Shown: positions 1 to 64,000 of the stretch, in pieces
Position numbering within the stretch: the first letter of the stretch is position 1
Layout: every line of letters begins with the position of its first letter
Translations under genes and position numbers: made by a program
NCBI GenBank assembly: GCA_020740775.1
Contig: JAHEWK010000004.1
Location: 2,976,001-3,040,000, forward strand
DNA from: Ilyonectria destructans
Lineage: Eukaryota; Ascomycota; Sordariomycetes; Hypocreales; Nectriaceae
Direction: 5' to 3'
Length of the DNA: 64,000 nt
The notes under the pieces: model-generated
Told to the model about the DNA's origin: nothing
Database searches by the model: none
Seen by the model: only the letters and a program-made list of their open reading frames with translations

Positions 1-1396
1 TGAAATAGACCGTGTCGCTGCTTTGAAGAGCTGGCGAGGCAAATGGCGGGTTTCCGTGCGCCACTGGGTCAAATGCCTTGGACGGGTTGAACAGCTTGGC
101 CCGCTCACCAAGGTATTCCGGAGAGATCAATCCCTCTGTCGGGACCTTTGTGACGTTCGGATCGGTGACATACCAGCTTGCATCTGTAAAGGCGAGGCGA
201 AGAGCCTCGATGATGGCATGGAGGTAAAGCGTTGTGTTGAAGTCCTCGGGACCGAACTTGGGGATCTTGCCTTGCTTCTCTAGCTCCTGGACGATGCCCA
301 ACGCCATCAAAGCAACAATGCCCTGTCCATTAGGCGGGTGCTCCCAGAGCTCGACTCCTTCGTCTTTGCCATCGCTGGTGAGCCCTTGGCCGCGGAACTT
401 GACCGATATGGGCTCGACCGGCTCACTGCCCTGCTGCAAGTGGTGCTCGAGATCGGCCAGCTCCAGGTGGCCTCCGAGGTCCTGCACTACCTTTACGTAC
501 TCCTCGGCAATGCGACCGGTGTAGAAGCCCTTCTTGCCCTCGGTGGCCAGAGTTCGGAATGTCTTTGCTAGTTCAGGGACCTTCATGATCTCGCCCGGTC
601 GAGGCGCTCTGACCCCATCCTTTGCGGAGGGATCCTTTTTGAGCATCTCTGCGAAATTAGGAGAGGCCCTCCGAAGAGACCTTTCGGAGTCTTGCCACTG
701 TGAACTATTAGTGAAGAACATCAACTTGAGGCCTGAACATACAGAGAGTGATGCCACCTCGGAGACGGGAAAGCCGTTCTCTCCCAGCTTGATGGCCGGC
801 CCTAGGATTTGGCTCATAGTGAGCTTCCCACTACCAAACCTCTCGACGGTATCGACCCATCCGGCCGCAGCTCCGGGGATCGTAGCGGCATGGACGCTGG
901 GCATGGGAATCTTGCCCTCAGTACCGTCGGGGATGTTGAGGTCCTTGCGAATGGTCTCTAAGGTACACTTGGCGCCTGAGCGGCCTGACCCGTTCATTGC
1001 CTTTACTTGCTTCGTGGCCGCATCGTAGAAGAGAATGAACATGTCACCGCCGATCCCGGTGGAACATGGCTCCGTGACGTTGAGGCCTGCAGCTATCAAT
1101 TGTTAATACGGGATATCGCGTATTTATCTGCTTGTCTTGTCTCATACCAACTGCCACAGCGGCATCCTGGGGTTGGGTCAACACGATGCGGGGATTATGG
1201 CGGGGTAGACGGTAGACATGGTGGGACTCACAGCAGCATTGCCTCCAGCTCGGAGGACCTCGAGACCGCAATTCGCAGCTAGAGGCTGAGGACAAGCGAC
1301 GATTCCTTGGGTGCTGTGAACTACACTTCGACGAGAAGGGAACTTGGCAAAGTCGGCCGAGGACGGCTGGAAGACGGAAGAAGTAGGTAGAGGCAT
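1..1396 (-). CDS. Gamma-glutamyltranspeptidase, 5' part (runs off left edge)
   Basis: Gamma-glutamyltranspeptidases cleave the gamma-glutamyl bond of glutathione and related compounds. The minus-strand exons read [20 protein letters not shown], then [18 protein letters not shown], and [15 protein letters not shown], followed by NGSGRSGAK, all typical of the fungal family. I place exons at 1396-1232, 1166-1148 (only 19 nt), 1092-743 and 697 to the edge. The third intron has a CACTAATAG branch site. The last visible residues, SSDTVYF, lie at the autocleavage site where the catalytic Thr starts the small subunit, so the large subunit is nearly complete here and the small subunit lies outside the window. 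Start: the ATG of MPLPTSS; an in-frame ATG 15 nt upstream is possible. Family assignment is firm; enzyme specificity is inferred. Confidence 0.93.
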
Positions 1397-1829
1397 GGTG
1401 GGATGTCGCACCGGTCTTAGTCAACGATGAGCGAGCTGAGCGTCAAGGGTCAGGAATAGAATGGTCAAGACAAAGTAAAAGAAAGTAAAATGAGTTGAGT
1501 TTAATAAGAGAGAGACCGGTCGGAAGGATCTACAGACACGACACCTTGCATGTGGTGAGTGGTGAATGGTGACTAACTTGATGGCGGGGACGGGCCAGCA
1601 TGGCGGGGTACTGTTTCAATATCGTGATACTCTCTTCGCCGATCACGGGCCCTGGTTATTGGAGGGCGCCTTGGCACTACGGTAGATTGTTGCGACCTGA
1701 TAGTATTTGAGAAAACGCAGTCCTAATAGCAAAGACTGATGAATGAATACGATATGACAAGAACTTGGGTTTCCAATAGCTCGTGATTCCAGCTGGCCAA
1801 GACAGAGAGACGCGACACTGTCGCTTATC
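1397..1829. other. Intergenic region upstream of the GGT gene
   Basis: About 430 nt between the GGT start and the stop of the Ifi-6-16-like gene, both on the minus strand. It holds the GGT promoter and the 3' region of the neighbour. I see no conserved ORF, RNA gene or repeat. Confidence 0.5.
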
Positions 1830-2443
1830 CTACTTCCATGTCATCCCCATGCGCTGCAGCCAGGCATAAAGAGAACCCTTTGGAACCCGCCCAATCGATC
1901 TCATCCATGCGGCTGCGAAACTGCCTGCACAATCGTATTGTCAGTGATGGACGACCCTGAACATTGTGTCCACTTACCCAGTCGGGGACCGTTCGCAGCG
2001 AAGCCGAGAGCTTCCAACACCCACGGCGCAAGCATAATGAGGACTCCCAGGGCAATCAGTGTCCCTGCTGCAATGAGAGCTGTATAGTACGGATCCGCTT
2101 TGGCGAATTCTTCGGCTGTGTTGGTGGCCTTCTCGATGGCCCCCGTCATGGCAGACGACGTTGCAGAGCCGTCCTTCAGGAGCTTCTCAAGGCCGTGGAG
2201 GATGGACTGCGCCAAGTTCTCCGTCCACCCGTTGGCAGAGACAATCTGCTTCAGGCGATTTTCGAGTTCTTTGCCGGACTTTTCGGCAGTGCGAAGCGTT
2301 TCGACAAACTGAGCTGCCGCGTCGTCGGAGTACGGCACAGGCTGGTTCGCGATAATGGCCTTTTCGGACGGCGCTGCGTTGTGCTGGTGAACTGTGTCGC
2401 CCTGGCTAGGAATGCAGAACAAGAGGGAGGAGAGACAGTCCAT
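1830..2443 (-). CDS. ISG12/Ifi-6-16 family small membrane protein
   Basis: Two exons (2443-1978 and 1924-1830) give 186 aa. The N-terminal half is hydrophilic and probably helical (about residues 45-110). Next comes a hydrophobic segment (TALIAAGTLIALGVLIMLAP) and the signature APWVLEALGFAANGPRLG, completed across the intron by GSFAAAWMRS and PKGSLYAWLQRMG. That Gly-rich tail is diagnostic of the ISG12/Ifi-6-16 family, which in animals includes interferon-induced proteins found in mitochondrial membranes. The fungal role is not established; membrane location is inferred from the hydrophobic core. The intron has GTAAGT and GTGCAG ends. The start is the first ATG of the long exon; a further upstream exon cannot be excluded. 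Confidence 0.85.
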
Positions 2444-2999
2444 GACGCGGAAGAACTTGGAGATTTATGTGATGATGCAAATGTGCTGTTTGGTCTACTC
2501 TGGAAGATGGGGTTTTATCGGGCGGGGAGGAGGGAGGGAGCCTCGTTTTTGGGTTTTTCGTTGGTCGCCTGATCGAGAAGAAGGCCTCCCGCATTATCTC
2601 GAGTGCAGGCAGCCATTCAGCGGAAAGTGTTGCTTGCTCACATTCGACCATCTTCCACTGGCATGGTCGCGTTGGCCCGAAGTGAGACCTTCGGTCGCAT
2701 TCACGGCCAACAGCGGGCAGTGTCGAAGCGGCAATGCACCACCAAGGCTTTGACAAGGCTTTCTAAGGATGTTGGCAATGGAAATGATTTGGCCGAGACG
2801 GAAACATAGACTACTACGTCACATCGTCGGGTATGAATCCGTGCTCGTTGACCCTGGGACGATGGTGATCGAGCAGCGACGCTCATGAGTTCAACCCTCA
2901 CAGATGGGTTGATGAAGTTCAAGCTAAAAGGGCAACTACAATATTAAAAAAAAAGTGCTAATGCGCCCCAAAGGCGTAGGATTTATTTCTTTCATAGAA
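2444..2999. other. Intergenic region with no supported gene
   Basis: Several overlapping ORFs occur on both strands, but none has recognisable protein features or splice structure. It contains the Ifi-6-16-like promoter and an A-rich run near 2945-2955. Confidence 0.45.
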
Positions 3000-4280
3000 C
3001 TAGCTTTGACTTGTTTCATGGTCAGCCGCCAGAGCGTGTTGGCTGATTAACTGAACGGTGATCTCTCGGTCCTGCTCTCGTCTCTCCCACTCCGGTTGCA
3101 GACTTGACATAAACATCTCAATTGCATATTGCCTCCCCATCTCCTCTAGAATGCCGTCGAGGTTGCCCGGTTTGTCGGCCGCGAATTGCTGAATGGCCGG
3201 AGACTCACTCTGCAATTGGAGGTAATCTTGCAAGTCGCGTTCGGAAACAAGGTGGTCAAGTGAAGTCGCTGTCGATTGGGTTTTCTTGAGCGTTTCGTCT
3301 TGGGTACCCATGCCATGGAGGTCCTGTAGACTCTTGAGTACCTGAAGATACCCTGCTTTGGAGAGCTCTGGCATATCGGTCTTCCTCAGCTTGGTCAGCC
3401 GTCCCGCGATGGCCTTGGTCGGGTTAGCGGAGCAGAGCTGCTCCAGGATCAACCCCACCAGATCCCCAGCCACCATCTTTGTCTGCTTTCCTGCTGGGGT
3501 GCTCCCCGGCTCGCTTGCCTAATTGGACTCATCCTGGCTGGATTCCCGCTACACTTGGCCAAACTGCCCTTCCATCGCTGGATGTTCAATCCTCTCTTCA
3601 CTGGTGCAAGCGGAGTCGATGGCGTGGATGATGCTGGCTCTGGTCGTCTGGGCTTCCGTGACACCTTGGGTTGTTTGCTGGTGTCGCAAGGATCTGGTGT
3701 GTTAGGGATGTGGTTTCTTAGAGAGTGCTGCACCGCAACCGACACTGAGTGAACAGCATTAGTTTATAAGAACCAGTTGAATCTCGATTCTGGATTCCCT
3801 TACCCACGACTTGACTGGCGTTGACAACCTCATCTGGTCGATGATGGAATGTCCCGTCTGAAGCACGAGGTTGTACTGCACTGCAGTGAGGTCGCCGTCG
3901 TTATTTTTGTCTTGCTGTTCCTCTATATCGGGGCTTATGTGAACCTCTCTCGGCGGGAGAAAGGAACGCTAGAACGCAACGAGGATCGCTGCGTAAGGAT
4001 ATCGATACATCCTGTCTCTTGCGGTTGTTGAGTTTCCGGTCGAGCTTGGGCGAGTGGTCTGTAGTCTTCTTGGAGTACTCAGTTAGATTGGTAACGCGGA
4101 CCATGCTAGCCAGGGTGTTAGTTATGGCCTCAGTAATGCAGCTGCCCACAACAGACGCAGGGGCTGGCAACTTACGCTGTCTCCTCGGCCACTTCCATAT
4201 CCTTGCCGACTTGGCCAAACACCCCTGCAATTGGCTCTGGATGAGCCGGCGTGAATCCCGACTATACATTAAACGTTGTT
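3000..4280 (-). CDS. Hypothetical multi-exon protein (model uncertain)
   Basis: I do not recognise this gene. The best part is the 3' exon (about 3529-3000). It encodes a mostly helical, charged stretch ending QLISQHALAADHETSQS, read after an acceptor at ATTAG and joined in phase to a Pro-rich exon (PRRPEPASSTPSTPLAP, around 3720-3610). Further upstream on the minus strand there are plausible exons near 3800-3950 and 4000-4210 (the latter reading VFGQVGKDMEVAEETA before a GTAAGT donor), but I could not join them all in one frame. The true 5' end may lie higher, near 4700, where an acidic segment (ESEDEDED) is open. Function unknown; exon boundaries need transcript data. Confidence 0.4.
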
Positions 4281-6158
4281 TCGGGTATGGTCGTGCCTCG
4301 CTTTCTTTGTCGTCTTCCGGGTTAATGTCTCGATGTTTCGCGGCTTGCTTAGAATAAACTCGACCCGGGTGTCTAACTCGGGAGACCTTCTGGGTTGGAG
4401 GCTGTCATTGATACAGACTGGCTTCTTCAATCCTAACCCTCAACCCCAGCAGAAGCAAGGCCAATCAAACTGCGGACAGCAGGGTAGCGATTCGTTTGCC
4501 TTGATTTTGGTCCTGGGGTCTTCGTCTTCGTCTTCGGATTCTTGGTCTTGACGTCCATCATTATTGACATTCTTCTCCCTGAACCAGTGGGGTTTTCTTC
4601 CACGTACCTTATCACCTCGGGCTAATTCTTTTGGCGAGGCAGTCCGCACAATGACCATGTGTGTAGAGGTGTGTTTTACTTTGGACAACACTGATACCTT
4701 GGGCGATCTTCATATATAGTACAAAACGGGTGGAGGGTGGCTCGTGGAGGAGACGCATTGATTCTGGCCTTGGCGGTTTGAGTGTTGGTTGATGGTCAAG
4801 TCATAACCATGGTGAGTTTCTGGGATCAGGTTAGTTGGAAATCACAGGATGGGGTCTTCAGGCACATACAAAAAAGTGTTGCTTAAGCTGAGAGGTGGCC
4901 GTGTTACCACTTCGACAACCTTGCGTAGAAGGTTAGTGACTGGAGGTGCAGTTGTGAGGAGGGCTTACTTGATGTGCGATGGACTCTGCCCTCGTATATA
5001 TAAGGAGGCCCTGAAGTTAGAAGAGAGTGAGAGAGCTGTTTGCCTTCAAACGTCAACAACGTGGAAAGGACGTGGGCTTTATAGTGGAGAGAAAGAAAGG
5101 GTGATTGATGGGAGCGGTGACAATCGGGGCTGCCCTCGCTAGGCCACGACACATGAGTAGGGTACGTACTAGCAGCGGGTGATGCGAATGTGCCCTAATT
5201 GATGATTCATCATAAATTAGTCACCGGAAGGATGCATGGACAACACATCCTTGCATCGGTATCATTCTTACAGTGTTTACTCAGGTTAGGGACCAGTATT
5301 TATGGCCCATGTCCATTTAATGCTACGGTTGATGATGGCCGTATGAATACGAGGTTAATTCGTAAGCTAATTGGCCTCAAAGAGAACACTTCTCTCGCAG
5401 AAAGTCGAAGGATGGCCGGATGGCTGGATGGAGAGATAGGTGGAGGGACGAGGCGTTTGCTCAGGGACTCACCTTGAGGTAACACAGCCACGATGGCATA
5501 GTTACACACAAAGAGCACTCTGCCAGCACAGCGCTCAAAATGTGACGTGTCGGGGAATAAATGTCCGTTTCTGGTTTGGCTGGCATGCATAACGGGTGGA
5601 CAGTTGTTGCAGGTGTCATTTTCCTCACAGCAATTGTGTCGGTTGCCCTAGGCAAGAAGGCACTCTGGGAAGTGCGCGCGAGCTGTTTCGACTTCATCGC
5701 CGGCTGCGAAAGCAACCTGCTGAAAAGGGGTTGAAGTTGATCTCTATTAAATACAACAGGCGAGACACAGAGAGAGGATATCACTCACCGCTGATCGGTC
5801 GCGGGATGCACGGAGCGTAACACAACTTGATCGGCATGACTGAGGCAGTAGGCAGATATAAAGTGTTGGGAAGAAGGGAACGGGAGGCGAATACGAGCTG
5901 TAGTTACCCGACTGGAACAGTCCAGGCTCAATTCGACCTGAATTTTGAAGTGCAGTATGACAAGAGCGCTAAAACCAGGCTCGTCACCAGTATCTCGACC
6001 ACTGGCCTAGAGATGGGACAAAGGTCGTGGATAGCCTTCACAAGGATTGTTGACTAACAGAACTGAGATTTGGCCGCTTCCGAAAGGTAAGAGCGTGCTT
6101 TGGTATACTTTTTATTACTGATATTCAACTTGAAATAATATTAATCATGAACTCAGGT
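4281..6158. other. Low-content region, no confident gene
   Basis: Only short ORFs in conflicting frames. Fragments that could be exons occur on the minus strand at 4430-4690 (acidic) and 5460-5780, but no start, splice chain and stop fit together. No RNA gene or transposon signature recognised. Confidence 0.4.
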
Positions 6159-7310
6159 CTAATTACTGCACAATGTCTTCAAAAAGCTCAGGTCGCGTTG
6201 TGCCTCTACTTCGGCCAAAATCTCCTCGCGCGGCCTCTCCACATCTCTTTTCACAAGCTCCATGTATAGCTCCTGAATCTTTTCCGTAATGGCACCCCTC
6301 TTTCCGTCTCCAATTTGTCGTCCGTCAACTTCTACCACGTGGATCTGTGAGGGAAATGTTCCTGTACAAAAGGCCTCGTCGGCACCATAAACCTCGGTCA
6401 ATGAAAAGTCGAGCTCTCGCACAACAATGCCATTTGCACGACACACGTCAATCGTCCTTTGGCGGGTAATGCCTTGCATTTGGTTATCCTTGGTAGGCGC
6501 CCAGACTTCGTTGCCGCGGATAATAAAGAAGTTGACCGAGTTGCACGTTTTCACGAATCCTCGTAGGTCCAACATTAGTGCCTCGTCGACGTTCATCACG
6601 TTGGCACTGATGCAAGCTTGAACGTCGGTTGCCTTCGAAATGTGATTCCATTGCTCATCCTTGACGTCGGGTGGCCCACGGCGAACCCATGTGGTGCCAA
6701 GTCTTAGTCCTCGTGCCTTTGACGAAGGGTCGACTGCTTTGACTTCGGGGATAATAACGATGAGCGGCAGGCCGATGTTGACGTGAGGGTTCTGATAAGG
6801 CGTGGACTTGAGACCACGACTGACGACCAGCCGCATGTGGACGTGAGAATCCTCACACATATTGTTGGCATCAAGCGTGCTGTGGATAAGTCTTAATAGG
6901 TCCCCCTTCGTCAGACCCAAGTCCATGTACATGGCCTTTGCGGATTGGAATAGACGGTCTATGTGGTCCTTGGCAAATTGAACTCGCCCTTTATTGGCGC
7001 GGATACCTTCCTATAGGGGCTATTAGTTATCCTCAACATTTTAATATGGTGACATTAACGAACCCAAATACCATCGCCGACAAGGAAGTTTGAGTCAAAC
7101 ACGGAGACAACGGCCTCAGCTCTAGGAACGAGTTTGAACTTCCCGGTTACGCCATCGCGCATCCCAACCTAGACAGTCAGCCTCATTGTTCATGCCAAGA
7201 AATTCAGCCCAGAATATTATACTCACTAGAATAGACTCATTTTTGGCATTGGGCACAGTAGCATGTGTTGCCCCGATGGCGGTGCTGTCTTTGGTGTGTG
7301 AAGCTACCAT
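6159..7310 (-). CDS. Class IV PLP-dependent aminotransferase (BCAT/D-amino acid/omega-transaminase fold)
   Basis: Three exons (7310-7227, 7168-7064, 7010-6159) give 346 aa. The N-terminal part reads GMRDGVTGKFKLVPRAEAVV, then VSVFDSNFLVGDGIWEGIR, the usual class IV opening. Later segments include RLGTTWVRRGPPDVKDEQWN, then HISKATDVQACI with the probable PLP-binding Lys, DEALMLDLRGFVKTCNSVNF, QGITRQRTIDVCRANGI and EAFCTGTF. Enzymes of this fold transaminate branched-chain amino acids, D-amino acids, aminodeoxychorismate or amines; the sequence alone does not decide which. The start is an ATG just before a short first exon. The promoter holds two TCGG-N6-CCGA palindromes (7470-7483, 7508-7521) of the kind found in front of the neighbouring regulator and transporter, so joint regulation is likely. 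Confidence 0.9.
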
Positions 7311-7469
7311 GTTGGAAGTTCTGAAGGCAGATAAGATGATGGCGACTGGTTCGTTTGTCTGGAAATCGGCCGATATTAAAGTACGAGGATTACCTGTGCA
7401 CGTCAAAGATAAAGAGATGTTTCCATTACTGCGTAGCTACGCTCAGGGGTTCAATGAGGCGAGGCTTCC

Positions 7470-7483
7470 TCGGACGACACCGA
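7470..7483. promoter_or_regulatory. TCGG-N6-CCGA palindrome, aminotransferase promoter, distal to 7310 by 160 nt
   Basis: Sequence TCGGACGACACCGA, with flanking C/G extending the palindrome to CTCGG-N6-CCGAG. This is the layout bound by Zn2Cys6 dimers with a 6-nt spacer (PPR1 and UaY class). It lies 160 nt upstream of the aminotransferase ATG. Binding by the local regulator is inferred. Confidence 0.7.
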
Positions 7484-7507
7484 GTCTTGGGCCCACTCAC
7501 ACCCCCT

Positions 7508-7521
7508 TCGGTCACAACCGA
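7508..7521. promoter_or_regulatory. Second TCGG-N6-CCGA palindrome, aminotransferase promoter
   Basis: Sequence TCGGTCACAACCGA, 198 nt upstream of the aminotransferase ATG and 38 nt from the first site. Same arrangement as in the promoter shared by the regulator and permease genes. Confidence 0.7.
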
Positions 7522-8019
7522 GCTCCGCAGGGGTGAGCTTCGGAGATCAAGGTATCAAGCCAAATGGCCAAGACATAAGTATTGCCGACGGAGAGCGTAG
7601 ATAAATGCCCGTTCTTATCGCAGTAATCAGGTGGTGGCTTGTTTTAATCCGTGAGCTCATGAACTACATGGATAATCGCGGGTTGCACTGAGGTCGCCAC
7701 TGGGTCAGCCTGTAGCCACTGATTTGGTGGACCCCTACCCAGAGCATGCATATCCCAACGCGTCATTTGTTTAAATGATTTATGGCGTTATGGTTGGAGT
7801 CTACGTGACGACGGCTATTCTCGCTCTAATGGATGGGCTGATAAGGAAGTTGTAAAGTATTGCCATCACACGAGTCAGTCGACGGAAGTTCAGCCGTCTT
7901 CGCGATTGCAGAGTAGTGCATTTTTTTAGTAAAGAAGATTTTGGGATAGATACGCATTCGTCCATTCAACATAGATTACACGAAGATACACTGGAAACGA
8001 ACCTTGCCCTTAAAATTCG
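7522..8019. other. Intergenic region between regulator 3' end and aminotransferase promoter
   Basis: No supported gene. It includes the distal aminotransferase promoter and the 3' untranslated region of the Zn2Cys6 regulator. Confidence 0.5.
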
Positions 8020-10325
8020 TCACATGAAAGTCTGAGCTGGGTCGTTTTGCAGTTCTTGCACCACCGCATCATACCACACGTTGAGGGTGTCGTCCATGTC
8101 GACCATACCGCCCTCCAGAAAGTCATTGACCTGACTGAGGTATGTCTCCATACCTTCGCCTGCTGGATACATCATAGAGTCTTCTCCCCCAAATTCAAGG
8201 CCTTCCGACCCATTATAGAGTCCTACAGAGGGAATGTCCATAGGCTGCGTAGGAGATTCATCTGTCGGTGCATCTATGGATGTTGGATCTGTGTAGACCT
8301 TGATTCGCACCGCTTGGAATAAGTCTCGGTATCGGATAAGATTCATTGCCCTCATGTAAGAAATTCCACGGTCAATCAGACCTAGACAGACGTTTGTATC
8401 GTTTTCGTGGCGACGAAGTCTTCGTACGTTCTGGACCCCAGCTTGGGGCATCGCCGTAGCTTGCCTGTCCATTGCGTGGATTAGTAGGGCACTTAACGTA
8501 CTATCGTTTGGGGACATACCAATCGCAATACAATGCGGCCAGGCCGACTAACAAAACAGAATGAAGTTGGCTGAAGCATCGGCAGACTGCTGAAATTCCG
8601 AATTCGGCCTCGATACTGGTCCACTGGTGTATGGCACTGGAGGCGACCTTTGAACAAGAGGATGTCATTTGACGGGAGGGGACCATGAAGGTGGGAGATG
8701 GGCGATTTAATAGAAGTTGAAGTAGACAGTACTCGACCTTCATCTCAGAATACTCTCGAGAAGGTTTAATGTCCAATTCGTCAAGTTGTCGTTTCCACTG
8801 TTCCAGTTCTTTGCGAGCTTCATCTGACCTGGCACAGATTTGCTGAAATGAGGTGTCCATGCACTTTCCATCTGGTCCCCTTGCAATATAAATTGACTCC
8901 AGGATATATCCTGATATTCGCCTTAAAGAGATCATCCGGCGAAACACTTCAACGGTGTGTTTATGGAAGACTGGGGCTGCTAGTGCTTCTGCGCTGCTGA
9001 GAGCATCGAAAGCTGATGGTGATGGCAACAATGCATGGATAGCATGGTTTCTAATTGATAGAACGCGACCCGTGAGAACAGCAACCTGTCTATAATGGTT
9101 TCAGTTAGTTGACGTATGCAAAAGCGACCTGGTCCACGAACCGTTCCAAGTTGTACGCGCACCACCAAGTCCGGTTGCGGACCTCGAGTTCCTCGGCCGT
9201 GAAGCCCCAGTCGGTATTATGGCGATGGAGCCCTGACTCAATTGCAGCCGACATGACGTATCGACTGAGCTGCCAGAGGTCACTGCTGTGGCTACTGGCG
9301 GCTGAATTCAGCATCCAAAGGGAGAGGAGCATAACGGCTTGGATACCGAACAGATCTCTGGGATGATCATGAAAGCCATTGAAGAACCGTAAGCTGGTCT
9401 GGAAGTAACTTTCGGAGTCATTTAGGTCCATCATCCCTGGTGAGGCTTTGTGCTGAGAATCTTCGCTGCTAGCAAGAGCAAGTACAATAAAAACGACAAA
9501 CTTCTCATGATCGGTGCATTGTCTCGGGTTCTGATATAATTTCTGAAAAGTCCTTCGAAGTAGTGGAAGTTGGAGGAGAGGCCACCACAGATGAATACGG
9601 GCAATATAGCTTGCGAGATAGGATCTAGCCATTGGCTGTGGAGGAAGCGCCGCACATCTCTCGGACGGGCAGTGCTCCAAACTGCCGCCAAGGACTCCGG
9701 TAACAGAGGGAGATATCAGGTTCAATTGCTTGAAAAATATTCTTGCAAATGTTGAACCAGCTGCACTACCGACTACGACACCAGGCGCAAAAATCATCGA
9801 TTAGCGAAGGGGGTATTTGGCGGTGTGATGTAATTCCTCACCATACTTATTTTCGGAGTATAAATTCGACCCTCCAATAGCGAGAACGCCAACCTCTTCA
9901 GCCTCTTTAAGACAGTCTGAAGGCCAATTTACTTTGTCATTACCTGCCTGCAGAAGACTCTCTTGTTGCTGTACAGGCAATGGGGAATGATTGAGTGCAA
10001 GTGACAAATGCTGGGATTCTCCGTTAGGATGGCTGGCCGCCACGGGGGCGAGATCCAGTCTAGCTTGGAGATGGCGGATCTGATCCTGGAGGCTTTGGAC
10101 CACCGAAAACGGATAAGCAACGCATTCCGTGATATTGCACTTGTCATTCTGTCGTATGCATGCTGAGCATTTCGGGACCTTCTGGTCGCACTGGATCGCC
10201 GGAGTGAGCCGAGGACGTAGTGGGGATGGGGACTGGCTAATGCGCCTAGTTACCTTTACTTTCCTCGCATGGCACCGGCTACAGGCCTTGGAGACAGAAG
10301 GCTGGGGGTCCGATTCAGCATCCAT
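8020..10325 (-). CDS. Zn2Cys6 transcription factor with fungal MHR domain
   Basis: Five exons (10325-10254, 10190-9842, 9772-9129, 9085-8520, 8464-8020) give 691 aa. The first intron splits the zinc cluster. Spliced, it reads ACSRCHARKVKCDQKVPKC then SACIRQNDKC, all six Cys in standard spacing, followed by a dimerisation helix (SVVQSLQDQIRHLQARL). The middle holds the fungal-specific domain: YVGSAAGSTFARIFF, WQLSRYVMSAAIESGLHRH, RNRTWWCAYNLERFVDQ. The unspliced second/third exon frame contains a TAA at 9801-9803, but it falls inside an intron with GTGAGG donor, CGCTAATC branch site and GTAG acceptor, so the gene is intact. It is divergent from the permease across 541 nt that hold four CGG-N6-CCG sites. 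It is probably the pathway-specific regulator of its two neighbours and possibly of itself. Confidence 0.93.
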
Positions 10326-10402
10326 GTTACCGAGTAATCTCGTCGGGGGCCGAGGGAGGTGATGAGTCGTGAGTAGAGTCTGAAGGATGAAGTCGTGTAC
10401 CG

Positions 10403-10416
10403 TCGGTCAGGACCGA
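10403..10416. promoter_or_regulatory. TCGG-N6-CCGA site 1
   Basis: TCGGTCAGGACCGA, a perfect inverted repeat of TCGG with a 6-nt spacer. Confidence 0.7.
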
Positions 10417-10465
10417 ACTTTAAAGCACGTCATTGGACATTCCACTGTCTTATCGATAAACTTGC

Positions 10466-10479
10466 TCGGTGGCGTCCGT
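10466..10479. promoter_or_regulatory. CGG-N6-CCG site 2 (in direct repeat)
   Basis: TCGGTGGCGTCCGT; keeps both CGG half-sites but has T instead of A after CCG. Part of a 20-nt direct repeat shared with site 3. Confidence 0.55.
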
Positions 10480-10526
10480 GAACTTCATCTCGTTGACTGG
10501 CCCCGACTAGCTTGTTCCAGACTTTC

Positions 10527-10540
10527 TCGGTGGCGCCCGT
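10527..10540. promoter_or_regulatory. CGG-N6-CCG site 3 (in direct repeat)
   Basis: TCGGTGGCGCCCGT; the second copy of the repeat containing site 2, with a single T/C change in the spacer. Confidence 0.55.
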
Positions 10541-10548
10541 GAACTAGC

Positions 10549-10562
10549 TCGGTATGCACCGA
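10549..10562. promoter_or_regulatory. TCGG-N6-CCGA site 4
   Basis: TCGGTATGCACCGA; with flanking bases the palindrome is CTCGGTATGCACCGAG, the same extended form as the site at 7470. Confidence 0.7.
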
Positions 10563-10866
10563 GATTCCCGGAGTGAACGCTATCAGGTGGAACTATGATA
10601 CCATCAACCTGAACCCACTTCGAACGAAAGGAAATCCGTGTGCGAAAAGCTGGGGAAGTAGATAACTGCCAATCATCCGCGATAAGGAGATGTTGTGTGA
10701 AATATATATACCACCGGCTGGTGAACAACAATGATTGAGTGAATGAGTCAATTCCCCACTCGACAAGATTCCCACAAGAGACTCAAGACGGACACAAGGC
10801 CAGCCATTGACTAGCAGGCCTGACATTGCCATACCCCAAATAGCTTTCCTCAATCAAGGGTTCATA

Positions 10867-12624
10867 ATGATGGACGCTCAACAGGATGACACCTCGAAGG
10901 AGAAGATGCAAGACATCGTCTCTACCGATCAAGGCCATGTCTCCGACACTGAGATAAGCAAGGCGGACGCCAAACGTCTTCTACTGAAGACGGACTTGGT
11001 CGTGATGCCTTTGGCTGTGCTTAGTATGACACTTGCCTTTCTGGACAAGGTAATCCGGTGATCCCCTATTGGCTTCATCTTTTGCTGACCGCAGCACTAG
11101 AATGCTCTGGGCTACGCAGCCATTCTTGGTATCAAGGAAGATGCGAACCTCCATGGCCAGGAATACAGTTGGCTGAGCAGCATCTTCTACTTTGGCTATC
11201 TTGCCATGGAGTTCCCTAACCTTTGGTTGATGACCAAGGTTCCCATCGGAAAATACATTGGAGTCTGTCTCTCCCTCTGGGGTTCTTGTCTCTGCTTCAT
11301 GGCTCTTTGCCACAATTTTGCGGGACTGGCAGCCATCCGCTTTCTGCTGGGTGTTTTCGAGGCTGCCGTATTGCCAGCTATGCTGATTGTCAACTCTATG
11401 TGGTACCGCCGTGAAGAGCAGCCGCTCCGCACTGCGTTCTGGTACAATACATTTGCCGGAGTGTTCGGCGGCATCTTGTCTTATGCCATTGGACAGATCA
11501 AGGGGTCGCTGACCACATGGAGGGTAATTCTCATTTTAATTATCACAAATACCACCTTGGAGAGGTCAATTAACTGATACTTATGTGATTTAGTACATCT
11601 TCATCATCTATGGAGCGGTCACCGTTCTTACCGGTTTCCTTTTGTTTTTTGGTCTGCCCGATTCCCCTTCCAAAGCTTGGTTTTTCACAGCAGAGGAGAA
11701 GAGACTGGCTGTCATTCGGCTTGCCTCTAACCAAACTGGAGTTGAATCGCACAAGGTATGATAATACTCGATTTCATTTCTTCCCACTGAGCACTGACTA
11801 AGTTATGTAGAAATTCAACACACCGCAGATCCTTGAATCCCTGCGCGACCCCAAGTGCTACTGCATCTGGGTGGGTGTCTTTGCTTATGCTATCGCCAAT
11901 GCGGGTATCACGAACTTCAATCCGCTCATCATCGCCGGCTACGGCTTCAGCAAGACCAAGACGCTTCTGATGGCTACTCCTCAAGCAGCCGTCGCCATGG
12001 TCAGCCAGGCAATTCTTACAACAATCTCATTCTTTGTACCAAACATGCGATGTATCTTCTGGATTGGCTCGGCTCTGATCGGCATGACTGGTGCCGTCAT
12101 GGTACATGTTCTCAACTCTGAGACACAGAGAAACGCTTCCCTGGCGGGAGTCTACCTGATGGGCTTCTACAACGTTCCATGGGTCTTCCTGCTCAGTTTG
12201 TCTTCTTCGAACACAGCTGGAGCCACGAAGAAGAGTTTTATGGGAGTTTCTGTGGCAGTTGTATATGGTCAGTGCAATTCACCCGCCCCCGAGAGAATTT
12301 GCTTTTGCAAACGTTTGCAATTCGCCTACAAATAAATGATCAAGTGCTAACACATCGTCAACTTTAGCCATTGGTAATATTGTCGGCCCTCAGTTCTATA
12401 GATCGGACCAGGCACCCAAGTACACTCTCGGCATTGGTTCAATTATGTGTGCATTTGCCGTTACGGCTGCTACGGGTCTCACCTACTACATTCTTTGCAT
12501 CCTTGAGAATAAGCGCCGTGACGAGAAGTATGGTGAGCCGCATGATAACGCCGAAGTTGGGCTCGAGGCAGAGCGGGAAGACATGACGGATTGCCAGAAC
12601 CGAAACTTTAGGTATACTTATTAA
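10867..12624 (+). CDS. MFS transporter, Dal5/anion:cation symporter (allantoate permease) family
   Basis: Five exons (10867-11049, 11101-11523, 11594-11755, 11811-12267, 12368-12624) give 493 aa. The protein starts with a hydrophilic tail, then KTDLVVMPLAVLSMTLAFLD and NALGYAAILGIKEDANLHGQ, the typical Dal5-family opening. About 12 membrane segments follow. Further family landmarks are EYSWLSSIFYFGYLAMEFPN, AIRFLLGVFEAAVLPAMLIV, WYRREEQPLRTAFWYN and FGLPDSPSKAWFFTAEEKRL. Members import organic anions or amide compounds such as allantoate, ureidosuccinate, nicotinate, pantothenate or dipeptides; the substrate here is unknown. The start is the first of two adjacent ATGs. It is divergent from the Zn2Cys6 gene and probably controlled by it. 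Confidence 0.93.
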
Positions 12625-12826
12625 ACAGTCTCAAGGTAGATGAAAGGCTACATATTGATTAATCAATCGGGCTTCTTGAAAATACTGAACGTCGAGGCCC
12701 TACATAAAGACCCCAGGTGAACTCCGGCGCCACTAATCTGCCCTTCTATTTCCACCTCAGAGTTGTCTTACGTAGCCTCGACGATATAGTGTTTGCCACG
12801 GTAGCAGTTGCTGATTTCGTTGCGTA

Positions 12827-15295
12827 TTAAGCTCTCTTTCGCTGGTTTTTACTGGACAACAACTTATTCAACTCCTCCATCAACTCCTTGTTCGCATGCT
12901 TAATTTGTGTCAGGTCAGATTGCCAACTAGAAGCGGTGATCATAAAGTTGCTGAAGATGTTGTCATCCCACGTTAAGGCAGCGTCTTGGTCTGACCTTGC
13001 TGCAGTGCTGGTAGAAGCAATGCCCCATCGTGACCCCTTCGGGAGATGTATTCGAGCAAGTAGGAACGATGGCTTTTGTGTTGCAATGCTATTGCCAGGG
13101 TAGAGTACGATATTGGTCTGCAGAACCCGACCTTGGCGGTTTGTTATCTCGTAGCGGCAGCTAGTAATCGCCCCCCGCCTTGCTCTCTCCAAGGATCGTC
13201 CAAACTCCGGCCTCAATTCTTTGCGAACTAAGTCTTGAATGCTGGTGCCGACCAATTGGCTCGGCTGGAGATCGAGCAACGACCGAATATTGGACGAAAC
13301 GAACAAGAGGATGCCGGATGTCGAGATCTTAGCCCATATCTCATTATCCCCGATGCCACCATCCATCTCCAGATGGCGTCGGCTGAGCACAAACATAGGC
13401 CGCTTCCGCCCTATCAGGATGATACATCTCGTCTCTGAGTCTTGTGACGATCCCCGGCTTTCGAAATAGGTATAGCCGCTGCGTTTCTGCCGAATCCGGA
13501 AGATGAGATCGACGGTGTTTCCCAGGGCGCAGTTTTGCAACTCTCGTGTAACTGGCTCAACGTCGAATGGGTGGCAGACGGAAGATAGGGGGATCCCCAC
13601 TAACTCGGCAGCATCATACTCAAGAATTCGCTTGCATGATGGGGAAATGTAAAGAAAGATTCCCTCTAATGACAACACGTGAATCATGTCGTCAGAATTT
13701 TCAAGCAGCATTATGTCCCATGACTGCTTGAGCCAGTTCGAGACAATTTCCCTGGGGTAGGAGTTTGATAATATCGTTGAGACATCCTTTGGACTAAGCG
13801 TCTGTCCATTCTCATGCTCCCACTGGTTTGGTGCTGGCGGGACCCAAATGTATTGGCCAATGCCGGGGTACTTATAATTGATTTTGACCGGGCCCGCCCC
13901 CGGCCCCGGCGGTACTGAAAGAGCATCGGGGCTTTCGACAAGGTCGATTAGGAAACCTACCAAATACCGAATCTCATCCGTGTCCCATGGGATAGGGAGT
14001 ATAGTGAGCAAGTTCAGAAAATGTTTGCCTCCTTTCCGGTAGTTAATCAAGCTTTGCTGCCCCTCGTGTCTCAGCTGGACCATCGTCCTCAGACTGAACA
14101 CAGTGCCGTCATCGACGAACTCTCGCTTCCTCCCGGCCTCAACCTTTCCATCAGGCGCCTGCAGAAACCGACAATTCTGGCCAATTATCTCGTGACGACT
14201 GTACCCTGTGAGATTCTGGAATGCATCAGATGCATAGATGACGGGACAGTCATTCATAGTCGTGTCGCAAACGACGATTGCGCAGGACAAGTCGACTTCA
14301 CCAAGATTGATCTTGGGATCTTTGCGAGTAGCAACCAGATACAGAGCCCTAAGCAGATCAAAACCGGAACTGTTGTAGATGCCTGACTTCTTTAAGCCTC
14401 CAACTGGTGGCCCTATGACATTGGCGGTGATATCTAAGGATGGTGTGCTTGGTTGGGCAGATATTATCTCTTGATGTTCCATGGTGTCTTGAAAATGTGA
14501 TCTTGAGAGTGGTAGCTCCATTAAGACATCAGTTTCATCGTCAGCGTTGGAAGGAGGCTCGATCGGTGATCCAGGAAACGAAACGGGAGGAGAGTTGTAT
14601 AGTGACTCTGTGTATTCGAGAAACCGGTTCAAGGCGAAATGAGCGTTCGTTCCATGCCAATCTGAGCCTTTCTCCTCAGCTATGCTGATCAATTCGATGC
14701 GATCGATTTCCAAGGCCTCAAGTTTAGACTGGATTTGCTTGAATTCCTTATTGAAATCAGCCTCCATCCGTTTTGTTCGCTCGTCTATAGATGTCGTAGT
14801 CAAGCTTCGAGGTAGGTAATGGTTAGCGAGAGATTTGCATGCTTCTAGAAACCCAAGGGATAGTTACAGTGTGACGGCATGAGCTGCCAGGCTGAGAGAT
14901 GCCTTGTAAGTGAGAATCGTGTCTCTGAAGAGTTGGATCTCCTTGTCTTTGAATGCCCATGAGATTTTCTTCCATACACGAACCCTTCTGGTGCCATCTC
15001 TGGAGGTTTGGGTGTATGTTTGCAGAGTCATCATAAACTCATCAAATATGTCCAGGCAGTTTTCTAGAGGGGCTTTGAGGGAGTCGCATAGTAGATTGTT
15101 ATCGTCCAGCTTCTGCTGCATACCCGAAAGGTCTGCTAGGGTACTGTAGAGTGCTTTCAGATCAGTAGAGAGTGCTGCAATATCCTTAGGGGCACTTTGT
15201 AGACTATCGATAAACTCGAATAGTCTCTTTGAGCCGTGGAGCGCGGCGCTAAGAATGCCCACAATGCTCGCCGTAAGAGAGAGGGGATCCGCCAT
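12827..15295 (-). CDS. HeLo-like (STAND N-terminal) domain fused to white-collar-type LOV-PAS-PAS protein
   Basis: Two exons (15295-14868, 14804-12827) join in frame through a GTAACT intron with a CGCTAACC branch site, giving 801 aa. Residues 1-142 (MADPLSLTASIVGILSAALH...) match the fungal N-terminal domain of STAND/NLR proteins (PF17111, HeLo-like). Residues 145-190 look like a coiled coil. A white-collar-1-type LOV domain follows (about 285-435) with GYSRHEIIGQNCRFLQAPDG; its Cys354 is the residue that forms the flavin adduct in photoactive LOV domains. PAS-like regions follow at about 500-610 and 630-735. The tail (KELMEELNKLLSSKNQRKRA) matches the basic region just before the GATA finger of WC-1, but the protein stops there. 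Exon 2 has no ATG at its open 5' edge, which supports the join. The gene probably encodes a blue-light-responsive protein that does not bind DNA by itself. Confidence 0.88.
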
Positions 15296-15669
15296 TCTGG
15301 ATGCGAGCTCGTGGATGCAAGAAGTAGGAATGTGGACAAGGAGAGTAGGAAGATGGAGAAAGCCCCAACAACTAGGCAATCTTTTAGTTCCACAAAAGCA
15401 ACAACAAAAACGCCTTGCGGTGTGCCATGTGACTTCGCAGAGGCCAATGGAATACAGCCTCACGGCGGACAAGCCACCAAGGAGACAAGCCACGAACTGC
15501 TCAGCCACACCGATAGGCATTGGAGTTATTAAAGATAGTGACCTAATGCATGTACGACATGGAGAATGAAAGTTTTAGCCCTTTCCTTGAGGTTTCTTAC
15601 CATCACTGTATACCAGATCTTTTATTGTTGCCCCAAACATCTCGAAGTCGCCCGTGAGTGTTCCCGCTC
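15296..15669. other. Intergenic region upstream of the HeLo-LOV gene
   Basis: About 370 nt between the HeLo-LOV start and the ABCC stop, both on the minus strand. No ORF of note and no TCGG-N6-CCGA site seen. Confidence 0.5.
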
Positions 15670-18600
15670 TCACTTATGGCTCTCATACAACCCCCTAAAT
15701 CTTGTCTGTCCTTCCAACAGCTTCAACGGCTCATCATATTCCACCAGCGTCCCTGCATCCAGCAGAGCGACACGATCATACTTGGTGACATAATGGAGTC
15801 GGTGCATGATGGAAATCACCGTGCAGTCCCTGAACTCCGTGTCAATGATGTCCTGTATGATGCGCTCAGTGTCGCTGTCGACACTGCTCGTAGCCTCATC
15901 AAACACAATTAGCTTCTTCCGTCGGACCATCGCTCGTGCAAGACAAAGTAGCTGCTTCTGTCCTGCACTCCAAGACGCGGAGTCCATCTCTTTGTCCAGG
16001 CCCTGCTCTTTGATAAGTTCCCATAATCCCACTCGATCCAGAGCGCGAATGATCTCGTCGTCTGTGGCTTCCCCAAAAGGATCCATGTTGAACCGGACAC
16101 TCCCGGGGAGAAGAAATGGCTCTTGGGGAACAACATTGACCTTTGAGCGCAAGTATGATGGGTTGAGAGAAGAAATGGAGACGGAATCGATACTAATGCT
16201 CCCGCTTTGAACATCCATCATTTGAAGCAGGCAAAGGATAAGAGAAGTCTTGCCACTGCCGGAACGGCCGCATATCGCGACATGCTCGGACGGATTGATC
16301 GATAGACTGACGCTCTTGAGGACGGGACCGGACTCGGGTCTTTGAAGAGATTAGTACAACATCGATAACAAGCTCTTGTAATCCGCAAGTGAGTACGTAC
16401 CCATGAGAAGCAACCAAACTTTGAAACTCGACAGAGCCCTCCTGTGGCCATTCCGAAGGAATTTTCGGGCTTGCATTCCCTTCACCAGTACCCTCTGATT
16501 CTGTCTCTGCCGCAAATCTTTTCACCCTGCTTACAGCGCCAATGCTAGACTCCATAGCCGTCCACATCTGGATAACACGGCTAATAGTAGTGTTAAATGC
16601 TACGACTGCAGTGAGGCTCACACCAACACTACCAGCGTCGAACTTATTTCTCAACTTTATGACAATGGTGAGAAGAATCACAATCACAGCAGCGATTATG
16701 ATGTCGATCGTAAACGTAAGCCATTGTTGAATGCAATACTGCAGATATTCTGGACGCTGACTGGTGTCGATAAGTAGATCATTTCGAGACCGATACTGCC
16801 TTTTCCAGCCGAAAGCACGGATTGTTGGTGCCCCAACAACTGACTCCTGGAAGCTAGTATAGAGGGGAGCCTTGGCTTCGATCCCTAAAAGCCGGACCTG
16901 ACGCGAGGTTTGGAGGTAAAAGCGCTGCAAGAAGTATAGAACGGTACCGACAACAGGGACGGTCGCTGCCAAGTATTTGGAAAAGATGACCAGAATTATA
17001 AGCTTGGCAAGACATAGCGTAGCCGCTACCATGAAAATTATTAGTAACCAATACTTTACAAGGGGGATTTTGGACGAGGGTGAAATGCTTGACCAACCTG
17101 CTGCGTAGTTCACCACATAACTGGGGAGCTCCATATCGATCAACTCCATATCTTGACTGAATCTGCACCAGGAGGTTACTACATGCTGCATAGGAAGCTC
17201 GGATGGATATAATATCCAGTGGTATGTACTGACCGGTTTATTAGGGACCCGGTATCTGTGATGCTGAAGAATCTGAACGGCGCCCTAAGTGATTAAAAGT
17301 GTCAGCATCATCTTCGCAATAATGAAGGTCCGAACTTACTTTAAAGTTGCTTCAAGCAAATCATTGTGCAACTTGTATCCCGTGTTTGAGATAATTTTGA
17401 GGAATACGAGCCTGAAGCCTTTGTAAGATGACCGGCAGTGGCTGAATGGGTGGATGCGAAAACTTACCAACAAACAACAAACACCAGGAAAGCCCCGAGA
17501 GCACCAAAAGCAACGAAGACTCCCATATACATGCCAACATTCTCATTTGGATGAGCAACATTGGCCTCGGACCACCATTTCAACCAGATTGCTGGATTGT
17601 GAATTGGTTAGTTTAATTGCGGTGCTTGGGGATACGCGGTGTGTAGAAACGTACTTGGAAATTCGGAGAAGAAGATCCACAAGACCAGTGACAACCCGAA
17701 CAGGCTCATTGTGGTCCATCCGGAGCTTTCGAAATAGTATTTGTAAACAGAAGCATCACCGGTTTTGCGCCTCGCATCGTCAACAGCCGCATCTGGCTCC
17801 TCAATTAGGTCTTCGGATAATCGCGATTCTTCGTCGGTAGAATCGTCGTGAATTGCATGTTGGGTCTTCTCGTCGATGGTCGCATCAGCAAATTTCAGCC
17901 CAATATGACTGATGTAGCCGTTGCTTTCAAGAAGAGTCGCAGGGCTTCCAGTTTCCGCAACCTTTCCGCCCTCGAGGGCAACAATCTTGTCGGCTAGTCC
18001 CATGAGTTTGTCTACGGCGGAGTTAGTATTCATTATCCGGCGAATTTTTTGATCGGTAACTCACGGTTGTGAGTAGCTAGTATCACGGTAACTCGGTATC
18101 TCCGGAAGATGCCATTACGCCCCAGCAAAGAATGGGAGATGTGTTCAATTGTGCGGGCGTCCATTCCACTGAAGGTATCATCCAGGAGAACAACTGAGCA
18201 CCTTGAGTACACAGCTCTCGCAAGAGCCTATTCGGAAGTTAGCGGTGTTGACTTGCAAGGAGAAAGTTACATACGATCCGTTGTTTTTGACCACCGCTGA
18301 GACTGCACCCTTTGCTGCCAACAGCTGCCCGATCTCCGAGCTTGATCTGCGCGAAATCTGGATCCAATGCGCATGCAAGTTTGACAGTCTCGTACCATTT
18401 TGGGTCATACGGAGACACCCCGAGGATGTTCTTCCGGATCGTCGTATTTTCTAACCACGGCTCCTGGGAACAGTACGCGATGGATCCGGATCCCCTACAT
18501 ATGACTCCAGAGAGTGAAATAGTTTCTCCAATAATGCTCTCCAGAAGAGACGTCTTACCGCTTCCAACAGGCCCAACAATAATTGTTAAGCTCTCGGATT

Positions 18601-20823
18601 CGACACGCATGTCGATGTCTGTTAAGACTGAGGACGCCGCTGGTTTCCAAGCAAAGCTCTGGTTTTGCATTGAAATAAGATCATCTCCGGAAACACGGGT
18701 AGGTGAGCTGAAAGCCTCGACAGCTAATGGCTGAAGACTGATTACAGACCCAGAGGCACGAGGAGCAGAATCTGTGTTGTTTTCAGGTGCCGGCTTCTTT
18801 GGGTAGTAGTTGGCGTATTCCTGAATTCGATCAAAGCTACCGATAGACTGGAGAACCTCTGGCAAAGATTGTATAAACATTAGGACAGGCCGAGTTAGGA
18901 GACTGATTAGAGCCAGTGAGGTGAAAGCTTGTGCTGTCAGAAGGGATTCATCTTTCCAGTAGACGGCAATAATTGCATATACTCCAAAGGTAACCACTGG
19001 GGCTATATTGAGAATGCAATTTGCTAAGGTTTAAATTAATACAATCTCAAAGCGACAAGAGTGATACACTTACAAAGAACTATTCGCACAATAAGGAGTT
19101 TCCTAAAGCCTTTTGAGGTGTTGATCTCATCAATTCGGAGTTTCTGGATGACGGTAAACATGATATCGGACAACCCAAGCATCTTTACGGCTTTCATATC
19201 ACCAAGCATGGTAGTGGTGATACGAATTCGCTCTTGGACTTTCTCAATCCACCGACGTTGCTCACGCTTGGTTGAGGCTGAAAGCTTGGAGGTAATGGCG
19301 ATAAAAACTAGATCGCCATATTAGCCACATCATTTTCACTCACAAAAAGTTATTTCTGCCTCCGAACGTACTAATTGAGACAACAACAGGCGCCACACAG
19401 GCGATAGAAAGCTGTCGCTCCAGCAACCACACAGCAATAGAAATATCTAGGATTGTCGCCCATATCTCGTGAATTGCACGAAATGATTCGACGATGCGTA
19501 GAATATCCGTTCCCATTAAGGCCACTGCAGTGATGTCTTCGGAATCGGCGGTTCGTATTTCTAAGGCTCTTTCGTAGACGAGGGCAGTCAGACCTCCTCG
19601 AAGACGTGTGATAAATCGAAACAGCTGGTATTGGTAGAGAGCGGTCGACGCCTTGAGAGCGTTTATTAGCGAAAACAATGATGCAGTGACTCCATCTGGA
19701 TCACTCACAGCAAGACCCAAGTAGACAAGCGCCCAGGCACCAATCAGACCTTTTCCATACGTACTGTTGGGTGAAGATTCTCCCACAAAGTTTACCGTGG
19801 TCTCAATCATGAAAGGTTGAGCAAAAGTAAAGGCGGTTTGACAGAGACGTGGGATAATTGCAGACGAGAATGAGAAGAAAAATGCACGAAAACATGCACG
19901 AAGCAAACTATGACGCTCTTGCTGATTATCTATAATTGATTAGCGCCGACAATGAACTCAGACAGAAGTAGCTCACAAGTTGCCCAGGTAGCCGTAAGCT
20001 TTTGTCGCAGCACAGAACTTCGCAGCTGCGTATCCAATAGAGGCAGGTCGTTGACTGAGATGAATTTGGAGTACCCTAGACGCAAGGTGACTAACAGCCA
20101 GGCGAAACTCGTTCGTACCCATAACCCGCTGTATTGTTCCGGTGCGTATTGTTTCCACATGTCAGAATGCTGGGATGCTTTCAAGCTAGACTTTCTTTCG
20201 ACGGATTCAAGGATGAAAGCAATGATAGTGAAAACCATCATGGTGGTAAAAACGGCCGGTTCGGCAGGGCTCGATTCCATGAGCCATAGTGTTCGAATGC
20301 GGGCGATGGACAGAATTATCGAAATGGAAAAGTATAGACTCAAAAGCGTGGAAGGGCGCAGAGATCGCTGATGGTCCAGATATGAAAGTACGATCGCGCC
20401 AACCGTAGCTGCCAGACTTAAAATATCAGCTGGCAATGAGGCGCCACTTCGGAACGAGTTGTTGTGAGCTCGGAGAGCCAAAAACACGACCTGTGTAATG
20501 AGAAGTCCCCCGAGTGCAATCTAAAAATAAATTTGGTGAGCATCTGATCTGTGACAAAGACCCCAATGGATTCCACCTACTAATTTGCTGATTTGCAGCT
20601 TAGACTGCACCGAACATGTTGGGGAACTCTTCAGAAGCCGAAAAATATTCCACGGCAGCAGGCATATGAAAACCGCGGCGGGGAGGCAGGCGAAAATGAC
20701 GTCTTCAAATTGCAGGGTGAAATCGAACGACCGGCACAACGTGTTCACGCGAGGCCCAAATGACTGATCCCAGGCAAGTAGGCAAGTTGAGCTTGCTACT
20801 TGGGCAAAAGCAAGCTCTTCCAT
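15670..20823 (-). CDS. ABCC-type (MRP) ABC transporter, full length
   Basis: Thirteen exons (20823-20581, 20520-19977, 19929-19709, 19651-19372, 19307-19074, 19023-18275, 18227-18065, 18011-17655, 17591-17468, 17411-17340, 17284-17234, 17162-16401, 16339-15670) total 4470 nt, 1489 aa. The order is TMD0, TMD1, NBD1, TMD2, NBD2. TMD1 opens with RLCQTAFTFAQPF and has STALYQYQLFRFITRLRGGL. NBD1 has GPVGSGKTSLLESIIGE, LSGGQKQRI and SVVLLDDTFSGMD, with Asp where catalytic Glu is usual, as is common in ABCC NBD1. NBD2 has GRSGSGKTSLI, an altered signature WSAGQKQLLCLARAM, LIVFDEATSSVD with Glu, and the H-loop in IMHRL. Such pumps export conjugates and drugs, or load vacuoles. It is divergent from an MFS transporter. 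Confidence 0.93.
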
Positions 20824-21531
20824 GGCTAAATTGAGAGATTGATAGATGGTGAGAGCGCAAAATAACAAGCTGTAATTCCACAGGCCACATTCGAGCTATC
20901 TATTCAATGTCAGCACAATTATCTTGGCAGGAGTCAGTACTTTTGTATTGTTGACACAAGTCAGACCAGTCTAAATTGCGTAATCGAATATGCAATTATG
21001 GCCGGAACTTTTGTTCCCCCACCGTCACCCCATTTAAGAAGGTGACTGCGATAGCATCAATTTACGGGCGCATCAGATCAATTACCCTGCAAAACCCGGC
21101 CATCTGACAGGACAATTAACGAAATCTGATGTAGACTTGGTTGCCGACATCCGACCCACTGATAAATTCCTCCCCATTTGCTAAATACTCGGTGAATGCC
21201 TATTTTGTATCCATAAAAATCCCGATGGTTGGGTTAGAGGCTGCAGGACGCGTATTGAGTACGAAATACGACACGGTTGTTGATCAGCATCAGTCGTTAT
21301 AGAGTGCGTCATCAGCAACGCAAAGTGCACACGTAAGAATCTTACAGCAGTTACGCGTTTGTTTCCTTTGCGTGCATCTTTAAGGCTCAAAAACGTCTCC
21401 ATCTCTTGTTTCTCACCGGTAGCAGCGAATTTTCTCACGATTGCCAAGCTACACAGTCCAAGACAGGCAGCCACACTTGCGTTGACCGTCGCAATTACGC
21501 GACTTGTCAGTTGATTATCCTTACCTTCAAA
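20824..21531. promoter_or_regulatory. Divergent promoter region of ABCC and MFS transporter genes
   Basis: About 700 nt between two divergent transporter starts. No coding sequence is supported. A shared promoter is inferred from the arrangement; I see no repeated operator like the one at 10.4 kb. Confidence 0.5.
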
Positions 21532-23056
21532 ATGACGAATTATGCGTCAGAGTCTACACCGTTGTTGGGCTCCAATGCCTCTAAGGCAAAGAAGGAATAC
21601 GTCGTCGCAGTAGCCTTTACGCTCGTCGTTCTCGTCGACTTTGCAGGTGTTCTCACCGAAACACCACAGACCAGCATCCTCGAAGGCATCATTTGCCGCC
21701 GCTACTACAACTCTCATCGAACCAAGGCTAGTCTTGACTGCACTGCCGGTCCTATTCAAGCTGAGCTCGCGACCATCACCCAGCTGTTCAATACCTTCAA
21801 TCTCGTTCCAGGAATATTGGTCTCCATACCTTTTGGTGTTTTGGCCGATAGCTACGGTCGTCGGGCCGTGCTTGGATTATCTATGCTTGGCATGGTCACT
21901 CAAGATATCATCGCAAAGCTCATTTTATGGCGCTCTGATATCTTCGCGCCTCGCCTGATATGGCTGACGTCAATTACTAGGCTCGTCGGCGGCGGCGAGA
22001 TGGTTGCATCCTCAATGATCTATCTTATGATCGCTGATGTCGTTCCCGCACATGAGCGAGCGAATACCTTCTTCTTGTTTTCCGCGTGCATTCTTGTTGG
22101 CGATGTGGTAGCTACACCTCTAGGCGCTTTTCTCATGTCTAAAAGCCCGTGGATACCGTACATTCTCTCGACAGTCTTGGCTTTCGTTGTCGGCGGTATT
22201 GCGCTTGTGCTTATTCCCGAGACATTGAACAAACCAGATTCTTCCGAAGCAGCTCAACAACCTCCATCTATTACAGGAAATGAACAGCGTGCTTCTCCAA
22301 CAACTGCAGTCAGCAAGACATTGGACTCTAAGAGGTTACAAGCTCTTCTCTCTAGGCTTCGACCCCTGGCAAAGGCAAACATCATAGCTATCCTGCTGGC
22401 GTTTTTTGTTGCGGCTTTGGGGCGCCAGTCTACTGGCTTCCTAGTCCAGTATATTCGACAACGGTTTAATTGGTCTTATGCAAAGGTGCGTCCTACCATC
22501 ACCCTGATCTTACCTGATTAAGCCTGACTAAACCACTTCTCAGGCGAGCCTTGTTGTTGCCTTAAGAGGCTCTGTCAACTTGATACTCCTGCTATGTCTT
22601 CCTGCAGTGAACAAACTTCTTGCTAAGCGTGGGGTTAGCATCTCAGCAAGAGACTTAGTCACTAGTCGCACCTCTGTCTGGCTACTCACCATCGGATCTC
22701 TGGTCATTTCCATGGCGCCTATTGTGGAATTGGTCGCACTGGGCGTGGTAATCTTTGCTCTCGGTTCAGGATTCTCCCCTGCGGCACGTAGTCTTGCAAC
22801 TGCATTCGTCCATCCTGACCAGACAGGAACTCTCTACTCAGCTCTGGGCCTGATGCAGTCGGTTGGTGGTCTCGTCGCTGGCCCGTTACTAGCAACATCA
22901 TTCGGTTGGGGGCTGAAACAGGGAAGAGAATGGACTGGTATACCTTTTCTTCTAGTAGCGGGTCTTTTTGCATCTGGTGCACTTGCTCTATCATTCATCC
23001 GGCTACAGAAAGAAGTGGAGGTGGAGGCTGAGGCAGATGGAGAAACTAGAGATTAA
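21532..23056 (+). CDS. MFS transporter
   Basis: Two exons (21532-22485, 22544-23056) give 488 aa with about 12 membrane segments. The start is the ATG of MTNYASESTPLLG. Early signatures are ETPQTSILEGIICRRYY and IPFGVLADSYGRRAVLGLSM, which is MFS motif A between helices 2 and 3. The intron sits after YIRQRFNWSYAK, inside the second half. A hydrophilic loop (about residues 235-275, rich in Ser, Gln and Pro) divides the two six-helix halves. The C-terminal half has GSGFSPAARSLATAFVHPDQ, then TGTLYSALGLMQSVGGLVAG. The family exports drugs or metabolites or takes up small solutes; the substrate is unknown. It is divergent from the ABCC pump. Confidence 0.9.
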
Positions 23057-24483
23057 TATTCACCTGAACACCTCCATGGCTAGTATATTCAGCTTGAGAG
23101 CTGTGATTATGATAGAGTAGCTGTAATGAGGCTCAAAATTCCATATTTATAGAATCCGGTCTTCCCCGGCCATCCTACTTGGGTCGTAGTTGTGGTCTAG
23201 CAGTAACTAGTGGTTGCCGAAAGACAAATTAAGCGCGAGTGCTCCAATCACATATATCCAAACTCAAATTTAAGTATTTAGGTATTTAAAGGATCTTACT
23301 ACTTTAGCGGCAGAAAATGGCAGGAACTAACACCCAACTTATTAACTTATCTTTAGGGAGATATACAGAAAAGCATCGCACAGGCATATTATAAGGTCGG
23401 CCCGAAGCCGCACCTACTACGCATATATAGTCGGATAGATCTGAGGCTTATATCTCTTAATAGGAAAGTATCTAATACGATAGTCAATTAGGTCGGTCGT
23501 AAGATATTCCGCTAGTAAGACTTCAATAAGGCCTACAGCAGCCCGATATTTAGCTGGGTGGAAGATAGAGTTTGGATAAGGACCGCAACGTCAGTCGGAA
23601 ATAGACTCAAATAAATCTCTCAAAATAAAGGCAGCAAATTTAATTTATGAACTCTGATAATAAGTCTCTAGAGCCGGATTGCTCTTTGACTTCTAGGAAA
23701 AATCTCAAGAAAAGAAAACATAATGATCCTCCCCTCTGTCTGCTGTGGCCTCCCCTTTTAACCCCGGAGGTGTCACTGCTAGCGACCAGCTGGCATAAGA
23801 GTCCCTGACCGCCTGTCACACTACTTGGATATTAGACTGATTCTTTTGTCTCTTGGAATTTGTTTATCCCTTTGGCTGGATGTGACAATACCCCGCCTGA
23901 CCGCAGTATTTATAAGCCTTTTGCTGTTTCAATGTCTGTAAATAGATCAGAGCCACACAAACCTGGTCGTCTTATCCATCGGAAAAGCTGTCAATGCATC
24001 TAATCGTAATGTTTGGAAGTGGGAGTGCTTACAGGTAAGCGCTAGGGAACCAATCATGAACCTTCACAATGCTTTAAATCTTACATGCGTTACTGCTGCC
24101 TGGCGGATGACATTCCAAGATGACTGTTATTGGGGTGTCCAGCGGTACGACCCCGCAGCCTCCTTAAATGAGCGGATAAGAGTGAAGATCGTTAAGATAT
24201 TGGAGTTTGAAGCACCACTGTCCTCAGCCGTACATATCAGCTGCTGCGGCTAGATCGGCATAGTAGGCTGAGCTAGCGAAGTATTAATTCGCAACCGCAC
24301 TGCTTGTTGCATGGTGTCGCTGAATATAAAAGACGACTGCATCTGCTTACGGCCGACCATTATACGTGAGTTTCAAAGATCCGCTGGGGCAGAGCATTTC
24401 AGCTTTAGCTTCATCAACGCTAAGCAAATATTGATACCTTACCTTCTCAGGCCATCAATAGACGCTAGAGAATTCGGATTGAG
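23057..24483. repeat. AT-rich degenerate region, possible relic of a mobile element
   Basis: About 1.4 kb with no supported gene. The stretch 23250-23720 is AT-rich with frequent TA steps and stops in all frames. Translated pieces look like a decayed coding region, which would fit repeat-induced point mutation of a transposon. I could not identify an element type, terminal repeats or a target-site duplication. The 3' end holds the O-methyltransferase promoter. Confidence 0.35.
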
Positions 24484-25739
24484 ATGGCTTCCTCATTGAT
24501 TGATGAACTTGCCACCAACGGCAAGTTGTATCTGGACACTCGCGATGAAGTAGCGAGGAAGAAGCTTATTTCTGCTGCTACCGAACTCATACTGACCCTC
24601 GAGAACCCTGGCGAAATTATGGCCAGGATTGGATGGGGAGAGCCGACCCGAACAGCGGCTTTGAGGACTGCCTTTGAACTCGGGCTTCTGGAGAAGCTGG
24701 GAGAAAATCCGGTAGGCAGTGAAGCACTGGCGGCTGGCACAAAGGCGGATCCTACTCTAGTCGGTATGTCTCGCTCCTAAGATTGGTTGGAGGCAGGTCT
24801 TGCTAACCTAGGCACATGATAGCCAGGACATTAAAGCACCTCGCTGCAAATGGCTTGGTTAAAGAAGTTGGCCAGGATCTGTATGTAGCCACACCATTCT
24901 CAATGGCAACCAACGATCCTACCATCGGTGCAGGCTTGACCTACAGTTTTGAGGGAATGATCCCAACTTTCCAGGGACTCCCTGAGTTCCTAGCGAAGAC
25001 GGACTACCAAACACCATCGGATAGTGACCACGGACCCGTCCAATATGGATTGAAGACAGACAAGCCCTTCTTCTCTATCCTTCAAAGCAATCCCCGTCTC
25101 GGTAGCGCCTTCAACAACTTCATGGCGGGCTATGCTAAAGCACGTCCACGCTGGGTCGATTTCTACCCGATCAACGAACGATTGGGGTTTAAATTATCGG
25201 ACTCAACACCAACTGGACCGCTCTTAGTGGACGTCGGGGGCGGACTTGGCCATGAACTGTCCGCCTTTCACGCCTCTAACCAATCAAAGCTGCCTGGCCA
25301 ACTGGTGCTACAAGATCTCCCCTCCGTTATTGAACAAGCTCAAAAATCTAACGATCTCCCTCTTTCGATCACGGCTGTTGCGCACGACTTTTTTGAGCCT
25401 CAGCCTATTACTTATTGCGGAGCGCGGGCTTATTTCATGCGTCTTATCCTTCATGACTGGCCAGATGCCAAGTGCGCTGTTATCCTATCGCACTTGCGTG
25501 AAGCCATGGTTCCAGGATACTCAAAGCTGCTCATCAACGAAGCGGTCCTCTCGGATACAGGAGCACCATGGCAGCAAACAAGCCTTGACTGGACTATGAT
25601 GGGAATGCTCGTCAGTCGCGAGCGAACTGAGAGCCAGTGGCGTGAGCTTCTTGCGAAAGCGGGACTTAAAATAAGCGGGATCTGGCGTAAGGATTCAGAG
25701 AGCGTTATTGAGGCTATATTGGACGCTGATGACGAGTAA
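24484..25739 (+). CDS. SAM-dependent O-methyltransferase (plant/fungal type 2)
   Basis: Two exons (24484-24763, 24823-25739) give 398 aa. The N-terminal half is a helical dimerisation domain with winged-helix features (ALRTAFELGLLEKLGENPVG, TLKHLAANGLVKEVGQDLYV). The C-terminal half has the SAM-binding loop LLVDVGGGLGHELSAF, QLVLQDLPSVIEQA and RAYFMRLILHDWPDAKCAVI, where His in LHDW is the catalytic base of the family. The end SVIEAILDADDE is typical of fungal members. These enzymes methylate phenolic or polyketide hydroxyls, often in secondary-metabolite clusters. Only transporters are nearby, so the substrate is unknown. Confidence 0.93.
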
Positions 25740-26464
25740 TGTGGACCACGGCTTTATAGGAAGGATTGGAATGTAAGGCAGTTGGTCAAGATGAGGGAAA
25801 CTTACTGAGGATGAGAGTAAGCCGATCCGGCGATGGTTTTGCTTGACCTTCTTTTCTTGATTCAGCCCAGCTCAGCCTAGGGCAGCAATAGCTTAGTTCT
25901 AGAGATACAAACAAATTTCAACGTACTTGGGTTTTTACACTGGTATTAGTATTCCTGAAGTAGCGATTGGTCATTACTGAGGTATCTTACTCAAGATGTC
26001 CGGGACTATATATCCTGGTCCTAATGTCAAAGTCAAAAATAATTATTATACTATTAATAAAAATTACCTTTCATGAGAGAACTTGATACATAATCTATCG
26101 TGTTTTTATTTCACATCTTAAACTTCAGTGTTAGATGTGTTGAAGGTCGAAAAGTCAGACGGGTATACAATAACTTCATTACTCAGAACACTGTTTTCCT
26201 GACATTGCGTGTGGTTTCAATTGTGCAGCTACATATTGCCTTTATCCATCTGATGATATTGAATGGCGCTCTAAAGACCTTGTATAACCAGGGATATTAG
26301 CTTTATGTTATTGAATCTAATCTTTACTTGTTCTCATTAAAGTTCGTATAATTCTTGGTAATTCCAACTTAAGTCTATCACTCAGAATTCATAGCGCGGT
26401 TTTAACCGATGTGATATTGCAAATCAAGTCTTCAAGACTTAATCCAGAACATTGAGATTAGGTT
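25740..26464. other. AT-rich intergenic region
   Basis: About 725 nt downstream of the methyltransferase and downstream (3') of the converging Gly-rich gene. It is AT-rich from about 25990 to 26440. No gene, RNA or clear repeat was seen. Confidence 0.45.
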
Positions 26465-29358
26465 CTAACATCCTCCTCCTCCTCCTCCACCCCCTCCACC
26501 ACCACACCCACCTCCTCCTCCGCCGCCGCCGCCTCCTCCACATCCACCTCCGCTGCCGCCTCCACCATCGACTGCAGCTACACACCCGGTTCCACAGGTA
26601 TCGCCACCCATGTCAGCACTGCACTGAGCACTATCGCCGTCATCTTTCCCTTTTTGGGGACCTGAATGGTGCTTTGAAGGAGGCCGGCGCGTCGGCACCT
26701 CTGTCCGTGCGGCTCTCTCGTCACGCAGATCCTCATAGGCCTTTATCCTTTTATCGAGTGTGAGAGAGGTCCACTCCGCCACGTAAAACTGATGGTACGC
26801 GCCCTTCTCGAAGTGATGGCTGAAGGGCTGAGCACGATGGATGCCGCCTAGCTTGAGCCGATCTTTGTGTTCATTTGGTTGCCGGTGGATCCAGTCTGTG
26901 GCATTTCGGACAATTGAGCATTGCGCCATGGCTGAAGCAGCTGTTAGAAGCGTGTCTTGGGCAAGAAGTACAGTGAGGCGATTTCGGAACCAGTCCAAGT
27001 CTGTCATGACACCTGTTGAGAATCCGCTGGGCTTTGAATCTGAGTCTGGTACTGTGCCCGTAGTAGGAACTCCTGCTTCCAAGTTCTCGGTTTTCGCAAT
27101 CGCCCCATTAGGAGGATAGAACTGACGACCCTTGGATAGATGAAGTGATGCGATAGACCACGAATCAAATGGGAAGGCCCAGACATGTTTTGATATATTG
27201 CAGTCGGAGCACTTGACGGGATACCTGCCATAAGCTTCGGTGCAATCCCAAGGAAACAGATCCTGGTACGGGTAGATTGGACCTTCGAAGTTTCCCTAAT
27301 CATGCCAGTACTCCTGTAGAGTATCGATGGCATCAGACTCATCATGACGCCCATAGTGAAATTTCAGTAGATACTCCTCCATGAGGCCATTCGGAACATC
27401 AAACATGAATCTGGTTCGTTCTGGGATGTAGGCACCGGGACGGCAGACAAAGCTCATTAGATAGAGAGGAGCGGGGTTAGTGTTATGGTTAGGTGCGAAT
27501 AATGAACCAAAAGTATTGTAATCAATCAGATTATCACAAAACGTTTGGCAGTTGTTTGTCTTATCATTCCACTTGAGTTCTAACTCGGGATCGAGGAGGC
27601 GATTGACGATGCTGTCCATATACTTTCCCACCCGGGATGCGAGGTAAGGGCGCACATGATCTAGGAGGCGATCGGCGGTTTGGTTGATGGTCGTGGCCTT
27701 GTCCAGAGTAGTCATCCCATCGGTATCGAGGGCGTTGCTCTCCTGGATAAGGACATTGATAATGTGACGTTCTGCATCATTGTCAATGAAGCCACAAAAT
27801 GCGCCGCCAACCACCTGCTTCATAATTGCCTTGTAACGCATGTCTAAGCGAAGTCCGTCCTTTGAATAAACTGTGCGTTCGGTTGTGCTCGCCCGATCAT
27901 TCTTGTCCGCCAGAATAAGGCTGTAATTGATATCCTTCGACGGAGTACGAATAACTTGCAGCTTTGCAGGGTCACGGTTAGTAATACTGACACCGCCGGT
28001 ACTATCTCGGATTAGTAATGTAGTTAAAAGTGTCTGCCTTCGGTAACAAACCCAGGTACGCCAATCTCAATAATGATAGGGCCGAAACGAAGAGCCATAT
28101 GGATATTCCCATAAGGATATTTATCCGTGATGGATCGTAGAATTCGAGGCACACTCTCTCTAGCATCAGCATGCCCGTAAGAGGTGCCGAATTCCGAGTT
28201 GAGGTTTGGGAGTTTAGGCGGTACTCCTCTCGTGCTCATTGTATCTCTGTGTGCTTCCCACATTGCCTGATATTCTCTGCCTTCTCGCCTCCTGATCTTA
28301 TCAAGAGTTGTCTTTTTGTCGAGCTTGCCTTGAGTTGCGGCGAACTTGGCTTCAGCAATCATGCTGTTGAGATTAAGCAGACGACACGAGGGGGGGCGTT
28401 CGCCAGTCAATGGCCACGGGGCTTCGGGGTTTCCGTTCTCATCTTCATGGCGGCATCTGGTGCAATTGCAGATCTGTTGACTGATTTCGGGTGTCATGGC
28501 TGTTGGCAGGCAGCACGTCTTGTACACCTTTCTGACACTGGCGCTGGGGCGATTGTTGTGAGACTTCCTATAGCAGGTTTCGCAAATAATGACGTTTTTC
28601 TCGTTGACTAGTTCAAATGATGACCCTCGGATGATTCTCTCACACTCGAAGCAAAGCTGTGGAGTGAACACTGGCAAATGCTTTTTGACGCTGGATAACG
28701 TCAATTGTGGGGGGGCTGGTCTTTTCCAAAACGACAACATCTCATTTGGTTCGCGATACTCAGTCAACTTGTCGATATCAAGAAACTGAGCTGATTGAAG
28801 GAGCATCCGAGCTCGCCTTTGCAAGACATCTAGCGGTTCGACAGCATCGAGAGCTTCCCTGACCGCCTTTTTAAGAGAATTGCTTTCGATCTCCGCATAG
28901 ATGTCCAAACCTCGGTGTTTCAATGCTTCAAGATAGGATAATGGTGCATGATTATCCTGTGGTAGTGTTGCCTCGGATGATGCCCATGACAGACAATCAT
29001 CCTCTAGAGGGCGATTTCTTGAATTGAAGTCGCGTGAGGTCTTGTTGACTTGGTCAAGAAAGGTGTCGTAACCGTGGATAAAACTAGTCTTCTCGTCCGG
29101 AAGAACTGTTTCGGCGAACTTTGACCGCATCTGCCACTTGTTGAGATTAAGAACAATATCGGCGAGTTCCCTTTTTACTCCTTGCCAATATAGGTCTAAG
29201 ATTTTCGACCGAAGGTGGTCAGAGGCTGGACCAATAAACTCTCGACGAAGATTACCACGCTTGGTGTTGGGGTTGCCGCTCGAGGCGAGGCCGTCCACAA
29301 TTGTTGAAGGTGGCTCCGATGCGATTGCATACGGCATCACGGATTGTAAGAACGTCAT
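26465..29358 (-). pseudogene. Cys-cluster and Gly-rich-tail protein with one in-frame stop codon
   Basis: Two exons (29358-28052 and 28001-26465) join in frame through a GTTTGT intron with an ACTAATCC branch site. They would encode about 947 aa, but a TAG at 27296-27298 interrupts exon 2, in YWHD-stop-GNFEGPIYPYQDLF. The reading frame on both sides is coherent and no intron I can find removes the stop. The N-terminal 300 residues are helical. A Cys cluster follows (LCFECERIIRG, CETCYRKSHN, CNCTRCRHED), then a segment with NNCQTFCDNLID. The C-terminus is a run of Gly with Cys spaced every 11-12 residues. I do not know the function. It is divergent from the DUF1399 gene. Readings: young pseudogene, sequence error, or stop readthrough. 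Confidence 0.6.
26470..26565. repeat. Low-complexity CCTCC/CCGCC repeat coding for the Gly-rich tail
   Basis: An imperfect trinucleotide repeat on the plus strand is read on the minus strand as long Gly runs broken by single Cys. It lies at the 3' end of the preceding minus-strand gene. Confidence 0.85.
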
Positions 29359-29864
29359 GGCTCATGGGTCTCACCAGGTTCATGCGAAAATTTTAAAGTC
29401 GTAGGTATGGTACGCAGATGCGGAAAAGACGCCTATGGGTAGAACTCGATGGATGACTCAACTCGCACTGATGACTGGCTAGCTAGAGCGAGGGAATTCG
29501 GGCCGATATAAAGCAAACTCATTTTCGGGACATGTTTCGGTTCAGCTCAGCCCGGCTGATAATCACACATACTGACCGGGCGCTCGGAGTAATCCGTTGC
29601 AGCTGACCGCATAACGCATGTTTCACTCTATGTACACGCCTCATTGCCCTGCAGGCTTATCATCAGCCGCTCGGATCACCCCACTGAGCCTCGAGGTTCC
29701 AGGCAGACAAGGCAGACGAGGCAGACACACCCGAGAGCGAACGGGTTAGAGCCTCAAAACAACGTATTCAACCATTCAGTCGGCCAACAGCGGAATTTTG
29801 GGTTCTCGAATATCTCCTTGAACAGCCTTGGTGCCTGACAAAACTCCTACAACAGCTAGCAACA
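29359..29864. promoter_or_regulatory. Divergent promoter region of the Gly-rich and DUF1399 genes
   Basis: About 500 nt between two divergent ATGs. It contains a short repeated unit (aggcagacaaggcagacgaggcagac, near 29700-29725 in 9-nt steps). No operator was recognised. Confidence 0.5.
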
Positions 29865-31370
29865 ATGTCATTCGGGTGTACCGATACCAATCAGGCGCTT
29901 CATTATCTCAGTAGGGTCAAAGCCCAGGCAATTTCTGAAGCCCATCCATTGGCCTTGAATAATGTCTCCGAGTATCGTTCCCAAATCCAAGAAGGTTTTG
30001 CTGCGAAGATTCCATCGCCTAGCGTCTTCGATTTTGATCAACAGTCGGATCCAGAACCAACCAAATCCGCCAATCCGCCACTTCCGTCGACCGCAGAGCT
30101 TGCTACGCATCTAGAACTTCTGGAAACCCTTTACCTCTTGCGGCAGCGCATCCTCAATTCCAACGAGATTGACAACGCCTTTGACATCAGTCCACAGCGG
30201 TCGGTCAAGGAGGGCCGCCGCGGGGTGACCAAGATACTCAAAGATGATACTCTATGGGAGAGGCGCCAGGTCAAATGGACCAGGTTTGTCGAATTTGCCG
30301 TTGTGCGGTTCCTCAACTGGAAGGAAAATTTACGGTTCCCGCTGAATCGTGAAGACGTTGTGTTGCCTCCTCTGGACATCCTCATGGTTTGGCACGCATT
30401 CTTGCTCAACCCCCAGCTGTTTTACCACCATTGCAGGGACGAGAGCTTCTACTGGGTCCGTGTGCCATGGGCATCTGTGCATTCTGCCATTGATAACTTC
30501 GAGTGGAACTATGTGCAGAGTGGGAAAGCGGAGACCAATTTCCAAGACCTAACAGGTCTTTCCGCTGAGCTTTTCAAGCTGTTCAGTACGTGGATTGTCG
30601 ACCGCGAACTGGCCGTTGCCGAGAAGGTTCCGTATCTGTCGCAATACTCTCTCGAACGGGAACAAGGAGACGCCTCTCTGACCCTGGAGGATCCTACGCC
30701 AGCCAAACAATCTTTCCCGAGCGGCAGACCTCACCTCCAACACAAACACACTAGGCTTCCCTCTGCACAACATGCCATCACCGAGGAAATGAGCTACACG
30801 GCTGCAGTATACCATCAACTCTTCCGCAAGTATGGCGAAGGGGATGGTGGTCTAGCTTTGCAGCTTCGCGATGCCGTTTTACGCCAGTGCGACTTTGTTG
30901 ATAAGATGAACAAACTCCTGTGGATTCGTAGTCCGGCTCTCCCTGGCACATTACGACGTGGTACCGCCCGCTATGAGAAGTTCTTGACGCTGATACGGCT
31001 GCAACCAAAGTTTTTGGCAGTGCCTACGCTGGATATCGATCTCGTATGGCACACTCATCAGTGCACGGCCGGGTTTTACATCGAGGCAGTCCGGGAAATG
31101 ACGGGCAGTTTTGTGAACCATGACGACAAAATCGGCAAGGCGCCGCTAGCCGACGGATTCCTCGAAACAAGGAAGCTGTTTAAATTTTACTTTATAGAGG
31201 AATACGATCGCTGTGGATGCTGGGAGTGTGAGTGTTTATTAGAACACGTGGAACAGGCGGTCATAAACAGGAAGGGCGAGATAGACATGGATGTGATTGC
31301 GAGGAATGTAGAAGATGAGGTGACCTTCCATCGTGAGATGGAGGTGGCAATAAGGACGAAAGATTTATAG
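29865..31370 (+). CDS. DUF1399 (glycine-rich domain-containing protein-like) protein
   Basis: A single exon of 501 aa. Two copies of the family's core motif are visible: VVLPPLDILMVWHAFLLNP (about 166-184) and AVPTLDIDLVWHTHQ (about 386-400). Both are the D-x-x-(L/M)-V-W-H signature of PF07173. The C-terminus has a Cys cluster (CGCWECECLLEHV). Relatives in plants and fungi are cytosolic proteins of unclear biochemical role, and many carry Gly-rich tails. Here the Gly-rich tail is absent, while the divergent neighbour has one. Function is therefore undetermined; the family call is firm. Confidence 0.9.
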   Translation: MSFGCTDTNQALHYLSRVKAQAISEAHPLALNNVSEYRSQIQEGFAAKIPSPSVFDFDQQSDPEPTKSANPPLPSTAELATHLELLETLYLLRQRILNSNEIDNAFDISPQRSVKEGRRGVTKILKDDTLWERRQVKWTRFVEFAVVRFLNWKENLRFPLNREDVVLPPLDILMVWHAFLLNPQLFYHHCRDESFYWVRVPWASVHSAIDNFEWNYVQSGKAETNFQDLTGLSAELFKLFSTWIVDRELAVAEKVPYLSQYSLEREQGDASLTLEDPTPAKQSFPSGRPHLQHKHTRLPSAQHAITEEMSYTAAVYHQLFRKYGEGDGGLALQLRDAVLRQCDFVDKMNKLLWIRSPALPGTLRRGTARYEKFLTLIRLQPKFLAVPTLDIDLVWHTHQCTAGFYIEAVREMTGSFVNHDDKIGKAPLADGFLETRKLFKFYFIEEYDRCGCWECECLLEHVEQAVINRKGEIDMDVIARNVEDEVTFHREMEVAIRTKDL

Positions 31371-31622
31371 GTGTGGTCTGGGCGACTATAGAGATGTTTG
31401 ATTTCATGGGGGCAAGTAGGACGGGCGAGTGATCTCATAATAGGCAAATTGGATGAGTGAACTACTATTCATCTATCGTGACTTCAAATTCCCGAGTCGA
31501 AAACAACATTTCAAAACATATCAAAAGCCTCTCATGGCTGTACAAATTTCCGTGATTTCTTGTAGACCGGTGCATAACCCTGCTCTAGTGTCGAATACCA
31601 CATTCACCTGATTAACACGGAA

Positions 31623-33067
31623 CTAGACCTGGGGATTGGTTGCAGATGCCTTCACAAGTCTCTTTACGCGTTCCATGTAGTTCCTGCGCTTGTGGACGCT
31701 AATGTCGCAGAAAAGAAGCCTGCCGAACTCTGATGATGAAAGCTTCACACACCCTGGTGGTTCTTTGAACAGTGCCGTCAGATGGGGTGCCACGGAGGGG
31801 AAGTTTTTCCTCAGGAGCAAGACGTCGCCAACTAGATAAAAGCTTGGAGGGGGCAAAGGCCATTCGACGTCTATACCGGGGGCTAGCACGGGTTCGGTAG
31901 ACTCCTGGGCAGCTACTCGGGCAACGGGCGGTAAGTTGAAGCGAGCGCGATAAAGGTTGAGCACGGAGTGGATGTACGCGTCATCCGCGCGGGTAACCAT
32001 ATCAAGCTCGTTCACAAAAGATAACACCATCTCAGCTTGCGGCAGCTTCTTCACTAGCGGTGTGATGTCATCGGCGGTGACCGGAGGGGATCCAAAGGTG
32101 ACAAGAGACAGCTTGGAGGACTGAAATGTCCCTGGCTGGTTCGCGAAGTGAACGAAAAGGAGTGAAGCAACAGCACCACCAGCAGAATGGCCGGTGAAGA
32201 CAACATGTTGGATGGAATCATCGGCTTCTCTCAGACGACTGATTTCTTTTCCCAAATCTGGGATGAGGGCGGTGGCACATGTGAGAAAGCCACTATGTAC
32301 CCTCACAGTCGGACCATCATTCTTGAAGCTCTATTGAAGTTAGCTGGGTGCTTGTGAACAAGATCGGCGCAATTAATCGTACCATGAGAGACGGGGTATT
32401 GCCTGCTGTATGGCTTAAATTCACCATATGATCCACCTTGGAGGTTGTCCCTCTGACAGCCACAATAAGCGCCCTATCTTTGGGACTTTTCCAGATGGCG
32501 ACAGCCTTTTTGGTGCCCAATAGTGATGGTTTGCCGACCATGACTTGCTCAAACTGCGACGTGTGTGTAGCCACTGTCTCGTATACATCTGATGAGCAGC
32601 AACAAGCGCAATAAATGAGGTTAGACGCATCCGGGGAACTGGTCGGAAATCGTCAGGAGATGTAGGTTGTATGGAGCTTCCAGTTATAAAACGTACCACG
32701 ACCACTCCTCTCCTGCATCATCGGCCACCTTCGAGTTGCAGTACTTGCCCGCCTGATCTAGTAGCCGCTCCAAATGCGCGTCGTTTATGTCACCATGATC
32801 ATGGTCAACTACAAATCAAGTATTCCTCATTAGCACGCGGGACTCCATTTATGGGGATAAGTGTGCCATTTCAGTACCTTCAGAGCCCGGATTTTCAAAC
32901 ACAAAATCCAGTCCAGCGGTAAGCTCTAAAATGGCTTCAGCACTGGCCTGTGAATTGTTGCTGGCCGGTGTGTGGAAATTTGACTCGGTAGCGATCGTTT
33001 TTGAAGCCTTCGGGATCTCCCGTGATAACCGAGACTTGATATGACGCCATTTGCGCTCCAGTGACAT
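31623..33067 (-). CDS. Class 3 lipase-like alpha/beta hydrolase
   Basis: Four exons (33067-32878, 32808-32697, 32638-32383, 32330-31623) give 421 aa. Family landmarks are DASNLIYCACCSSDVYETVA, then ALIVAVRGTTSKVDHMVNL (the strand before the lid), VRVHSGFL and the nucleophile elbow HVVFTGHSAGGAVASLLF with Ser in GHSAGG. Next come LVTFGSPPV and SFVNELDMVTRADDAYIHS, which should carry the catalytic Asp. The N-terminal 60 residues are hydrophilic with no signal peptide, so a cytosolic enzyme is more likely than a secreted one. An in-frame ATG 39 nt upstream is possible. Substrate unknown. Convergent with the DUF1399 gene. Confidence 0.87.
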
Positions 33068-33783
33068 TGCAATATGGGTTAATGAATAATAAGTGCGTGT
33101 AGCCAAGAGGTAATGGCGAAGTTGACTGCAAAAACAGGTGTTGATGGTAATTTAAGGCAGTGACGGTGACAGCATAGCCGAGCGTGGCGCAGGTGCCTGG
33201 TTTTCAAAGACAACTTGTTTTATTCTTACACACCCATATCTGGATTCCCCTTAATAACTACTTCTCCACTTGCGCCTCTGCGCCACTGTACTTCTGCGCC
33301 TGTGCACCTTGTCGCCTCGTTGTCTCAACTGCTTATCTATGGCCTTCAAGGATATTCCCTCATCTGACTAAGACTTTATCCCTTCTGCAGACAAATCGGA
33401 TATAGAACATTCCTATAAGGCCTAAGACAAATCGTTCAAATGGACAATATTTCTACATAATCACATATTCCTCTAATAGGGAATATCCTTCTGACTGTCA
33501 TCTGAGCTGGTGCTCGTGGAGTCACCGATACTTAGGTTGCCCAATTAGTCGGAGCGCCGGAGCCGCGGAGCCGCGGAGCAACATCCGCCTGTTATTCCCG
33601 CTTCACCCAGGTGTAAATTTGACAGGTCAGGTAAACTCGGTTGTAGCACACCCATCAACAACATGTGTTGTTAGGCAAGAAAATGTGGAGCAGGAGAAAT
33701 GTACCTCAGTCAAGCTCATGACCTCGTGCTGAATCTCCGCCACGTGTCTCGTTCAGCATCACCCATCCACTGCAAATGTCACT
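33068..33783. other. Intergenic region upstream of lipase and Nudix genes
   Basis: About 700 nt between two divergent starts. Near 33260-33310 there is a short imperfect run of tgcgcc/tctgcgcc units, and near 33550-33580 a ggagccgcggagccgcggagc triplication. No gene seen. Confidence 0.5.
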
Positions 33784-34713
33784 ATGGCTTCCAATCTCGA
33801 TCTTATCAACGACGCCAATGGCTTTCCTTACCAAAGGGACGCTAATCAGGTCCTCTATTCCTTCAAAGTGGCTGGAATCAATGCCACGCTTGGCTATGTT
33901 CTGCCGTCGGTATTGCAAGTTCTAAACTGTCTTCCAGGCTGGCAAGTGGACGACACACAGCGAGCTGTCTTGCTAGAAGGTGGTAAAAATGTCGACGATC
34001 GGAGCGCAGCAATCAAACAGAGCCTATTGACAATGCGCGACAGAGGGTGTTTCTCGATCCTTCAGGGTTGGCGCGGCGAGACGTTCCCGATATTTGGTCC
34101 TCACCGAGAGGTAGTCCTACACATTGAGCGTTGCGCTTGCCCCTTATTTGGCGTCGTTACATATGGCGTACATGCTGTGGCATATGTTCCGCCACTTGAA
34201 CCAGGGCAGCAGCTGAAGATCTGGATACCGCGGCGAGCTCGCTCAAAGCAGACATTTGGGGGGATGCTGGATAGCTCAGCGGCCGGTGGCATTGCCTCAG
34301 GCGATACACCATTGGAGACTCTGGTTCGCGAATGTGAAGAGGAGGCTTCATTGCCATCGGAGTTGGTGCGTCGCCACGCAAAAGCAGCCGGTACTGTCAC
34401 TAACTTCTACGTTCGTGACCACCGATCTGGCGGCGAGATTGGCCTCTTGCAGCCAGAGTGTCAGTATGTGTTCGATCTACCACTCCCACCGGCGGTCATA
34501 TGCCAGCCGAACGATGGGGAAGTAGAGGACTTTCGCCTCTGGAACTTGGATGAGATTATGGAGGGCTTAGCCAAGAGAGAGTTTAAGCCTAACTGTGCTA
34601 TCGTCATGCTCGACTTTTTTGTTCGTCATGGAATTTTGTCAAGTGAAAATGAGAAGGACTACCTAGAGATCGTGTGGCGATTACATAGACGATTAGAGTT
34701 CCCCTTAAGATAG
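33784..34713 (+). CDS. Nudix hydrolase of the DUF4743/thiamine pyrophosphokinase-associated type
   Basis: A single exon of 309 aa. The N-terminal half matches the domain found in front of Nudix domains in fungal Tnr3-like proteins (SFKVAGINATLGYVLPSVLQ, HREVVLHIERCACPLFGVVT). The Nudix box is near residues 168-191: GGIASGDTPLETLVRECEEE, where REcEEE supplies the metal-binding Glu residues. The C-terminal segment CAIVMLDFFVRHGIL is typical. In Tnr3 this region precedes thiamine pyrophosphokinase; here that domain is absent, so it is a stand-alone Nudix enzyme. Related proteins dephosphorylate damaged thiamine diphosphate; that role is inferred. Confidence 0.9.
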   Translation: MASNLDLINDANGFPYQRDANQVLYSFKVAGINATLGYVLPSVLQVLNCLPGWQVDDTQRAVLLEGGKNVDDRSAAIKQSLLTMRDRGCFSILQGWRGETFPIFGPHREVVLHIERCACPLFGVVTYGVHAVAYVPPLEPGQQLKIWIPRRARSKQTFGGMLDSSAAGGIASGDTPLETLVRECEEEASLPSELVRRHAKAAGTVTNFYVRDHRSGGEIGLLQPECQYVFDLPLPPAVICQPNDGEVEDFRLWNLDEIMEGLAKREFKPNCAIVMLDFFVRHGILSSENEKDYLEIVWRLHRRLEFPLR

Positions 34714-35461
34714 GACGGACTTGGAGAGAGAGATGTTTGCTGATATTTTAGTTAGTTTTCTTTAGGCCGATCTAGTTCCTCTGGGAGCAACTAGAATGTG
34801 GCGTAGAGTTGGATTATGAGAGAATTGCTTTTGTTAAGATATCTGTAGAGTGTATATCTCGGCATTTTCAGATCAAGATAAACTTGGACCAACTGGATAC
34901 TAAGGTAACCACATTGATGAACGAAGAGCCAAATATGAATGGAAAGAGAGGCAAAGACGTTCCTTTTTTTCCCTTATTTTTCTTACGCTTCAGCAGCGAG
35001 CCATTCCAGCCATTGAGAAGCGAGAGATGGCTAAAAATATTTTTCAAAGTGAACGAGGATTCATCGTTAATCTTTCCCTCATGAGAGGACCAGGTGTGAT
35101 ACAATAAGTACATGAAATTTAGTGTTCCAAATCCATAGAGTGCCCCAAGCTCAGTACAGTACGCCAAATGCGGCGGTGGGCAAAGGCGAAAGCAAATTTG
35201 TAATCCAAGAAACGCCCACAACCCTAAGCTAGTCCTTACTGTAGGTCCTACTTGTAAAGACTACATAAGACTACACACCCACTCTTTATGAAATTATAAA
35301 GGAGATGGTATCTGCAGTCCTTAATTTGAAATAAAGAAGATAATGAGCAGAAGATCTCTCCCTTAGCCCCGGTTCGTACCTTCAAGTCCGTTAGGATCGG
35401 TCGTAGACTTTAGAACGCGCCCAGTTCCTTTCCTTTCCTCAACAACATCGAGTCTATAGCC
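34714..35461. other. Intergenic region between convergent genes
   Basis: About 750 nt between the Nudix stop and the TRP-like channel stop. ORFs here have no recognisable features. Confidence 0.5.
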
Positions 35462-37501
35462 TTAGACACTTCCATTAAATTGACTGCTTTCTCCCTGGGC
35501 CTTTGCACGTATTCGCTGCGTGCCGCGGCTATCTTCGGAGTTGTTCTGGCGGATGATAGAGGCTGAGCCTATCGAATCTATGTCTTCCTTGGAATGCATG
35601 TGTGGCAAGTGGCTAGCCTTGTCACCACGAGCTGTGGCAGCAAGAGCATCCAGTTCGTTGTTATCAAGCTGAGTCTGGGACTTCATGAACGACGTACGAT
35701 CGTCGGCCATGAAACGATAGCGAGAGTCCGGATTCTTTCGCCATAACACCAGGGTGTTCGAAGTGATGACCATAAGTAAGAGAATCAGAGAGAAAGCGGC
35801 ATTGGCGACGAAGAGAACAATCCCGGTGATTGCGGCCACCATGCTTGGAGCTCCAAAGACATTGGTAAAGATAAGCAGGAAGATGGCGTTCAGGAAGTTG
35901 AGAACTTGTATGGCAATGTTGAATGAATTCGTGCTTTTATCCATCCAGGGACGGAGTACGCTAAATGCAATTAAAGCGCCGGCTTCGATGATGATAAGAG
36001 CGATAGCTTGAACGACGCCCTTGCGTTGGCCAAATGCGATGAACATTCCTTTAATTAGGGTATAGCCAAGAATAGGAATAATGAAGTAGTAGCCAGAGGC
36101 GCGGAACTGAACGTAGAGGAAGCCCAATCGGTTCAGCACCTTGGAGTCTGAGAATAAAGCGTATGCCGGGTTGCGGTGCAGGCGCGCCAGACGCATCACC
36201 TGGAAAGTAGCCCAGCCAAGTGTAAAGAGCGTACCGAAGAAAAAGACCACAGCAAGGACGACTAAGGCAGGTGAGTCGATCTGAGTGAACTCCCACAAGC
36301 AAAGAATCGTTAATTGAGGGAAGCCAATGAGGGTCAATCGGAAGATAATTCCCTTGAGAGTGATAAGCCAACCGCTTCGAAACTCAAGGAATCGATCGCT
36401 CTTCAACCATCTCTGCCTAACACATAGCTCACAGATGGCCTTGAAAAGAGCAACGATAATGACGGTGAAGAGGACGGAGAAGTAGAAGAAAATGAGGCCG
36501 GTGAGAAAGACGTTCGTGGTCTCAATCCCAGCGCGGTACGCGACACGCTGGATCCCATACACAAGGTAAGCGCCATTTTCCAGCTTGGTGTTTGATCTTT
36601 TGGACATGGACGACATGCCACGGCGGATCATGTGCGTGGCGGATTCGGGGATGTAGTCGAGGGAACGCTTCGCGACTTGGACTGAAACCGTAGAGAGAGA
36701 GCTGAAGAGAGTTGCGGGTTCACCCCCGGTGGAGTGCTGATACCAAGTGAAGATATCTTGCATCCACCCAACTCCAATGATACCCATAGACCACTGGAAA
36801 TTTTGGGTCCACGCCTGCACGATGGGAGGCATATGAATACCCGTGAGACCAATAATAGCCTGACTCTGAAAATAGCCGAACAGAGACATGGCATTAACGG
36901 CCAGGTGCGCTGCACTATTGTCATGGCCGAGAGCAGAGACAAGAGCGGAGGAAATGAGGCCGAGTCCCGCAATGGCAGCCGTGGCCCATTTGACAGCTAC
37001 TTGCTCGACGGTTTTCCCGGTTGAAAAAGCCGCTTCAACACAAGCGACGCTCTCTCCCGTAGCGGTCAAGTTAACGAAGACGCGAACATTGGCATCCAGA
37101 TCGGGAATACCGTAGGTAATTCCTGGCAAGTCGTTCAAGGCACTGCCAAGTGCAAAATTAAACATCGTGTCGATTTTGCCAGGCGACATGGGACACAAGC
37201 CAGGCAACTTGTTGGACTTATCACAAGGATCAATAACTCTGCTAAAGACTTGGTAGCCGTAGGCATGCAGATCAACATCGAAAACGATGTTTCCTTGAAC
37301 TGTAGCAGTAGCGACAACTCTGCAGGTGACCATCGAGTTGTTCGGGGTGATGACCATGTTGAAAAGGCTGGCGGAAAAGGCCGACTCATCCTGACAGCTG
37401 TTCAAGGAATTGGATTCGAGGATTCTTTCGGCCGTGACGGAGGGGAGGATGGAAGCGAAGCAGCCGAGGATGGCGAGTACTGGGGCAAACGAGAACCTCA
37501 T
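35462..37501 (-). CDS. TRP-like ion channel / flavin carrier (Flc) family membrane protein
   Basis: A single exon of 679 aa. The start is the ATG of MRFSFAPVLAILGCFASILP, a clear signal peptide; an upstream in-frame ATG would bury it. Residues about 25-180 form the extracellular ML-like domain (PF14558), with SCQDESAFSASLFNM and paired Cys (DPCDKSNKLPGLCP). The rest (PF06011) has around nine membrane helices. Landmarks are QSQAIIGLTGIHMPPIVQAW, TQNFQWSMGIIGVGWMQ and RFRASGYYF-like text before the last helices. The tail is hydrophilic and Ser-rich. Yeast Flc proteins act in the ER or plasma membrane in FAD and calcium handling and wall integrity; the same role is inferred. Confidence 0.92.
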   Translation of the reverse strand: MRFSFAPVLAILGCFASILPSVTAERILESNSLNSCQDESAFSASLFNMVITPNNSMVTCRVVATATVQGNIVFDVDLHAYGYQVFSRVIDPCDKSNKLPGLCPMSPGKIDTMFNFALGSALNDLPGITYGIPDLDANVRVFVNLTATGESVACVEAAFSTGKTVEQVAVKWATAAIAGLGLISSALVSALGHDNSAAHLAVNAMSLFGYFQSQAIIGLTGIHMPPIVQAWTQNFQWSMGIIGVGWMQDIFTWYQHSTGGEPATLFSSLSTVSVQVAKRSLDYIPESATHMIRRGMSSMSKRSNTKLENGAYLVYGIQRVAYRAGIETTNVFLTGLIFFYFSVLFTVIIVALFKAICELCVRQRWLKSDRFLEFRSGWLITLKGIIFRLTLIGFPQLTILCLWEFTQIDSPALVVLAVVFFFGTLFTLGWATFQVMRLARLHRNPAYALFSDSKVLNRLGFLYVQFRASGYYFIIPILGYTLIKGMFIAFGQRKGVVQAIALIIIEAGALIAFSVLRPWMDKSTNSFNIAIQVLNFLNAIFLLIFTNVFGAPSMVAAITGIVLFVANAAFSLILLLMVITSNTLVLWRKNPDSRYRFMADDRTSFMKSQTQLDNNELDALAATARGDKASHLPHMHSKEDIDSIGSASIIRQNNSEDSRGTQRIRAKAQGESSQFNGSV

Positions 37502-40246
37502 ATTGGCGGTGCTACAATGGATTTGTGACAACGGGCGCGATTTTTTCGGCCGAGGCAGACGCGACAAGTTTGTCACCGACAAAACATGCCAAATTTCGTG
37601 TGGTCCAGTATGGCGAGCCCTTCCTTCAAATCGATCGGTCGTTTCCGTCGGCCGGATTCAAGAAGCAAAATTGTAAGAGTTTGAAATTAAAGCGGTGTAG
37701 AGCAGGTGCCCGACGACAGCGGGTCGAGTGCAATCAATGAGCAGTCGATAGGGCAATCGAGAGTAAAGGGCTTGAAATTAGAAGGAGTTCATCCGGTAAT
37801 TGACGAGGCCAAGCAACAGGTTGCGGGGAAGGTTAGGAATTTAATGGCAATAAATTCAACCAAAGGTCAGGTGATCTGGCTGGCTTCGGTAGCATGTGAA
37901 TTTTTAGAGATAAGACCGGCCGAGAAGATGAGTTGGAATCAAAAACGAATGTAGATGCAAGTCGCGACGAGTGTTGTGAGTTGAGCTTTGCGGGCGGGTT
38001 GTTCACGTCAGAATGAATACCAGGCGGGAAGAAGCATTTGGCTGGTCTGAAACGTCGAGATAATTCGGCAGCGCTAAGAATCAGGAGAGAAAACGGCGGG
38101 CCTGTCCACAAAATGAAGGGTGATCCAATACGAGCATCTCGACACGTACGGTTGTTGGCGGAGGCGCAGTTCCCTGTCGACAGTTGCATGCCGCCCAAAC
38201 AGGTTAATGGCCCATGCGAAGGATCTGGTGGGCCAATCCTATGAAACACAAACATCCGGTGAGGGTTCGATGCACAGCCCTGTGATCAACGTAGGCCACT
38301 TCATCCTTCAAGTGCATTAGCTTATCCTAATTTAACTCGCTGTCACTGCCCGCGTGCACGAGCTTCGGCCCAGATTTCTCAATTGGCCAGTATTCGAGAA
38401 GCCGTGGCACACGATTCGCCCATTTCCCTTGTCTGTAAGTATACTAGGGGGACCGAACGGGGAACGGACCGCTTATGAGCCTAAGCTTTTACGATCTTGG
38501 TGATAGAGCCCACCTTGTATCAGGAGGTTATTACCATGAGGCTGTGCCAGGTCGACGGGTATACTTTATTGATCCTTGGGAACGGCAAGCTTCATTTACG
38601 TGCCCCATGGCAAGACCACGGGGGGCACTGGCGAGAAGCCGACTTCCCGATCACGATGCTTGGCTGCATTCATGGCTCAAAAGCGGGGTATGACTGTCGG
38701 CCGCTGGATAAAGTCGCCAAAGAGGGGAAGTCGGACGCACTTAGACGTTGGGCCCCGGATCTTCAGCTCGACCAGTATTGACACCCTTACTCGAGCAGCC
38801 TTCTACACTGCGCCTCGCTCTCATTTCTGGTAGCGACAATCCACACTGCATGTTCCAGTATTGAGCGATTTAGAGACCTTTGCCGTGTTGACGTTGAGGC
38901 AGGCTTACAAACCGCCAGCCCAGCAGATTGCAGCACTGGAGGCGCAGTAATTTGAAACGGCACCCTGTGGTCGAGAAATAATACAAATAACTTCAAATGA
39001 ATTAAATTCCCTGGTATTTATCAATCTGCCTAAGCGTTATTTATTCTAATCAACTACGAAGTACGTAAGGGGCCTCCTCAACATGGGTTAACCGATGGGA
39101 TATTAGGGGCGCCTAGCAGCCATTCCAAATCTGTCTTCCACGTACGATTCCCCTACTTAATGGGGGGAGACAAGATTGCCAAAGCGATTGTTAAAGGCCT
39201 AGTTTCTACTACGTAGTAAGGGCAACAACAAAATACAGATTCTTCAGCGATTGAGATCCCATGAGGACTTTTCATGGTATTATACCATCTCGCGATGGAG
39301 AACCAACTGGGCGGGGGGTGACAGCTACAGTAGCAATTGATAACATTGGTGTCTCTCTGTTCCCAGATGATAGAAGACTTATTTTTTGTTTTTTTTTGTT
39401 TTTTTTTAGCTTTACTCAGATCATCAGATAGATCAAAGCCATGCAGTATTCTCAAACAGTAGAGATAAACAGTAAATGCTACACCCAGCACCAGAAGAAA
39501 CAGTAGCTGAACAATAAGGGATAGAAGACTTATACTATCTTATAGTGGAACACCTTACTGGACATGAACCCCCAAATCGTTCCCCTTATTAGATGTAATA
39601 CTCAAACCCCAGTACCACCGCCGAAGGAGGCACGTTCGAGTTTACTACAGAAGTTGACTGATCATTCCGCTCACAAAACGCTAAATCAGGCGCAGAACAA
39701 GCCACTTGAAGAGGTGGCCGAGAAGTCAGCGCAAAGTTGACGAGCCACACGTGAAAGCGGGTTGTTGCCGTCCTAGATGACTACGCAGGAAGATACGCAA
39801 ATATCCTCTCCAAATCGTTTCATTCCGGTTACCCAGTTGTCTGCAACCTTTCTCATGTCGAATCGGGCTGTGGATTTGAACAATTTGAGGGCATTTTTTA
39901 TCGAATGCTTTTGGGAAGGAGATATGTACGCGGACCTATACGCGGAATGTTCGAGCGCAAGATTCCCCTGATTGCTTCCAGCACACAATACGAGCGGGCA
40001 AAGTAAGAGCGATACAACTAAAAATAGTAGCAATAGTTACATAACATAGACATAACCTACTAATCATTATTACTTTACGATTGGCCCTTTTTACGGTATT
40101 TCCACAGCTTAGATAAACCAATTCTCCGATTCAGGCGGGAATCAACAACACGCCTGGGCAGCCCACTGGGGCTTATCGGGTCTCAGTGGGCTCGGCCGCT
40201 AACAACAGCTAGCGCTAGAAGAGACTCCACGAACCATTATCCTCAG
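37502..40246. other. Long intergenic region without a supported gene
   Basis: About 2.7 kb. ORFs at 38475-38781 (plus) and 37833-38255 (minus) lack conserved features or splice structure. A T-rich tract lies at 39381-39408 (three runs of T broken by G). The right end holds the promoter of the next regulator gene. Confidence 0.45.
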
Positions 40247-42368
40247 ATGACTCCATCTTCAAATCGCCCGCCAATGCTCGGCAACAAACCAAACCAGCGC
40301 CTCGAGCCGCAAATCCCTTCAGTAATGATGCGCAAGTACATGAGCAAACGACAACGGCCATGTGACTTCTGCCGCTCCCGCAAGACGGCGTGTCGCATTG
40401 AGGGAGCGCCGCCATGTCGCTCGTGCCAGCTGCATGCCAAGGAATGCACCTTTGTCGAGGCCGCACGCCCGCGCAAGAAGCACCTCAGCGAGACGCTCGC
40501 CGAGTCTCCCACGGATGATCATGACTTGGCTGGCAGTAGTGTCGAAGGCGTCGATGAAGAGCCCGGCATCGGCGGCTCTCTCCCAGGCGTGCCAGCTGCC
40601 AATGACGTTTCTTCACTTGCCGACCCCCCAAATGCGACTTTGTTCCCCGAGATGAACATGCAGTTTCTCGACGACCTCGACATGGACGGCTCCGAATACC
40701 AGTTCATGTTCCGCACGCCTCACAGCCCCGCGTCAAACGTCTCCATCGCCGGCGACTTTTCTCCAGCTTCCCAAAGCCCGCCCACCTGGCTCCCCGCAGG
40801 CTCATCCGACATCCTCTTGGACGGGACCGGCAACTTGAACCCCGAGACGCTGGGTCTCACCGGCGACATGGATCCTTATCTGCTGCGGAGGTATCAAACC
40901 GACGAACGTGGCACCTTCAAGTTCAAGCAGCTGGCTATCCATTCGGTCCACCAAGACCCTATTCCCGTTCAATTTCTCGTTTCCCAACCAGCACTCTTTG
41001 CGCGGAGTAGGGAGGAGGCGGGCCATGATGTCGTCCCTGACGCCGAACTGAAGGCGGAGCTAGAGAAAGAAATATCTGTGGCTATGGGAAAGAGACTGAT
41101 TGCCCTGTACCAGAAGTTTATTGCGCCGCATTTCCCCATCTTTTCCACTCAGCTGCTCCCGGACCCTGCGTCCACCCCTTCCCACCTCCTGGCGGCCATC
41201 TACTGCATCACATTTCCATTTGCCATGTACGACGATCAGCTTTGCATAGACTTGGCCTACAATTCCCCCCCATATGAACCGCTTTCCCGCATCATTAATA
41301 CCGCACTGGCCGCCGACCTCCACTCTCCGAATATCGCTCTAGTTCAGACTCTGCTCCTGGTTGTTGGCCGCCCATCCTCTAACCCCCTCGTCTCTGATGC
41401 ATCGTATCGATGGTCCATGCTAGGGACGCTTGTGGCCGCCGCTGTGAATATTGGACTACACCTGGATCCGTCTGTTTGGAAGATATCCTCAAGTCAAATT
41501 TCCCAAAGGCGCAGGCTCTCTTTTGCCATATACGTAATCGACAAATGGCTGGCCGCAAGTCTGGGAAGGCCGCCTTATATAAATGATGCAAACTGGTTGG
41601 TTACATCATTGCGGGAGAGCGATGATCACTGTTCCGGCTTGTCATCTGAACAATGGACTGACATGCTCGATTTCTCGTCGTTGACCTCCGTCTTGGCCTC
41701 GGCCCTTTCAAGTCTCTAGTAAGTTTTCCTGTTGTTTTAAAACTTGCAGCTTTTAATGAGTCTTTAGTTCTCTACGAACTATAAAATCTCTAGCCGACAA
41801 TCCCCAAACAGGACTGGACATCGCAAATAAGCTCATGGAAGACCTAGATTTTAAATACCGAGCCGATTCCCAGGTGCCACAAACTAATCCACCCTCGATG
41901 CTGCGGACTATTATTAGCCAAGGTCACCATCAGACTACTCTTCTAATCCTTCGTTCCACCATACGACCGTTCCTCAGCACCACGCCTGTCAATTCATCAA
42001 CATATGAGTCGAAAGAAACCTTACGAATGCGCATGAAGGATTGTCTCATCAATTTCTCCAGCTTCATAAGCAGCCTAAAGACCGATGACGTCAATGGATT
42101 CTGGCCTCCGTGGTGCCAATCCGCATTTTCGTCACTTTGTTTCACTCAACTCTTGATGGCTGTATCCTCACCAACTTACGACGAAGCAACATCGTGGATC
42201 CACATTTTGCAACAAACTCGCAGGCAACTGCGACTCAAATCAAGTTCTCTACCGGTGCTCCGCCTAGGTCTACTCCGAATCGACTCCATCTTCTGGCGCG
42301 GAGTCGACAAGGTTCTGAAGCTGGAGCCACACGTCGCGGATGCACTCAGGGCTTCGCAGGGCAGTTGA
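40247..42368 (+). CDS. Zn2Cys6 transcription factor, DAL81/TamA-like
   Basis: Two exons (40247-41718, 41768-42368) give 690 aa. The zinc cluster reads KRQRPCDFCRSRKTACRIE, then PPCRSCQLHAKECTFVEAAR, with all six Cys. This RPCDFCRSRKtAC form is shared with the DAL81/TamA/UGA3 group of nitrogen regulators. An acidic, Pro/Ser-rich region follows (about 80-200). The fungal MHR domain is at about 285-480 (KRLIALYQKFIAPHFPIFST, SYRWSMLGTLVAAAVNIGLH, RLSFAIYVIDKWLAASLGRP). The intron falls at SSLY-SLRT, has GTAAGT and TTTAG ends and restores the frame past an in-frame TAG. It lies beside genes for D-amino acid and peptide use, which fits a nitrogen-catabolic role, but DAL81-type factors usually act globally. 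Confidence 0.9.
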
Positions 42369-42478
42369 AAGAAATACGGATTTACAAGTTTCAGATTCCG
42401 AGTCAAATGAAATGGTCACGACTGAAAAGACACTTGAATATGCCAGCTTTTAATATTCCTTTTCGCCCCAGAGAGTCA

Positions 42479-43743
42479 TCAGAGATGTGCTCGAGGCTCG
42501 TTATTCCGGAGCTCACGCAACACATCTTCAATGCTCCGAACAGCATCCAAAGCCATGCCGTAACCCGCCTGGAACCCAGTACCACCAGCGCCATAGTTGT
42601 GAACAATTGTTCTCTTCTCTCCGGCAACCGATATTTCATCTCTTTCAATCCGCGCGCCACCTTCGCGAGAAGGCCGGAGCCCAGCGAACGCTGCGAGGAC
42701 TTCGGGGTCCTTCTGTCGCACCTCGGAGCTCAGCTCCTTGGTTCTATCCAAGATTGACTGCGTCTCATACGAATAGGTGGAACCGTCACTGGATGCATGT
42801 TAGGTGCTATTTCTTATCAGGCCGGGGCTATTACTTACCCAACACCCTTCTGCATATATCCTCCGAGGATAACATTCCCATTCGACTCCGGTCGCGGGAT
42901 CACATACGTCTCATAGTCCTTGCCATGTCGCATAATGTTTGTCTTGACGTGAGGAGCTCTTGTCAAAAGTACTTGGCCACGAGTTGGATAGCATTTGGGG
43001 TCTTCGACACCGGGGAGCGTCTTGGCGGCATTTCCAATGCAGTTGAACACAACCTTGGTTGCTGGGCTAGCAAATGCGGAATGGATGTTTGGGAGCTTCT
43101 GCCGCACGAATCGCACACCATATTGGTTCTTTAGCCTGCGATACAAATAGTCGATGTGGCTCGGCGCGTTCACTGTGAGGGTCGTGAAAGAGACGGCAAA
43201 CTTCACACCCTCGGGGAGTTCTTTTGCAGACAGCACCCGAAACTTTACATGTTAGCACAATTGAGTCACATCAACGGCAACAGGAGCAGTCTTACGTCCT
43301 CGAGATACTCCGCCATACCCTTAATCTTATCATGCGGGACATTTTCATCCCACAGTTCAGTGGATGGCGTCCGCTGGACGAAAGTTTCCTCGGGCCTTTC
43401 CGATGCCAGCTTACACAAATGGCTGTAGCCGTGGCGGTCCCATTTCAGGGCATTGGCGTCGGTGCCCGAAATTGCAGAGAAATTACAACCGGCCCTGTTA
43501 CATGTCGGCACTGTTGAGCGGACAGACGAGCGGCGCAGGGACTTACCATGGAGACGTGTACGCCAGAGAGGTGTCTCCGGGCATGTGCTCGGCAATGACG
43601 GTGATGTACTTGCCGTATCCTCTTTCAGAGAGCACTAATGCGACGTCGAGGCCGATAATACCAGCGCTTTGGAACGGTCAGCTCTAGATCGGCATTGCGA
43701 AGTGTGAGACTTACCCGACAATGACGATGCTGTCCGACGCCAT
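42479..43743 (-). CDS. D-amino-acid oxidase (FAD-dependent), peroxisomal
   Basis: Five exons (43743-43715, 43666-43547, 43494-43296, 43242-42839, 42788-42479) give 353 aa, the normal length. The dinucleotide-binding motif is IVIVGAGIIGLDVALVLSER at the N-terminus, split by the first intron. Then come MPGDTSLAYTSPWAGCNFS, FNCIGNAAKTLPGV, PTRGQVLLTRAP, TYVIPRPESNGNVILGGYMQ and HNYGAGGTGFQAGYGMA, all DAAO signatures, including the conserved Tyr and Arg of the substrate site. The last three residues are AHL, a type 1 peroxisomal targeting signal variant. It oxidises D-amino acids to keto acids, ammonia and hydrogen peroxide. Convergent with the DAL81-like gene, 110 nt apart. Confidence 0.95.
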
Positions 43744-44496
43744 CTTCAATCAATGATGGTGATGATGACCTACAGACTCGAGCTGGTAATGGGAAACTCA
43801 ATGGGAATTTATGCGACCTCAAAGTCGATAAGTCTTCTCAACATCAGATCAATCGACTTTGAAACCTCACCAGGCGCAACGGAGATGGCCGCCAGAAGCA
43901 ATTCCCGCTGCGGCGGTGAATGCTGAGTGACTCGCTCTCACGCCGGACTCGGCGAGCTCTCTTCGGCATTGACTTTGATTGGTGGCGTTCCGTTTCTATC
44001 TCCACTTTGACGGGCCTACGCCAAACCATGGTTGTATTCGGGCAAGGTCACAGCAGTGGGGAGATCGGCGCTTTTTCTGGGTCCCGTATCTTTCATTCTT
44101 GCGAGTAAATAAGGTGATTAATACCGAGACCCTGATACGTGTGGAGTTTTTCCAATCTGACTTGCTAATTATGCGACTATTGTTTGACAGAAAGGATGCC
44201 CTCGCCCATGCAACCCATTCACGTGTGGTAGGCACACTTCTGCGTATGAACTTTGCCTCCCAATACGAGTCAACAGCTCCCTCAGGCTATCGTTAGGTGA
44301 ACTTGATCACTACATTTGGACCTGTTCAAGAAAGATGCCTAAAATATGACAAATATTACCGAGTAGATTGCTCACTTTGGTAACCTAAAGCTTCCTACGA
44401 ATAAAATATCTTCACCCACCATCGTATGGCTTGAATTGATACGACACCTCCGCATGGGTTTCAAAGGAATTCATTCAACCTAGCTGCATAATGATA
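43744..44496. other. Intergenic region upstream of DAAO
   Basis: About 750 nt holding the DAAO promoter and the 3' flank of the esterase gene on the same strand. No gene supported. Confidence 0.5.
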
Positions 44497-45817
44497 TCAA
44501 CCATAGTGTACATCTCTAAGAATCTTCGCAGTGTCCTCTATGAATTCGAAGCTCGACTTCAGTCCTCTTGTTGGATGATTGTAGTGCGCGAAAGCGTGCG
44601 GCGAGCCGGCATATCTTTTCATCGTCACACTGTTTCCTCCATCCTTCAGCATTTGACCATAAAATTCCCCTTCGTCCCGTTCCAGGTCAAATTCAGCGGT
44701 GACGATGTGCGCCGGAGGCAGGTTCTTCATATTTGGGGCGAGTACTGGGGTTAGGATCCAGGTGTTCAGAGCTCGTTCTTGTTCATCTACGATTCGTGTT
44801 AGCAAAGGATCCGTGTCGCTCTTGGAGAGAAAACAACGTACCAGGATCTTCTCCAAGCCAGTACTTTAGGAACCATTGCTCACGCCCCAATTGGCCCCAA
44901 GGCAGGTCTGCAAAGAGCCGAGCGCTTTCGTATGGGCAATTTCCCGCCGTCAGCTGCTTGATCTTCGTGCTGCAGTAGCGCATGTCCGTCGCCGGCACCA
45001 CCATCATATGGAGTTTAATATCCACGTTCTCATCCCTTGCAAAATGTGCAAGGACCGCAGACATTTGACCACCAGCGGAGAGTCCACCGAAGGAGACACT
45101 CTTAGCATCAATATTCAACGTTTCAGCGTTGTTAATAGCCTGTATCCATTGTCAGCTTCGTGCGAGGGTTTAGAAGAGTCCATTTTATCTCACCCATTTT
45201 ACTGCATCCCAGCAGTCATAGATGGCAGTTGGAAACTTCAACTCTGGTCCCATCCGGTAATCTACGTCAATGACCTTGATGTTGGACTTGTTGCAGATGT
45301 GCCGACACCATGCTGCCTCGGACTTGAGACTTCCCAACACCCAACCGCCTGACTGATGTTAGATACTAGCACCGCAATGTTATAGACAATGGAAGACTTG
45401 CCACCATGGAAATTGAGATGCACTGGGAACGGACCCGGCCCCTCAGGTGAATAGATTCTCACTGTTATTTCTCCAGTCGGCTGCGAGACTGAAACTTGAC
45501 GGTCTTCGACTTGAAACACATCTGGGCCTAAACCTTTCGTCAGAATAAAGCTATGGACAGATCCAGACGACATTACCTAGGCATGTAGGGTACGTGAAGC
45601 TGTGTTTGGCTGGGTCGGTTCTGTACTCCTCTAGGGTAACTTCATCAGCTCGCACCATTGAGCCTCCGTAATTATTCCAGAGAGCACGCCATTCCGGATC
45701 AAGTCCTGTGTACTGATGGGGGTGGATTTGTAAACGGCCCGGGCTGGACAATGGTATTGTTACAGCTGGTGCCGATGTTGTAGTAACGGTTGTCGTTACG
45801 GTTGTGTTTGCAGGCAT
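44497..45817 (-). CDS. Alpha/beta hydrolase, HSL-type esterase/lipase
   Basis: At least five exons. The start is the ATG of MPANTTVTTTVTTT. The oxyanion-hole motif is VHLNFHGGGWVLGSL, restored only by splicing 45401-45349. Downstream are VIDVDYRMGPELKFPTAIYD, the nucleophile elbow VSFGGLSAGGQMSAVLAHFA, PPAHIVTAEFDLERDEGEFY (catalytic Asp region) and GSPHAFAHYN (catalytic His). All match the HSL/acetyl-hydrolase family (PF07859). The intron inside the HGGG motif has a GC donor (GTG|GCAAGT) and a normal CAG acceptor; using the alternative GT three bases earlier would lose one Gly of HGGG. Substrate unknown. Divergent from the PTR2 gene and in line with DAAO. Confidence 0.88.
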
Positions 45818-46287
45818 TTTTGAGGAGCCCTGAGCAGATCGTGTATCTTGGTGCGCCACGGGCCAAGTAGCTATGTCTTGAGAGCTTTCAGATAAAGACA
45901 ATCGATGTCGGCATTCGCCCGGGGACCCCGACACCGTTGGTTCCGCGCCGGGCCCTGTCGCGATGACGGCGTCGGTGGCGATTGGCGGCGTTGAGACGGG
46001 CGATCTTTGGATCCACAACCCCTATCGCGTGAGATAGCCCGTGGAACGCCACCTATCAACAACGCCATCCCGGACCCCGCGTTATCTCTCGCGTGCCATC
46101 CCAGCGCAACGGGTCCGGGGCGATAACTGCAAGTCTCCATTTCCCCGTGTTTTAAAGACGGCTTCAAGTCATGCCATCTTTGTATTTCATTCGCGGTTTA
46201 CGTCCTTTACAGAGCTTCATTCGGCATCTGGACGACGAGTGACACCTGGTTGAGGGCTTTTAGCATTGCACGACTTGGAATCCAAAC
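45818..46287. promoter_or_regulatory. Divergent promoter region of esterase and PTR2 genes
   Basis: 470 nt between two divergent starts. Open frames extend into it on the minus strand (to about 46167), but their extra residues do not match the esterase family. No operator was recognised. Confidence 0.45.
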
Positions 46288-48317
46288 ATGTCCAACATGG
46301 ATATCGAGACCAAGGACACTATTGCCAACAACATTGGTGATGCTGCCAGTGTTGCAGATCAAGACAAGAATCATGATACCCCACAATGGCAGGGTCTTCG
46401 GAGGGTTCCGGACAAGCTGCCTATGATTGCGCTCCTGATCCTTGTTGTCGAGGTACGAGCCGTTACTCCCGTGCCAAACTACAACTTACTAACTTTGATG
46501 TCAGCTTGGAGAAAGATTTACCTACTTTGGACTGTCAGGCCCGATGCAAAACTACATCAAGTGAGTCCTTGCAGATACGAGGCGCACTGCGGACCCCAGA
46601 AGCTGACGAAGACAGCAACCCATATGATCCAGAATCCGACCTCCCAGGTGCTCTTGGAAAGGGACAGGCTGTGGCTACCGCCCTGGGAAACTTTTTCAAG
46701 TTCTGGGCGTATGCATCCACCGTCATTGGAGCTATCATCGCCGGTAATATATACCTACACTAAGAAATAGGCCACCACACTGACATTCCCCAGACCAATA
46801 TCTCGGCAAGTACAAGGCTATCCTGTGTGCATGCGGTGTCTACATCGGAGGCCTCATCATTCTCGTCTCAACATCAACTCCCGCAGCCTTCAAGAATGGC
46901 GCTGGTCTTGGTGGCTTGATCGCAGCCATGGTCACTATTGGACTTGGTACCGGAGGCATCAAGGCCAATGTCACACCTCTCTGCGCGGAACAGTACACCA
47001 ATTCCCATCCCGTACTGAAGACGCTCAAGTCTGGAGAGGAAGTGATTGTTGACCCTGAACTCACCGTTCAGAGACTTTTTATGTGGTGAGTGAGATGGGA
47101 AGACTCTTTGGGAATATTACCTGACAAGAGTTGTAGGTTCTACTGGGTCGTCAATATCGGTGCTCTATCCCCGTTGATCACAGTCAACATCGAAGCCCAC
47201 CACTCATTTTGGCTGGCATACCTAATCCCACTCATGTACGTCACACCTTTATTCGACATTCTCAAATACTGACTTGGAACCCTAGTGCCATCATCCTCTC
47301 TGTCGGCGTGTTCCTCCTCGGACGCAATAAATACGTCAAAGTCCCCCCCATGGGGTCGGCAATCCTCGATGCTTGCCGAACAACTAGCGTCGCCATCAAG
47401 GAGCACGGTTTTGATAACGCGCGACCATCTGTGCTGCGAGAACGGGGCCATGACGAAAAGTATCCCATTGCTAGCCAGGAAAGATACACGGACGCGTACG
47501 TTGGCGATGTCCAGCGAGGGCTGAAAAGCTGCAAGGTGAGCATCTTGTGTGTGTCAGTTTCCAGCCCAAAGTATTTAACCTAAATGTAGATGTTCCTGTT
47601 TTTCCCTTTTTATTTCATCTGCTGGAACCAGATGTGGAACAATCTCATCTCCCAGGCAGGACAGATGGCTCTCCATGGGACCCCAAACGATCTCCTGCAG
47701 AACCTGGACCCAATCGCTCTATGCCTTTTTATCCCCTTGCTGGATCGTGAGTTCTTCCTAAGAGTTACCAACTTCAAAGCTAAACTTCTCATAGTCATTG
47801 TGTATCCTTTCCTCCGAAAGCACAAGATCGATTTCGACCCCGTGACTAGAATCTTCATGGGCTTCATGTTTGCGTCCATCTCCATGATCTACGCATGCGT
47901 ACTTCAGTATTACATTTACAAGTCCCCTCCAAGCAGCATTCATGTTTGGATCCAAGCACCCAGCTACATTCTCGTGGCATTTTCAGAGGCCTTTGTCATC
48001 ATCACTGGCTTGGAGTTGGCATTCACACAGGCGCCTAAGAAGTAAGCCACTACCCTTGCTACCAAAGACCACAAGCTAACAGATGTAACCAAAGTCTTCG
48101 ATCTGTGATTTCAGCTCTGTTTTGGCTGACGATTGCTGTCGCTGCTGCAATCTGCATTGCTCTTGGTCCCGTCTCACAAGATCCATACTTGGTGTGGATG
48201 TATGGAGCGGTGGGAGTGTCAGGATTTATTGCCGGGTGTGCATTTTATGCCTGCTTCTTTCGAGGGCGGAAAAGATGGTCTGCAAGAGAGGAGGTTGTCA
48301 TCGAAGGACAGTATTGA
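46288..48317 (+). CDS. Proton-dependent oligopeptide transporter, PTR2 type (POT family)
   Basis: Eight exons (46288-46452, 46505-46560, 46616-46743, 46794-47085, 47137-47235, 47286-47535, 47590-48041, 48095-48317) give 554 aa. Exon 2 encodes the POT motif LGERFTYFGLSGPMQNYI, the form of ExxERfxYYG found in proton-coupled peptide carriers. Next are ALGKGQAVATALGNFFKFWA, then IGLGTGGIKANVTPLCAEQY and FYWVVNIGALSPL (the FYxxINxG family motif). C-terminal helices include MFLFFPFYFICWNQMWNNLI and EAFVIITGLELAFTQAP. It should import di- and tripeptides across the plasma membrane. Beside DAAO and an esterase, it may supply peptides containing D-amino acids; that is a guess from position only. Confidence 0.95.
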
Positions 48318-48411
48318 ATGGGAAATCAAAACTGGTGGAAAGGGTTGTGATCTTTGTGATTAGGGAAATGATCGAGAATTTAGTGTAGTCAACTCGTGCC
48401 TAAACCTCTTC

Positions 48412-48907
48412 CTATTCCAAGCTCTCAGGTAAAACATAAGACTTTGCACTCTCAATATGCTCGTCCACATAAGTGCCCCATTTTTCATTTGGTGCATTCT
48501 TAGGGTATTTGTCGGCGTCGTACTCCGGTACTGCTACGGGGTTCTTCGTGTCCAGTTCGTTATATCTTCGCAGATCCATCTGTTTCGCCAACAGCGGAAT
48601 AACGTATGGATCAAAAGTCTTCCAGTAAGGGTTTGCTAGATGAATTTTCTGGCTCTAAGCCGCAATATCCCACGTCAGTAAATCCATGTCAAAACGGCAA
48701 TGAGAGAAATATACGGACGAGCTCATTTTCGTAGCGTTCGATAATAGTGAAGGCCCGTGGATCCTTGGGATCCTGCATGACGAACCAAGAGATGGTTCCC
48801 TCGTCCTGAGAGTAGACACGGCTGGCGTCGGCGAGTTTTGCCTTGAGGTTGTTGATACACTCCTCCTCGGGCCGTGAGTAGAGGTTGACGACCAGTGTGT
48901 AAACCAT
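48412..48907 (-). CDS. Small ABM (antibiotic biosynthesis monooxygenase) fold protein
   Basis: Two exons (48907-48719, 48654-48412) give 143 aa. The N-terminal 90 residues form a dimeric ferredoxin-like ABM domain: VYTLVVNLYSRPEEECINNL, TISWFVMQDPKDPRAFTIIE, RYENELSQKIHLANPYWKTF and DPYVIPLLAKQMDLRRYNEL. A hydrophilic tail follows and ends SYVLPESLE. Such proteins are quinol or heme-degrading monooxygenases or non-enzymatic members of the fold. The role here is unknown. Convergent with PTR2, the two stops being under 100 nt apart. It is too short to stand out as an ORF without joining the exons. Confidence 0.82.
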
Positions 48908-50121
48908 TGTGAATGATTTTGATTAACTGTGTTCTCAAGATGGTTGGGTACGGTTGGAGATGACTTGGCGAGAGGAGATATGGAGGAGTGCGATCTTGTT
49001 GATCGCGCAAACACGGTTTGTTGAGGCATATATACGTCATCATACCATCGTAGCACCGCGGAGGACTCCACTCTCACCAGTAGCATCAAGACGTCCCACG
49101 ATGCAATCGAACTGATTCGTGCTTAGAAAACCACGTAACAGCGCTAGTCTCAATAAGGCCGCATTTCAAGGAGGCGGGGGGAACGAGACCAGAGCGGTGT
49201 GTATTTCGCTTGCGCTTGTGACAGGCCACGCCGTGTCCAGTTGTCTGATTGTCACTCATGTCTTCACTCAAATCGAATCAGAGGCGCTGTAAATCGCCCC
49301 AGGTCTCCATTCTCGGGTACATCGGATAACTAAATGCCCCCACCCGCCCCCATTCCATGACTTACATCTATGCACGATTGTTAAGATCTCGCTAAACCAT
49401 CGATGCCAATCGCCAGACCAAGCCCTCCACATGATTCCGGGTTGTTTTGATTTGAGTGTACGTCTACCTTAGGTCTGAGAAAAGCATTCTTGGGGCGATT
49501 GTCCAAGTGTGTTAGTGAGCTACCGCGCTCTTGCTAGTCAAAAACTAGTAAACAGTGGTTCTTTCTTTCTCAAGATCGGGCCGATACCCATCGAAACGAA
49601 TGGAAATTTTCACCATGCCCCTCATGACTTTCGTGAACAGAGACCCTATTAAGAATACTAGCGTTGCGAGCATCCGCTTGGAGCGCGGCTGGCCTAGAGA
49701 TCAACGGAGATCGCACGATCCTTCGTCTCCTACGGCGTTCACCCGACACTAAGACGTAACTGGGGTCCAAGGAGTTAATATTCCTTTATCTTACTCTGCA
49801 TTGGAGTGGATTTTATTGCTATTAAGAATTATTTCCAAGCGACTTTGTAAACTTGTTTCCCAATGAGATTTGTAGCAGTCGATCAATATAGCCCTTCATA
49901 CGAGCCACAGTGAAATGATCGAACCAGAATTATTTTAGAAATACCCTGCATTCAAGTATACTAGGAAATAAGTTCATAAAATGATTGACTTTAGGTCAGC
50001 GTCATTACAGGTACATTCAACAACTACTCCAACCACTCCCTGTCCAGATAATATCGTACGCATTAGCTGCACTCACTGTGACCAGAAGTCTAACTGATGC
50101 ATATGTTCTGAAGAGGTCTTC
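48908..50121. other. Intergenic region without a supported gene
   Basis: About 1.2 kb. It contains the ABM gene promoter and the 3' flank of the coiled-coil gene. Short ORFs lack recognisable features. Confidence 0.45.
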
Positions 50122-52236
50122 TTATTCCTGGATGGGGAATGTGCTCTCCGTCAGCGAACCAGAGGCGGTGTCAATCACCACCTGAACACCTGGAAGTGCC
50201 TTGGCCTCGTTGTAGGAAAACATTTGCGCACCTGGATAACAATGTTAGCTATCACATCTTGATTGAGAAGACCTCTGGTACTTACTTTCAGGACCTTGCG
50301 CTCCAATAGTGCAAGCACCACCTCTATCCAAAGCCTCGTAGAACTTGTACGTGACCACATTGGGTCTCGCTTCCTCTAGGAGCATGTTGAAGTGGTAATA
50401 CTGGTCCTTGTCCTGGTAGCGCGAGACATACCACTCGACGCAGAAAGTCCTGGACGGGGCTTCGCCAGCTGCCTCATAGTAGATACCTTGAGGGGTTCCC
50501 TTGTAGATGAAGAGATCACACCAAAAGGGGAACAGGCTGTACTCGGGGAGGTTTCTGTTTCGGCAAGGCAGGGCCTCGTAACGGAAGATGGCATCTCCGC
50601 GATCGAGACTGAAGACGCCGTTGATAGAGACAAAGACTTGGGTGGAGGAGTGGCCGTAGATGGTGACAGGGAATGGTGCCTCGAGAGGATAAAAGATGTC
50701 GTCAAAATCGTCCGAAGCGCCAGAAAGGCTACCAACAATTGGGAGTGGATTCGCAAGAGTCTAGAAAGAATTAGCCACCAGTTAGTCACACGGATTTCAC
50801 ACAATGACATACCACTTTGTTAGGAAGCTTTGGCTTCTTAGCTTCCTCCAGCTGCAGCCTCACTCTCTCGAGTTCGGCCTCCGTCGCCCTCTTGGCCTCC
50901 TCCTCGGCCTCCAGCTTCCTGTGAGCTTCCTCATCCTGAGCTCTGGCTGCCTCTACTCTATCTTGAAGCTCCTTAATAGACTCCTCAGAAATTCTCTTGG
51001 CTTCTTCCGCAGCTTCCATCCGCTGGTGATCCTCAAGATCATGGGCACTCAACTCTTCGATCTTGGCCTGGAGTGCTGTCTGGGTTTCTTCGGCAGACTT
51101 TTGGACATCTTCGAGGAGCTGGATCTTCTGGTCTCGTTCGTCTTTCACGTTCGCCAACGCGGCCTCAAGGGTGGTGATGGTACCATCCTTAGTAGCGATA
51201 TTCTCGTTGGCCTCAGCGAGCTCCGTCGCCTTGTCGGCAAGACTCTGGTTGATGCCCGAGATCTCCTGGTCCTTGGCTGCCAATTGAGCATTGAGGTCTT
51301 CGACGCTTGCGTAGAGGGCAGTGTTAGCCCGGTTTGCAGAGGCAAGCTGGTCCGTAAGAGTCGAGATCTCGGCGTCCTTCTCTTCGCAATTATGCTTGCA
51401 AACGTTCAAGCGTTCCTGAGCAGTCTCGAGCTCATAGGAGACCGAGGTAAGTTGCTCGCTCTTGCTGTCCAGCTCAGCTTGCAGGGACGCCTTCTCTTGG
51501 AGCGCTTGATCAAGCGCATCATGTGCCGCGTCGATCGACTCATGATCCTCCTTGTCGTGTTCCCTCTCACGGACCCAGGCTTCATGTTCCTCAAGCACTC
51601 TCCTGCCAAGCTTCTCCTTGAGGCGATTTTCAGCCGCCTGCGACTTGTGGAGAGCCTTTTCAGTGATGCGGAGCTTGCGGGCCAATTCCTTTTCCGCCTT
51701 GAGTGACGCGGCGCGATTTTCCGCCATTCTGTCCTCAAAGTCTTGATTTGCCTTCTCTTGACCAGACGCGGTGACCTCAAGAAGTTCGAGTGTCGTGGTC
51801 TGCTCACGGAGTTGCTCACGGAGCAGGGTCAACTCGATGGCATCATTTCCAATCGTGTCAATTGCCGCGTGCAGCCTCTTTTCCAGAAGCTCGTAGCCCT
51901 ATATAGAGGTCAGTAGCGAATCTTCCATATTGGATAGGAGCCATGTGCAATTCACTTACAGAACCGTACTCCAGGGCGAGATGACCAGCATGGTCAATGA
52001 AAGCCGCTGCCAAAGCCAAATTCTTGCTAATGGTTGTGGAAAATGGCAAGGGGTCCTGGATGCGGGTCAAAGCTGGCTCATCCGTAGGAAGAGAACATTC
52101 GAAGGTGACGATCCCAACCTGTCGTTCAGGTGGGATTACGGTCCTTTTACGTGTCAGTAGCGGCTCGTGCAAAGGGTAAGTGACCTTCCAGGACATACAG
52201 AGCCTCGGTCTTGTGGTGTCGGCGGTGAGAAGGCAT
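50122..52236 (-). CDS. Long coiled-coil protein with C-terminal nidogen-like beta domain
   Basis: Five exons (52236-52199, 52143-51960, 51898-50813, 50760-50286, 50231-50122) give 630 aa. Residues 1-75 are a short globular start (MPSHRRHHKTEALTVIPPER). About 85-435 is an uninterrupted, highly charged heptad-rich coiled coil (ELARKLRITEKALHKSQAAE, then DQLASANRANTALYASVEDL). The C-terminal 200 residues form a beta-rich domain: FDDIFYPLEAPFPVTIYGHS, VFVSINGVFSLDRGDAIFRY and LFPFWCDLFIYKGTPQGIYY, ending in a Gly-rich strand (GGACTIGAQGP). That pattern resembles nidogen-type domains in many fungal proteins. No signal peptide or membrane helix. Function unknown. Confidence 0.85.
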
Positions 52237-55200
52237 CTTGAATTGAGATTCCGAAAGCGCTTCACTTAGGAATCTGACTTGATGCAGTTGTTGTTTCTTT
52301 TCTCCTTCAGAGTGTGTATATGATTGATCGTGAGGTCTGTTCTGACAATATTATCTATGGGATAGTCTCATATTTATATTCATGGCTATGGTGGGAGTCC
52401 TCTCACAGACTACGTCGAGTCCCAGCCACTCATCGGCATCACGCTCCTCCGCCGTATGCTCTCTGTTCGTCGATGATGACAATCCTTCTCGATTTGGCGG
52501 TTGTTATGGTGGCGATCTCGGGATTCGTCATATTCCCATGTCCGTCTGTACGGCTACTGCAAATGTCATACGACGACAGAGCTCGTCCTTGTCCGAAGGT
52601 GGAGATTCAGCTTTGAGATGGCATTTCACAAAAGCCAGCTATGGCAATGAATGGCGTAGATCAGGGTCGTCCTGTCTGCATGTCAGAGCGTTTAAAGTGA
52701 ATGAAGTTAGCGCGGGCGGCCGACATGACAGCTGTGCTGCGAGCTGAGCAATAACTCCATTTTCTGCAGCTCTCGGCTCGCTATGGGTTTCAGCCATTTA
52801 CCGGCTATGAGACTCAGCTCTCTGCAGGTGCCAGCTTTTCCCCATTAGATCGTCGTATGCGCCTTGTCCGCTTCCGCTAGGCGTCGTGACTCCGCAATTG
52901 GTTGGTTGAAATTGAGGTGGCTGTCGCGTCACGAGCGTCGCTGGCGTCAATCCCGTCACTTCACCTCGCCTTAGTCGACCTGAAAACGGTGGCGCCCATG
53001 TTACATTGCAGGTCTTTTGCATTGCAGTATTGAAGCGCCTACGCTGATCTATCCGTATTAGGAGAGACGCTGGGTTGATAGCCATACGATGCAGGCTCCT
53101 TCTTCGCTGGAACAGCATCCATTGCATACTCAAACTACCCGTAATACCGAATGTGTGAGTGCTGCCTACTTCTGCCGTCAGCCGTCTCCCAGCCGTCTAG
53201 TACACTAGCATCTTATGTTCTGTTCCCGCCCAGGAAGCGCATGATCCTGGTGTTCCGGTTTCCTATCCTACACCCAGTGAAATATAAATGGCCAAGAAGA
53301 GACAGAAAAAACTCTATTAAGCCACAATTTCCTAAAAAGGGTATATTATTCGTTCATCCAACCCCCAATAAAATTCCGCAGCTTCCGGTACTAGGGGGGC
53401 CTCAGAAGCGGCCCCCTAGTAGTCTTAGAAGGCGGCCGGGATCTATCCAATTCTATGGCCGGTGAGGCGCTTTCAGCAGAACCTACGAAGGTGGACTTTT
53501 CACCGGTCTCGCAAGGGGTCTTGGTCTTTGCAGCAAGATGATTCGTTCGTCAGTTGAGGCCGACTAGTTTGCCATCTCCGCGTCTCCCTGTCTGCATATT
53601 GGCTCACAAATGCGCTCTTCGGATATCGCAAATCTGTTGGCTCATCCGGCAGGCTCTTACGCGCTGCATAGCTCGGCCCCGCCATATATCCGAGAGGTGC
53701 GTGGCCATCTTTAGAACACAGTCGCGTGCTTGCTCCGGCGGTGTGATGTGTCGCGCATAGTGGCCCCTCTTAGCTGAATTCCATACATGGCACAACGGGA
53801 TTCATCCTAATTAGCCGCTTTGGACTGGTGCGCTTTCATCCGGGCTTGCACAGTTTGGCAAATCGTCAATTAAAGCAAGTCCGTTGTACTATATGTTCTT
53901 CCTCGCTGAACGAAATTAGGACGCTGATTTCGAGAAATAATGCTATTCCTGAAAACCAGTCCCATAAAGTCGTCAAAAAAAAAACCAATTCTGCTTGCAC
54001 TGTTCGACAGCTGGCCTTCCCCAACAACAATGTCACACTTATGATAGTAGAAAGAGAGCACAAGGAATACGCGTTTTTTTGGGGGGTCAGTTTGGAAATG
54101 TGACATTAGTGGCTGGTACAAAGTCCATACGATTCCTCCTTTGCAACTTGGTTACCTGAATCGCATATTCAGTATTACCAAACGCGACACATTAATTGCT
54201 CGGCCCGACATCCCTTATTATACTATTGCATAAACCCGACAGCCCATACTACTTGTACATCAAGAGCGCACTAATCTATAGATCCGTCTTCCGTAGTACG
54301 TCAGATTGACAAGTCTGTTCGGCGACTCAGATCAAGCTGCAAGCCCTGTGATGTGGCAAAAGCAATGCACTGATAATATGCTAGATTTCAGCACAAAGGA
54401 AGAACTAGAGTATTAAAGTCACGGGTAGGTGATTAGGTAGTCAGCTTCGTAACCTGCCAGACAGATTAATCATGAAACTTCCCTGTGCATAGATACAGAG
54501 AGCGCTAAAACTTCCACGGGAAATACTGAAGCGGTGGCCCTTATTAGATAATGCCAGCTTTAGTCAAGTGAGTAGTTGGCTAATACTTCCTTGCTGCATT
54601 CAACGATCGAAGTGATCAGGTAAGTGATGTGAAATCTTTTGATATTTTTGTTGTTCGGCGATGGTCTTAGGGTCAGTCTTATATGACGTTGATGACCTCA
54701 GACTTCTGACGGTGTCTTGATACCTCTGGTAGCTGATGGAGTTGTGTTTACGTCTGGCCGCAAAGCTGAGCCACGAAAAGGAAAATCCAAGAACGAGGCC
54801 GTTAAGGTTGTAGGCACCTCTGGGCTTTGAGATAAGATCAGGACAAGCCCAAAATTTAAGATTCCTTTTTAGTAGAGTTGAGTTTGATTATTCATGTCTT
54901 GAGAGTTGGCTGGGTACGCACCCTAGTTGAATTGAGATAATATTAGGATATTTTCAGGGCAGTCATGAAAAAAGCACCAATCAGTCCGACACGGCAGAAT
55001 CAGGCGGCAGTATAGGGATTATAGGGTAGATCACGGGATAATCACTTTGACCCAAGCAATCCACCCACCATTGGGGAGTGGCCGATACCTTGGGGGCAGA
55101 CTGCGGGCGTTACTCTTGGCATAAGTGTCCTCGCACAAATTACGACAATCGTCCAAATAGGACTGAGCTGAGTAAGATATGACGCCAAGAACATGCATTT

Positions 55201-56308
55201 GTTATTTTGCTGGACAGCTGAGTGCGCCTCATTCGCCGCAAAGGACTCACCGGAAGGGCAGATAAAGAAGTATATACTTTCTCTAGCTACTATACCGACT
55301 TGGTGCTCCCTTTAGCAATTTTGCTCGTAATTATAACGAAGATGCTTATGTGCACTAGCCTGTTTAGCTTCTGATCCGTATACTATACAATAGTCATGCT
55401 ACTGTACGCCGGGCTGAAGAGGTAGTGTTGTAGCTAAATGGTAGAGAAAAATATCAGAGTTAAGAAGCTTTACGATTGATACTTCGTTTAAGATAGTCCC
55501 ATACTCTCTAAAAGCACAAAGACAGAAAATGCTATGTCATATGATTTGGAGCTCAACCTCTCGCACGAAGCTACTCGAATATTATTCACTTCACCAAATC
55601 TAGTCTGGCAATCACTAACTTTTCGTCCGTCCTTGGGGGTAATAATGCACAAGGGCTTTAAGCAACGGAAAATTCCTGTAAATTATACAATCGCTATTCA
55701 TATACCGAGTCTCCTCCATGATTTGATGTATATTTTTGTCGTGTTTTTTTAGTAGTCCGAAGAGTTCAGCGAGGCACGCCGCACAACGCATACGCCATCT
55801 ATCAGCGACCCGTGGCCAGTCATACAACGGCATCCAATACAGCAGCACCACTAAATATCCCGGATATTTGTATGGTAACAGTGATAGCCGAAGTGGTGAA
55901 TTTCACAAGCCGCGACTGTCGCTCTTCCACACTCATAACCTCGATCAAAGGCCACAGTCGATCGACCACGGACCGTTAGAGGATCCTGAATATTGGTGAT
56001 AACGAAGTACGCTCTTTTTAACTGCGCCACCGATCAATTCCAAGGCACATCACACCACGAGCCCGAAATAGGCCAAGGTGCCGGAGCTTCCGGCCGCATC
56101 CGGGTCGTAAGGCCGTTCTGAGGCGGGGTTTCTCCATAGACTCCGACGGCAACAAATGCGGAGTTTACCCCAGAGCCTCGGAAGTTAGCGTGATTCGTAT
56201 TACTTGAACTCTACAACATGTGAATTGGGACGGCTATTTCCTGCTTCCATTCCCCAATTCCACAAGAATCCGTCTCCAAAGCTCCTGCGATTGATTCAGC
56301 ATTCAACC
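52237..56308. other. 4-kb region without a supported gene
   Basis: No coherent gene on either strand. GC content falls between 53.8 and 55.9 kb, where AT-rich stretches with many stops suggest old decayed sequence. It contains an inverted repeat at 53389-53421. The right end is the promoter of the FAD-dependent dehydrogenase. Confidence 0.4.
53389..53421. repeat. 10-bp inverted repeat (hairpin) with 13-nt loop
   Basis: tactaggggg at 53389-53398 is the exact complement of ccccctagta at 53412-53421. It could be the trace of a small element end or a chance hairpin. Nothing near it identifies a transposon. Confidence 0.6.
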
Positions 56309-58066
56309 ATGTCTTCAGACGCGACGGACCAGAAGCCCGTCATCATTGTCGGCGGCGGCTTGGCTGGTTTAGTGGCGGCCTTTGAGCTCGGCGTCCAGCG
56401 CGGCATCCCCACCATCATCGTCGACCAGGAAAATGAGGCCAATCTCGGCGGCCAGGCCTTTTGGTCGCTGGGCGGCTTGTTCATCGTCGACAGCGCCCAG
56501 CAGCGACGCACCGGCATCAAAGACTCGCGCGAACTGGCCATGCGCGATTGGTTCGGGAGCGCGCAATTTGATCGCGCCGACGGTGAGGATCGCTGGCCGA
56601 TGAAGTGGGCCGAGGCCTTTGTGAACTTTGCCGCCTCCAAAGACGGAGAGGAAGGCATGGAGGGTTACGTCAAGGCCAGAGGATTGGGCTTCCTGTTCAA
56701 TGTCGGCTGGGCCGAGAGAGGAGACGGAAGAGCTGACGGCCACGGCAACTCGGTGCCGAGGTTTCATGTCTCATGGGGAGCGGGGCCGGAGGTTGTCAGG
56801 ATCTTCCGGGACCCCGTTCTCAAGGCTGCGGAGAAGGGAACCATAACATTCAGGTTCCGCCACGCAGTAGATGAGATCATTGTCGACGAGAAGGGAAGAG
56901 CAGTTGGAGTGCGCGGGCGAGTGTTGGAAGAGGATAAACAAGCCAGGGGAGTCAAAACATCGCGGGTCGAGGCGGACAAGTTTGAGCTCTACGGGTCAGC
57001 AGTCTTGGTCTCATCCGGCGGAATTGGCGGAAATGTCGAAGCCGTAAAGGCAGCATGGCCCGTCGACCGACTAGGACCCAAGGTGCCAGAGAACTTCGTC
57101 ATCGGCGTCCCGGCGCATGTCGACGGGCGCATGATTGGAATCTCCGAGGCCGTTGGTGCGAATGTCATCAACCGCGACCGGATGTGGCATTACGTCGAGG
57201 GCCTTCGCAACTGGGACTCAATCTGGCCCGACCACGGCATTCGCATTCTCCCTGCGCCGTCATCTCTCTGGCTGGATGCCACCGGCAAGCGTCTTCCGCC
57301 CTATCTGTTCCCGGGCACAGACACGCTCGGAACGCTGAAGGCCATTTGCAGCACTGGATACGACTACTCGTGGTTCATCCTCGACCAAACCATCGTCGCG
57401 CGTGAATTCGCTCTGTCCGGCTCGGAGCAGAACCCCGATCTGTCCAACAAAAGCATCATCCAGTTCCTACTCCAGCGCGTGTTTGGCAAGAAGGGAACGA
57501 TACCGGTGCAGAACTTCCAGAAGCATGGCGAGGACTTCATCATCCGTGACACGCTCGAAGAGCTCGTGAAGGGAATGAACGAGCTGGTCAAGGAACGCGG
57601 CCCTCAGCTAGATTTCGACGATGTCAAGGAAACCGTCGAAACGCGAGATGGCCAGATGGACAATCCCTACTCCAAGGACGCCCAAGCAATGCTCATAAAT
57701 AACGCCAGATTGTACTGGCCGGATGGGAGAAGTCGCGTTGCACCGCCACACAAGTTATTAGATCCGGCCCACGGCCCGCTGATCGCAGTCCGGCTGAACT
57801 TGCTGACGCGCAAGACGCTGGGCGGCATCGAGACCAACCTGAGTAGCAATGTCATGAAGGCGGATGGGTCGCGATTCCCGGGACTGTATGCGGCCGGCGA
57901 GGTTGCTGGCTTTGGCGGAGGCGGCGTACATGGGTATAACTCGCTCGAAGGAACATTCCTGGGAGGTTGCATCTTTTCAGGCAGAGCCGCCGGAAGAGGT
58001 ATTGCAGAAGAGTTGCTTGGCCATGCGGGAGAGCCCGTACCACCAGTGACGCGATCGCTCCTTTGA
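56309..58066 (+). CDS. FAD-dependent dehydrogenase (FAD_binding_2; 3-ketosteroid dehydrogenase/fumarate reductase-like)
   Basis: A single exon of 585 aa. The start is the ATG of MSSDATDQKP; an in-frame ATG 105 nt upstream adds residues without family similarity. The nucleotide-binding motif is VIIVGGGLAGLVAAFELGVQ. Then come ANLGGQAFWSLGGLFIVDSA, SAVLVSSGGIGGNVEAVKAA and the C-terminal FAD-contact block LYAAGEVAGFGGGGVHGYNS, followed by LEGTFLGGCIFSGRAAGR. These match FAD_binding_2 flavoproteins annotated as FAD-binding dehydrogenases in fungi and actinobacteria. They catalyse 1,2-desaturation or fumarate-type reductions; the substrate is unknown. High GC at third positions suggests good expression, or a base composition unlike the AT-rich DNA upstream. 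Confidence 0.92.
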   Translation: MSSDATDQKPVIIVGGGLAGLVAAFELGVQRGIPTIIVDQENEANLGGQAFWSLGGLFIVDSAQQRRTGIKDSRELAMRDWFGSAQFDRADGEDRWPMKWAEAFVNFAASKDGEEGMEGYVKARGLGFLFNVGWAERGDGRADGHGNSVPRFHVSWGAGPEVVRIFRDPVLKAAEKGTITFRFRHAVDEIIVDEKGRAVGVRGRVLEEDKQARGVKTSRVEADKFELYGSAVLVSSGGIGGNVEAVKAAWPVDRLGPKVPENFVIGVPAHVDGRMIGISEAVGANVINRDRMWHYVEGLRNWDSIWPDHGIRILPAPSSLWLDATGKRLPPYLFPGTDTLGTLKAICSTGYDYSWFILDQTIVAREFALSGSEQNPDLSNKSIIQFLLQRVFGKKGTIPVQNFQKHGEDFIIRDTLEELVKGMNELVKERGPQLDFDDVKETVETRDGQMDNPYSKDAQAMLINNARLYWPDGRSRVAPPHKLLDPAHGPLIAVRLNLLTRKTLGGIETNLSSNVMKADGSRFPGLYAAGEVAGFGGGGVHGYNSLEGTFLGGCIFSGRAAGRGIAEELLGHAGEPVPPVTRSLL

Positions 58067-59408
58067 TGGGTTCTCGTCCGTGTCTCTGTCCAGCCTCAAC
58101 ATGTAGGTTTGAACGGGGCAAGCCGAACAGCACGCCTAGCCAGTACATAATGATTCCCTTTCTAGATCTAGTCATCAATCAATTTCACGTTAACCTCTAG
58201 AATCATCCGTCGAACTCTTCCACGGCCATGCCGTCGTCCATCTCAGTATTGGAGGTGGTCGATAAGCCCGTGTTTGGCAACACAACGTATCTGCGAGAGT
58301 ATCGACATTTATGGATGTGATCTAAATTTCAAGCACACAGACATTCATTTGATCTGCCAGATAACTTCAGAGCCACCACAAAAGGCAACTAAAAGAGATT
58401 CGTACCTCGTCCAGAGATGTCAACTGTCGTGTGTAGAAAGAATTAAGACGCTTAGATGTCTCTTATCTCTCCATATCTGTGAATAAACCAATACAATACA
58501 CTGGAAACTATGCAATGCGGTACGAATCCAAGTCTCATGCCTAGAACTAAAAATGTGCCTGTTCGCTGACCTGTTAAAAGTATGAACACAGGATGAGATA
58601 GCTTGATCAGCTCTTCGCCATTTTCACTATCCATAAAATCATTTAGACATTATAATTCAAGCTTCTTCAAAATCTCTCGACCCTTGATAGATATAGCCCA
58701 ACAAACTTTTGTCAGGCCATGCCAGCCCATTTGCGCATCACATCACATACCGAAACAGACACTTGTCGAAAACTATGTCCTCCAGGTTTTTGACACGCCA
58801 CATTCTTTCAGAGGTTCTTCGATGACGCATCTCCGGCATTGACAAAGCTAGCCACCCATTCTCAAAGCGAGCTTCAAACTAACCTTCGAAGGTGAGAGCG
58901 CAACCAGCGTCTTCAACAACGTCTTCAAGTGATATGGCCCATGACTCATCGAAGGTGGACGAAGCAACAGGCATGCAAAAGCTAGTCGTCAAATATCAAT
59001 GCAAGTACTGAGTCCGGATGTTCTTGTACTTTATTCCCATAGGCATTCACTTTTTCTATTTCCGATTAGCTACAACGGCGGCAGTCCGTCATTCTTCGAA
59101 GCCAATGCCGCGCAGCTGTAACCGTCGACTGAAGGCGAGGAGAAAGCCCAGGTGTTGGTTAGTTATAAATTAATTGACATTCCACGGGATTCAGTGCGCA
59201 GATTGCATAAGAGGTTGTAATTTGTCAAATATTTGATATTCTCTTGGATAACAGCTGGGTATTGATCCCGCCATGGTTACAAAACATGCTAGAAAAGATG
59301 TTGCAGTTGCAGATTCCCCATGATCCCGTACCAGAACGAGCCATTTCTGCTGTGTGATGAACGCCTTCTGCTCCCAATACCTAGTTTAAAACAACGCCGA
59401 TATTCCTT
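58067..59408. other. Intergenic region between convergent genes
   Basis: About 1.3 kb, AT-rich, between the dehydrogenase stop and the GH76 stop. Short ORFs only. Confidence 0.5.
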
Positions 59409-61034
59409 CTAATCAAACACACTCATCCATAAAAAGGCGCCGGTTGCACCGCCGAGAAGCAAAATCGTGAGGATACCCGCTCCGGCCCTGTCTGCTCCAG
59501 TGATTTTTCGCGGTTCGGGCCTGTCGTGACTGTTCTTTCCGGCGTTGGGGTCGCCCTTCGAAATACCACCCGTCTTGTTCGTCACCGGCGGGTCGGCGTC
59601 TTCGATCAGCAGGCTGGACACGGCGGCAAGCACGCTCATAGCCTCGCCGGCACCACTCGTTTCGTCCACGGCCGGATCGACAAACTTTCCCCCACCCCAG
59701 TAGAAGCCGCACACGCGACCGGATGCGCCGCCTGTGCACTGATTGGCGGCGGCCAGGGCTGACGTGGCGAGGACGGGGAGGATCTTGTCCTTGGTGTGGG
59801 GGGCGATCTGAGTCACGACGGCGAGCCACCGGTGGACGTATCCCTTGAACGAAAGCATGTCGGTTGAGCAGGCTCCCTGGCGGCCTTCGCAGGGGACTTC
59901 GTAAGCGATATCCTTGGGAAAGAAGTTTTTGAGCAGCGAGTCGAGGAGCTTGTCGACGCGGTTTTTCCAAACCTCATCGCCATCAGTCTGTTTAAGTGTT
60001 AGCTGCGGGCAGGGGTAAGTGAGCCGTTGAACTGACAAAATTGTACATGAATGCCGATCCCTGGAGCAAGATGGCAGCGTTGTAAGAGAAGGTGGCCTTG
60101 TTTACGTCGGTGCAGTTGTGCTCAACGTGACCACCGTCATATACTTGATAAGTCTCGTGGTCGATGTATTTGACCTTCCATAGCCAGTCCCAAGTCTCCT
60201 CGGCATGCTCGGCGTATGTCGAATTTCCAGTGTACCTGGCAAGTCGAGCACCAATGTTAAAGAAACATCCATTTGCGATTGCTATATCACAAGTTAGCCG
60301 GAGTCGTTGATGGGAGTTGAGCAGACGCACTGTTCTTGTAATTGTATCCAGCGTTGGAAAATGGAACCTGCCATCTCAAGCCACCGTTACAGGTCTCGTC
60401 GTGTCGTCCGGGTGCTGCTTGGGTCGCCCAGACACCTTGTGCCAGCGCCAGCCACTGGGGCTTGTCATCTGGAGGATTGGGGAACTTGTTTTCAGCCGCC
60501 AGCATGGCCGTCATGCCCCAGAAACCTTGATCGTCGTTTCCCAGGGATGCTGTGTGGTTCAAGGGCATGAAATCTGCATTTTCGCCGGTTTGATGCAAAA
60601 TTCCTTCCATAACGACGTCGTTGTAACTCGTGTCACCAGTCAACTTCCAGTAGTCTGTTCTCACTTAGTTCTCCGTCTTTCGGGGATCCAGTCTGACTGG
60701 TCGGGATATCGACGCACCGACGTAAGTTCCCATCATAGCACCTCCTTCCCACCAGTAGTAGTCGCCCTTATATTCGGTAGGCGGTCCGGGTAGAATACCG
60801 GGAATCATGCCGGTCTGGTTTCCATCGTACTGAAGCATAAGATCGTAGGCTAAGCTCCGGGCTGTGTCGCGAATCTCATCTGGGAGAGCACGTGTTAGTT
60901 TTGACCGAGGACGGCCGATGAGGCGTATTACCTTTAGTGCTAATCTTGTAGTATTGGGCTTCGGCGGACTGTAAGAAAAGACTGCCGAGGAGGAGTCCGG
61001 CCTGGGCCACGACAGCCGAATTGGGCGAACGCAT
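59409..61034 (-). CDS. GH76 mannan endo-1,6-alpha-mannosidase, GPI-anchored (Dfg5/Dcw1 type)
   Basis: Five exons (61034-60932, 60879-60718, 60654-60331, 60281-60037, 59987-59409) give 470 aa. A signal peptide covers the first 26 residues ([20 protein letters not shown]...). The catalytic region has [20 protein letters not shown], the active-site pair in [19 protein letters not shown] (two adjacent Asp), [20 protein letters not shown] and [17 protein letters not shown]. The end is hydrophobic ([20 protein letters not shown]) after a Ser/Asn-rich spacer, as expected for GPI attachment. In yeast Dfg5/Dcw1 cross-link GPI proteins to the cell wall; the same wall role is inferred. Confidence 0.94.
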
Positions 61035-63229
61035 GTTGAATTTGAGAATGAAGGAGAGGCGGGAACTGAAAGGAGCGGATAGAATCGTCGTGAGAGCGGG
61101 ATCGAGAGGCGGAGAGAGCGAAATCGGAGTAAATGAGGGAGATGAATTAAGAAAACCTAGATGAGACCACCCCCAAAGCGATTGATATGGGAAGAGAGTC
61201 CAAGTCGAGTTCCAAACCGGCCATGAAGTCCTACAAAATCACGGAACACTCGGCAGCAAGGCGAAGATGAGAAGAGGAGAAGAGGTCTCTAAATCACAAG
61301 CAGAAGATGTCAAAGGAACGGCCACGAGTGGGATGGCACCCCAGGTCTTTCAAGTGCGCAAAAGTCTTGGCCAAACAAAGCGCACGACACGGTCACCAGT
61401 AAACTACGACTTGGTACGAGCCAAGCTTCTGGGCATCGGGGCAGTGCATCCCCAGTCCAATACAGAGAGTTGCTTGGCAGGCTTTCGGTAGGCGCTTGGC
61501 AGTCTGAGCCAGCCGTTGGCATGAAGACGATGCGAAGCGGACAGGCCAATCCCCAGCGAGAGCGAGAGCGATCCGCGGTGCCCAAGACAACAAGCGCGTA
61601 TTCAATTACTGCGTACTTGTTACTAGCAGGCGGTGGCCCGTCCCTGGCTGGTCTGGCGGGTGGGCGAAGCAAGGGCCAAGACATGAGCGAGTCTTGGCGG
61701 CCAGCGACAGGCAAGCCACGTAATTGATTCAGAGCTCGGCGGCCTGGGGAAATTGGAATTGCGGTGATGCGGATTCTGAGAGCCAGGAGGCCATCCGTGG
61801 CCATCCGTCGACGTTCGAGCCGCAGAAGTGCATCATCGGGACATGGCGAAACGCGGAGGCCGGAACAAGAAACACACCACGTGCTGTCGGTCTACGGATC
61901 GTCAAACAGCTTGTGGCTGCAACTCGGCGACAGGGAGCAGCTCTATCTTCCGGGAGGGGCCTTTTCCGGGCCACCGGGTGCACCGGGAGATGGGCAAGGG
62001 TGGATTACGCGTCCTTCTACGGTAGTTGATATCCGTTTTGGAGGTTTGGATGTCGGTCGTTCGTACAGAGTACGAGTACACAGGGAGGAATTGATTAATG
62101 GCGGGCCAAAGTGCCAGAATGCGGCCGGTCTCATTAGAGCCAGAGAACACAGCCCGAACAACTGGGGAAGGAAAAGGGGTCGTCTCTGCCTCCGCCAGGT
62201 ATCTGCGCATCTTGGCAAGATGAGGAGCTGCGCGAATCCCCCGTAACGGACATTGAGAGTCTGGCTTGTCGAGACGCCATTGCAGGTTGTGGGCAAGATT
62301 ATAGGCTTGGCAGACTTGGCAGGGGCTGGGAAAGGGAGCCACAGCGTCACCTAGCGTATTCCCCCTTGCTCAGGGCTCCAGTAATCACGGCTTAAGGCTC
62401 CAGTAATCACGACTCAGGGCCCAGTAGTAAAGACGAATACCTGCTCAGAGACATGGGGGCAATACTCCCCGCCCGAACCGTCCGGACATTGACTCCATCT
62501 CCAAGACTCTATCTCATTTACGCTCCCAGGCGGACACGGCACTAAACTTAACTTTAATTGCGCCCCGAGCCCCCCCTGTTTCTCCCCTGGACGCCCTGGA
62601 ACTGGCCCCCTGCGTCCCAGCGACGAGCCGGAGACAGGAGTGGCTTCAAACCGCCGGCCCTCCACAACAACTCTGGCACATCCTCCACTGCACCAGCCAG
62701 TGGCAGCACGACACACAGCGGCCGGTGGCCACGGGGGAGAATGCGCGACAAAGCCCCCTGGTATGCTTAAATATTACCTTATTCTCCCGAAACGTGGGTG
62801 CGTCACCAGAAACCCTCTTGTGCCAGGCGGCGCCTCGGGACTCGATATGTGGCCGAAAGCTGTGCGTCTGCGTACCATTCGAGCAGGTTTCTGCACAAGA
62901 GATCGCCCTCAGGTTGACTGTGGCATCGTATTTCCAGCGCGGGGCTGGCTTGGCTGGTTTCCCTTTGGCTTCGTCTTGGCAATGCCTCTTGGCGCTACTT
63001 CTTGGCGCCTCACCGGGACATTGCTTGGACGGGGCCATGTTCAGAGCAAGCGAGTTTGTGAAACCGCCAATGCACTGTTCCGACAGTCCTGCTCAAATAC
63101 GCGGGAAAGAGTACGTAAACTCATCATGATATTATGCACTACGAACTACGCCGCCCCGTATTGTAACAGCCATCTCGGCTCAACGATGAACCACATCAAA
63201 CCCTCGGTTTTATAAGCCAAAATCTCGTC
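61035..63229. other. Long intergenic region, GC-richer, no supported gene
   Basis: About 2.2 kb. Many overlapping ORFs on both strands, none with conserved features. Includes the GH76 promoter, a short tandem repeat at 62374-62432 and the 3' flank of the WD40 gene. Confidence 0.45.
62374..62432. repeat. Short tandem repeat, 22-nt period
   Basis: The 16-mer ggctccagtaatcacg occurs at 62374-62389 and 62396-62411, followed by a degenerate third copy (gggcccagtagtaaag) to 62432. Confidence 0.8.
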
Positions 63230-64000
63230 TTAGCCTAGCAGCTCCCCAACGGCGAGTTTCATCATAAGCAACCTCCCCGACCGACACCTAATCGCAACCG
63301 TAGATCCAGATACGATTGAGCAACCAGGACGATACGATGCGGGCAGCCAAAGCACCTTCTTCCCTTGCCAGGTAATCCAGCAGCAGTCTTCGCTAATCCC
63401 ATAACCAGAGCGACCAATCGATGAACCTTTGCCAAATGAAATCGCGCCGACATCCGTATGGAGAAGTGCACCGCTAGGCTCAAATCGAAGTTGCGACGTC
63501 ACAGCACCAATATGTACCACATGTAAGCATTCTCCGCCATCTATCCGCCAAAGCCGCACAGTCTTATCACCCGATGCCGAGGCCACGAGAGCCGAGTCAG
63601 GCGAGAAAGCGACTGACAATACGACGTTTTGGTGGCCCTCCAGTTGTTGCATCAATTCGCCAGTGCGCACCCGCCAAAGCCCCACGGTACAGTCGTAAGA
63701 ACCTGAAGCCAGGAGATCGTTGCTGGGAGAGAATGCAGCTGACATTACAGAATGCGTATGGCCTTTGAGATGTATGTCCTCGTCATTCGAAATCTGCCAG
63801 ATCCGTATATCTGCGCCAGAGGATGTCGCTACCAACTTCGAGTCAGCTGAAAAGGTCAACGACGATGTCGAGTTGCCGAGGCTCCTCAGCCCCTGGATGC
63901 ACTCTCCAGTATCGACGCGCCAGAGCCGGACAGCTTCATTTCTCGAGGCGGAAGCCATCAAACTCGAGTCGGGTGAGAATGCAACCGATATCACTGGGTT
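63230..64000 (-). CDS. WD40 repeat protein, C-terminal part (probable NLR/STAND effector-sensor), runs off right edge
   Basis: The frame is open to the window edge on the minus strand; about 255 residues are visible. At least four WD40 repeats are present, each with the form SVAFSPDS(A/S)L(V/M)ASAS.D.(T/A)VRLW (for example VLSVAFSPDSALVASASGDK, then MSAAFSPSNDLLASGSYDCT). After the last repeat comes a non-repeat tail with ISEDCCWITWQGKKVLWLPA and SYRPGCSIVSGSTVAIRC, which is characteristic of the ends of fungal NACHT-WD40 (HET-E/NWD2-like) proteins. The nucleotide-binding and N-terminal domains must lie beyond 64000. The NLR assignment rests on that tail. Confidence 0.85.
   Translation of the reverse strand, partial: NPVISVAFSPDSSLMASASRNEAVRLWRVDTGECIQGLRSLGNSTSSLTFSADSKLVATSSGADIRIWQISNDEDIHLKGHTHSVMSAAFSPSNDLLASGSYDCTVGLWRVRTGELMQQLEGHQNVVLSVAFSPDSALVASASGDKTVRLWRIDGGECLHVVHIGAVTSQLRFEPSGALLHTDVGAISFGKGSSIGRSGYGISEDCCWITWQGKKVLWLPASYRPGCSIVSGSTVAIRCRSGRLLMMKLAVGELLG

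Follow-up and report, generated by a model that had tools for sequence, protein, structure and literature searches.

The gene at positions 12,827 to 15,295 on the minus strand of the window (the whole 64,000-nucleotide stretch of Ilyonectria destructans DNA analysed here) appears to join a HeLo-like helical module to a light sensor derived from the white-collar protein WC-1. Judged by its sequence, the sensor half is a fast-evolving WC-1 paralogue that ends just before the GATA finger, and the N-terminal part of WC-1 has been replaced by a HeLo-like (PF17111) module. We tentatively favour the reading that this finger-less paralogue pairs with the white-collar complex and restrains it, which we regard as possible rather than probable. 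The parts of the gene are as follows.

14868..15295, minus strand: exon 1, 428 nt, with the start ATG at 15295; it encodes residues 1-142 plus two bases of codon 143 and holds the four-helix part of PF17111
14805..14867, minus strand: predicted intron, 63 nt, phase 2, GTAACT...GCTAAC...AG
12827..14804, minus strand: exon 2 including the stop codon; rest of the helical module, linker, LOV-PAS-PAS and C-terminal coil
14552..14803, minus strand: second part of the conserved N-terminal module, residues 144-227, from an alignment of 26 proteins
13913..14377, minus strand: LOV domain with its N-terminal cap, residues 286-440
14171..14173, minus strand: codon of the adduct Cys354 in GQNCRFLQ, equivalent to Cys108 of Vivid (VVD)
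14000..14002, minus strand: codon of Ile411, at the position of VVD Met165
13949..13951, minus strand: codon of Leu428, which replaces the LOV active-site Gln (VVD Gln182)
13409..13654, minus strand: second PAS domain (PAS-B of WC-1), residues 527-608, PAS_3 at 67.1 bits
13028..13372, minus strand: third PAS region (PAS-C of WC-1), residues 621-735
12830..12937, minus strand: C-terminal coil, residues 766-801, ending in ...SSKNQRKRA

Exon junction and helical module

The coding product is 801 amino acids plus a stop codon, read on the minus strand as the joined frame of two predicted exons. A sequence-only reading of this DNA had proposed such an in-frame join across an intron with normal ends, and both the intron motifs and the 801-residue frame agree with it. 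The same reading had stated that exon 2 has no ATG at its 5' edge. This needs correction: an in-frame ATG lies inside exon 2 at 14767 (residue 155) and is the start used in the models P0002 and P0004; similarity between species extends upstream of it. In the joined protein, PF17111 (PigL_N, formerly Helo_like_N) matches residues 2-175 at 79.2 bits against a cut-off of 27.2. The profile match therefore crosses the junction, running past residue 142 into exon 2, and the HeLo-like assignment of the N-terminus stands; the outcome named beforehand as refuting it, a lack of PF17111 in residues 1-142, did not arise. In a profile scan of the 71.7-Mb genome, the same locus scored 78 bits at 14741-15292 as one of 49 PF17111 matches.

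The splicing of exon 1 to exon 2 is predicted, with good support from comparison among genes and species. A phase-2 GT occurs at the same position in all five of the other PF17111 genes of this genome that were inspected at the donor (L001-L005, out of the 49 matches), and it is GTAAG in three of them. The window has an in-frame TAA right at the start of the predicted intron, and among the short relatives P0132-P0162, 27 of 31 end at the same distance past the helix-4 YKxS motif as this stop. The 142-143-residue proteins, 23 of the 31, are by this comparison apparently unspliced exon-1 frames. In a pair of closely similar records, P0128 from Lasiosphaeria has both sides joined, and P0131 reads extra residues through the same point. 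One continuous protein covers both sides in Ilyonectria (P0001), in Fusarium (P0003, P0005-P0013) and in others. Together these observations make the junction better than a merely conceivable splice. A chance join was considered and rejected on the conserved GT position, the shared end of the short relatives and the joined proteins of other species. P0137 is an exon-1 frame 96% identical to that of the window and P0004 is an exon-2 part; both come from contigs of equal length (34569) and probably lie on one contig. A later acceptor is used in the gene models P0017, P0022 and P0143, and part of the helical module is missing from model P0016.

The in-frame stop and the 27 relatives that end there would also suit a locus with two products, namely an intron-retaining bundle of 143 residues and a LOV-PAS-PAS protein starting at ATG 14767, with the joined form as a minor species. 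The annotation of F. oxysporum f. sp. zingiberi, which places P0136 and P0167 as two adjacent genes, points the same way. Every GTAA intron in this phase creates such a stop, however, the PF17111 match and the cross-species similarity span the junction and reach upstream of the ATG, and joined gene models exist in many species, so that we give this arrangement only a slight chance.

The predicted model of residues 1-142 (mean pLDDT 79.9) has helices at 4-31, 37-57, 60-65, 67-93, 108-114 and 117-141, i.e., four long helices and two short ones, the short helix 108-114 lying between the last two long ones. A short helix between helices 3 and 4 is the arrangement given for MLKL and HeLo-like domains in part of PMC9815663. 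Residues 144-227 comprise the end of PF17111 and then a stretch with S-x-W-x-G-T, RFLEYTES and SFPGSP. In the model of the relative P0125 (mean pLDDT 68.5), the last helix spans 113-185 and is followed by a helix at 197-210 over the RFLEYTES part. Helix 1 is highly conserved across 22 aligned proteins. Foldseek returned MLKL, Rx and NRG1 bundles among its matches, with unrelated bundles scoring equal or higher and no match of the module at E ≤ 0.001. A PDB sequence search with the module gave no meaningful relative (best E 0.051), and a search of the genome gave no close paralogue of it, the next-best match being about 30%.

In its PF17111 score above the cut-off and its predicted bundle of four long helices with additional short ones, the module resembles the HeLo-like effectors of fungal NLRs and the HELL proteins. 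Unlike fungal NLRs, the 801-residue protein has no Pfam match at E ≤ 0.1 to NACHT or NB-ARC or to C-terminal repeats (WD40, ANK, TPR), and a LOV sensor comes next. The earlier remark that a light sensor takes the place where NACHT and repeats usually follow is thus borne out at this threshold.

Light-sensing half and its relation to WC-1

The LOV core is recognized as PAS_9 at residues 318-431 (91.5 bits, Pfam), and an alignment with Vivid structures covers the domain from its cap as far as VVD Gln182 (best E 1.8e-40). PAS-B is identified by PAS_3, the Pfam PAS match at 509-595 being the better of two stretches. PAS-C is assigned by alignment: PAS_11 matches 635-725 at 22.4 bits, under its cut-off of 25, and 74 of 115 residues are identical to the genome's own WC-1. 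Together with Cys354, these assignments agree with the earlier description of a white-collar LOV-PAS-PAS sensor with its adduct cysteine.

Several positions of the LOV domain were compared among relatives. The adduct Cys is present in 23 of 24 LOV domains of joined proteins, and Asn397 and Asn407 are retained in the window. The active-site position is Leu in all four proteins of the window lineage (the window, P0001, P0002 and P0004) versus Gln in all 17 WC-1 proteins compared; Gln is also kept in the three joined proteins with a finger and in 15 of 17 short ones. Where Vivid has Met165, the residue is Ile in the window lineage (4/4) and Met in WC-1 (17/17). The other Vivid methionine position is Leu in the window, the same as in the 17 WC-1 proteins.

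In oat LOV2, a Gln-to-Leu exchange still allows the adduct to form, with recovery about 22-fold slower and half the helix or structural change, and some 350 natural LOV domains have no active-site Gln, Leu being among the commonest substitutes (parts of PMC9098866). The window protein resembles these Gln-less receptors in having Leu at that position and in keeping the Cys and Asn residues, and is set apart from them by its fungal white-collar type and by the uncommon domain at its N-terminus. In Vivid, M135I combined with M165I makes the "on" state last ten times longer (part of PMC13149671), and a Cys-less Vivid still dimerises in light (part of PMC4682037). By analogy, the window LOV is expected to be a weak but slow switch. 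As the active-site Gln is missing, a normal light output should not be assumed for it. Of the two methionine positions exchanged in that Vivid variant, the window has Ile at only one, which counts against the restraint reading.

A complete WC-1 with its GATA finger (L010) lies on the same contig, separate from the window gene. From LOV to coil, the two are 51-77% identical per segment, with one variable linker at 43%; the capped LOV is the closest (119 of 155 residues, 77%). The window protein stops where WC-1 continues into the GATA finger, and P0001, P0002 and P0004 end likewise (4/4). A finger hidden downstream was rejected, as none was seen in the three frames downstream to 12400. The glutamine-rich N-terminal region of the genome's own WC-1 frame is absent from the window protein.

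The window protein thus shares with WC-1, WcoA, BLR1 and LreA the capped LOV with its adduct Cys, PAS-B, PAS-C and the pre-finger coil. It differs from WC-1 in having no GATA finger, no glutamine-rich N-terminus, the PF17111 module instead and Leu for the active-site Gln. The cap and LOV also align over the whole domain with Vivid and Envoy and could likewise pair with the LOV of WC-1, but Vivid is a capped LOV alone, whereas the window protein has a helical module before it and two PAS domains after it. Identity between the window and P0001, P0002 and P0004 is 85-96% in the N-terminal module, LOV, PAS-B and PAS-C, 81-92% in the coil, 73-90% in the short variable linker and 67-78% in the two long linkers. 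The lower values of the long linkers suggest that the folded domains remain under selection.

Relatives, trees and number of origins

Both PF17111 and PAS_9 appear in the precomputed Pfam lists of at least 23 database proteins. This number is a lower bound, drawn from the best 120 of 616 matches (7995 candidates scored) plus a further search. The sources are 18 Fusarium names (two of them only "sp."), Ilyonectria robusta and Purpureocillium lilacinum, and at least 20 named species or strains are represented. Hence, the status of an orphan gene was rejected. The database names of relatives include "White collar 1" and "GATA transcription factor LreA". The sequence-only reading knew of no described family with this domain order, and had suggested searching proteomes for it. 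The joined proteins are already public in databases, so the order itself is shared; a description of the pair was not found in the open-licence literature searched, including the consulted part of a Fusarium photoreceptor review (PMC10056346). Nor was a description of PF17111 with LOV found in the parts of PMC7457929, PMC9815663 and PMC10512319 that were covered.

Among the 23 joined proteins, the GATA finger is kept in three (P0003, P0014 and P0016); the finger residues shared by WC-1 are unchanged in two of these and substituted in P0003. P0001 matches the window, with LOV-PAS-PAS and no finger. By gene model, 19 of the 23 are short and consist of the module and LOV only, and 17 short Fusarium relatives have lost PAS-PAS and the finger. 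P0022 retains the sequence flanking the PAS pair on both sides with the pair itself gone, so that at least this short form is probably a product of deletion.

A search with residues 1-250 returned 27 proteins, all with the N-terminal module whole or partial. Besides LOV, the partner of the module is an unrelated PAS in Thelonectria (P0121) and ankyrin repeats in Purpureocillium (P0124). It occurs without a LOV, PAS or ankyrin partner in F. oxysporum (P0122, P0123), and P0128 of Lasiosphaeria and P0129 of Hypomontagnella are module-only proteins. These combinations speak for a function of the module of its own.

The tree of the N-terminal module (26 rows, without P0002 and P0004, whose models have no exon 1, and without P0049, whose N-terminus is replaced) is unrooted and compatible with taxonomy. 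The window and Ilyonectria pair with 100/100, the 21 Fusarium rows are grouped (87/79), and in Purpureocillium the LOV-bearing and the ankyrin-bearing protein are sisters (100/100), adjoined by Thelonectria. In the LOV-PAS-PAS tree (35 rows, with 27 of the 96 listed WC-1-type rows), a clade on a long branch (100/100, length 1.36) unites the window with P0001, P0002 and P0004, P0003 and P0016 fall inside Fusarium WC-1, and P0014 falls with Purpureocillium WC-1. A LOV-only tree (42 rows, 144 columns; 16 database WC-1 proteins plus the genome's own, P0049 being left out for its incomplete LOV) again placed P0014 with Purpureocillium WC-1 (99/81) and did not resolve the placement of P0003 and P0016 among WC-1. 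It divided the short Fusarium forms in two, with those of the F. solani type separate from all others.

Identities follow the same lines. With P. lilacinum WC-1, P0014 shares 84-94% identity over LOV, PAS-B, PAS-C and coil; with the window, it shares 57% in the helical module. P0003 is 89% identical to F. tricinctum WC-1 in LOV and 99-100% in PAS-C and coil. A single origin of all seven full-length light-sensing halves was rejected (p-AU 0.0014), and one clade of the window lineage with Fusarium P0003 and P0016 was not (p-AU 0.40). The models of P0002 and P0004 have no PF17111; both were counted among these seven joined proteins since they begin within the module and, for P0004, in view of the exon-1 frame P0137 on a contig of equal length. 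The module tree is thus compatible with taxonomy, whereas in the finger-bearing Purpureocillium and Fusarium relatives the sensor half goes with WC-1 from their own genus. Given this and the p-AU of 0.0014, WC-1 sequence came into this arrangement on at least two occasions, through new joins or overwriting (gene conversion).

The long branch of the window lineage, the many truncated or split relatives and the finger substitutions in P0003 might indicate a relict, in which two duplicates became joined by chance and now decay without function. We consider this very improbable: the frame is open with the same end in four proteins, the domains are conserved above the long linkers, relatives occur in at least 20 named species or strains, and the module tree is compatible with taxonomy.

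Possible roles of the joined protein

In the restraint reading, which we favour, blue light would first form a putative Cys354-flavin adduct, and Leu428 and Ile411 would make this adduct decay slowly, as like changes do in oat LOV2 and Vivid. In the manner of Neurospora Vivid, the capped LOV could then pair with the LOV of WC-1, and additional contacts, with WC-2, may come from PAS-B, PAS-C and the coil. With no finger of its own, the protein would keep the complex in a lasting inactive pool, which the helical bundle might cluster or tether. Vivid binds and thereby restrains the white-collar complex, and a fast-reverting Vivid binds less (parts of PMC4433212 and PMC10056346).

We take the module and the capped LOV as the working core, because they are constant across the family while PAS-PAS and the finger vary. 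The loss of PAS-PAS and the finger from the short forms is what would be expected if LOV-LOV pairing is this core, and the grouping of the light-sensing half of the finger-bearing relatives with WC-1 of the same genus fits a need for compatibility with WC-1. Restraint cannot be the sole role in the family, since P0003, P0014 and P0016 keep the GATA finger. A second restrainer is also not obviously needed, since the genome has another Vivid-type LOV match (L011, 43% identity, with one internal stop). Further observations count against the restraint model: P0023 has no adduct Cys, Gln-to-Leu weakens signalling in model LOV domains, and the module also occurs with other partners or without LOV. 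The p-AU of 0.40 for one clade of the window lineage with the Fusarium finger-bearing proteins, and the placement of P0003 and P0016 in the LOV-only tree, weigh on the same side.

The constancy of module and LOV would also suit a light-gated effector, in which LOV dimerisation gathers the HeLo-like bundles for a membrane or cell-death activity and LOV replaces the NACHT of an NLR. PF17111 is well above its cut-off, the predicted bundle has the short helix between helices 3 and 4 as in MLKL and HeLo-like domains (part of PMC9815663), MLKL, Rx and NRG1 bundles are among the structure matches, and helix 1 is highly conserved in the 22 aligned proteins. The module also recombines with other domains (PAS in P0121, ankyrin in P0124), and a HELL domain kills cells in experiments (part of PMC12881547). 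Yet none of the Foldseek matches reaches E ≤ 0.001, MLKL does not outscore unrelated bundles, the LOV is without its active-site Gln, and the sensor half of three relatives tracks the local WC-1 including the finger, which would be superfluous for a pure dimeriser. We hold such an effector to be somewhat unlikely.

The tracking of local WC-1 finds another explanation in an integrated decoy, where the WC-1 copy is bait for interference with WC-1, the HeLo-like module gives the alarm and light sensing is secondary. Here an immune-type module sits on a copy of a host regulator, the copy is near WC-1 of the same genus in Purpureocillium and Fusarium, change is fast with partly altered light chemistry (Leu428; one Cys lost), the finger is gone in the window lineage, and the same module occurs on ankyrin repeats (P0124). 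A CHK-2 kinase decoy on NLRs of Sordariales, likewise an immune-type protein with a copy of a host regulator, has been proposed on similar grounds (part of PMC12258605). The CHK-2 case, as given there, is a full NLR with the kinase copy at the C-terminus, whereas the window protein has no NB domain or repeats and its copy is of WC-1. Retention of the adduct Cys in 23 of 24 LOV domains goes beyond the needs of a pure bait. A decoy is thus decidedly unlikely in our judgement.

Elements of both would be combined in an NLR-free guard system, which we rate as rather unlikely. A HeLo-like, necroptosis-type effector would be fused to a WC-1 copy with a slow LOV, and light or tampering would cluster the bundles and elicit a membrane or death response. 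In two or more lineages, recopying of the resident WC-1 would keep the bait true to its original.

According to a 2023 review (part of PMC10056346), fungi generally have just one wc-1-like gene per genome, and Fusarium has at least ten photoreceptors, four of them flavoproteins. A second WC-1-derived family under 18 Fusarium names would extend this list and could confound wc-1 phenotypes. The gene would also show that nature has coupled a light switch to a helical bundle of immune type, and that capture or overwriting of the sensor half has happened repeatedly. Through such a natural join, the triggering of bundles and fungal bait-type receptors would become testable with light.

For the neighbourhood, a Pfam scan covered 20 of 59 frames of at least 150 amino acids. 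Among the matches are an ABC transporter, MFS, an O-methyltransferase, transcription factors, an aminotransferase, a lipase and a TRP channel. The 20 scanned frames contain no polyketide or peptide synthase and no NACHT protein, so that they show no clear gene cluster. In the genome, the frame L014 looks WC-2-like by eye, with 27% identity in one PAS.

Intron start and possible retention

The predicted intron of the window gene opens with GTAA in phase 2 (14867-14864). Because of this start, retention of the intron would halt translation at once and give a complete 143-residue bundle, the four-helix part of the HeLo-like module (PF17111) at the N-terminus. Retention versus splicing is possibly a switch between the free bundle and the joined protein, in the window gene as well as in the short relatives P0132-P0162. 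A profile scan of this one genome gave 49 PF17111 matches, at several of which the second half of the domain is encoded in the next exon.

The N-terminal module and GATA finger in related proteins

P0124: In this Purpureocillium lilacinum protein, the module is joined to ankyrin repeats. Its module is sister to that of the LOV-bearing Purpureocillium protein P0014.

P0121: The Thelonectria olida protein, labeled a histidine kinase in the database, combines the module with an unrelated PAS_3 domain.

P0122 and P0123: In these F. oxysporum proteins, a C-terminal stretch, hydrophobic by eye, follows the module in place of LOV. It could represent membrane segments or a gene-model artefact.

P0049: The F. 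acutatum gene model has a PF10604 domain in place of the start of the module.

P0003: The GATA finger of this Fusarium relative is substituted at positions which are identical in the genome's own WC-1, P0014, and P0016 (another Fusarium relative). The finger looks as if it were decaying.

Neighboring frames

Frames around the gene (Pfam unless stated)
11101-12624, plus strand: transporter-like frames by eye; the one scanned (11811-12332) is without a Pfam match
16196-19030: frames matching ABC transporters, on the upstream side of the gene
21337-22518: MFS transporter, beyond the ABC frames
35465-37657: single TRP channel frame, 731 aa, with strong TRP_N and TRP channel domains
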